Assembly (NCBI GenBank): GCA_026988515.1
Contig: JALSLA010000080.1
Coordinates: forward strand, 1-38,404
Direction of reading: 5' to 3'
Source of the DNA: Helicobacteraceae bacterium
GTDB taxonomy: Bacteria > Campylobacterota > Campylobacteria > Campylobacterales > Sulfurimonadaceae
DNA: 38,404 nt
Under the pieces are notes generated by a model, which saw nothing but the letters and a program-made list of their open reading frames with translations, had not been told where the DNA came from and made no database searches. Position numbers and translations under genes: made by a program. Below are positions 1 to 38,404 of this stretch, piece after piece; the stretch's first letter is position 1; each line of letters opens with the position of its first letter.

Positions 1-138
1 TATTTTTGTAATAGCACTGTTATTTTCACAATGTGGCGTATATGTGAATAGCCATGACACTTTGGCGACTTTTTTCAGTTTTAAGAGTAGATTTATATAA
101 ATAAATTCTTAATTTCAAAATTTTTTTTAAATTGCTCT

Positions 139-160
139 AAAGCCCTATTTTTAGGGCTTT
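139..160. terminator. Perfect hairpin, possible terminator
   Basis: AAAGCCCTA (139-147), a TTTT loop, then TAGGGCTTT (152-160) form a perfect 9-bp stem. A T-rich run lies to its left (121-128) and a poor T-run to its right. It could end transcription arriving from the right (rluA-type gene, minus strand) or from a gene left of the window. The U-tract is not adjacent to the stem, so the terminator call is tentative. Confidence 0.4.
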
Positions 161-218
161 GAGTAGTAAATAATAAAATTTATCACTTGATTTCATGCAT
201 TAAATGAAAGGGCATAAG

Positions 219-227
219 TTATTCACA
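219..227 (+). promoter_or_regulatory. DnaA-box-like word TTATTCACA
   Basis: TTATTCACA contains the TTCAC core reported for epsilonproteobacterial DnaA boxes. Two weaker words sit at 22-30 (ATTTTCACA, +) and 43-51 (CTATTCACA on the minus strand). Short words like these occur by chance in AT-rich DNA, so only their clustering beside parS makes them notable. Confidence 0.3.
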
Positions 228-305
228 TTTCCATGTTCCTATAAAGCCCTATTTTACTGTGTTTCGAGAGTATTGACAATATTATAGTAATGATAATTAT
301 TATTA

Positions 306-1238
306 TTACAGTATTGTTTCACGTGAAACATTACTCTGCATGGCTTTTATTGCTTCATCAATAAAGGGAAAGGCACTGGTAATCGCATAACTGTTTCCAT
401 AGGTAAACTCTAATTTGTAGGCATGCAGAAGAAGTCGTGATGCACCACTTTTTCGGATACGGCTGTTGGCGGATATTTTTTTATCTAAAAATTTTACAAT
501 ATCTTTAGCTTCTTGTCCGTAAATAGGATCACCTACAATAGGATGTTTCACGTGAAACAAATGGACACGTATTTGATGTTGGCGACCGGTTAACGGTTTG
601 GCTTCAACAAGAGTTACATGATGCTTGGGATAATAGTGAAGGGGGGTGATAACTGTTTCTGAACTTTTGCCGTGTTCGTTAACGGTTACAATAGTACGAA
701 CAGAGCTACGTTCACTTTTTTCTCTGAGCAATGGGGCATTTATATGCAAACAATTTTCAACCTTGCCATGAACAAATGCGAGGTAATATTTTTGTATTTG
801 ACGCTCTTGAAATAGTATTTTGAGATCACGTTCAGACTCTTTATGTTTTGCTGCCAAAACTAAGCCGCTTGTCTCCTGATCGATTCGGTGCGTAATGTTG
901 GCATCACGACCAAACTGATAGCGAATTTCGTCTAAGAGTGAATAGGGGGTATGGCGACTTTGCGGGTGTATAAGCAGACCGCTGGGTTTGTCGAACAAAA
1001 CAAAATCTTCCGTTTGAAACAGGGGCTGCAGTGATTTGGTAATGGGTTCAAAATAGATAAATTCAAAATCTCCTTCTACAAAGCCGGCAGTGTGTGTCAT
1101 GGGCACTCCTGCTACAAGTAAACGACCTTTGGCGATGAGCCGCTGTGCCTCTTGCTGTTTATAATGGAGTTCACGTATAAGAAAAAGAAAGGCTTTTTGT
1201 TTTACGGGAGCATAAAACTTTTTTTTTACAAATGGCAC
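306..1238 (-). CDS. RluA-family 23S rRNA/tRNA pseudouridine synthase
   Basis: This 310-residue protein isomerises uridine to pseudouridine in structured RNA. An S4-like N-terminus (about residues 15-65) precedes the catalytic domain with HRIDQETSG, the RluA motif whose Asp is the nucleophile. GRQHQIRVHL and HPIVGDPIYG follow as family motifs. The start is GTG at 1236-1238 with AAGGA upstream. It is divergent from purB. Two perfect parS sites are embedded in the gene: one is read as FHVKH beside the conserved HPIVGD motif, the other as NVSRET at the C-terminus, so part of the protein sequence is probably shaped by a DNA-binding site. The exact RNA target (RluA, RluC or RluD type) cannot be told. 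A homologue sits beside purB-nrdA in Campylobacter jejuni (from memory). Confidence 0.9.
   Translation of the reverse strand: MPFVKKKFYAPVKQKAFLFLIRELHYKQQEAQRLIAKGRLLVAGVPMTHTAGFVEGDFEFIYFEPITKSLQPLFQTEDFVLFDKPSGLLIHPQSRHTPYSLLDEIRYQFGRDANITHRIDQETSGLVLAAKHKESERDLKILFQERQIQKYYLAFVHGKVENCLHINAPLLREKSERSSVRTIVTVNEHGKSSETVITPLHYYPKHHVTLVEAKPLTGRQHQIRVHLFHVKHPIVGDPIYGQEAKDIVKFLDKKISANSRIRKSGASRLLLHAYKLEFTYGNSYAITSAFPFIDEAIKAMQSNVSRETIL
315..330. promoter_or_regulatory. parS: parS site 1 (ParB binding)
   Basis: TGTTTCACGTGAAACA is a perfect 16-bp palindrome identical to the widely conserved bacterial parS consensus bound by ParB/Spo0J. It lies at the 3' end of the rluA-type gene, where it is read on the minus strand as the C-terminal residues NVSRET. 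A second identical site lies at 544-559. No parA or parB is in the window, so the site would act in trans with a ParB encoded elsewhere. Confidence 0.9.
544..559. promoter_or_regulatory. parS: parS site 2 (ParB binding)
   Basis: This is a second perfect TGTTTCACGTGAAACA, 229 bp from site 1. It is entirely inside the rluA-type gene and read on the minus strand as LFHVKH, a different codon frame from site 1 (NVSRET). Two perfect 16-mers in 250 bp is far beyond chance. Confidence 0.9.
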
Positions 1239-1340
1239 AGATTAATCCTTTTATTAGGCACTTTGAGATAATATTAATAACTTATTATTTTGGTATTTTA
1301 TCACAATAGAAAATTAAAAATTGACAGAACAGGAAAAAAA

Positions 1341-2669
1341 ATGATAGAACGTTATGCTCGTGATGAGATGAGTAGCAAATGGACCATGCAGGCAAAATAT
1401 CAGGCATGGCTTGATGTGGAAAAAGCGGTAGTCAAAGCATGGAACAAGTTAGGGTTGATCCCTGATGATGATGCAAAAAAAATTATTGATAATGCCAATT
1501 TTAATATTGAAGAGATTGATGAAATTGAAAAAACAACGAAACACGATCTTATTGCGTTTACCACTTCGGTTGCCAATACTTTAGGAGAAGAGAGCCGATG
1601 GTTTCACTACGGCATGACCAGCTCCGATACAATCGATACGGCAGTAGCACTTCAAATGAAAGATTCTTTAGAGTTGATTATTGCGGATGTTAAAATGCTG
1701 ATGGAATCTATTAAAAAAAGAGCGTATGAACATAAAATGACGTTGATGGTAGGACGTTCTCACGGTATTCACGGCGAACCTATAACGTTTGGTCTGGTGT
1801 TAGCCGTATGGTACGATGAAATGCATCGCCATTTGGAGAACCTGGAACAAACACTTGATGTTATTGCAGTGGGTCAGGTGAGTGGTGCAATGGGGAATTT
1901 TGCGCATGCTCCTTTGGAGTTAGAAGAGTATACATGTAAAGTGTTAGGGCTTAAGCCTGCTCCGGCATCCAATCAGGTCATTCAACGTGATCGCTATGCC
2001 CGTTTGGCTACAGCGTTAGCGCTTATGGCCAGCAGTATTGAAAAATTTGCCGTTCAAGTACGCCACTGGCAGCGTACCGAAGTGTATGAATGTGAAGAAT
2101 ATTTTGCAAAAGGACAAAAGGGTTCCTCGGCAATGCCACATAAACGAAACCCTATTTTAACGGAGAATATAACCGGCTTGGCACGCATGATTCGTGCCTA
2201 TGCCGTTCCGGCAATGGAGAATGTTGCCTTATGGCACGAGCGGGATATTTCTCACAGTTCGACCGAACGTTTTTGGCTTCCCGATGCTTTTATTACAAGT
2301 GATTTTATGCTGCATCGTATGAACAATGTCATTGCAAACTTAACGGTGTTTCCTAAAAATATGATGAAAAATTTAAATCTGACGGGCGGCCTTGTCTTTT
2401 CACAGCGGGTACTCTTGGAACTACCGCTTCAGGGGTTGTCCCGTGAGGATGCATACCGCATTGTACAGCGTAATGCCATGAAAGTCTGGGAGGGGCTGCA
2501 AGAGGGCAAACCGGTGCTTAATGAAGCCGGGGAGAGTCTCTATTTAGAGTATCTTTTGGCTGATGAAGAGCTACGAGAACGTTTAAGTGAAACAGAGATC
2601 CGAGAGTGTTTTAATTATGACTACTATACGAAAAATGTTGACGCCATTTTTCAAAGAGTCTTTAAATAA
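1341..2669 (+). CDS. purB: Adenylosuccinate lyase
   Basis: PurB cleaves adenylosuccinate to AMP and SAICAR to AICAR in purine synthesis. The 442-residue product has the fumarase/aspartase-superfamily signature GSSAMPHKRNP, the TSSDTIDT segment, and SHGIHGEP with the catalytic-region histidine. The ATG at 1341 is chosen because AGGA lies 8-10 bases upstream and MIERYARDEM is the normal family N-terminus. A longer in-frame reading from 1290 would add 17 atypical residues. nrdA follows 41 bases downstream on the same strand, so two nucleotide-metabolism genes may be co-transcribed. A TACATGTA core (1931-1938) lies within it. Confidence 0.96.
   Translation: MIERYARDEMSSKWTMQAKYQAWLDVEKAVVKAWNKLGLIPDDDAKKIIDNANFNIEEIDEIEKTTKHDLIAFTTSVANTLGEESRWFHYGMTSSDTIDTAVALQMKDSLELIIADVKMLMESIKKRAYEHKMTLMVGRSHGIHGEPITFGLVLAVWYDEMHRHLENLEQTLDVIAVGQVSGAMGNFAHAPLELEEYTCKVLGLKPAPASNQVIQRDRYARLATALALMASSIEKFAVQVRHWQRTEVYECEEYFAKGQKGSSAMPHKRNPILTENITGLARMIRAYAVPAMENVALWHERDISHSSTERFWLPDAFITSDFMLHRMNNVIANLTVFPKNMMKNLNLTGGLVFSQRVLLELPLQGLSREDAYRIVQRNAMKVWEGLQEGKPVLNEAGESLYLEYLLADEELRERLSETEIRECFNYDYYTKNVDAIFQRVFK
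1931..1938. repeat. TACATGTA palindrome site 1
   Basis: Core within TATACATGTAAA, one mismatch from the 12-bp palindrome. It lies inside purB and is read as Tyr-Thr-Cys-Lys. Confidence 0.6.
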
Positions 2670-2710
2670 CAATTGATAAAATACAGACAATAAATCAAGG
2701 ATACAAAAAT

Positions 2711-5077
2711 ATGGTAACAATAATAAAGCGCAATGGGCGGCGTGAACAACTCGATATTTCAAAAATTCAAAAGTATACGTCAGCGGCGGTAAAAGGACTT
2801 GAAAATGTCAGTCAAAGTGAACTTGAAGTCGATGCACAGCTTCAATTCCGAGACGGCATTACCAGTAGAGAAATACAGATTACTTTAATTAAAACCGCAG
2901 TTGATAAGATTGATATTGATGCACCCAACTGGACCTTTGTGGCATCACGCCTGTTTCTTTATGACATGTACCATCGTGTTAACGGCTTTACAGGGTACTG
3001 CTCTTTGGCAAAATATTTTGAACGAGGCGAAAAAGAGGGACGTATTTTAAGTGGTCTAAAAGAGAAATTTGATCTGGAAAGACTTGATGCGTACATCTGC
3101 CCCGAACGAGATTTGCAGTTTAATTATTTGGGCATTAAAACACTTTACGATCGCTACCTTATTAAAGACAGCAAGGGTGACCCTATAGAGTTGCCGCAAC
3201 ACATGTTTATGGCAATTGCCATGTTCTTGGCACAAAATGAAAAAGATCGTGAAGGGTGGGCTATAAAGTTTTACGATATGATCTCGAAATTTGAGGTTAT
3301 GTTAGCTACGCCGACACTCTCTAACGCACGTACAACGCGTCACCAGTTGAGTTCATGTTATATTGGATCAACACCGGACAATATTGAAGGAATTTTTGAC
3401 TCTTACAAAGAGATGGCACTGCTCTCCAAGTTTGGCGGCGGTATTGGTTGGGATTGGACGCAGGTACGATCGATGGGTTCGTTTATTGACGGACACAAAA
3501 ATGCAGCCGGAGGTACGGTACCGTTTCTAAAAATCACCAATGACATTGCCGTTGCCGTTGATCAGTTGGGAACGCGTAAAGGAGCTATTGCCGTCTATCT
3601 GGAGCCGTGGCATATTGACATTAATGACTTTTTGGATCTTAAAAAGAACTCCGGTGAAGAGCGTCGTCGTGCTCATGATCTTTTTCCGGCACTGTGGCTG
3701 AACAATCTTTTTATGCAACGCGTCGAAGAAGATGCGTTATGGACTTTGTTCGATCCGTATCAGACAAAAGAGCTTACAGAACTTTACGGCGAAGCGTTTG
3801 AAACACGTTATAAAGCGTTTGAAGACGATGAGAGTATTTTAAAAGAGAGTGTGAAAGCCAAAGATTTGTGGCGTAAAATACTAACAAGCTATTTTGAGAC
3901 AGGCAGTCCTTTTTTATGCTTTAAAGACAGCGCTAACAGAGCTAACCCCAATGACCACTACGGGGTGATTCGCAGTTCCAATCTCTGTACGGAAATTTTT
4001 CAAAACACCTCCCCAAACCATTACAAGATCCAGTTAAAATTTGAAGAGGGCGATGCACTCACTTTTGAAGAAAATGAATTGGTTACCGTTGATAGCGGCA
4101 TAACCAAAGTTGCTAAAAAGGTAACGGCACTCGACTCTATCGGAGGCCGACAAATATATATTGTTGAGAAGGAGAAGGTTGACGGAGAGACGGCAGTATG
4201 TAACCTTGCTTCGGTAAATCTTTCTCGCATCAATACAAAAGAAGATATTGACCGTGTTGTTCCTATTGCAATTCGTGCGTTAGACAATGTTATTGATCTT
4301 AACTTTTACCCGTTAGAAAAAGTGAAACGTACCAATATGAAAAGTCGTTCTATCGGTTTGGGTGTTATGGGAGAGGCACAAATGTTAGCAGAATCGCAAA
4401 TTGCATGGGGTACTCAAGAACATTTTGATAAAATTGATGAGATCATGGAAGCAGTGAGTTATAATGCCATTAAAGCCTCATCCGATATTGCTCTGGAAAA
4501 AGGGTCTTACAAGGAATTTAAAGGCTCTAAGTGGAGCCGTGGTATTTTACCGATGGATCACGCCAATGCGGAAGTTGTCAATTTGGTAGATCGCGGGGGT
4601 CTGTTTGCTTCGGCATATGATTGGGACGCTTTGCGTGCTAAAATTCAAAAAGACGGAATGCGTAACGGCTATTTAATGGCTATTGCACCGACGAGTTCTA
4701 TCTCTATTCTTACGGGAACGACGCAAGCCATTGAGCCGGTATATAAACGTAAATGGTATGAAGAGAACTTGAGCGGGCTTATTCCGGTTGTGGTACCGAA
4801 GCTCAGCCCTGAGACCTGGAGTTACTATACACCGGCATATGAGCTTGATCAACGGGCTCTCATCAAAGCGGGAGCGATTCGCCAAAAATGGCTTGATCAG
4901 GGGCAAAGCCTCAATATTTTCATTACACTCGACAAGGCAAGCGGGAAATATTTGAACGATATTTACATGTTGGCATGGAAGCTGGGTGTTAAATCGACTT
5001 ACTATTTGCGAAGCGAATCGCCCGAAGTTGCTTCAGATGTACAAGATCGCTCCATGGAGTGTGTGGGATGTCAGTAA
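2711..5077 (+). CDS. nrdA: Ribonucleoside-diphosphate reductase, class Ia, alpha subunit
   Basis: NrdA holds the active site that reduces NDPs to dNDPs, with NrdB supplying the tyrosyl radical. The 788 residues begin with an ATP-cone (about 1-90). The active-site cysteine is near residue 216 (SSCYIGS), followed by the N-x-C-x-E motif (SNLCTEI) and the partner cysteine in AVCNLASVNLS. The radical-transfer pair appears in STYYLRS, and the C-terminal swinging pair is ECVGC. About 70 residues separate NLCTEI from AVCNLAS, more than in E. coli, giving an insertion I also associate with Campylobacter NrdA. RBS AAGGA lies upstream. The next ORF starts one base after its stop. nrdB is nearby but on the opposite strand. 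Confidence 0.96.
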   Translation: MVTIIKRNGRREQLDISKIQKYTSAAVKGLENVSQSELEVDAQLQFRDGITSREIQITLIKTAVDKIDIDAPNWTFVASRLFLYDMYHRVNGFTGYCSLAKYFERGEKEGRILSGLKEKFDLERLDAYICPERDLQFNYLGIKTLYDRYLIKDSKGDPIELPQHMFMAIAMFLAQNEKDREGWAIKFYDMISKFEVMLATPTLSNARTTRHQLSSCYIGSTPDNIEGIFDSYKEMALLSKFGGGIGWDWTQVRSMGSFIDGHKNAAGGTVPFLKITNDIAVAVDQLGTRKGAIAVYLEPWHIDINDFLDLKKNSGEERRRAHDLFPALWLNNLFMQRVEEDALWTLFDPYQTKELTELYGEAFETRYKAFEDDESILKESVKAKDLWRKILTSYFETGSPFLCFKDSANRANPNDHYGVIRSSNLCTEIFQNTSPNHYKIQLKFEEGDALTFEENELVTVDSGITKVAKKVTALDSIGGRQIYIVEKEKVDGETAVCNLASVNLSRINTKEDIDRVVPIAIRALDNVIDLNFYPLEKVKRTNMKSRSIGLGVMGEAQMLAESQIAWGTQEHFDKIDEIMEAVSYNAIKASSDIALEKGSYKEFKGSKWSRGILPMDHANAEVVNLVDRGGLFASAYDWDALRAKIQKDGMRNGYLMAIAPTSSISILTGTTQAIEPVYKRKWYEENLSGLIPVVVPKLSPETWSYYTPAYELDQRALIKAGAIRQKWLDQGQSLNIFITLDKASGKYLNDIYMLAWKLGVKSTYYLRSESPEVASDVQDRSMECVGCQ

Positions 5078-5078
5078 G

Positions 5079-5450
5079 ATGAAGCCGTTAAGCCGATCAA
5101 ACGCACCGATGCTACTAGAGCGCCTTGACGGCGTTAAAGATGCACTGTTGAGGAAGATTACCGTAACCACGCCGACAAGTATTACTGTGGAGTTTAGTGT
5201 GCAAGATGCGCATCGCGGTTTTGACTGGATCAACATTGCTTTTGCCATAGAAGAGGTGAGCGATGCACGCCTTTTAGATGAGAGAAACTTTAAGCACGCC
5301 GATATGAGTGAAGGTATCAGCCTTGTTTTTGAAGCAGAGAGTGTCGGTCTTGCCAGTGGGTCATACAATACGTTAGCCACTATAACAGAGGCGCAGTTTT
5401 ATATTATCGGCCGTTCTGCAAAATATGAAGAGCTACCGTTTGAAGAGTAA
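5079..5450 (+). CDS. Conserved small hypothetical protein coupled to nrdA
   Basis: This 123-residue protein has no family I recognise. The ATG lies one base after the nrdA stop, so it is probably translated by coupling. A longer in-frame reading from 4986 would overlap nrdA by 92 bases, and its extra residues are only the shadow of nrdA. The sequence looks like a compact soluble alpha/beta protein: a charged N-terminus (MKPLSRSNAP), a strand-rich middle (ITVTTPTSITVEFSVQDA) and an acidic C-terminal end. It has no signal peptide, membrane segment or cysteine cluster. Its position suggests a role near nucleotide reduction, but nothing in the sequence proves it. It ends 7 bases before the convergent pcm. 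Confidence 0.7.
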   Translation: MKPLSRSNAPMLLERLDGVKDALLRKITVTTPTSITVEFSVQDAHRGFDWINIAFAIEEVSDARLLDERNFKHADMSEGISLVFEAESVGLASGSYNTLATITEAQFYIIGRSAKYEELPFEE

Positions 5451-5457
5451 GCAGACA

Positions 5458-6099
5458 CTATTTCTGCACCCCGTTGACGATAGGTACAAATTTACATGTA
5501 TCCAGCTCTTCTTGTATAAGACGCGAACCTTTTTTGACATAACGGGTAATAATCTGTTTACCGTGAACTTCCATAGGAGCGACTAAAATACCGCCTTCAA
5601 CGAGTTGTTCAATCAATTTTTGAGGAATCGTATGTGCCGAAGCAGAAAAAAGAATACGATCATACGGAGCATACTGTACCCAACCGTTTTGTCCATCATC
5701 GGTTCGGGTGTGAATATTGTGAATACCCAGTGCTTTAAAGCGTGCTTTTGCTTCGATAATAAGCGGTTCAATACGTTCAATGGTAAAGACACCACGAAAC
5801 AGATGGGAGAGAACAGCTGCTTGATACCCACTCCCGCATCCTACTTCCAATACCTTATCGGCTCCTTGAGGTCGAAGATAGGTAGTCATTTTTGCGACGG
5901 TCAAGGGTGAACTGATCCATTGTTGTGCACCAATGGGCAGCGCATCAAGTTTGTAGGCATTGTGTTTAAATCCCGAAGGTACAAAGAGTTCTCGGTTGGT
6001 ACGGGCTATAGCCTCTTTAACAGGACTTTCAAGGGGAAATACTTTGTCAATTTCTTCGGCAAGTTTTAAGTTTTTCATTGCCATGATACGATTGGTCAT
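5458..6099 (-). CDS. pcm: Protein-L-isoaspartate O-methyltransferase
   Basis: Pcm uses S-adenosylmethionine to methylate abnormal L-isoaspartyl residues so that damaged proteins can be repaired. The 213-residue product has the SAM-binding motif VLEVGCGSGYQ (about residues 83-93), preceded by WISSPLTVAKMT, the family's substrate/SAM region (usually ISQP-x-TVA). Length is normal. The ATG at 6099 overlaps the stop of the upstream hydrolase as ATGA, so translation is coupled within nrdB-hydrolase-pcm. Internal Met6 or Met8 could also serve as starts. A TACATGTA core at 5493-5500 is read as Asp-Thr-Cys-Lys. Confidence 0.93.
   Translation of the reverse strand: MTNRIMAMKNLKLAEEIDKVFPLESPVKEAIARTNRELFVPSGFKHNAYKLDALPIGAQQWISSPLTVAKMTTYLRPQGADKVLEVGCGSGYQAAVLSHLFRGVFTIERIEPLIIEAKARFKALGIHNIHTRTDDGQNGWVQYAPYDRILFSASAHTIPQKLIEQLVEGGILVAPMEVHGKQIITRYVKKGSRLIQEELDTCKFVPIVNGVQK
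5493..5500. repeat. TACATGTA palindrome site 2
   Basis: Core within TTTACATGTATC, with a perfect left half. It lies inside pcm near its 3' end. Confidence 0.6.
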
Positions 6100-6830
6100 G
6101 AAATACCTACCCGCATGTAGCGGCGCATACGTTCTATTTCACGCGGCTCATACAGCATCGAGATTTTTGTTTTTGTACCGTTTCGAATCTCTTTGCCAAA
6201 TGGGGTCACAATACCGCTCTCGCCGCTAAATTCTTCATTGGAAGCATCGCTGGCAACAACATAGCACTGATTCATGATGGCAAGAGCGTTGGTAAGAGAA
6301 CGAAAGTTCTGTGCGCGGGCAATACCCCAGCGTGAAGGAACGGCAATAACATCAGCGCCTTCAAGTTGTTGCCAGAAGGTTTTAAAGCGTAGTTCAAAAC
6401 AGATGAGAATGCCCATGCGAATACCGTCAACTTCAAACAGTGTTACGGCGTTATCATCACCTGCTTTAAAGTAGTGATGCTCATCACCGAAGGTAAAGAG
6501 CTTTGCTTTGGGCCGGTTGTGGATAACCTGAGATCCGTGAAGTACTTTGGCGACATTGTACATTCCGTCGTGATCTCTTTCAATGGCGGTGAAAATAAGC
6601 GTGCGGTTATCGAGATGTTTCAGCAGCTGGGCAACGGCACGCGGGGTAAAATCGGCAGCAGCATCAAAATGAGCATAGTCATATCCGCTAAGGCAGACTT
6701 CCGGAGCAACAATAATGGCATCGTCTTCAGATTCTGTAATGCAGGTAATAAGATGCTCAAGGTTCTCTTGGTAGGAGGGTGTCGAAGCAAAACGAAGTGC
6801 AACGAGGCTTCGCGATTTAGAAGTCGTCAA
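6096..6830 (-). CDS. Carbon-nitrogen hydrolase (nitrilase superfamily)
   Basis: Members hydrolyse amide or nitrile C-N bonds with a Glu-Lys-Cys triad. Here the triad fits E44 ([11 protein letters not shown]), K108 or K110 (NRPKAKLF) and C144 ([10 protein letters not shown]). The 244-residue length fits a single-domain omega-amidase-like member; the substrate is not evident. The start is TTG at 6828-6830 inside the last codons of nrdB (14-base overlap), with AAGGAAG about 9 bases upstream; no ATG exists nearby. It sits between nrdB and pcm and is coupled to both. A metabolite-repair role would suit the neighbouring repair enzyme pcm, but that is inference. Confidence 0.88.
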
Positions 6831-7836
6831 AATTTAGGCTTCCTTTGGAGTAGTTGGTAACGGTACCTTCAAAAAAGTTGGTCTTCTGGTCGTTAAATTT
6901 GGCAAAGTCATCGACCCATTTAATGGGATGGGAGACGTTGTAGATAGGCTCAAAACCTACCGCGGTAAGACGATCATCGGCTAAATATTGAATGTACTGT
7001 TCCACAATTGCATCGGTTAATCCTAAAATCTGCCCCTGCGTAATGTATTTACCCCAGTTGCTCTCAAGCGTGACCGCCTCTTTGAACATGGCATATACCT
7101 CTTCTTTGAGTTGTGGGGTAAAGAGGTCAGGGCGTTCACGTTTTAAGGTATTGATGAGATTTTGAAAGAGCACCAAATGGGTCACCTCATCACGCTGAAT
7201 AAAGCGAATCATCTGTGCCGAGCCGAGCATCTTGCCTGATCGTGCCAGTGTGTAGAGATAGGTGAAGCCGCTGTAGAAATAGATACCTTCTAAAATTTGG
7301 TTGGCAAAACAGGCTTTCACAAAATTGTGTTCGGTCGGATTGGCAGAGAGCTCGTTGTAGACGGCGGCGATGGCATCATTTTTTGACTTAAGCATCATAT
7401 CACGACGCCACAGATCATAAATCTCTGCAGAGTTTTGCGAGATGCTGTCAACCATAACGGCATAACTTTGCGAGTGGAGTGCCTCTTCGTACGACTGGCG
7501 TACTAAAATAAGGTTAATCTCCGGTGCCGTCACATAAGGGTTGACATTGTCAATCAAGTTATTGGTTTGCAGTGAATCCATGAAAATGAGTTGGGAAAGG
7601 GCTTTGTCATAGGCGGTTTTCTCTGTTTCGGTCAGGTTTTTATAGTCATTTACGTCTCGTGTCATATCGACCTCTTTGGGGAACCACGTATTGTTGAGCA
7701 TGACCTCCCATAGATTGTATGCCCACTGGTATTTGATATTGTTAAGCTCAAAAATACCGGTTGGATTTCCACCAAAAATAGAGCGGTCATTAACGTTTTC
7801 AGTCGATTCGGGATTGTAAATTTGTTTTCTGTTCAT
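6817..7836 (-). CDS. nrdB: Ribonucleoside-diphosphate reductase, class Ia, beta subunit
   Basis: NrdB carries the diiron-tyrosyl radical cofactor. In this 339-residue protein the ligands and radical align with E. coli R2: D87 (MDSLQ), E118 and H121 in EEALHSQSY, and Y125 as the radical tyrosine. A second E-x-x-H pair is in RDEVTHL. The tyrosine is retained, so this is a conventional tyrosyl-radical subunit. AGGA lies upstream of the ATG. It leads the nrdB-hydrolase-pcm operon. Its 254-base leader region contains a perfect TTTACATGTAAA (7915-7926) and a large imperfect inverted repeat (7948-7997), either of which could bind a regulator. Confidence 0.96.
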
Positions 7837-7914
7837 GGACGATTCCTAACTGCTTGAGTGAGAGAGAAATTCTACTGAATATTAAGTTTAACTATGATTA
7901 AAGCAGGTAAAAAA

Positions 7915-7926
7915 TTTACATGTAAA
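7915..7926. repeat. TTTACATGTAAA palindrome site 3 (perfect)
   Basis: Perfect 12-bp palindrome in the intergenic region upstream of nrdB, about 80 bases before its start codon. Confidence 0.75.
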
Positions 7927-7947
7927 AACAGTCGGGAGTTTTTTGAA

Positions 7948-7997
7948 ACAGGGTTGGTAAAAAGTTGAGGCCAATCACTTTTTACAAATTGCCCTGT
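7948..7997. promoter_or_regulatory. Imperfect long inverted repeat between nrdB and the TraT-like gene
   Basis: ACAGGG and GTAAAAAGT (7948-7953, 7957-7965) pair with ACTTTTTAC and CCCTGT (7977-7985, 7992-7997), with a small asymmetric internal loop and an 11-base terminal loop. It could be the terminator of the upstream TraT-like gene or an operator/leader structure for nrdB. No strong U-tract follows on either strand, which weakens the terminator reading. Confidence 0.4.
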
Positions 7998-8090
7998 CTC
8001 ATGATGATATCATAGTGTATTAACGTGTAGAAATAGTGTAGAAAGGATCATGAGCACACCCTGCGGCAGCTCAATGAAACGGTAATGCGC

Positions 8091-8843
8091 TTAAAAAATT
8101 CCTGAAATGGAGCGAATCAGTGCCGACTCTAAGACCGGTTGCGCCTCTTCAAAATCCAAATTGACTTTATTTGCAGTGCTGACAATTCGGGTGCGATACG
8201 TTTTCCATTTGACTTTGGCACCCCGTGAGTCCTGCATCACACGGGTAGAGCTGCCCTGTTGCAGATTGGCTTGTTGGACCTGCGTAATGACTTCACCTTC
8301 GAGCGGACGTTCACGAATTTGTAAATCGGTAATCATCACATAAAGGACATCATCCACAAGCGCATCCCCGATCAAGCCCAATGCGCCGCCGATGAGGCCG
8401 GCACCGACTACGGCACGTCCGCTACTGCCCGATGCCATAGCATATCCGGCGGCGGCACCGACAACACTGCCGCCGAATCCCGACTCCAGATAGCCGTTGG
8501 CTTCGCGAAGATCCGATTTACCGACTTTTAAAATATTGCCTTGCAGCATATAGGTCGCTTCGTCGGGATTTTGCGTGATTCGGTATCCGCGTTCTTTGAA
8601 TACCGCAGCAATTTTATCTTTGATGTGCAGATCTTTGTCAGATGTGTTTCGCATATCAAAATAGATGATTTTACGATCGGGAGCAGTCGGTTCCAAAAAG
8701 ACCGTTTCTGACATTTTGGTTTGAACATCCAGATCTTTTTTCTTAATAGCGGTATGCATGGCACTACAGCCACTCATGCTGAGCATGAGTGTAGCCAAAG
8801 CAGCCGTAAAAAGCAGGGTTCGTATGTGTGTTATGCCTAACAT
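8091..8843 (-). CDS. TraT-family complement-resistance/surface-exclusion-like lipoprotein
   Basis: The 250-residue product has a lipoprotein signal peptide ending in SMSGC, with the acylated cysteine at C26. The mature start SAMHTAIKKKDLDVQTKMSETVFLEP is typical of TraT (outer-membrane lipoprotein of F-like plasmids, involved in surface exclusion and serum resistance). A glycine/alanine-rich hydrophobic hairpin follows in the middle (about 125-165), also a TraT feature. No transfer genes are nearby, so this is a chromosomal homologue likely acting in the outer membrane. GAGGAATC serves as RBS. It is divergent from the DUF748 gene across 166 bases. Confidence 0.85.
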   Translation of the reverse strand: MLGITHIRTLLFTAALATLMLSMSGCSAMHTAIKKKDLDVQTKMSETVFLEPTAPDRKIIYFDMRNTSDKDLHIKDKIAAVFKERGYRITQNPDEATYMLQGNILKVGKSDLREANGYLESGFGGSVVGAAAGYAMASGSSGRAVVGAGLIGGALGLIGDALVDDVLYVMITDLQIRERPLEGEVITQVQQANLQQGSSTRVMQDSRGAKVKWKTYRTRIVSTANKVNLDFEEAQPVLESALIRSISGIF

Positions 8844-9009
8844 TTTGATTCCTCAATTGTGAAATTAGATGGAACATAATAATTTATTAAAAATTAATAC
8901 TAACTTAATTAACGTTTTTATCTCTTATTTTAGTTTCGCTGAAGGAGTCGCTACGTTTCAAATCTGTTTTTAGGTAGAATATAGTATGTAAAACATAAGG
9001 GAGTCGGTG

Positions 9010-12000
9010 ATGAGATCCATAATAACATGGGTACTCTTGAGTATTGTAGTGCTTTACGGGATAGCCGGATTTGTCGTTATTCCGTATATTATTGTCAATA
9101 AAGTGCCGCAGCTCGTCAAGGAGCAGACCAACGGAAATCTCTACATCGGTAAAGCGACATTCAATCCCTTCTCTTTTGAACTGAATGTGCAGGACCTTCA
9201 CTTTACATCGCCGGACAATACACGGTTTATAACACTTAAGGCCTTCCGAATCAATTATGAACTTTATGCTTTGGTGACGGGAAAGTTCTCATTTAGTACC
9301 ATTGCATTAATTCGTCCGGACATTACCGTTGCGCGAGGAGATGACGGTACGTTTAATTTTGCGTGGCTGCAAGAACTCGGCAGCGGTGAAACAGCGGAGC
9401 CGGAAACGGAAAGCACGACAAAGCTGCCGCCGGTTAAAATTACCAACTTGCTTATTGAAGAGGGACGTATTTTTTATACCGATGCAAGCAAAGAGCACCC
9501 TTTCGAGGTGGCGATAGCACCGCTGGATTTTGCGCTTAAAGATATTGATACTACCGACAACGCCAATGCGCGGGACCGTATCCGTCTGAGCGCACAACTC
9601 AATGACGGCGGCAGTATTGACTTGAGCAGCCGTATTCTTTCAGTTGAGCCGTTTGCTCTGGAGGGAACCATTGATTATGAAGCGGGCAAGCTCTTTACGG
9701 GCTGGCGGTACCTTCAGGAGCAGTTGAAGCTCGAGGTCGCCGACGGCAAGCTGAACATGCATGCCCGTTTTCATGTTGACAGCGGCGATTTGGAGGCAAT
9801 GCGCATTGATGACTTGCGCTTTGCGCTCAATAAGTTGCGCATTATTCCCAAAGGGGCCAAACGCCATCATGATCTCTTAAGCATCAAGAGTATTCGTCTT
9901 AACGATGGCTTTGTTGAACCGATGCGGCAAAAAATACGTCTGGATACCGTGACGGTTGAACAAGTCGGCATTGCTGCACTCCGGCAAAAAGACGGCGTGA
10001 TTGATTGGCAGTACTATTTGAGCCAGACAGACGCATCAGCCTCAAAACCCGATACCAATGCGACACCGCATCATGATGATACACAACCGTGGGACCTGCT
10101 ATTGCAGCATTTTGTACTGAATGATTTACATGTAAATTTTGAAGACCGTGCCGTAACGCCGCCGACAACATTTCAGATCAATCCATTACAGTTCACTGCC
10201 GACAATATCAGTTCACTGCCGCAGACTCCTCTGCGCTATGCGATGCAGATGCGGCTCAACAATACCATGCGCTGTACCAGCCAGGGCACTCTGTCGCACA
10301 GTACGCTTAATGCTCGGGGAGATGCGGGCTGTGAAGGAATTGATCTGACGTGGTTCAACCCCTACATTGATGCCGCGGCATCGTCGGCACTACAGCGGTA
10401 TGATCTTTATATCGGTTCGGGTGTGAGCCGTTTTCACGTGAACTATAAGGCACTGGAGCATGAAACGGTTGTGCTTGATATTAACAATACGACATTAACG
10501 CTTGAGCAGTTTGCACTGAAGCAAAAACATAAAAATACAACACTTTTTGCCATGAAAAAAATGGCGTTTGAAGGTATCCGTGCCAATACTGCGACACGTG
10601 AGGCGCGCATGTCGCGCTTTATTGTAGAGCAACCGTATGCGTATGCATCGCTTGATCGTAACGGTGTGCTTAACTGGGATCATGTTATTGTACCCCAAAA
10701 GCCGAATGCTTCGAAAGTCAAAGAGGCAGCTCAAACGAATACGACACCGTGGCATCTGCTGTTGAAGCAATTTAAGCTTCGAGACGGTAAGGTACACTTT
10801 AAAGACCATACCCTTGCCAAAGCCCACAGCACCAAACTGAATGCGCTTGATGTGACGCTGGACAACGTAGATTCTGCGGCAAAAACTTCGTTACAGTACC
10901 GCAGTTCGATGCGTTTGAACAATCGGGGAAAGATTACGACACAAGGCTCATTGCAACATACGCCGTTGGTGCAGAAAGGGACGTTAAATCTTCGTAATGT
11001 ACATCTTGAAGACTTTAGCCCATATGCAGCAAAAGACTATTTTATTGCGCTGAAACGCGGCGTGCTGAATTTGGAAAGCTCCATTCAGTATGTACCATCG
11101 CATAAACATGCCGATGCAACGGTAAAGGGTACGTTAAGTCTTAAGGATTTGGTTGTCGAAGAGAGTCGGGACAATACTGTACTGCTTGCATGGAATGCCG
11201 TTACGGTCGCTCCGTTTGTTTTTGAATACAATCCGAACAAACTTTTTATTAAAGAGATTGATGTCAACGGGCTTTATGCCAATGCCATTATCGATGTCAA
11301 CGGCACCATGAATGTTGCACAGTTAAGCCGATATCCGCACAAGAAACAAACCGCGAGCGATACCAAGAACACGGCGTCGCCAAAATCGGATTTTATGATG
11401 CAAATTGTCAAAGTATCACTGAAAAACAGCAGTGCCAACTTTGAAGACTACTCGCTGCCGTTACAGTTTAAAGCCTATATTCATGATTTCAACGGCGATA
11501 TTTACGGTATCTCTTCGAATCAGCAAGAGACCAGCTCTTTGGAGCTTAACGGCGTGGTTAACCAATACGGTTCTGCGAAACTCAAAGGGAGCTTTAATGC
11601 TGCTGCCATAGAAAAATTTACCGACTTGAATCTGGTATTTCGTAATATAGACTTAGTCAATATGAGTCCCTATTCGGGAAAATTTATTGGGCAGCGTATT
11701 GCTAACGGTAAACTTTTTTTAGATCTGAATTATGATATTGTCGATTCTCAAATGGTAGGAGAGAACAGTATTATTGTAAAAAAACTGGAGTTGGGTGATG
11801 ATGTTGAGAGCAAAGATGCGATCAATTTGCCGTTGGGATTGGCCATTGCGCTGTTGGAAGATTCAGACGGAATCATCGATTTGGAGCTGCCGGTTAGCGG
11901 TGATATGAACAATCCGGAATTTTCGTACGGGCATATCATTTTTCAAGCGTTTGTCAATCTGATTACCAAAGCAGTGACGGCGCCGTTTTCACTGTTGGGT

Positions 12001-12585
12001 TCGATGTTGGGTATTGACGGCGAAGCGTTGGAGTATGTTGAATTTGAACCCGGAAGCGCCACGGTGTTACCGCCGGAGCAGGAGAAGCTGGATTTGCTTG
12101 CCAAAGCACTTATTAAGCGACCAAAGCTGACGTTGGTACTGCATGGAAGCTACAATGAAACCCATGACACTACAGCGATTAAAGAAGCAAAGCTGTTGCG
12201 TCAGGCACTTGCCCTGGCCAAAGAAGAGGGCGAACTCTTTGAAGGGGATGTTCGTAAAGAGACCCTTGAAACACTGTATGAAACGCTTATTGGCGAGGAG
12301 CCTCTTGAGACGCTTGAAGAGAAGCTCCAAGAACAGTATGAAGAGAATGAAGATGCCTTCAATAAGGCATACGATACTCAGATGGTTCACGATCTCAGTG
12401 CCGTACAACAAGTGAGTGCAGAGGAGCTTGATGCCTTGGCGATGCAGCGTGCAGAGGCGATCCGAAACTATCTTGTAGAGAGTAAAAATATTGAGCCCTC
12501 ACGTATTGAAGTGCGTGATACAGTTCGCGACGAGAGCAGTGAAGGGAAGTGGATTCAGAGCAAGATGGATTTGGCGGCAGAGTAG
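9010..12585 (+). CDS. Large AsmA-like DUF748 envelope protein
   Basis: This 1191-residue protein has one N-terminal transmembrane segment (about 5-30) and a long periplasmic body rich in beta strands, as in AsmA/DUF748 proteins linked to lipid transport between membranes. Repeating modules are visible: a PW-x-LLL block starts at residue 360 and again at residue 580, exactly 220 residues apart. Each is followed by a similar strand pattern ending in MRLNN and a QGSL/QGTL stretch. A third diverged copy begins near DFMMQIVKVSLKNSSANFEDY. The C-terminus (EFEPGSATVLPPEQEKLDLLAKAL) resembles an OmpA-like peptidoglycan-binding fold. ATG 9010 is preferred over GTG 9007 by its spacing to AGGGAG. It ends 2 bases before the convergent comM. 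Confidence 0.88.
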   Translation: MRSIITWVLLSIVVLYGIAGFVVIPYIIVNKVPQLVKEQTNGNLYIGKATFNPFSFELNVQDLHFTSPDNTRFITLKAFRINYELYALVTGKFSFSTIALIRPDITVARGDDGTFNFAWLQELGSGETAEPETESTTKLPPVKITNLLIEEGRIFYTDASKEHPFEVAIAPLDFALKDIDTTDNANARDRIRLSAQLNDGGSIDLSSRILSVEPFALEGTIDYEAGKLFTGWRYLQEQLKLEVADGKLNMHARFHVDSGDLEAMRIDDLRFALNKLRIIPKGAKRHHDLLSIKSIRLNDGFVEPMRQKIRLDTVTVEQVGIAALRQKDGVIDWQYYLSQTDASASKPDTNATPHHDDTQPWDLLLQHFVLNDLHVNFEDRAVTPPTTFQINPLQFTADNISSLPQTPLRYAMQMRLNNTMRCTSQGTLSHSTLNARGDAGCEGIDLTWFNPYIDAAASSALQRYDLYIGSGVSRFHVNYKALEHETVVLDINNTTLTLEQFALKQKHKNTTLFAMKKMAFEGIRANTATREARMSRFIVEQPYAYASLDRNGVLNWDHVIVPQKPNASKVKEAAQTNTTPWHLLLKQFKLRDGKVHFKDHTLAKAHSTKLNALDVTLDNVDSAAKTSLQYRSSMRLNNRGKITTQGSLQHTPLVQKGTLNLRNVHLEDFSPYAAKDYFIALKRGVLNLESSIQYVPSHKHADATVKGTLSLKDLVVEESRDNTVLLAWNAVTVAPFVFEYNPNKLFIKEIDVNGLYANAIIDVNGTMNVAQLSRYPHKKQTASDTKNTASPKSDFMMQIVKVSLKNSSANFEDYSLPLQFKAYIHDFNGDIYGISSNQQETSSLELNGVVNQYGSAKLKGSFNAAAIEKFTDLNLVFRNIDLVNMSPYSGKFIGQRIANGKLFLDLNYDIVDSQMVGENSIIVKKLELGDDVESKDAINLPLGLAIALLEDSDGIIDLELPVSGDMNNPEFSYGHIIFQAFVNLITKAVTAPFSLLGSMLGIDGEALEYVEFEPGSATVLPPEQEKLDLLAKALIKRPKLTLVLHGSYNETHDTTAIKEAKLLRQALALAKEEGELFEGDVRKETLETLYETLIGEEPLETLEEKLQEQYEENEDAFNKAYDTQMVHDLSAVQQVSAEELDALAMQRAEAIRNYLVESKNIEPSRIEVRDTVRDESSEGKWIQSKMDLAAE
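10125..10136. repeat. TTTACATGTAAA palindrome site 4 (perfect)
   Basis: Perfect 12-mer inside the DUF748 gene, read as Leu-His-Val-Asn, a different frame from the Thr-Cys-Lys sites. Confidence 0.75.
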
Positions 12586-12587
12586 CA

Positions 12588-14093
12588 TTAGCGCCGGCGA
12601 AAACTCAGTGCCTCGAGAAGATGGGTTTTTTCGATGTGTGTCGCATGGTCGAGATCGGCAATGGTTCGTGCCACTTTTTGTACTTTTTTAATGCTGCGAA
12701 AGGAGAGTGCAAAGCTGTGAACGGCTTTGTCAAGAACGGTACGAGCATCTGTACTCAGGGTACAAAACTGCTCAATTTCACGGTCATTAAGCCGTCCGTT
12801 AAGGCGCTGTTGTCCGCGCTGTTTTTGCTTGCGAAACGCCTCAATGACTTTTTCGTGCAGAGCTTTCGAACTGAGCGATGTGCTGTCGGTTGCACTAACC
12901 GGCTGCATCTGAACATAGAGATCAATGCGATCCAAAAAAGGTTCTGAGAGGCGGTTTTTGTAGCGCTGTATCTCCACATCACTGCAACGGCATACCTTCT
13001 CTTTGGAGAGTAGGTTACCGCACGGACAGGGGTTCATGGCGGCTACAAAGAGAAAGTCGGTCTCATACTCTACCTTGGAGTTCACCCGTGCAATTCGGAT
13101 CTTTCCGTCTTCAAGCGGTTCGCGGAGTGACTCCAGTGCGCTTTTGCTAAAGTGAGGCAGTTCGTCAAAAAAGAGGATCCCTTTGTTGCTCAGACCCACT
13201 TCTCCAATTTGTGCCTTATGCGATCCGCCACCAAAAATACTGGCATTGGTAGCACTATGATGCGGTGCTCTAAAAGTACGCAAGGGCTCAAAAGTCGGCT
13301 CTTTGCCCTCAAGTATCTGGAGTTTAGCGATCTCTAACATTTCAGTTTGCAGCAGTGGCGGTAAAATAGGGCGCAAGCGTTTGGCAATCATGGATTTTCC
13401 GCAACCCGGACTGCCCTCAAGCAGCAGGTTGTGCATTCCCGATGCGGCAATAAGTGCGGCACGCTTGGCGAGTTCTTGTCCTTTGACATCGGAGAAGTCA
13501 TCCGTATAAGAGCGCATAAAAAAGTACTCTGTTTCATGAATGGTAATGCTGGGGTGTGCCGGTGTTCTTTGTTTACATGTAAAAATCGGTTGCTCTGAAC
13601 GCAATACACCTAGGGCCTCGGTCAGTGTGCTGACACCGACAAAATTGACCGAAGGGATGGCAGAGAGCTTTGCAATACTCTCGTTGGGCACAATGGCTTT
13701 GTGAATGCGTCCCTGATTGGCAAGAGAGAGGATGAGCGGAAAAAAGAGGGCATTCTCCTTTACTGTACCGTCGAGCCCCAACTCACCAAAAACAAACCAG
13801 TCTTGAAGTGCCGCCTCCTGTTGATTGAGAGCAATCAGCAAGGCGATGGCAAGGTCAAATTGCGTGCCCTCTTTTTTAATGTCTGAAGGGGAGAGGTTGA
13901 CGGTAACGCGTTTGGGTGGAAAGGAGAAGTCATTACTCAGCAGTGCGGACTTAACCCGTTCTTTGGCTTCATGAATGGCCGTATTAACGACACCGACAAT
14001 GGTAAAAGAGGGCAACCCTTTGGTAAATGTCGCCTCAACGCGAATTTGGGTAGCTTCAATGCCTTCAAAGGTGGCACACTGCAACTGTTTCAT
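12588..14093 (-). CDS. comM: YifB/ComM family Mg-chelatase-like AAA+ ATPase
   Basis: ComM is a ring-forming DNA helicase that helps branch migration during natural transformation in studied bacteria. The 501 residues show the N-terminal Lon-like fold typical of the family (about 1-165), Walker A GSPGCGKS at 227-234, a Walker B in ILFFDELPHF, and the conserved MNPCPCGN...CRCS cysteine cluster, with a C-terminal Mg-chelatase domain. The ATG overlaps the def stop (ATGA), making it the last gene of the tig-clpP-GGDEF-def-comM run. Recombination of imported DNA is the likely role; no other competence genes are in the window. It contains one perfect TTTACATGTAAA, read as Phe-Thr-Cys-Lys. Confidence 0.9.
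   Translation of the reverse strand: MKQLQCATFEGIEATQIRVEATFTKGLPSFTIVGVVNTAIHEAKERVKSALLSNDFSFPPKRVTVNLSPSDIKKEGTQFDLAIALLIALNQQEAALQDWFVFGELGLDGTVKENALFFPLILSLANQGRIHKAIVPNESIAKLSAIPSVNFVGVSTLTEALGVLRSEQPIFTCKQRTPAHPSITIHETEYFFMRSYTDDFSDVKGQELAKRAALIAASGMHNLLLEGSPGCGKSMIAKRLRPILPPLLQTEMLEIAKLQILEGKEPTFEPLRTFRAPHHSATNASIFGGGSHKAQIGEVGLSNKGILFFDELPHFSKSALESLREPLEDGKIRIARVNSKVEYETDFLFVAAMNPCPCGNLLSKEKVCRCSDVEIQRYKNRLSEPFLDRIDLYVQMQPVSATDSTSLSSKALHEKVIEAFRKQKQRGQQRLNGRLNDREIEQFCTLSTDARTVLDKAVHSFALSFRSIKKVQKVARTIADLDHATHIEKTHLLEALSFRRR
13572..13583. repeat. TTTACATGTAAA palindrome site 5 (perfect)
   Basis: Perfect 12-mer inside comM. Confidence 0.75.
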
Positions 14094-14611
14094 GAGACCT
14101 TTTTGGCTTTTTGTGCCTTTTTGTACTCTTTTTCAAATTTTTTACGTCGGGCATAAGAGAGTTTTTCAATAAAAAGCTTTCCTAAAAGATGATCCATCTC
14201 ATGCTGTATGGCAACGCTCAGCAAGCCATCGGCTTGAAGCTGGCACGATTCGCCGTAACGGTTGCAATAGGACAAGGTCACGGTCTCAAAACGTTCAATA
14301 TCTTCATAAAATCCCGGAACGGACAGGCATCCTTCCTGATAGAGCTGATGCCCGCTGGATGCAATAATTTCAGGATTAATGATTTCCAAGAGATTCGCTC
14401 TGGACTGCTCATCATTTTCATCGGGAAGGTTGATAATGAGTGCATTAATGGGGTTGGCAACCTGAATGGCCGCCAAACCGATACCGTTGGCATGAAGCAT
14501 GGTAGCGTACATCGCATCTAAAAATTCGTGCAATTGCGCATCAAATCGGGTCACCTCCGCAGAGACCTGTTTTAAGCGCTTGTCGGGATAGGTGATGACT
14601 TCAAGTTTCAT
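14090..14611 (-). CDS. def: Peptide deformylase
   Basis: Def removes the formyl group from the N-terminal Met of new proteins. The 173-residue enzyme has all three family motifs: GIGLAAIQ (43-50), EGCLS with metal ligand C95, and QHEMDH with ligands H137 and H141 and catalytic E138. The start is ATG 14611, where MKLEVITYPD is the usual N-terminus and AGGTG lies upstream; an in-frame extension to 14641 adds ten atypical residues. A lysine-rich tail (about 155-173) extends beyond the catalytic core and could touch the ribosome. It lies in the run with clpP and tig, both also acting on new or failing proteins. Confidence 0.96.
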   Translation of the reverse strand: MKLEVITYPDKRLKQVSAEVTRFDAQLHEFLDAMYATMLHANGIGLAAIQVANPINALIINLPDENDEQSRANLLEIINPEIIASSGHQLYQEGCLSVPGFYEDIERFETVTLSYCNRYGESCQLQADGLLSVAIQHEMDHLLGKLFIEKLSYARRKKFEKEYKKAQKAKKVS

Positions 14612-14621
14612 GGTTAAACAC

Positions 14622-15599
14622 CTATGGGGTATGGACGACATACGGAACGGTATCGTCTTTTCCGGAAGCTTTCATGGCATCGAGGGCATGAACAATAATC
14701 TCTTCGGGAGAGAAACTCGGCAGTACTTCCGCAACGCCAATGGCCGATTTAAGATGTACCTCTTTTTCTGCCAAGAAAAAGTTGCTTGAATCAATAAGCT
14801 CAAAGAGACGTTCTGCCGCTTTTTTGGCGCTGTCGAGATCGGTATGTTTTAAGATCATCATAAATACGCCATCGCCATAGTGCGCAATTACGTCGCTGCG
14901 GCGTGAGGTTTTCATGAGCAGTCGGGCAATAGTTCGAGTGACTAGAAAAAGCGACTTTTCACTCTCCATTGTCGCTTTGAGCGAATCGGCAAGCTCAATG
15001 GCTAAAAAAGAGCTTTTGTGCTTAAACTCAAGCACCAAATTAATCTCTTGTTCCAGTTTGGAGAGCAAAAAACGTTTGTTGTGAATGCCGTAACGGTTAT
15101 CAAATACCGTTTCATTTTCAACACTTTTGACAATGGTAGCCGTTTCACCGTAAAGATGCTTCATGTGGGTAATCTGTTTTTTCAAGATACCGTTGAGTTT
15201 GTTAATGTCTTTATCGAGAGCTTCAACGGCCAATATAGCCGATTTTTGCTCCGGATTAGAAGAGAGTTCCGTTTTGCTGTTTTCCAGGACCTTGGTCATG
15301 AGGTTCATATTTTTGTAGAGCGTAGCCGAGACGTGAAGAATATTTTTAATCGAAGAGAAGCCCTCTTTTAACTGACGCTCCAGCTCAATACTTTTTTCGT
15401 CATCATTGCTCTCTTCAAGCTCTAAAATATCTTTGATCTGTTTGCGTAATGAAGCACTTTTGTCTTCTAAAAGGCGATCAAAATAGAGCGCAAAGTTGTT
15501 GGGCGTAGGCGGTAAATTGTCTCTAATGAGTGCAGCAAAAACCTCTTTAGAGAAGATTTCAAGATCACTGGTCGGGTCATCTAGGGCTGCGGTTATCAT
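14622..15599 (-). CDS. Degenerate GGDEF-domain protein
   Basis: The 325-residue protein has a helical, partly coiled-coil N-terminal half (about 10-160) and a C-terminal GGDEF-like domain recognised by DNRYGIHNKRFLLSKLEQEI (167-186) and the region 235-320. The active-site loop reads YGDGVF (241-246) instead of GGDEF, so the metal- and catalysis-related residues are altered and diguanylate cyclase activity is unlikely. It may bind GTP or c-di-GMP, or act only by protein contacts. It has no membrane segment and no receiver domain. It is placed between clpP (36 bases) and def (10 bases) on the same strand, linking it to protein maturation rather than motility genes. Confidence 0.8.
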   Translation of the reverse strand: MITAALDDPTSDLEIFSKEVFAALIRDNLPPTPNNFALYFDRLLEDKSASLRKQIKDILELEESNDDEKSIELERQLKEGFSSIKNILHVSATLYKNMNLMTKVLENSKTELSSNPEQKSAILAVEALDKDINKLNGILKKQITHMKHLYGETATIVKSVENETVFDNRYGIHNKRFLLSKLEQEINLVLEFKHKSSFLAIELADSLKATMESEKSLFLVTRTIARLLMKTSRRSDVIAHYGDGVFMMILKHTDLDSAKKAAERLFELIDSSNFFLAEKEVHLKSAIGVAEVLPSFSPEEIIVHALDAMKASGKDDTVPYVVHTP

Positions 15600-15634
15600 G
15601 GGGTCTGCTTTCTCATTTGCTATTGCTCACACTT

Positions 15635-16222
15635 CTATTTCTCTTTTTTACTTAACACTTCATCAATCATACCGTAACTTACTGCTTCAGCAGCACTCAT
15701 ATAGTTATCTCTATCGGTATCTTTTTCAATTTTTTTAATGCTCTGGCCGGTATTGTTTGCAATAATGCCGTTGAGTTCGGCTTTCATGCGCAGAATCTCT
15801 TTGGCTTGAATCTCAATATCGGTTGCCTGTCCCTGGGCACCGCCGAGAGGCTGGTGAATCATAATGCGTGCGTGCGGCAGTGCGTATCGCTTGCCTTTGG
15901 TGCCCGAACACAGGAGAAATGCTCCCATAGAAGCAGCTTGTCCAATGCAGATGGTAACAATGTCGGGACGAATATAGTTCATGGTATCGTACATGGCCAT
16001 TCCCGCCGTGACGACACCGCCGGGAGAGTTAATGTAGAAGTAGATATCTTTTTCCGGATCTTCTGCCTCCAGAAAGAGCATCTGTGCGACAATAGAAGAA
16101 GCAACGGCATCGTTGACCTCCCCGCTTAGCATAATAATGCGATCTTTTAAGAGTCGTGAGTAGATATCGTACGAACGCTCACCACGTCCTGTTTTTTCGA
16201 CAACGTAAGGAATGTAGCTCAT
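15635..16222 (-). CDS. clpP: ATP-dependent Clp protease proteolytic subunit
   Basis: ClpP forms the double-heptamer serine protease chamber fed by ClpA/ClpX. The 195 residues show the catalytic triad S98 (GQAASMGAF), H123 ([10 protein letters not shown]) and D172 (DTDRDNYM), plus the oligomer-forming N-terminus [25 protein letters not shown] trimmed of a long propeptide. The ATG is 4 bases after the tig stop with only a weak GA-rich RBS, so translation is probably coupled to trigger factor, an order shared with C. jejuni and many other bacteria. Confidence 0.97.
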
Positions 16223-16226
16223 GCGG

Positions 16227-17525
16227 TTACTTTTCGAGCTTAGCGTTTAAGAGCTTGCTAAGCACTTTGTCTTCGACCATGGCCATCTGAATGGCAGGAA
16301 GATAACCTGATTCTTGGTAATGTTTGTATGCCGCTTGCGGGTCTTGCCCCATCTGCATTGCCTCATAATAGATGGTCTGCATGACCTCTTGCTCTTCTAT
16401 TTGCACCGCCTCTTTTTTGGCCAGCGCATCAATAATGAATGTAGCTTTAACAGAACGCGCGGCATCATCACGTAGCGATTCACGGAGTTCTTTGACTTTG
16501 TCGGCATTCTCTTTGAGTTCATTGAGCTCTTCTTCGTTCATCTCACCCGCTTTTTTGTTGAGTGCCATGTCCATCTCCTGTTCTACCACAAATGCCGGCA
16601 GGGAAAGCTCGGTTTTGTCGACAAGTGTCTCCAGCAGTGCCGGCTTAAGCTCATCGTTGTAGAGTTTGGAGAGTTTTTCGCTTAAGATCTGCTCTTTGAC
16701 TTTGGCCTGCAGCATTTCAAGGTTGGCTCCCTCTTCACCCGGAAGCATTTTCTTGGCGAGCTCATCATCAACAGTAATTGGTGCTTTGGTCTGAATGCCG
16801 TTGACTTTTACCGTAAACTCGGCATCTTTTCCGGCAAGTTTCTCACCGCCGTAATTTTCAGGGAAGGTGACGCTAACGACTTTCTCTTCCCCTTTTTTCA
16901 TGCCGATAACCTGCTCTTCAAAACCGGGAATAAATTGCCCCGACCCTAAACGAAGTGCAAAGTTTTCTGCCGTACCGCCTTCAAACAGTTCGCCGTCAAC
17001 AGAGCCTTTAAAGTCAATAACGGCGGTATCGCCTTCAACCAGAGCACGATCTTCTTCAACGTCAATCAGCTCTGCTTGGGCCGCTGCCAACTCTTCAATA
17101 CGTTCATTGATCTCTTTGGACATAATGCGCGGCTTTTTAAAATCCGGTACAAGAGCAGTATAGTCGCCGAGGTCAACTTCGGGACGGATGGCAACAGCAA
17201 CTTCGACATTAATAGCGGTGTCCCCTTTGTCAAATTTGGAGATTTGCGGTTCACCGATGAGTGAATCGCTGGCAATATCCATGGCATCAAGACCTTTGTT
17301 TAAAAGATCGCGCAGTGCTTCGGCCTCGGCATCTTGAATCAAGCGTTCCCCGTACTGCTTTTTAACGGCACTAACAGGAACTTTTCCTTTTCGAAAACCG
17401 GCAATACTGGTTGTCTTGGCGAGCTGCGCAGCAATTTTTTCTACGTTGGCTTCAATCTCTGAGTTGGGAATAACTCCGATGATCTGAGCGTTCGCACTGT
17501 CGATCTTGTTTGTCTTAATGTCCAT
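16227..17525 (-). CDS. tig: Trigger factor, ribosome-bound chaperone
   Basis: Trigger factor binds at the ribosomal exit tunnel and shelters nascent chains. The 432-residue product has the ribosome-docking signature GFRKGKVP (43-50), a central FKBP-type prolyl isomerase domain (about 155-240, with [13 protein letters not shown]), and a helical C-terminal chaperone domain. Start ATG 17525 is chosen because AAAGGAAACG precedes it and MDIKTNKID begins as expected; an in-frame extension to 17567 is unlikely. It heads the five-gene minus-strand run. A TACATGTA core (17563-17570) lies about 40 bases upstream of the start. Confidence 0.96.
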
Positions 17526-17562
17526 TCGTTTCCTTTGGGCGTAATGCAATGACTGCATAAAA

Positions 17563-17570
17563 TACATGTA
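17563..17570. repeat. TACATGTA palindrome site 6
   Basis: Core within AATACATGTAAA in the leader of tig, between tig and the divergent lipoprotein gene. Confidence 0.6.
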
Positions 17571-17696
17571 AAAGCGTTACGGCATATTTTTGGGCAATAA
17601 TACCAAAAAAATACTAATAAATCGTTTAGATTGCAGTGATGTTTTGGAGTGCTAACCATATTGTGGTAAGCTTGCAACAAAAGTCAGGAGTGTTTG

Positions 17697-18893
17697 ATGC
17701 CGATATGGATGATTTGTGTGATGGGTACGATGCTGTTTGTCGGATGCAATTCCGGCAGCAGCAACACAACAGCAGTACCGCCTGTCAGTCCGAGCAGCAG
17801 CTCCGAGGAAGATGTGCGAGCCTACCAGCACGGGGTAGATTTTCTGAAACGTTCCGACGGCAGTTATTGGTTGGTGTGGGCCAGTTCGGGATTGCCGCCG
17901 CAGGGAGAAGATGATAACGGTGAGTGGACACATGATGTGTATGCCGCGTCTGTTGCTGTCAATGCGCCGACGATCGCACCGGTAAAGCTCATTGCCGAAG
18001 AGCGGGCGCAAGAGCCTTCGAGTGCGGCCATTGCAGCAGACGGTCACATAATGATTACGATGGAAGATGCGTTTGAAGACGATGGTGTCTATGCGCAGAC
18101 CTATGCGGTGTATGACGCATCGCTCCGTCCGATTAAGCCGTATCGTCACATTGTGGCATACGGAGGACATTCGGGACATGTGGCCGCTGTCGGCAACTAT
18201 TTTGTAGTATTTTATTCCGAGGGTTGGGTCGATGGCGGCGGTGTTGACGACTTAGGTTCAGGCGATGACGTACTGCTTAAAACCTACACGACCCGCGGCG
18301 ATATTTTGCATGAAAACGATGTCGCCGTCAGTGAGCATACACGGGACTGGTGGCCGCTGTTAGCCGGGTCACCGCAATATGCTTTGTTGTTATGGCAACG
18401 CTTCGTGGACGATCAGCGCTATGCACAACTGTTATACCGAATGTACGATCCCGAGACAAACCGCTGGATAAGCGATGCCGTAACGCTTTCAGAAGCAGTG
18501 CGCTACTATACATACGATGTGCAGTATATTGAAACGCTGGAGCGTTTTGTGGTTTGTGGTACGGATGCGCAAGGCAAGGGCTTCGCACGACTGCTGACAC
18601 CAGACGGAACGGTAGTGGCACAATATAACGCGCTGCCGCCGTTTGTTCGGGAGGCGCAACCTGCCGTACGCATCCATAACAGCAACGCGGCTACCGTGGT
18701 CTATCCGACGGCTCCGTCGGGATTGATGGTTTTACGGCTCAGTCGTACGCATATAGAGCTTACACAGACAATAGCGTCGTCATATTCATGGTACTACAGC
18801 GGTACCGACGGTATTTTTACCGATGCGAAACGTCTCTATTTTATTTCACTGACTCCTGAAGGCCTTCAAGCGGTAGATGCCGTCATTGAGTAG
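17697..18893 (+). CDS. Hypothetical lipoprotein, possible beta-propeller
   Basis: The 398-residue protein has a short lipoprotein signal with lipobox FVGC and acylated C17, followed by a Ser/Asn/Pro-rich linker. The mature part is strand-rich, with repeating aromatic/Gly turn segments (GSYWLVWASSG, GNYFVVFYSEGWVDGG, QYALLLWQRFVDD), as in repeat-built propeller folds, though I cannot name a family. It would be anchored in the outer or inner membrane facing the periplasm. ATG 17697 is preferred over TTG 17694 from the 6-base spacing to GGAG. It sits alone between tig and dbpA, facing dbpA with a 3-base gap. Confidence 0.75.
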   Translation: MPIWMICVMGTMLFVGCNSGSSNTTAVPPVSPSSSSEEDVRAYQHGVDFLKRSDGSYWLVWASSGLPPQGEDDNGEWTHDVYAASVAVNAPTIAPVKLIAEERAQEPSSAAIAADGHIMITMEDAFEDDGVYAQTYAVYDASLRPIKPYRHIVAYGGHSGHVAAVGNYFVVFYSEGWVDGGGVDDLGSGDDVLLKTYTTRGDILHENDVAVSEHTRDWWPLLAGSPQYALLLWQRFVDDQRYAQLLYRMYDPETNRWISDAVTLSEAVRYYTYDVQYIETLERFVVCGTDAQGKGFARLLTPDGTVVAQYNALPPFVREAQPAVRIHNSNAATVVYPTAPSGLMVLRLSRTHIELTQTIASSYSWYYSGTDGIFTDAKRLYFISLTPEGLQAVDAVIE

Positions 18894-18896
18894 CGT

Positions 18897-20255
18897 TTAG
18901 AGATGAAGGCGCTTGACACGAACCGTGCGTCCCTTAACAGGATGGCGTTGCAGTCGCTGCAGTGCTGTATCGGCTAGGTGTTTGCGCAGGGCAACGTACG
19001 TATAGGTTTCGCCGACGGTAATAGTTCCGATAGCATCTGCAGAGATAGCGGGATCGGCAGTCAGTGCCCCGACAATATCGCCGGGGCGCAGCTTCTCTTT
19101 TTTACCGCTGCTAATAAAAAGGGTAGCCATAGGAGCACGTAAGGTATAGGGGTGCGGTGCATCCGGAATGCTGTGCCACGTAATCGGTTCGAGTGTTTCG
19201 AGTACGGTTTCATCGCCGAGACACAGACTGACACTTAAGCCCTGCTTGTCCATACGTCCGGTTCGTCCGATACGGTGCAGATAGAGATCATGCTCAAACG
19301 GCAGTTCATAGTTCAGAACCAATGCCACGGTGTCAATGTCCAAGCCCCGTGCGGCAACATCGGTGGCAACGAGTACACTACAGCTGCCGTTGGCAAAAAG
19401 CGTTAGCGCTTCTTCCCGCTCGAACTGTTCGAGATCACTGTGCATGGCAAGGGCATCAATACCGCGATCGTAGAGGCTGTCGGCAAGGGTGTCGCATGCA
19501 GTTTTAGTATTGCAAAAGATGATGACGCGCTCTTTTTGGTAGTGTCCCAGCAGATGCAACAGCACTGTTTCGCGTGTTGCGTCACTGCAGCGGTAAAAGT
19601 GTTGGATAATCTGATCGGAACGTGTTTCGCTATTGAGGCGAATCTCAAGGGCATGGTTTAAGAAGCGGTGAGAAAGGGTACGTATTGCATCGGAAAATGT
19701 TGCCGAAAAGAGCAGTGTCTGACGTTTTTGCGGTGCCGTTTCGATAATGGCGGCAATATCATCGTAAAAGCCCATATCGAGCATGCGATCGGCTTCATCA
19801 AGCACCAAAGTGTTGAGATGTTCCAAGGTCAGTGTCTCCCGCTGCAAATGGGCGCGTACGCGACCGGGTGTTCCGACGACAATGTGTGCCTGATGCGCAA
19901 GGGAGTGTATCTGCTTTTTCATGGGGGAGCCGCCACAGAGTTCCAAGATTTTGACATTATGCATGGCAGATGCCAAACGGCGCAATTCCGAAGCCACCTG
20001 TGATGCGAGCTCTCGCGTCGGGCAGAGTAGCAGTGCTTGGATACGAAATGTTTTTACATGTAAATTATGCAGGACTCCCAGACCGAATGCCACGGTCTTT
20101 CCGCTGCCTGTTTTAGCCTGGGCAATCAGGTCGTGACCCTGCAAGATATGCGGTAAACTCTCTTGTTGAATGGGGGTCATGTGTGAAAAACCTCGGCGTT
20201 CTAAAGCGCTGAGAAGTCGGTCGTGAAGCGGTAGTTGTGAAAATGCAATGCTCAT
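18897..20255 (-). CDS. dbpA: ATP-dependent RNA helicase DbpA
   Basis: DbpA is a DEAD-box helicase that remodels 23S rRNA during large-subunit assembly. The 452 residues contain Walker A AKTGSGKT (47-54), PTRELASQ, TPGR, DEAD (152-155), SAT and the C-terminal-lobe motif HRIGRTGR. The C-terminal about 75 residues (from LFISSGKKEKLRPGDIVGALT) match the DbpA RNA-binding domain that recognises hairpin 92 of 23S rRNA. No clear Shine-Dalgarno is seen before the ATG. It faces the lipoprotein gene and is divergent from folE. A perfect TTTACATGTAAA is read here as Leu-His-Val-Lys. Confidence 0.92.
   Translation of the reverse strand: MSIAFSQLPLHDRLLSALERRGFSHMTPIQQESLPHILQGHDLIAQAKTGSGKTVAFGLGVLHNLHVKTFRIQALLLCPTRELASQVASELRRLASAMHNVKILELCGGSPMKKQIHSLAHQAHIVVGTPGRVRAHLQRETLTLEHLNTLVLDEADRMLDMGFYDDIAAIIETAPQKRQTLLFSATFSDAIRTLSHRFLNHALEIRLNSETRSDQIIQHFYRCSDATRETVLLHLLGHYQKERVIIFCNTKTACDTLADSLYDRGIDALAMHSDLEQFEREEALTLFANGSCSVLVATDVAARGLDIDTVALVLNYELPFEHDLYLHRIGRTGRMDKQGLSVSLCLGDETVLETLEPITWHSIPDAPHPYTLRAPMATLFISSGKKEKLRPGDIVGALTADPAISADAIGTITVGETYTYVALRKHLADTALQRLQRHPVKGRTVRVKRLHL
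20053..20064. repeat. TTTACATGTAAA palindrome site 7 (perfect)
   Basis: Perfect 12-mer inside dbpA, in a different reading frame from the comM and pcm sites. Confidence 0.75.
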
Positions 20256-20408
20256 GGTCGATCATTTTGAAAGCATAGGGGTGCGCGAAGCGATGGTATC
20301 GTATTCATAAGTGACAGTATAGCGCTATTTTTCTTTAGAACACAGATTGTAGCAGACTCTTAGCTTTTCCCTGCTATGCTTTTAGAAGAAAACGAGTTGA
20401 GGATAACA

Positions 20409-20993
20409 GTGAATTCAAATGATCATAGCGCTTTTGAAGCAGCGGTAAAAACCATGATGAAAAGTATTGGAGAAGACCCGCAGCGCGAGGGTTTGTTAAA
20501 GACGCCGCAGCGGGTACGCAAAGCATATGAGTTTATGTTCGGAGGGTACAAAGAAGACCCTAAAACCGTATTGGAGTCGGCACTTTTCAGCAGCTCCAAC
20601 GATGAGATGGTTCTCATAAAAGATATTGAACTCTACTCTACCTGTGAACATCACCTGCTGCCGATTATCGGTCGGGCACATGTTGCCTATATTCCCGACG
20701 GTAAGGTCGTCGGTCTCTCCAAAATTCCCCGTGTGGTCGATATTTTTTCACGTCGCATGCAGATTCAAGAGCAGTTGACGGAACAGATCGCCGAAACAAT
20801 CATGCAGACGATCGCCCCCAAAGGGGTTGCCGTAGTGATTCAGGCGCGCCATATGTGCATGGAGATGCGCGGGGTCGAGAAGATTAATTCGACAACGACA
20901 TCGAGTGCGCTTAGAGGACTGTTTAAAAAAGATGTTCGGACACGTTCGGAATTTTTTAATCTGATTAACGCACCGGCGGGAACACGTTACTAA
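20409..20993 (+). CDS. folE: GTP cyclohydrolase I
   Basis: FolE converts GTP to dihydroneopterin triphosphate, the first step of folate synthesis. The zinc ligands are C79 and H82 (STCEHH) and C150 ([10 protein letters not shown]), and the pterin-binding segment [11 protein letters not shown] is intact. I place the start at GTG 20409 (194 residues) because GAGG (20399-20402) sits 6 bases before it. An ATG at 20376 would add 11 residues but lacks an RBS. fliI begins 2 bases after the stop, so the two are coupled, an order also known from C. jejuni. Confidence 0.95.
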
Positions 20994-20995
20994 CG

Positions 20996-22300
20996 ATGCC
21001 CTTACGCTCTTTAAAAGACCGCATCAGAAATCAAGACCTCTGCATTAAGTTCGGCATGGTCTCTAAAATTAGCTCGACGGTCATTATTGCCGAGGGGTTG
21101 CAGGTGAGCATCGGGGACACGGTGACCATTGAGTCTCAGGTCAACGGCGATGAAACTATGGGGATGGTGACGGAGCTTGACGGTTCAAAGTTCTTTGTGA
21201 CACCGTTTAGTTTTATTGAAGGTTTTCGTACCGGAGACAAGGTCTATCTCAATCACGGCGGTATGAGCATACCGGTGGGCGAGGGGCTGTTGGGTCGGGT
21301 GGTCGATCCGTTTATGAACCCCATTGACGGCAAAGGACCCATTCACTCTTTTCAGCGTGACCCGATTTTAAAAACCCCCATTGAGGCAATGAAGCGGGGA
21401 ATGATCGATGAGGTATTTTCCGTCGGGGTGAAAAGCATTGACGGTCTGCTGACTTGCGGAAACGGCCAAAAGTTGGGTATTTTTGCAGGCAGCGGTGTTG
21501 GAAAATCTACATTAATGGGCATGATTGTACGCGGTTCGGAAGCTCCGGTTAAAGTGGTTGCTCTGATTGGTGAACGGGGTCGCGAGGTTCCGGAGTTTAT
21601 TGAGAAAAACCTCGGTGGAAATTTGGAGAATACGGTTATTGTCGTAGCGACCAGTGATGATTCGCCTTTAATGCGTAAATACGGTGCCTTCTCGGCAATG
21701 AGCGTGGCGGAGTATTTTAAAGATCGCCATCAGGATGTACTGTTTATTATGGACTCTATTACCCGTTTTGCCATGGCGCAACGTGAAATCGGTTTGGCGT
21801 TGGGAGAACCTCCCACTTCTAAAGGGTACCCGCCCTCATCGCTTACTCTGCTGCCGCAACTGATGGAGCGTGCGGGTAAAGAAGAGGGTAAAGGTTCGAT
21901 TACCGCTTTTTTTACGGTTTTGGTTGAAGGGGATGACATGAGCGACCCTATTGCCGACCAGTCACGCTCTATTTTAGACGGACATATCGTACTGTCGCGA
22001 GAGCTGACCGATTTCGGTATTTACCCGCCTATCCATATTTTAAACTCCGCGTCTCGGGTAATGAACGATATTATCACGCCTGAACATTTTGAGGCGGCAC
22101 GGAAATTTCGCAAGCTCTATACTCTACTGAAAGAGAATGAGATGCTCATACGCATTGGAGCATACACCAAAGGAACCGATCCGGACCTTGATGAAGCCAT
22201 TGAAAAGAGAGCAAAGATGGAACGGTACCTCTCTCAGGGGGCAATGTATCAGCTGACGTTTAAAGAGTGTTCCGAAAATCTTATTGAGATTATGAGCTAA
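20996..22300 (+). CDS. fliI: Flagellum-specific ATP synthase FliI
   Basis: FliI is the ATPase of the flagellar type III export apparatus. The 434 residues show the F1-beta-like core: Walker A GSGVGKST in GIFAGSGVGKSTLMG, Walker B VLFIMDSITRFAMAQ, and the GEPPTSKGYPPS loop typical of FliI/YscN. The N-terminal strand domain (about 1-90) and C-terminal helical domain are present, so the protein is complete. It is coupled to folE. No other flagellar gene is in this window, which is usual in this phylum, where flagellar genes are scattered. The organism is therefore probably motile. Confidence 0.94.
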   Translation: MPLRSLKDRIRNQDLCIKFGMVSKISSTVIIAEGLQVSIGDTVTIESQVNGDETMGMVTELDGSKFFVTPFSFIEGFRTGDKVYLNHGGMSIPVGEGLLGRVVDPFMNPIDGKGPIHSFQRDPILKTPIEAMKRGMIDEVFSVGVKSIDGLLTCGNGQKLGIFAGSGVGKSTLMGMIVRGSEAPVKVVALIGERGREVPEFIEKNLGGNLENTVIVVATSDDSPLMRKYGAFSAMSVAEYFKDRHQDVLFIMDSITRFAMAQREIGLALGEPPTSKGYPPSSLTLLPQLMERAGKEEGKGSITAFFTVLVEGDDMSDPIADQSRSILDGHIVLSRELTDFGIYPPIHILNSASRVMNDIITPEHFEAARKFRKLYTLLKENEMLIRIGAYTKGTDPDLDEAIEKRAKMERYLSQGAMYQLTFKECSENLIEIMS

Positions 22301-22339
22301 ATAAGACAAAAATACTCCTTTTTGTTAAACTTCTGTTAT

Positions 22340-22413
22340 TATAATAATGCTTTAAGCATAACATAACATCTTATGAACTATGATGTCAGTAGTAGAAAGA
22401 GACAAAAATTGTC
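22340..22413 (+). promoter_or_regulatory. Candidate nifS promoter with palindromic operator
   Basis: A consensus -10 TATAAT lies at 22340-22345, immediately followed by ATGCTTTAAGCAT (22347-22359, 6-1-6 perfect inverted repeat) overlapping the expected transcription start. A second inverted repeat, GACAAAAATTGTC (22401-22413), lies in the roughly 100-base leader. An operator over the start point of an Fe-S assembly operon would suit a repressor of the IscR/Rrf2 type, but no known consensus is matched. A TATAAATATAAT at about 22427-22438 is an alternative promoter element nearer the gene. Confidence 0.45.
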
Positions 22414-22422
22414 TGCTATTAA

Positions 22423-23700
<1,278 letters not shown>

Positions 23701-23712
23701 AAGGAGTCAGAG

Positions 23713-24687
23713 ATGGCAAAAGATAATTTATTAGGCGGCTCGCTGTGGGACGCATATTCCAATAAAGTTACGACACTAATGAACAACCCCCAACATCAAG
23801 GGGAGATTACCGAAGAGGAGGCTGCCGCACACGGCAACAAACTCATTGTTGCCGATTTCGGAGCGGAGAGCTGCGGCGATGCGGTACGTCTGTATTGGGA
23901 GATTAACCCCGAGACGGATGTGATTGAAAATGCCAAGTTTAAAAGTTTCGGTTGCGGTACGGCGATTGCCAGTTCGGATGTTATGACCGAATTATGTCTG
24001 GGTAAGACTGTTGACGAAGCGGTAAAAATTACCAATATCGATGTAGAAAAAGCACTGCGTGACGATCCGGATACGCCGGCGGTACCGCCGCAAAAGATGC
24101 ACTGTTCGGTGATGGCGTATGATGTTATTAAAAAAGCGGCAGGCCTTTACAAAGGTGTTGATGCCGAGAGTTTTGAAGAGGACATTATTGTCTGTGAATG
24201 TGCGCGTGTCAGTTTGAGCACCCTTCAAGAGGTGATTCGTCTTAACGACCTGAAAACCGTTGAAGAGATTACCGACTACACCAAAGCGGGCGGGTTTTGT
24301 AAGAGCTGTATTAAGCCCGGCGGTCATGAGGAGCGAGAGTATTATCTGGTAGATATTTTAGCCGATACCCGCCGACAGATGGACGAGGAGAAGATGGCAG
24401 CGGCAGCCGATGCCGGTGCGGTGGGTGATTTTGAACATATGACACTGGTGCAGCAGATTAAAGCAATTGACGCTGTCATTGACGAGAGTGTACGACAGTT
24501 TTTAGTGATGGACGGCGGCAACATGGAGGTTATCGACATTAAGAGCAGTGATGAACATATTGATGTCTATATTCGCTATCTGGGTGCGTGTAACGGGTGT
24601 GCGAGTTCAACAACCGGAACGCTGTATGCCATTGAGTCGACACTCAAAGAGAAGCTCTCTCAAAAAATTCGCGTACTTCCTATTTGA
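23713..24687 (+). CDS. nifU: Fe-S cluster assembly scaffold NifU
   Basis: NifU receives sulfur from NifS and builds Fe-S clusters. All three modules are present in 324 residues: an IscU-like domain with C54, C81 and C131; a central BFD-like [2Fe-2S] domain with C161, C163, C196 and C199; and a C-terminal Nfu domain with C293 and C296 (GACNGC). The modular full-length form is characteristic of Campylobacterota and diazotrophs. AAGGAG precedes the ATG. It is the last gene of the operon and converges on phoH with a 4-base gap. Confidence 0.96.
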   Translation: MAKDNLLGGSLWDAYSNKVTTLMNNPQHQGEITEEEAAAHGNKLIVADFGAESCGDAVRLYWEINPETDVIENAKFKSFGCGTAIASSDVMTELCLGKTVDEAVKITNIDVEKALRDDPDTPAVPPQKMHCSVMAYDVIKKAAGLYKGVDAESFEEDIIVCECARVSLSTLQEVIRLNDLKTVEEITDYTKAGGFCKSCIKPGGHEEREYYLVDILADTRRQMDEEKMAAAADAGAVGDFEHMTLVQQIKAIDAVIDESVRQFLVMDGGNMEVIDIKSSDEHIDVYIRYLGACNGCASSTTGTLYAIESTLKEKLSQKIRVLPI

Positions 24688-24691
24688 CAAT

Positions 24692-26140
24692 TTAAAGATT
24701 GTTATCGAACCACGTTGCCACTTCGCTGCGAATCGTATGGCGCAGTTGAATACCGGCGACAAAGTCGCTGTGTTGCGCTTTGTTAAGCAGGGTGACCAGA
24801 GCATTGCGCCGCTTGGAGAGAAACGGGTGATCAATCTGACGCGGATCTCCCATAACAACAAGTCGCGTCTCATTGCCCATGCGGGTACCGATGAGCTTCA
24901 TGGTAGCATTGGTCATATTCTGCGCTTCATCGATAATGACAAACTTTCGTGAGATGGTTGTGCCGCGCATGTGGGCAATATCCATCACTTCAATATGGTG
25001 TTTCACCATAAAAAGCTCGGTGGCATTTTCACGTTTAACGGAGTTGGTAGTTCCGGTATATTCAATTTGAGAATCGATGGACTGTCGGGTCTGATGCTCA
25101 ATAGTAAAATTAATGGCGGCATAGAGCGGATACATAAAATAGCCCAGTTTTTGCTCTTCGTCACCCTTGCGAAAGCCAAGTTCGGCTTGTTGATCGTTGG
25201 ATGTAACGGTATTTCTGGCATAGACAATACCATCGACAATACCGTCGTTGTAGAGCTCTAAACCTGCTTGAAGCGCAATGAGTGTTTTGCCCGATCCGGT
25301 AGCTCCGGCAACAACGGTAATGTAGTTTTGCGGATGGGTAAGCATAGTAAAGTAGAATTTCTGATCCAGATTGATGGGACGTACGAGCATCTCATTGAAA
25401 TGCTCTCCGAAACGTTTGTCAAAATCACACCACTCCAGACGTTTATTCAGGCTGAGCGCATACTTTTGAATGCCTGTCTCATAAATCTCACTGCTGGGAC
25501 TCCGTGCCTCTTGAATAAAGGTGAGTTGTTCAAAGTTGGTGTAGGAGTGCAGATCGGTTTCGGGCAGGTCACTGTAGTAGAGGAGATGGGAAAAATCGAT
25601 ACGCTCAGGGTGTGCAACACTGGCATTGCGGATACTTTGGGCTTCAATGCCCTGAATGTGGGCGGCAATCTTAAAAGCGATATCGTTAGTGAGCAGTATG
25701 AGTCCATATTCATGAGCTATTTCGGCAATTTTGGCATCGTTAAGCCCCTTGAGCTCATGAAACGAAGCGGCTATTTTGTACGGTTCTCTGTAGATAATGT
25801 AGAGATCAATCGGAGCGGTTGCATCACTGTATAGCGATCTGTCAAATGTCAGTGCGAGTTTGTAATACCTGTCATCAGCATTGGCATGATGCCTCAGGCA
25901 AGAAGGCAGTGCCGATGTTTCAACGGGTGTTCCCGAGGCATCGTCGGCGAGTCTGAAAAATTCACGCGCTCGAAAACCGGCTTCGGAACGCATGTCGTCT
26001 TTTTTGCTATTGAGTTCAGCCAAAACAACATTCGTGATAACAACACTGTTTTGATTGTGTTGACTGATGGTAAGAATGTTAGCGGGATTATCAAGAATAA
26101 CCGAGGTGTCAAGCAGGTAACAGTTTGATCGAGAGTGCAT
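24692..26140 (-). CDS. PIN-domain PhoH-family ATPase
   Basis: The 482-residue protein joins an N-terminal PIN ribonuclease-like domain (YLLDTSVILDNP with D11; later acidic residues in LTNDIAF near 151-156) to a C-terminal PhoH ATPase with Walker A GATGSGKT (279-286) and Walker B VIIDEAQN. This PhoH2-like arrangement (known as RNA helicase/RNase in mycobacteria) suggests an ATP-driven RNA-processing role. The PIN acidic residues appear kept, so nuclease activity is plausible. The order PIN-PhoH and the length are normal for the family. It is transcribed alone, convergent with nifU and divergent from the small exported protein gene. Confidence 0.9.
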   Translation of the reverse strand: MHSRSNCYLLDTSVILDNPANILTISQHNQNSVVITNVVLAELNSKKDDMRSEAGFRAREFFRLADDASGTPVETSALPSCLRHHANADDRYYKLALTFDRSLYSDATAPIDLYIIYREPYKIAASFHELKGLNDAKIAEIAHEYGLILLTNDIAFKIAAHIQGIEAQSIRNASVAHPERIDFSHLLYYSDLPETDLHSYTNFEQLTFIQEARSPSSEIYETGIQKYALSLNKRLEWCDFDKRFGEHFNEMLVRPINLDQKFYFTMLTHPQNYITVVAGATGSGKTLIALQAGLELYNDGIVDGIVYARNTVTSNDQQAELGFRKGDEEQKLGYFMYPLYAAINFTIEHQTRQSIDSQIEYTGTTNSVKRENATELFMVKHHIEVMDIAHMRGTTISRKFVIIDEAQNMTNATMKLIGTRMGNETRLVVMGDPRQIDHPFLSKRRNALVTLLNKAQHSDFVAGIQLRHTIRSEVATWFDNNL

Positions 26141-26261
26141 TGCAAAAACCTTTTTCGGGTTGAATTCTGCTGTAAAAGCATTATAGAGGTAGTTAGCTTA
26201 AGAATATCAGCGATACTATTGCGTTACAATAACCGGTTAGTAATTTCCAAGGAGAACCCAT

Positions 26262-26612
26262 TTGAAGTTTGCCCTGTCGTTCATGATGCTCTGCTCGCTG
26301 TTATTTGCGGAAGATACTGTTGTTTGCGAAATACTCGGAACGCAGAGTAAGCGCATCCAATGTACCTTTTTTACGCAGAGTGTCTCATTTGATCGCAATA
26401 TTACCTTCTGTTGGGAATCACCCGATGCCGCTTATGACTACCGGGAGCGTGACTTTACCATGGAAGCTCACCATCGTTCGGTGTATGATTATCGGTACTA
26501 TTACGGCAGAGCCTCGGGTCTTTGGGATATTTATGTAAAAGATGCCGCCGGAGATGTTTTGGCGCATACTACGTTTGAACTTCACAGTGACGACGAGATG
26601 CCGCTTAAATAA
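26262..26612 (+). CDS. Small exported hypothetical protein
   Basis: The 116-residue product starts with TTG at 26262, chosen because AAGGAG ends 7 bases before it and no ATG fits. Residues 1-16 form a signal peptide (KFALSFMMLCSLLFA), leaving a mature domain of about 100 residues with cysteines near the N-terminus and a Tyr-rich strand segment (SVYDYRYYYGRASGLWDIYV) that looks like one Ig-like beta domain. I do not recognise a family. It lies 49 bases before the ABC transporter gene, but that gene seems to have its own promoter. Confidence 0.7.
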   Translation: MKFALSFMMLCSLLFAEDTVVCEILGTQSKRIQCTFFTQSVSFDRNITFCWESPDAAYDYRERDFTMEAHHRSVYDYRYYYGRASGLWDIYVKDAAGDVLAHTTFELHSDDEMPLK

Positions 26613-26648
26613 ATTGGAAAAGATCCGGTTGGTTTAAAGAGATACGGC

Positions 26649-26654
26649 TATAAT
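26649..26654 (+). promoter_or_regulatory. Consensus -10 box abutting the ABC transporter start
   Basis: TATAAT (26649-26654) is only 7 bases before the ATG at 26662, and no Shine-Dalgarno lies between. Transcription would begin at or next to the A of the start codon, giving a leaderless mRNA. TTGGTT about 14 bases upstream is a weak -35. Confidence 0.5.
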
Positions 26655-26661
26655 CACACTT

Positions 26662-28431
26662 ATGAATACATTGACATGGCGCGCTCTTTTTGAAGCGGCA
26701 AAACAGCATAAAAAACGTATCTTTTTAGGTCAGTTGGTCGCGCTGGTTGCTGTGCTCCTTTCGTTGCCGATTCCTTTGTTGTTTCCACTGCTGATTGACG
26801 AAGTACTGCTTGATAAACCCGCTACCTTGGTCGGAATGATGGACACGCTGTTTGCACCGCATGAGGCGTACATGTATATTGTCATTATTTTTGTGATGAC
26901 ACTCTTTTTTCGGTTGATGTTTTTTGTTTTTAATGCTTTGGGATCGCGTATCTTTACCACCGTCTCCAAAGAGCTGGTCTATCAGATACGGATTAAATTG
27001 CTACGTCATCTCGAAGATGTCTCCATCGCCGAATACGAGTCGCTCGGCGGCGGTGGCATCAGCTCTAAACTGGTGACGGATATTAATACCGTCGATACGT
27101 TTCTTGGGGTCAGTATCGGACGTTTTTTTGTGTCGGTGCTCTCGCTCATCGGTATTGCGGTCATTTTATTTGCGATTGACCCGCAGCTTGCCGCGATTAT
27201 TTTAATTTTAAACCCGATTGTTGTGACCGTTACGGTAATGCTCGGCAAACGCATTGCCAAACTCAAGCGATCCGAAAACGAGAATATTGAGCGTTTTCAA
27301 AACAGTCTCTCGGAAACTCTGGATCTGTTTATTGAGGTGCGAACCAATAATCAGGAGAAGCGCTATATTAACAAGATGATTGCCAATGCCAAATCGATTC
27401 GCAATGCATCGACGGCATTTGGTTGGAAAAGTGAAGCCGCGGCGCATCTCTCTTCGTTCATTTTTTTAAGCGGTTTTGAGATCTTTCGTGCCGTCGCCAT
27501 AGTGATGGTGCTCTTTTCCGATCTGAGTATCGGGCAGATGTTTGCCGTTATCGGCTATTTATGGTTTATGGTAACACCGCTGCAAGAGCTTTTAAATATT
27601 ATTTTTACCTTTACGAACGCCAGTACGGCACTCAATCGTCTAAATGCACTGCTTGCTCTGGAGAAAGAGCCGCGGTATGCGCACCGAAAGAATCCTTTCA
27701 AAGAGCATGCTACCAATACCATAACGCTTAAACACATCTATTTCTCTTACGGAGACAAAGAGATTTTACACGATGTCAGTTTGCGTATTCCCGCAGGGAA
27801 AAAAGTAGCACTTCTGGGAGCCAGCGGTAGCGGTAAAACAACGTTGGCACATATTATTTTAGGATTGTATGCCATTAAAAAAGGGGATGTGCTTGTTGAC
27901 GGCATCAGTGTGAAAGAGATCGGATTGGATGTGATGCGTGAGAACATTGCACTGGTGTTGCAGCAACCAAAAATGTTTAACGACACGTTGCGTCACAATC
28001 TCACCCTTGGCCGGCAAGTAAGCGATGAGAAACTGTATGAGGCACTGCATGTTGTTCAGCTTGATGGAGTTATGAAGAAGCTCACCCACGGACTTGAGAC
28101 ACAAATTGGCAAAGACGGTATTCGCCTCAGTGGCGGGGAACGACAGCGTGCTGCCATTGCGCGCATGCTTATTACCGATCCCAATGTGATTATTTTAGAT
28201 GAATCGACATCAGCATTGGACGTGGTGACCGAAGCCAATTTGTTTCGCTCTTTACAGGAGCATCTCGAAGAAAAAAGTATGCTTATTATTACGCATCGTC
28301 TAAAAACCGTTGAGAATGCCGACTATATCTATATTTTACACGAGGGGCGCATTGTCGAAGAGGGAACGCCCCAAGAATTGCTGGCACAAGAGGGACATTA
28401 CAGTAGTTATTTCGATGAGGTTATTGAGTAG
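26662..28431 (+). CDS. ABC exporter, fused permease and ATPase (MsbA/lipid A-type)
   Basis: This 589-residue half-transporter has six predicted membrane helices in residues about 20-310, then a nucleotide-binding domain: Walker A GASGSGKT (386-393), signature LSGGERQRAAIARML, Walker B VIILDESTSALD and switch histidine ITHRL. The architecture and size fit exporters of the MsbA/MDR type, which work as homodimers in the inner membrane. The substrate cannot be told; lipid, peptide and drug exporters share this layout. The start codon has no RBS but a -10 box directly upstream. It converges on the lytic transglycosylase gene with a 3-base gap. Confidence 0.9.
   Translation: MNTLTWRALFEAAKQHKKRIFLGQLVALVAVLLSLPIPLLFPLLIDEVLLDKPATLVGMMDTLFAPHEAYMYIVIIFVMTLFFRLMFFVFNALGSRIFTTVSKELVYQIRIKLLRHLEDVSIAEYESLGGGGISSKLVTDINTVDTFLGVSIGRFFVSVLSLIGIAVILFAIDPQLAAIILILNPIVVTVTVMLGKRIAKLKRSENENIERFQNSLSETLDLFIEVRTNNQEKRYINKMIANAKSIRNASTAFGWKSEAAAHLSSFIFLSGFEIFRAVAIVMVLFSDLSIGQMFAVIGYLWFMVTPLQELLNIIFTFTNASTALNRLNALLALEKEPRYAHRKNPFKEHATNTITLKHIYFSYGDKEILHDVSLRIPAGKKVALLGASGSGKTTLAHIILGLYAIKKGDVLVDGISVKEIGLDVMRENIALVLQQPKMFNDTLRHNLTLGRQVSDEKLYEALHVVQLDGVMKKLTHGLETQIGKDGIRLSGGERQRAAIARMLITDPNVIILDESTSALDVVTEANLFRSLQEHLEEKSMLIITHRLKTVENADYIYILHEGRIVEEGTPQELLAQEGHYSSYFDEVIE
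26869..26876. repeat. TACATGTA palindrome site 9
   Basis: Core within CGTACATGTATA inside the ABC transporter gene, read as Tyr-Met-Tyr. This is one of the two least conserved flanks. Confidence 0.45.
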
Positions 28432-28434
28432 TGC

Positions 28435-29766
28435 TTACCATTTGTAGTGTTGGCGTAAAATATCATAGTAGTTGGTAATGCGCCGGACATAGTCAACCGG
28501 TTCTTGACCGCGGGCATAGCCGTATTTGAGATCTTTGAAATAGGTACGCTCTGAGAGCAGCGGCAGGATCTTTTTCATGTTTACCCATAAGTAGGGATCG
28601 TAACCGAGTTTTTTGCCTAAAAGAATGGCATCATAAATATGCCCGCGACCCACATTGTAGCCGGCGAGTGCAAACTTGATGCGTTCCGACGTGCCTTTAA
28701 CCCGTTTGGGAGCGTGTCGAATCTGTTTGGCAATATAGCGTGCACCGCCGTTAATGCTTTGATTGGCATCGAGACGATCGGCAATACCCATCTGTAATGC
28801 TGTGGGGTGGGTCAGCATCATCATGCCGCGAACACCGGTCGGACTGGTGGCATTAGGGTTCCAGTGTGACTCCTGATAGGCAAGAGCGGCTAACAAACGC
28901 CAATCAATGCGGTATCGTTTTCCCGCAGCTCGAAACAGATGGATATAACGCGGCAAGAGGGTAGAGATGCGTCGGTGATAGATGCTGACATCGACATAAT
29001 CAAAAATTTCGACATGGGAGAAGTAGCTGTCTTTAATGCTGTGAAACTGTTTGGAGTCTTTAAAGTGCCCAAACCACTCTTTCACATTGTCTCGTAACGT
29101 CACTGCGGCATCGGTTTTGGGAAACATCCAGACAAGATGTTCTTTTTCGCTGACGGCAAAACTGACGTTCATATGCGGATAGTAGCGACGATTAATGGCA
29201 ATAATATGGGAGTCGGCAAGGGTACATTCAATTTTATGCTTGCTGATGCGCTCAAAAATATGTTCGGTAGTATAGCCTTCGTGTTCAATCCAATGAAGAT
29301 CGGGGAGCCTCTTTTGAAGTTGATGCATGGTTTCGACATAACTGCTTTTTTGGATAATTTCAAGTTGATAGTTGGGGAGGTCTTCAAGAGTTTTAGGGCG
29401 TTTGGTGTAGCCGCATACAACCTGTTCTTGAACATCAAAATAGTGCGGTCCCATTAAAAAAAGCTTTTCACGTTGTGCCGTATGGGTTAAGCCTGCCGCG
29501 GCAAAATCGGCTTCACCGCGCTCCAAAGCCTCGAGTACCTCTTTAATAGAATATTTGATAATAAAATTGACACGGTATCCTTGTGAAGCGGCGAAGGCAT
29601 TGACAAGATCGTACTCAAAACCGCGTTTTTGATTGTTTGCCCCGTAGTAAAACGTTGTCGGAGCGTTTCGGGTGAGCACGTTGAGGACTTTTGGTGATGC
29701 AGGAGCGGCATAGATTGTGCTGTTTATGGCAAGAAGTGCCAAGCAAACGGCAAACCATTGAAGCAT
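28435..29766 (-). CDS. MltF-like membrane-bound lytic transglycosylase
   Basis: This 443-residue exported protein fuses a periplasmic solute-binding (SBP_bac_3-like) domain (about 25-245) to a C-terminal SLT lysozyme-like domain (about 285-400). The domain carries the catalytic E299 in YQESHWNP and the GVRGMMMLTHPTA motif, as in E. coli MltF, which cuts peptidoglycan between MurNAc and GlcNAc. ATG 29766 is chosen because AGGAG lies upstream and residues 1-20 form a clean signal peptide ending IYA; the in-frame extension to 29898 overlaps the upstream gene. No lipobox is seen, so it is probably soluble or anchored by its signal. The binding domain may regulate the enzyme by sensing muropeptides. 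Confidence 0.9.
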   Translation of the reverse strand: MLQWFAVCLALLAINSTIYAAPASPKVLNVLTRNAPTTFYYGANNQKRGFEYDLVNAFAASQGYRVNFIIKYSIKEVLEALERGEADFAAAGLTHTAQREKLFLMGPHYFDVQEQVVCGYTKRPKTLEDLPNYQLEIIQKSSYVETMHQLQKRLPDLHWIEHEGYTTEHIFERISKHKIECTLADSHIIAINRRYYPHMNVSFAVSEKEHLVWMFPKTDAAVTLRDNVKEWFGHFKDSKQFHSIKDSYFSHVEIFDYVDVSIYHRRISTLLPRYIHLFRAAGKRYRIDWRLLAALAYQESHWNPNATSPTGVRGMMMLTHPTALQMGIADRLDANQSINGGARYIAKQIRHAPKRVKGTSERIKFALAGYNVGRGHIYDAILLGKKLGYDPYLWVNMKKILPLLSERTYFKDLKYGYARGQEPVDYVRRITNYYDILRQHYKW

Positions 29767-29783
29767 GAGGCACTCCTGTTTTT

Positions 29784-29791
29784 TACATGTA
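29784..29791. repeat. TACATGTA palindrome site 10
   Basis: Core within TTTACATGTATT, in the 25-base gap between the yeiH-like gene and the MltF-like gene. Confidence 0.6.
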
Positions 29792-30823
29792 TTATGCCAC
29801 AATCCACTTTGTAATAAAATAACCTCCAATAACAAGCCACAAAAACATGGAGCCGGCGGTATATAACGGTGCGAGCCCAAGCCCTTTAAATTTAGCAAAA
29901 CGAGTACCCATGCCCAGTGCCGTCATGGCCATAGTGAGTAAAAATGTATCGATTTCATTAATATAACCGACAATATTTTGAGGAACAATTTGAAGTGAAT
30001 TGAACCCTGCCATACCGATAAAGTAAACGGCAAACCAAGGAATAACCAAGGTAACACCTCCGGCTTGCGAACCGCTTTTTTTTGCCTGATAGGAGAGGTA
30101 GATTCCTAAAATAATGAGCATCGGTGCAATCATAATAACGCGCGTCATCTTGACAATAACAGCGGCATCGCTCGCCTCTTGTCCGTAAGCACCGCCGACG
30201 GCAACGACTTGAGCGACTTCATGAATGGTACCGCCGACAAAAATACCGAATTCACGATGCGTCATATCAAAAATACCGGCGGAATAGAGTGCCGGGTATA
30301 AAAACATGGCAATGGTTCCAAAGAGAACCACCATGGAGACGGCTACGGCTGTTTTATGTTCCTGGGCTTTGAGTACGGGTTCGGTTGCCAATACGGCGGC
30401 GGCACCGCAGACAGAAGCACCTGATGCCGTGAGCATGGAAGTATCACGATCCATCTTGAATACCTTGGTACCCAAATAGGTACCCAGTACAAATGTTGTC
30501 GAAAGCATAATGAGCGAGACTAAAAAGCCGTCCATACCGACTTCGGCAATCTGCTGAAAGGTAATGCGAAATCCGTAAAAGACAATGGCAAAACGTAGAA
30601 TCTTTTTGCCTGAGAAGAGTATGCCGCTCTCCCAAGTTTCGGGAATGCGATTGTGCAAGGTGTTGGCGTAAAAGATACCGATGACAATACCTACGACAAG
30701 GGGAGAAATTCCTAAGGCACTGACGGCAGAAAGATTGGCAATCATGGTAGCGGCAGCTGCAAAAATGGCAACAAAAAGAATACCGCTGAGGGTTCCGGAG
30801 CGTTTTTCGGGTGAAAAGGGCAT
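29792..30823 (-). CDS. YeiH-family (PSE, UPF0324) putative sulfate exporter
   Basis: The 343 residues are almost entirely hydrophobic, with about ten membrane helices and the family's conserved segments (FAIVFYGFRITFQQI, TASGASVCGAAAVLATEP, HEVAQVVAVGG, ALGMGTRFAKFKGLG). YeiH-type proteins are inner-membrane permeases annotated as putative sulfate exporters; the substrate has rarely been tested. In a sulfur-oxidising relative such a protein could release sulfate, which is inference. AAAGGAG precedes the ATG. The MltF-like gene follows 25 bases downstream and may be co-transcribed. Confidence 0.87.
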   Translation of the reverse strand: MPFSPEKRSGTLSGILFVAIFAAAATMIANLSAVSALGISPLVVGIVIGIFYANTLHNRIPETWESGILFSGKKILRFAIVFYGFRITFQQIAEVGMDGFLVSLIMLSTTFVLGTYLGTKVFKMDRDTSMLTASGASVCGAAAVLATEPVLKAQEHKTAVAVSMVVLFGTIAMFLYPALYSAGIFDMTHREFGIFVGGTIHEVAQVVAVGGAYGQEASDAAVIVKMTRVIMIAPMLIILGIYLSYQAKKSGSQAGGVTLVIPWFAVYFIGMAGFNSLQIVPQNIVGYINEIDTFLLTMAMTALGMGTRFAKFKGLGLAPLYTAGSMFLWLVIGGYFITKWIVA

Positions 30824-30897
30824 TGAACTCCTTTGTTTAAAATGGTAACGAAAGTGACATTATAGGTAATTTTTCTATATATGTAAAATAATATTTT

Positions 30898-31383
30898 TTA
30901 AAAGCTAAGACCGACCGATATTTCAGGGTAGCCTCGAGCGCTACCGTCACCGCTGCGGTGCGGGTAATACTCTTGTACCCAACCCAATGAGCTGTAGCTG
31001 TTGGGGCTTAAGTGGAAGGAGATGCCGACACGAAAACCGTAAACATCGTAATCTTTATAGGGCGACTCCATAAAGCTGCGGCGGTAAAATCCACCGGCAT
31101 AAGGGCGATAAACGGGATGCAAAGGGGTGTGATAGGTTAAAGGAATGCTAATATCGTGCCTGTTTGGACTTCCACCGAACCATCCGCGATAGGAGAGCCC
31201 TGTCGAGAGATTGTCAAGAATAAAGTAATGGGCGCGCACGCCGACAATTGTATAGGTGGTGTTGTAACTGCTGCCGCTGCTGAGCGTAATACCGAAATGT
31301 TGTTGACCTTGAGCAAACATATCGGCATGTAGCGGCGCCATTGTCAAAAGCATGAAGGGTATAACACGAAGTTTGTATTGCAT
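30898..31383 (-). CDS. Small outer-membrane beta-barrel-like protein
   Basis: The 161-residue protein has an N-terminal signal peptide (to about residue 20, PLHA-DM) and alternating hydrophobic/polar strands (HFGITLSSG, NLSTGLSYRGWFGG, VYGFRVGISFHLS) ending in GLSF with C-terminal Phe, the usual signature for insertion by the BAM complex. At this size an eight-stranded barrel is expected. No family is recognised. The RBS AAAGGAAT is good. The Sel1 protein gene ends 11 bases upstream, so the two are probably one transcript. Confidence 0.75.
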   Translation of the reverse strand: MQYKLRVIPFMLLTMAPLHADMFAQGQQHFGITLSSGSSYNTTYTIVGVRAHYFILDNLSTGLSYRGWFGGSPNRHDISIPLTYHTPLHPVYRPYAGGFYRRSFMESPYKDYDVYGFRVGISFHLSPNSYSSLGWVQEYYPHRSGDGSARGYPEISVGLSF

Positions 31384-31394
31384 AAGGTATTCCT

Positions 31395-31811
31395 TTATTG
31401 TAAAAGTTCGAGCATTTCGGCCGCTTCGTCAAGACCGCTGGCGGCTGCTTTTGCAAACCATGTTTTGGCTGTTTTGATATTGACGGCAATATTGTCGGTC
31501 CCTTTGTAGTAGATCCATCCGAGCATGAGCATGGCATCGGGATCTCCCCGCATAGCGGCTTTATGGTACCAATAGTACGCCGCATCCAAGTCAACAGTGC
31601 CGAGTTTCCCGTTTTTATAGGCACTTGCCAGTAAAAAAGCAATACTGTTATTGCCTGCTTCGGCCTCTTCTTGCAAGAGAGCAATTGCCTCACGGTGTTG
31701 CGCAAGTGTATTGTCTTCATAGAGTTTTAGGGCATATTCCAAGGCACTTTCAACAGCAATAAGTGTGATGGCTATAAGTAACGTGACGAGAAACGGTTTC
31801 AAAAAAGTCAT
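31395..31811 (-). CDS. Exported Sel1-repeat (TPR-like) protein
   Basis: The 138-residue product begins with a signal-anchor (FLKPFLVTLLIAITLIAVESA). At least two Sel1 repeats follow: AFLLASAYKNGKLGTVDLDAAYYWYHKAAMRGDPDAMLMLGWIYYKG and the next unit ending TWFAKAAASGLDEAAEMLELL. Sel1 repeats build helical scaffolds for protein contacts. Location is likely periplasmic. It overlaps no neighbour and precedes the beta-barrel gene by 11 bases, so a functional pair is possible but unproven. Confidence 0.8.
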   Translation of the reverse strand: MTFLKPFLVTLLIAITLIAVESALEYALKLYEDNTLAQHREAIALLQEEAEAGNNSIAFLLASAYKNGKLGTVDLDAAYYWYHKAAMRGDPDAMLMLGWIYYKGTDNIAVNIKTAKTWFAKAAASGLDEAAEMLELLQ

Positions 31812-31879
31812 GAATATTGCTCAGGCTCCTGTTTGTGCTTATCATACCCAAAACGTATAACAATACTGTTAAATGGTAA

Positions 31880-31891
31880 TTTACATGTAAA
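31880..31891. repeat. TTTACATGTAAA palindrome site 11 (perfect)
   Basis: Perfect 12-mer in the intergenic gap between the Sel1 gene and the small basic exported protein gene, about 70 bases upstream of the Sel1 start. Confidence 0.75.
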
Positions 31892-31910
31892 AACAAGGTG
31901 TAAATATTAT

Positions 31911-32285
31911 CTAGCGTTTTGTTGCCCAAGGGTTGTTGAATTGGTGCCGTCCGGGCTTTGAAACAGTTGCAGCAGTGTCGTTTTGCGAGCTATTGATATT
32001 GTGCATACCGTGAATGAAGTCGTTTTTAGCAGTCTGGTTTTTTGGGCCTCGCTGCGTCTTGTTATTGCACAGTGTGGAGTGAGTCATATGTTTTATTCGT
32101 TGCCGCCGCTGTTTTTTGATAAGCCGATGTTGCAGGTATTGGCGCTGTTTGTAAATTGTTTTAAAGTCTGCCAAGGCAAAATGGCGTTCTTGCAGACGCA
32201 ACTCTGAAATACTAAGAGCGGTTGCTTCGGTTGCTAACAGTGCTAAAAGAAGCGTTACCGGTATGAGCAGTGTCGATGTTTTCAT
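31911..32285 (-). CDS. Small basic exported hypothetical protein
   Basis: The 124-residue protein has a clear signal peptide (KTSTLLIPVTLLLALLATEATA). The mature part is strongly basic with many Arg, Lys, Gln and His residues (FKTIYKQRQYLQHRL, KKQRRQRIKHMTH), then a low-complexity polar tail. I do not recognise a family. It follows the histidine kinase gene by 19 bases on the same strand, so it may share the two-component operon and be an exported accessory or target. The sequence gives no catalytic motif. Confidence 0.55.
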   Translation of the reverse strand: MKTSTLLIPVTLLLALLATEATALSISELRLQERHFALADFKTIYKQRQYLQHRLIKKQRRQRIKHMTHSTLCNNKTQRGPKNQTAKNDFIHGMHNINSSQNDTAATVSKPGRHQFNNPWATKR

Positions 32286-32304
32286 AAGCAGATTATAGCA
32301 CCTT

Positions 32305-33321
32305 CTAGTGGAGTGTTTGTGTAGCGCAAATGGAAGAAAGATTGAGGGTTATCGTAGTGCCAACACCTTCTTTGGAAGTAACATTAATAAGAAGATCGTG
32401 GAGTGATGCAATCTCCTTAACAATGTACAGACCCAATCCCAATCCCTTGCTGTCGGTGCTTTCACGATAATATTTTTCAAAGATCTCTTTGGGGTTTTTA
32501 ATGCCGTGGCCGTAGTCTTTGATGCTTAAGCGTGCCGAGGTACATGTAATTTCCACGTTGGAATGGGCAGGGGAGTACTTAATAGCATTGCCTACAATGT
32601 TGTCAATCATACGCATTAACGCTTCGCGATCGGCATTTACAGGCGTAGCTTCGGTTTTGAGAGTCAGCGTTATATTAGGACGCATATCGTTCCAGTACCC
32701 GAGGCGATCTTCTAAAAGCGCTGCAAGATCGAAATGGGAGCGCTGCAGTTGATACTGACGAATTTTAAGCATAAAAAGCAGTTGCTCTTCGAGCGCTTCA
32801 ATATGATCGACACCTTGAATAATGCGTTCATGTTTGGCAATAAGCCTCTCATCATGAAGGTAACGGAGTATGGACTGTGCGTTAAGACGAATGATACTCA
32901 GCGGCGTATTGATATCATGCACGATGCCGTTAATAAAGCTGTCCATGGTGGCTACCGATTGACGGACGGGACGCAAGGAAAGGCGTGCCAAAAAGTAGCC
33001 CAGTGGCAGCATGATGAATAGCCAAACAATGAGAGAAAAAGCAATCTCTTTATAGATGGTAATAAGTTTGCGGTCAATATTGACGGGTTTCATGTGACAG
33101 GGTTCAGAATGGGGAAAGAGCTTATGATGATGCCGGCACTCGGCAAATTCCAGTTTATTTTCGATTTTTTGTTCTTGAAAATAGCGATTGCGCTCTTTAT
33201 AGTAATACAGAAGAGAGAGTGCCAAAAAAAGTACCAAAACAGTTACTAAAAAAATAGAAAAAAAACGGTAAAAACTATGCTTCTCATAAGATTCTAAGGC
33301 GATAACCGACTCCTTTGACAT
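32305..33321 (-). CDS. Sensor histidine kinase with His/Cys-rich periplasmic loop
   Basis: This 338-residue inner-membrane kinase has helices at about 19-41 and 94-113, flanking a short periplasmic loop. The loop contains E61-C62-R-H64-H65-H66 and H71...C75-H76-M77, a likely metal-binding cluster. The cytoplasmic part has phospho-acceptor H135 (GIVHDINTP), N-box DNIVGNAIKYS (N241, N245) and G-boxes DYGHG and GLGLGL. Its start lies 38 bases inside the response regulator gene, so the pair is coupled. The ligand is probably a transition metal or redox signal (inference). A TACATGTA core is read as Thr-Cys. Confidence 0.9.
   Translation of the reverse strand: MSKESVIALESYEKHSFYRFFSIFLVTVLVLFLALSLLYYYKERNRYFQEQKIENKLEFAECRHHHKLFPHSEPCHMKPVNIDRKLITIYKEIAFSLIVWLFIMLPLGYFLARLSLRPVRQSVATMDSFINGIVHDINTPLSIIRLNAQSILRYLHDERLIAKHERIIQGVDHIEALEEQLLFMLKIRQYQLQRSHFDLAALLEDRLGYWNDMRPNITLTLKTEATPVNADREALMRMIDNIVGNAIKYSPAHSNVEITCTSARLSIKDYGHGIKNPKEIFEKYYRESTDSKGLGLGLYIVKEIASLHDLLINVTSKEGVGTTITLNLSSICATQTLH
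32541..32548. repeat. TACATGTA palindrome site 12
   Basis: Core within GGTACATGTAAT inside the kinase gene. It is the last copy before the accessory segment; none was found from 32549 to 38404. Confidence 0.45.
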
Positions 33322-33931
33322 TCTCTACGGTGGCGCATCCTTGAATGTGACGTTTAATGTTTTTTATGTAAGTTCGAAAGGTAGAGACCGAAATAGGAAT
33401 ATCGTCATAAAGCGCATCAATAATGGTTTCGGCACTGACAAGACGGTTGTTATTTCGGTATAAATATTCTAAAATAGCGAATTCCCGGGCCGGAATTACC
33501 TGAGATACATCATGGCAGGTAATGGTTAATGTCGCCGCATCCATACTAAAGCATTGAGAGAGATGATAGCGGGATGTTTGCGGCATTTTGGCTTCTATGC
33601 GGACAAGAAGCTCGTTGAGATCGAATGGTTTTTTGATGTAATCGTCAGCACCGGCACCAAACCCTTTTTTAATATCGTTAATCTGGTTGCGGGAGGTAAT
33701 AAACAGTGCCGGCGTGGTGTCTCCACTCTCGCGTAAACTTTCAAGCAGTTCAAACCCGTTCATGCCGTTGACGTTGACATCGAACAGATAGAGTGAGAAA
33801 GAGCGTTCAAAGGTGGCATTCAATACGTCTTCGGACTCCCGAACCCAAGTTACACGGTACGATGCCTCTTCAAGCTCCTCTTTCACACTTTGCGCTAAAA
33901 GTATGTCATCTTCCAAGTAGAGAATATCCAT
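33284..33931 (-). CDS. OmpR/PhoB-family response regulator
   Basis: The 215-residue regulator has a receiver domain with the acidic pair D8/D9, phospho-acceptor D51 (LYLFDVNVNGMNGFELL), T79/S80 and K101 (YIKKPF), then a winged-helix DNA-binding domain ending VKGVGYRLRIL. It pairs with the overlapping kinase gene. The DUF2202 gene lies 62 bases upstream on the same strand, so it may be a target or part of the operon. DNA targets cannot be read from the sequence. Confidence 0.93.
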   Translation of the reverse strand: MDILYLEDDILLAQSVKEELEEASYRVTWVRESEDVLNATFERSFSLYLFDVNVNGMNGFELLESLRESGDTTPALFITSRNQINDIKKGFGAGADDYIKKPFDLNELLVRIEAKMPQTSRYHLSQCFSMDAATLTITCHDVSQVIPAREFAILEYLYRNNNRLVSAETIIDALYDDIPISVSTFRTYIKNIKRHIQGCATVENVKGVGYRLRIL

Positions 33932-33993
33932 GGCAGTGTCTCGGTGTCATTTTTGGCAGGTATTATAGCAAAAGTGCTATTGAACCGTGCTGC

Positions 33994-35103
33994 TTAGTGA
34001 CGACCGCCTCCTTTTGCGACTTTTGGGTACTCCTGTTCGGTTTTGCAGTAGGCATCACCGACACTGCAGCAGCCGTCGGTTACATTCAGTGTTTTAAGCG
34101 CATTGTCAAATGACCAGTAATGGCTGTAGCTACCCAAGAGGAGGTTGTTATAGACCAATTTAATGTCATCGGCACCGTCGAGATCTTCCATGCGTTCAAG
34201 CAGATCGTTGATGTCGGTTACCTCTAGCATACAGCCGACCTTCAAAGCATGTTGGAGTGAAGGGGTTCCGGCTTCATAGAGGGTGTCAAAGAGATTTTGA
34301 ACCTCATCGAGCGAAAATTCATTTGCAGGCAAAGCACTAAGGTTTTGTGTATCGAGGTCATACTTTTCAATGAGCGAATAGACTTGATTCATATGGGTCT
34401 GTTCAGCTCGTGTTGCAATGTTTTCCAACGTTCGGTGCGGATGCAGAGCGTTAAGACTCAAATAGACGTCTCGTGCCATTTTCTCCTCATTGTACATGAA
34501 AATCAGGCTCTCTCTTTGCGTATCGGTCAGGGTGTTGGTCGCCATTTGTGTTACATCAACAGGTTGGTGTGTTTGGGTTGTATTGCCGTCAGCCCAAGGG
34601 GGATTTCCTGCCTGAATTTGTTGGTTGAACTGTTGTGTCGTCATGACGTTTCCGTGTACTACGGTAAGGTTAACGTCAAGTTTGGATGAGTAGAGGAAGG
34701 TACCGTTATCGGCCACACCTTCGAGCTTGTAGGAATCGGGATTGTTAGTATCGGTAGATACGAGTACCCAATCAAATTTAATAGTACCGTCTCCGTCAAC
34801 ATCGCCGTTAAGTTGAAACATATGCCATTGCGGTGAGGGCGGGGTGATGTCATCGCGTTGTTTCCAGCCGAAAACATCATTGGGTGTCGGCGGATTGCCC
34901 AAGAGTTGATAGACGGTACCGTCATTAAGTACAAATACCCAGTCAAATTCACTGGGAACATCGGCAAAATCATAGGGACAGAATGTTCCTGCAACGGTAA
35001 GACCGGTGCTGTTTACAATGGCATCTTCGACGGCAGTATAAGCATGAGCAGTCCCGAGAAGCAGTGATGTGACAAGAGATGTTTTAAGTAGTGTGCGTAA
35101 CAT
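33994..35103 (-). CDS. Exported DUF2202 ferritin-like protein with FDWV repeats
   Basis: The 369 residues begin with a signal peptide (to about 21). The N-terminal part has two similar strand-rich modules marked by EFDWVFVLNDGTVYQL (52-67) and KFDWVLVSTDTNNPDSYKL (109-127), with a calcium-type loop DVDGDG (101-106) between them. The DUF2202 domain (about 192-335) carries candidate metal ligands in NEEKMARD (E206/E207), AEQTHM (E234, H237) and H328, matching a four-helix ferritin-like bundle. A Cys-rich tail (GCCSVGDAYC) follows. The fusion is unusual to me. The RBS AAAGGATC is good. It lies upstream of the two-component genes, hinting at metal-linked regulation. Confidence 0.82.
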   Translation of the reverse strand: MLRTLLKTSLVTSLLLGTAHAYTAVEDAIVNSTGLTVAGTFCPYDFADVPSEFDWVFVLNDGTVYQLLGNPPTPNDVFGWKQRDDITPPSPQWHMFQLNGDVDGDGTIKFDWVLVSTDTNNPDSYKLEGVADNGTFLYSSKLDVNLTVVHGNVMTTQQFNQQIQAGNPPWADGNTTQTHQPVDVTQMATNTLTDTQRESLIFMYNEEKMARDVYLSLNALHPHRTLENIATRAEQTHMNQVYSLIEKYDLDTQNLSALPANEFSLDEVQNLFDTLYEAGTPSLQHALKVGCMLEVTDINDLLERMEDLDGADDIKLVYNNLLLGSYSHYWSFDNALKTLNVTDGCCSVGDAYCKTEQEYPKVAKGGGRH

Positions 35104-35433
35104 AAGTAGATCCTTTTATTTATATTTCAGACCGTAGTATAGTGCAGCAAAATGTAGTGAAAGTGTAGTCATTATTGTGAAGACAACGTTGCGTTATTGG
35201 GTTCACATTACGTCCATATAGGATGATTGTACTTGGCACAAACAGAAGAAACGGTGATGCAAGGTGCTTAAAAAGCTATATGAAATTGTTCAACAGAGTA
35301 TTGGTTTAAACAAAGCATGTAAAACTATTTCATATTGTAAGCTTTTTGACGATATTTGAAATTAACATAAATCTAAAGAAGATGATAACACTTATAAGTA
35401 TTTAAAAAAATCTAATAAAAGGAGACACTGGCT
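35104..35433. other. Intergenic boundary between core-like and accessory DNA
   Basis: This 330-base divergent space is where base composition falls to clearly AT-rich. It should hold promoters for DUF2202 (-) and the peptidase gene (+), but none is convincing. A short open frame from GTG 35264 to 35359 (31 codons) reads LKKLYEIVQQSIGLNKACKT-like coding sequence with no RBS, possibly a remnant of an inactivated gene. It is listed separately. Confidence 0.4.
35264..35359 (+). pseudogene. Possible short gene remnant
   Basis: A 31-codon open frame with protein-like, amphipathic content (KKLYEIVQQSIGLNKACKTI) begins at GTG 35264 and ends TGA 35359. A stop lies in frame two codons upstream and no RBS is visible. 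The helix-turn-helix-like pattern could be a leftover of a regulator or transposase, or just chance. Confidence 0.25.
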
Positions 35434-36228
35434 ATGAACATAATAAATATTAATTCAGATATCACCATTACACCATCTCAAAAATCGTTTATTGAAGAGG
35501 TGCTGTTTTGTGGAGATGACCATCACAGGATTGACGAGGATTCGTTTTATTGCCTGTCAAAACGCATTCCTCTATTTTTACTCAATGAAGAGAGCATGAG
35601 AAAAAATGAACGTAAAAAAGAATATAGGTATGAACCTAACGATGAAAGAAGACCGTCAACAGAGTGGTTGGGATTTTACGGAAGAGACAGTTACGGACTT
35701 TTCGAACATACCCCAAGAATTGCCATATGCCCGGAAAGAATAGCAAGCTGTGTCAAAAATGATGAAGAATTTATGTTTTTATTGGCAAAAGTCATTGTTC
35801 ATGAATTTGCCCATGCGAAACTGGATTATCGAGATGACAATGTAAAATACCGTAAAAAAGATGAATTTTGGCATTGGATGGAAGAGTCTATGGCCAATCA
35901 GCTTACATTAGAAGTTTTTAGAGACTTTTCAAGAGGATATCGTCATTACAAATACCAAAAAAGCAGCTTTAGGTCTAAAAGCTGGGAAGACACTCTCTTT
36001 GATTTTGTTGTAGATTTTGTAAAAAAACAACCACCGGCATATGCTTTAGGTTACGAGTTGTTTGACAAAAGAATTTGGAGATGGTGGACCTGGAGAATGC
36101 ATAAAGATGACCTTGGCGGCCAAAAAAGAATCCAACAAAAAAACAGTTGGTTACAGTATGTACAAAGCAATTATCGAAATATTGATGAAGAGCAAGCAGA
36201 AAAACTATATGATGAGTTGTTTAAGTAA
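35434..36228 (+). CDS. Predicted zinc metallopeptidase-like protein (gluzincin-type motif)
   Basis: The 264-residue protein has HEFAH (H123, E124, H127) in a hydrophobic helix, then WMEESMAN 21-28 residues on, where E151 fits the third zinc ligand in the style of M1 peptidase WLNEGFA. This makes it a candidate small cytoplasmic metallopeptidase. There is no signal peptide or membrane segment. The N-terminal part is charged with paired cysteines (C26, C40, C99, C106 region); the C-terminus is Trp/Lys-rich. AAGGAG precedes the ATG. It is AT-rich in codon use compared with genes left of 35 kb. The family is not recognised. It leads a plus-strand cassette ending at an insertion sequence. Confidence 0.65.
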   Translation: MNIININSDITITPSQKSFIEEVLFCGDDHHRIDEDSFYCLSKRIPLFLLNEESMRKNERKKEYRYEPNDERRPSTEWLGFYGRDSYGLFEHTPRIAICPERIASCVKNDEEFMFLLAKVIVHEFAHAKLDYRDDNVKYRKKDEFWHWMEESMANQLTLEVFRDFSRGYRHYKYQKSSFRSKSWEDTLFDFVVDFVKKQPPAYALGYELFDKRIWRWWTWRMHKDDLGGQKRIQQKNSWLQYVQSNYRNIDEEQAEKLYDELFK

Positions 36229-36243
36229 TAAGGTTTCGGTATA

Positions 36244-36257
36244 TGAACAGTTGTTCA
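36244..36257. promoter_or_regulatory. Operator-like palindrome upstream of the nuclease-like gene
   Basis: TGAACAGTTGTTCA is a 6-2-6 perfect inverted repeat, 16 bases after the peptidase stop and about 190 bases before the next start. It could bind a repressor or form a small hairpin; no U-tract follows, so a terminator is unlikely. Confidence 0.4.
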
Positions 36258-36443
36258 CATACAGCTGCCCAATAGATTTTATACTTGACATCATGGAGAA
36301 CAGAGTTTTATCCATCGGTGAATAGTTTTTATACTCTCTGTTTGCGTTACAAAAAGTTGCATAGGGTACAATGTGTTTAGAAAATAAATGGATGGAAAAA
36401 GTTGTCTTAAATATTCAGGGCATTATACGCCTAAGGAGATGCA

Positions 36444-37220
36444 ATGAGCATAAAAAGGCTATTAATACTGTTCTTATTGCTTATTGCTATAGCCATACCG
36501 CAAGCAAACGCATTTTTTGGATTTTCTACAAAAGCAATATCGGCAATATCAAAAAATGTAAAAGTATTAGCTGAAGATGAAATCATCAGACTGTCTAAAC
36601 TTTCAGATGAAATTCAAGGTACAAAAAAGGTTGGTAAAGAACTCGGTAAGTTGAATTTGCCTGATGATGTTCTTGAAGATGTATTTATACGAATAGCTAT
36701 CTACCAAAAAAAAATAACACGAGTAACCGCAGAAAGAATGTTTTCAAGGCTAAGCAATGTCCCTGGGTTTCGTCATGCTTTAAGGAAAATAGTGGGTAAC
36801 AGCAATATTGGAACGGTTGGACATCTCAATGAATTGAAAATTGCCGATGCCGCATCTGCGAATGGTTTCAAAGTTAGGGAAATTGGTGAAAAATTTATAG
36901 ATGGGTTAAAAAAAGCACCGACAGATATTGATATTTTGCTAGAAAAAGGCGGTAAGTTATTTGCTGTCGAGGCTAAAAGTTATGCACTGACAACAAAAAT
37001 CTCAATGGATAAATTCAGGGCTGATCTTGATACGTTAGTTGCTTACAAAAATATGAAGGGTGATACGATTATTCCAGTCTTCACAATAACAAATAAACCT
37101 TATGATCTAAGTTACCTAAAAAGGTTGCATTATGAAGCTAACAAGAGAGGAGTAGAGCTTATTTTTGGGAAACCTCAAGAGCAGATTGAGCAAATAAAAA
37201 TGCTAGAAAGTATATTATGA
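36444..37220 (+). CDS. Exported PD-(D/E)XK nuclease-like protein
   Basis: The 258-residue product has a classic signal peptide (RLLILFLLLIAIAIPQANA, cleavage about residue 23). The C-terminal half carries a restriction-endonuclease-like core: E130 in GHLNELKIADAASANGFKV, D161/D163 in APTDIDILLEKGG, then E176-A-K178 in KLFAVEAKSY, giving the D...ExK metal-binding pattern. Export of such a fold is unusual, since PD-(D/E)XK enzymes normally act in the cytoplasm. The linker (30-115) is helical. AAGGAG lies upstream. Its last codons overlap the next gene's ATG by 4 bases, so both are made together. It could act on incoming DNA in the periplasm or be a secreted toxin; inference only. Confidence 0.65.
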   Translation: MSIKRLLILFLLLIAIAIPQANAFFGFSTKAISAISKNVKVLAEDEIIRLSKLSDEIQGTKKVGKELGKLNLPDDVLEDVFIRIAIYQKKITRVTAERMFSRLSNVPGFRHALRKIVGNSNIGTVGHLNELKIADAASANGFKVREIGEKFIDGLKKAPTDIDILLEKGGKLFAVEAKSYALTTKISMDKFRADLDTLVAYKNMKGDTIIPVFTITNKPYDLSYLKRLHYEANKRGVELIFGKPQEQIEQIKMLESIL

Positions 37221-38314
37221 AGCTATGTGTTGCGTTATTAGTAGTGCTAAGTACTTTTCCTGATACTTTATTGGCAGCAACTGAATACGCGACCTTTGAA
37301 TCTTTTTACAAGGAATCCTCTACAGTTGGCTGGATTTTAGCTGGGGTAGTAGCACTCATCGCCGGTGCAGTAATTGTTTTTACAGCTGCTGCAGCCAGTC
37401 CAATTGTCATTGGTATCGGCTCATGGATTGGTGGAATGATGGGATTGTCAGGTATTGCAGCCACGAATACTGGGTTGGCACTGCTCGGGGGCGGCTCAAT
37501 TGCATCTGGTGGCTTTGGCATAATTGGCGGAACGGCGTTGTTAACTGCTGCTTTATCATTTGGAACCGATATTGTATTTGATTACACCATCGGTAAAGCT
37601 GTCAGTGCATATAAATATAGCAACCTAACAGAGCATAGCAAAAAGATGCCAACACTCCCACTGCCTATCAATGATTCTGGACCGGGTGCATATGAAAGCG
37701 CAATGGAGGTTTTAAAAGGAATAAACGAAGAATTGCCAATATATTCTACGTATAATCAAAAAGCGATACGTCGAGCTATAACAGTATTAGAAAGCAGTCA
37801 AGATGCTCCAGATATAGATGAGCAAGCAAAAAATAGTTCATTACTGTCGTTATTAAATTTTGTATCAAATGACTATGTGAAAGCAAAAAAGTTTGCACGT
37901 TTAGCTATAAATTCTGCTAGAGAGTCGGAAATCAAAAGAACTCTCCCTGCTTTTATTTATGCAGCGAGTTCACTGTATGAAGAGGACTTTGATTTTACAT
38001 CAATCACAAAGAATTATTTTCGGTATTCAATATTAGCAGAACCAGATAACCCATTAATCCCCGTGTTATTCTCCATATATTTAGATAGGATGTTCCTTCG
38101 TTTTAATGATGGTTATTTAGATGAAAAATCACTTAATAGTATTTTCAATATAATGCAGTCGCCTTCGATAGTAGATGATAGAGTCTTGAATTATACAGTT
38201 TTACTATCAAGATATTTTATTCGTCTTAAGCTGGAACAACAAAAAATAGCTTCATTATCAAATTCATCAAACGAAACAAGGGCATCTCTAAAAACTCCCA
38301 ATAACCATCCCTAA
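37217..38314 (+). CDS. Glycine-zipper membrane protein coupled to the nuclease-like gene
   Basis: The 365-residue protein has a signal peptide (1-20), a hydrophobic stretch (about 37-68) and a glycine-rich hairpin-like segment (69-130; IGSWIGGMMGLSGIAA, LLGGGSIASGGFGIIGG), resembling small-residue-packed pore or membrane-inserting modules. Residues 135-345 are helical and soluble-looking, perhaps TPR-like, with a polar tail. The family is not recognised. The ATG overlaps the upstream stop. The pairing with an exported nuclease-like protein suggests a joint envelope function (anchor, channel or delivery). The tail may have been altered by the adjacent insertion sequence, 39 bases downstream. 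Confidence 0.6.
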   Translation: MKLCVALLVVLSTFPDTLLAATEYATFESFYKESSTVGWILAGVVALIAGAVIVFTAAAASPIVIGIGSWIGGMMGLSGIAATNTGLALLGGGSIASGGFGIIGGTALLTAALSFGTDIVFDYTIGKAVSAYKYSNLTEHSKKMPTLPLPINDSGPGAYESAMEVLKGINEELPIYSTYNQKAIRRAITVLESSQDAPDIDEQAKNSSLLSLLNFVSNDYVKAKKFARLAINSARESEIKRTLPAFIYAASSLYEEDFDFTSITKNYFRYSILAEPDNPLIPVLFSIYLDRMFLRFNDGYLDEKSLNSIFNIMQSPSIVDDRVLNYTVLLSRYFIRLKLEQQKIASLSNSSNETRASLKTPNNHP

Positions 38315-38352
38315 AGTAGCGAAACGATAAAATAAGAGAAAAGGAGAGACAG

Positions 38353-38404
38353 ATGCGCGGACTGTTTGACTATGAATATCAACTAGAATCTATCAATCAA
38401 CATC
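38353..38404 (+). mobile_element. Start of an IS5-family-like transposase (truncated by window end)
   Basis: After AAGGAG, an ATG at 38353 opens MRGLFDYEYQLESINQH, which resembles the N-terminus of IS5/IS1182-type DDE transposases. Only 17 codons are visible, and the terminal inverted repeat cannot be located with certainty in 38315-38352. If correct, the element bounds the right side of the accessory cassette. Confidence 0.55.

Follow-up and report, generated by a model that had tools for sequence, protein, structure and literature searches.

In chromosomal ParABS systems, ParB is loaded at the centromere parS as a CTP-dependent clamp, spreads from there and is moved by ParA. A parS site may also lie within coding sequence, as in Bacillus subtilis, in which one is situated inside the spo0J gene. 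Known chromosomal parS sites, in the survey of Livny et al. (2007) as relayed by PMC8242196 and PMC6275241, share a 16-bp consensus, occur in few copies and lie near the origin, and, as summarized in PMC8242196, approximately 75% of the species that bear parS have it no farther from ori than 5% of the genome. The existence of parS, its consensus, its proximity to the origin and its presence inside genes are thus already known, and parS sites are usually viewed as short marks that can change place without constraint in the vicinity of the origin; in the present case, one seems to have been kept at fixed codons of an unrelated enzyme gene across much of an order. On the basis of sequence comparisons, we hold with high confidence that two 16-mers in the DNA described below are the chromosomal parS (that is, the centromere) of a ParABS system approximately 1 kb from dnaA, and that the internal one of the two is ancient, spread across the order and written over the peptide that the gene would otherwise encode.

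A candidate centromere in an enzyme gene

The window (that is, the whole 38,404-nucleotide stretch of DNA that was analysed) contains two exact copies of the 16-bp parS palindrome TGTTTCACGTGAAACA, which is perfect and has a CACGTG core, at positions 315–330 and 544–559 (229 bp apart; neither is assigned a strand). Both lie in one gene on the minus strand (306–1238; 310 amino acids), the product of which belongs to the RluA-type pseudouridine synthases, given a match to PF00849 (PseudoU_synth_2) of 107.6 bits against a gathering cut-off of 26.8 and the presence of the HRID and TGRxHQIR motifs. Its score against TIGR00005 (172.7 bits) falls under the cut-off of 192.7, and the assignment stops at the family, short of a particular RNA target. 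The site at 544–559 (site 1) is well inside the gene, directly after the conserved TGRQHQIRVHL motif, and is read as (L)FHVK(H), whereas that at 315–330 (site 2) covers the final codons (the stop is at 306–308) and is read in a different frame as NVSRET, with VSRET as its core.

When up to three mismatches were allowed, these two were the only parS matches in the window (0.23 expected from shuffled sequence). The draft genome comprises 1.99 Mb in 97 contigs and is 97.8% complete; across all of it there were again two exact copies, both at this locus, and none with one or two mismatches; the remaining 15 matches each had three mismatches, a number close to the 13 obtained with a reversed-pattern control, and 0.0006 exact copies per genome would be expected from base composition by itself. 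The pair is therefore rare and clustered in the genome, and the genome-wide scan rules out a chance repeat as its origin. The first-pass annotation, made from the window sequence, had reported two perfect 16-mers at these positions, read in different codon frames (NVSRET and LFHVKH), and both coordinates and frames proved exact; it had also named a common and scattered 16-mer as the outcome that would count against parS, and the 16-mer was found at this locus only.

The neighbours of the host gene include purB (adenylosuccinate lyase; 1341–2669, plus strand) and nrdA (ribonucleotide reductase alpha subunit; 2711–5077, plus strand), and this rluA/purB/nrdA neighbourhood is retained in relatives. 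Elsewhere in the window, two genes lie between nrdA and nrdB (6817–7836, minus strand), which is on the opposite strand, a TraT-family lipoprotein gene occupies 8091–8843 (minus strand), and three open reading frames without any Pfam match fill the right end (35434–38314, plus strand), where GC content falls and GC skew rises.

Distance to the replication origin

The window (1–127, no strand assigned) and another contig of the same assembly (C19), which carries ruvC, dnaA and dnaN, begin with 127 bases that are reverse complements of each other without mismatch. Shared ends of this kind number 27 in the assembly, as expected of a k = 127 graph, and the 127-mer was not found in any other of the contig ends read (a set that excludes the 3′ ends of C95 and C96). 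The joined order is purB, rluA with both parS sites, ruvC, dnaA and dnaN, in which the parS sites end approximately 1.0 and 1.2 kb from the start of dnaA. A relative of the same genus (L078; JAJRVF010000093.1) has the same order on a single contig, with parS at 4996 and 5226, ruvC at 5652–6128 and dnaA at 6234–7553. Given the 127-bp overlap and this contig order, we link the parS pair to dnaA at a distance of approximately 1 kb, a figure that in the draft genome rests on the assembly overlap and the contig of the relative. An assembly repeat as the source of the overlap was considered and rejected, given the absence of the 127-mer elsewhere among the ends read and the order seen in L078.

Proximity to the origin extends to the relatives: the distance between the internal site and dnaA could be measured in 49 genomes, which represent five families, and ranges from 1.3 to 69 kb, or at most 3.4% of the chromosome. 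The region ruvC–dnaA–dnaN is a typical site of Epsilonproteobacterial origins (PMC6052347), and a perfect match to the Epsilonproteobacterial DnaA box consensus given in the same paper, TTATTCACA (219–227, plus strand), lies between parS and ruvC–dnaA as a candidate box identified by sequence match. GC skew is positive along almost all of the window, consistent with an origin beyond its left end; the skew is weak near the origin in another genome (G095) and is not decisive. The window had been proposed to be origin-proximal in part by comparison with Campylobacter jejuni, in which the rluA-type, purB and nrdA genes lie approximately 20–25 kb from dnaA. The proposal agrees with the inferred distance of approximately 1 kb to dnaA, and the C. 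jejuni distance with the family that we take to be Campylobacter-like (f10), in several genomes of which the internal site is 20–26 kb from dnaA. A second Bac_DnaA match of the genome (G000:C63, L018) looks like an IS21-type ATPase beside a transposase, not a second dnaA.

ParB and ParA partners

The genome encodes one ParB (a PF02195 match) with an adjoining ParA open reading frame, and the best match of this ParB in the PDB is 4UMK, the Helicobacter pylori Spo0J–parS complex. Mapped by hand to Caulobacter numbering, with the NKSR...N and SAGHAK motifs as anchors, its specificity residues are K171, S172, R173, N178 and G201. R173 and G201 are absolutely conserved in ParB and are replaced by Q and R in Noc (Jalal et al., PMC7383237); a cognate ParB with residues of the parS type, together with a ParA, is thus present. 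Match to the consensus, uniqueness, origin proximity and type of the cognate ParB together support the earlier reading of the 16-mers as putative parS.

Conservation of the internal site

We searched the order (398 genomes) for a parS pattern read as FHVKH-P-I-x-G. It was present in 218 genomes, which belong to 33 of the 85 genera, and its column in the alignment is identical for at least nine families (f1, which is that of the genome studied here, f3, f5, f6, f9, f10, f17, f19 and f21). The question raised at the outset of whether related genomes keep parS within this gene can thus be answered in the affirmative, and at the same codons. In the same 398-genome search, the internal site was not found at these codons in f8, f13, f14, f15, f16 and f22 (on the basis of gene order, we label f8 Arcobacter-like and f13 Helicobacter-like, as we do f10 above), and the internal position is therefore not required in the order. 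Parsimony on a tree built without the motif columns needs 7 changes, compared with 20 for shuffled labels, a pattern compatible with early gain and several losses.

Sites also occur in other genes. In the Arcobacter-like f8, parS is read as VSRETK in a KpsF/KdsD-like gene and as DVSHET in an iron–sulfur subunit resembling that of succinate dehydrogenase/fumarate reductase (genes named by eye; loci L021, L027, L038 and L030, L036, L048), each kept among several genomes. A perfect parS within purB of L075 (G311; 1501–1516) is read as GVSRETAY, which is presumably near the usual PurB motif GVSRE[DE]AY and would be another enzyme motif that fits parS.

The second site is more labile. Of the further sites found in 54 distinct f1 loci, 7 lie in the codons of the same gene, 20 are placed at its stop or immediately beyond it, 5 lie a short way upstream and 3 are more distant but within approximately 1.5 kb; 21 loci have none in that range, several of which have one 3–4 kb away. 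In same-genus relatives, site 2 is at the same place with one or two mismatches, at or after the stop. A further in-gene parS at gene offset 477, near codon 160, is read as HVSRET in the f1 loci L049 (G307), L051 (G308) and L053 (G317); in L049, from which the central site has been lost, it is accompanied by another site at offset 930. Several genomes of the genus g6 carry the pseudouridine synthase gene as a tandem duplicate, with a parS-like site, TGTTCCACGTG[AG]AACA, at the same codons of each copy (G260:C2:2354025-2355850 and G127:C71:42203-44035; also G335, G411, G429 and G434), such that the second parS seems to arrive with the duplicate gene. Given the distribution in f1 and the g6 duplicates, the internal site is best described as fixed and its partner as the one that moves.

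Codon usage at the internal site

Among parS-bearing orthologs, the Val codon of the site is GTG in 117 of 117 (21% expected) and the preceding Leu codon is NTG in 113 of 113; of the 134 columns that could be tested, these two show the strongest bias, whereas the adjacent Pro (CCN), Ile (ATH) and Gly (GGN) codons vary freely. The figure of 117 of 117 is biased, as many loci outside f1 were gathered by their DNA pattern; we therefore repeated the test with loci chosen by protein search alone, which removes the bias for f1 and a few others. In this sample, parS-like codons occur in each of the 32 orthologs with FH[VM][KE], and Val is encoded by GTG in 28 of 28 cases (15% expected), such that circularity through selection of the parS-like pattern can be rejected. 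Two variants, CAC to CAT (synonymous) and GTG to ATG (protein-changing), amount to a single parS variant, read from one strand or the other. Selection therefore acts on the DNA sequence: synonymous positions in the internal site are invariant and their neighbours vary. Orthologs without the site mostly read x-S-I-G-H at this loop, and the losses within parS-bearing families read IGH or IDH (L049 in f1, L211 in f6, and L214 and L218 in f17). Given that FHVK is always spelled as parS, that site-free orthologs have SIGH and that the losses read IGH or IDH, the DNA site shapes the protein, and the internal parS appears to dictate part of the peptide of the enzyme.

Alternative explanations

A regulator other than ParB, for example a Noc-like protein or a local transcription factor that acts on rluA or purB, might instead recognize the palindrome. 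The 16-mer is indeed a perfect palindrome with a CACGTG core, and our survey covered ParB/Noc-type proteins; however, the sole protein of this type in the genome has R and G at the positions at which a Noc that recognizes a Noc-binding site (NBS) would have Q173 and R201, and two copies within codons near dnaA, and not at a promoter, fit parS and not a promoter operator. We consider this reading very unlikely. Slightly less likely still is that the pair is a relic (that is, parS by sequence, with the working centromere elsewhere). The families f8, f13 and others that lack the site in this gene do indicate that the position can be given up, but a genome of this completeness offers no other site with two or fewer mismatches to take over the role, and a site free of selection would decay within a few substitutions.

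The least likely reading is that FHVKH is kept for pseudouridine synthase function and its identity to parS at the DNA level is incidental. The FHVKH site does follow the conserved TGRxHQIRxHL motif of the family and the surrounding protein is conserved, yet codons inside the site are invariant while adjacent ones are saturated, FHVKH with scrambled synonymous codons occurs in 0 of 32 orthologs, the second copy is read differently, as VSRET in a frame of its own, and the enzyme can do without FHVK, as the xSIGH of site-free orthologs and the IGH or IDH of the four loss loci attest. The earlier argument that protein constraint fails to explain the repeat accordingly holds up, on the strength of invariant codons in the site, free neighbours and loss lineages without FHVK.

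Proposed model and its implications

Returning to the preferred reading of a parS pair, we infer ParB binding, clamp loading and segregation at this locus. ParB would load at parS as a CTP-dependent clamp and, once loaded, would spread over the flanking genes, and ParA would move ParB, with the origins separating just after being copied. The internal site would be an ancient, order-wide parS fixed at a single place in the codons of a gene of the RluA family and the second its movable partner, and selection on the internal DNA site appears to have written FHVK over the xSIG of site-free orthologs. An additional and unlikely possibility is that the centromere has been kept in the gene because the coupling is useful, either through control of synthase expression by ParB at the internal parS or through an effect of the FHVK loop on the enzyme; if true, origin segregation would be linked to RNA modification or translation.

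The hold on the internal site would be strong enough to replace residues that adjoin a conserved motif of the enzyme, and the more usual residues are seen in genomes from which the site has been lost. The locus thus offers a clean natural experiment on the shaping of a protein by a DNA-binding site. In Sulfurimonas-like and Campylobacter-like bacteria, it may also serve to map the centromere and, as a fixed tag, to label the origin.

Relation to known systems

Searches of the open literature on parS in a pseudouridine synthase gene, on Cj0022c and on parS in Campylobacterota returned nothing relevant, and that literature, which does not include Livny et al. (2007), yielded no description of a parS kept at fixed codons of a pseudouridine synthase across an order. 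Within this scope, only the order-wide conservation at fixed codons looks new.

The closest solved relative of the ParB of this genome is the H. pylori Spo0J, the structure of which was determined bound to parS; the family that we take to be Helicobacter-like (f13) differs in having no site at these codons. In the B. subtilis case, the host gene encodes ParB itself, whereas here it encodes an unrelated RNA-modifying enzyme. With chromosomal parS of ParABS systems in general, the locus shares the 16-bp consensus, the few copies, the position near the origin and a cognate ParB and ParA, and it differs in that one copy is locked at the codons of an enzyme gene across the order and appears to alter the protein.
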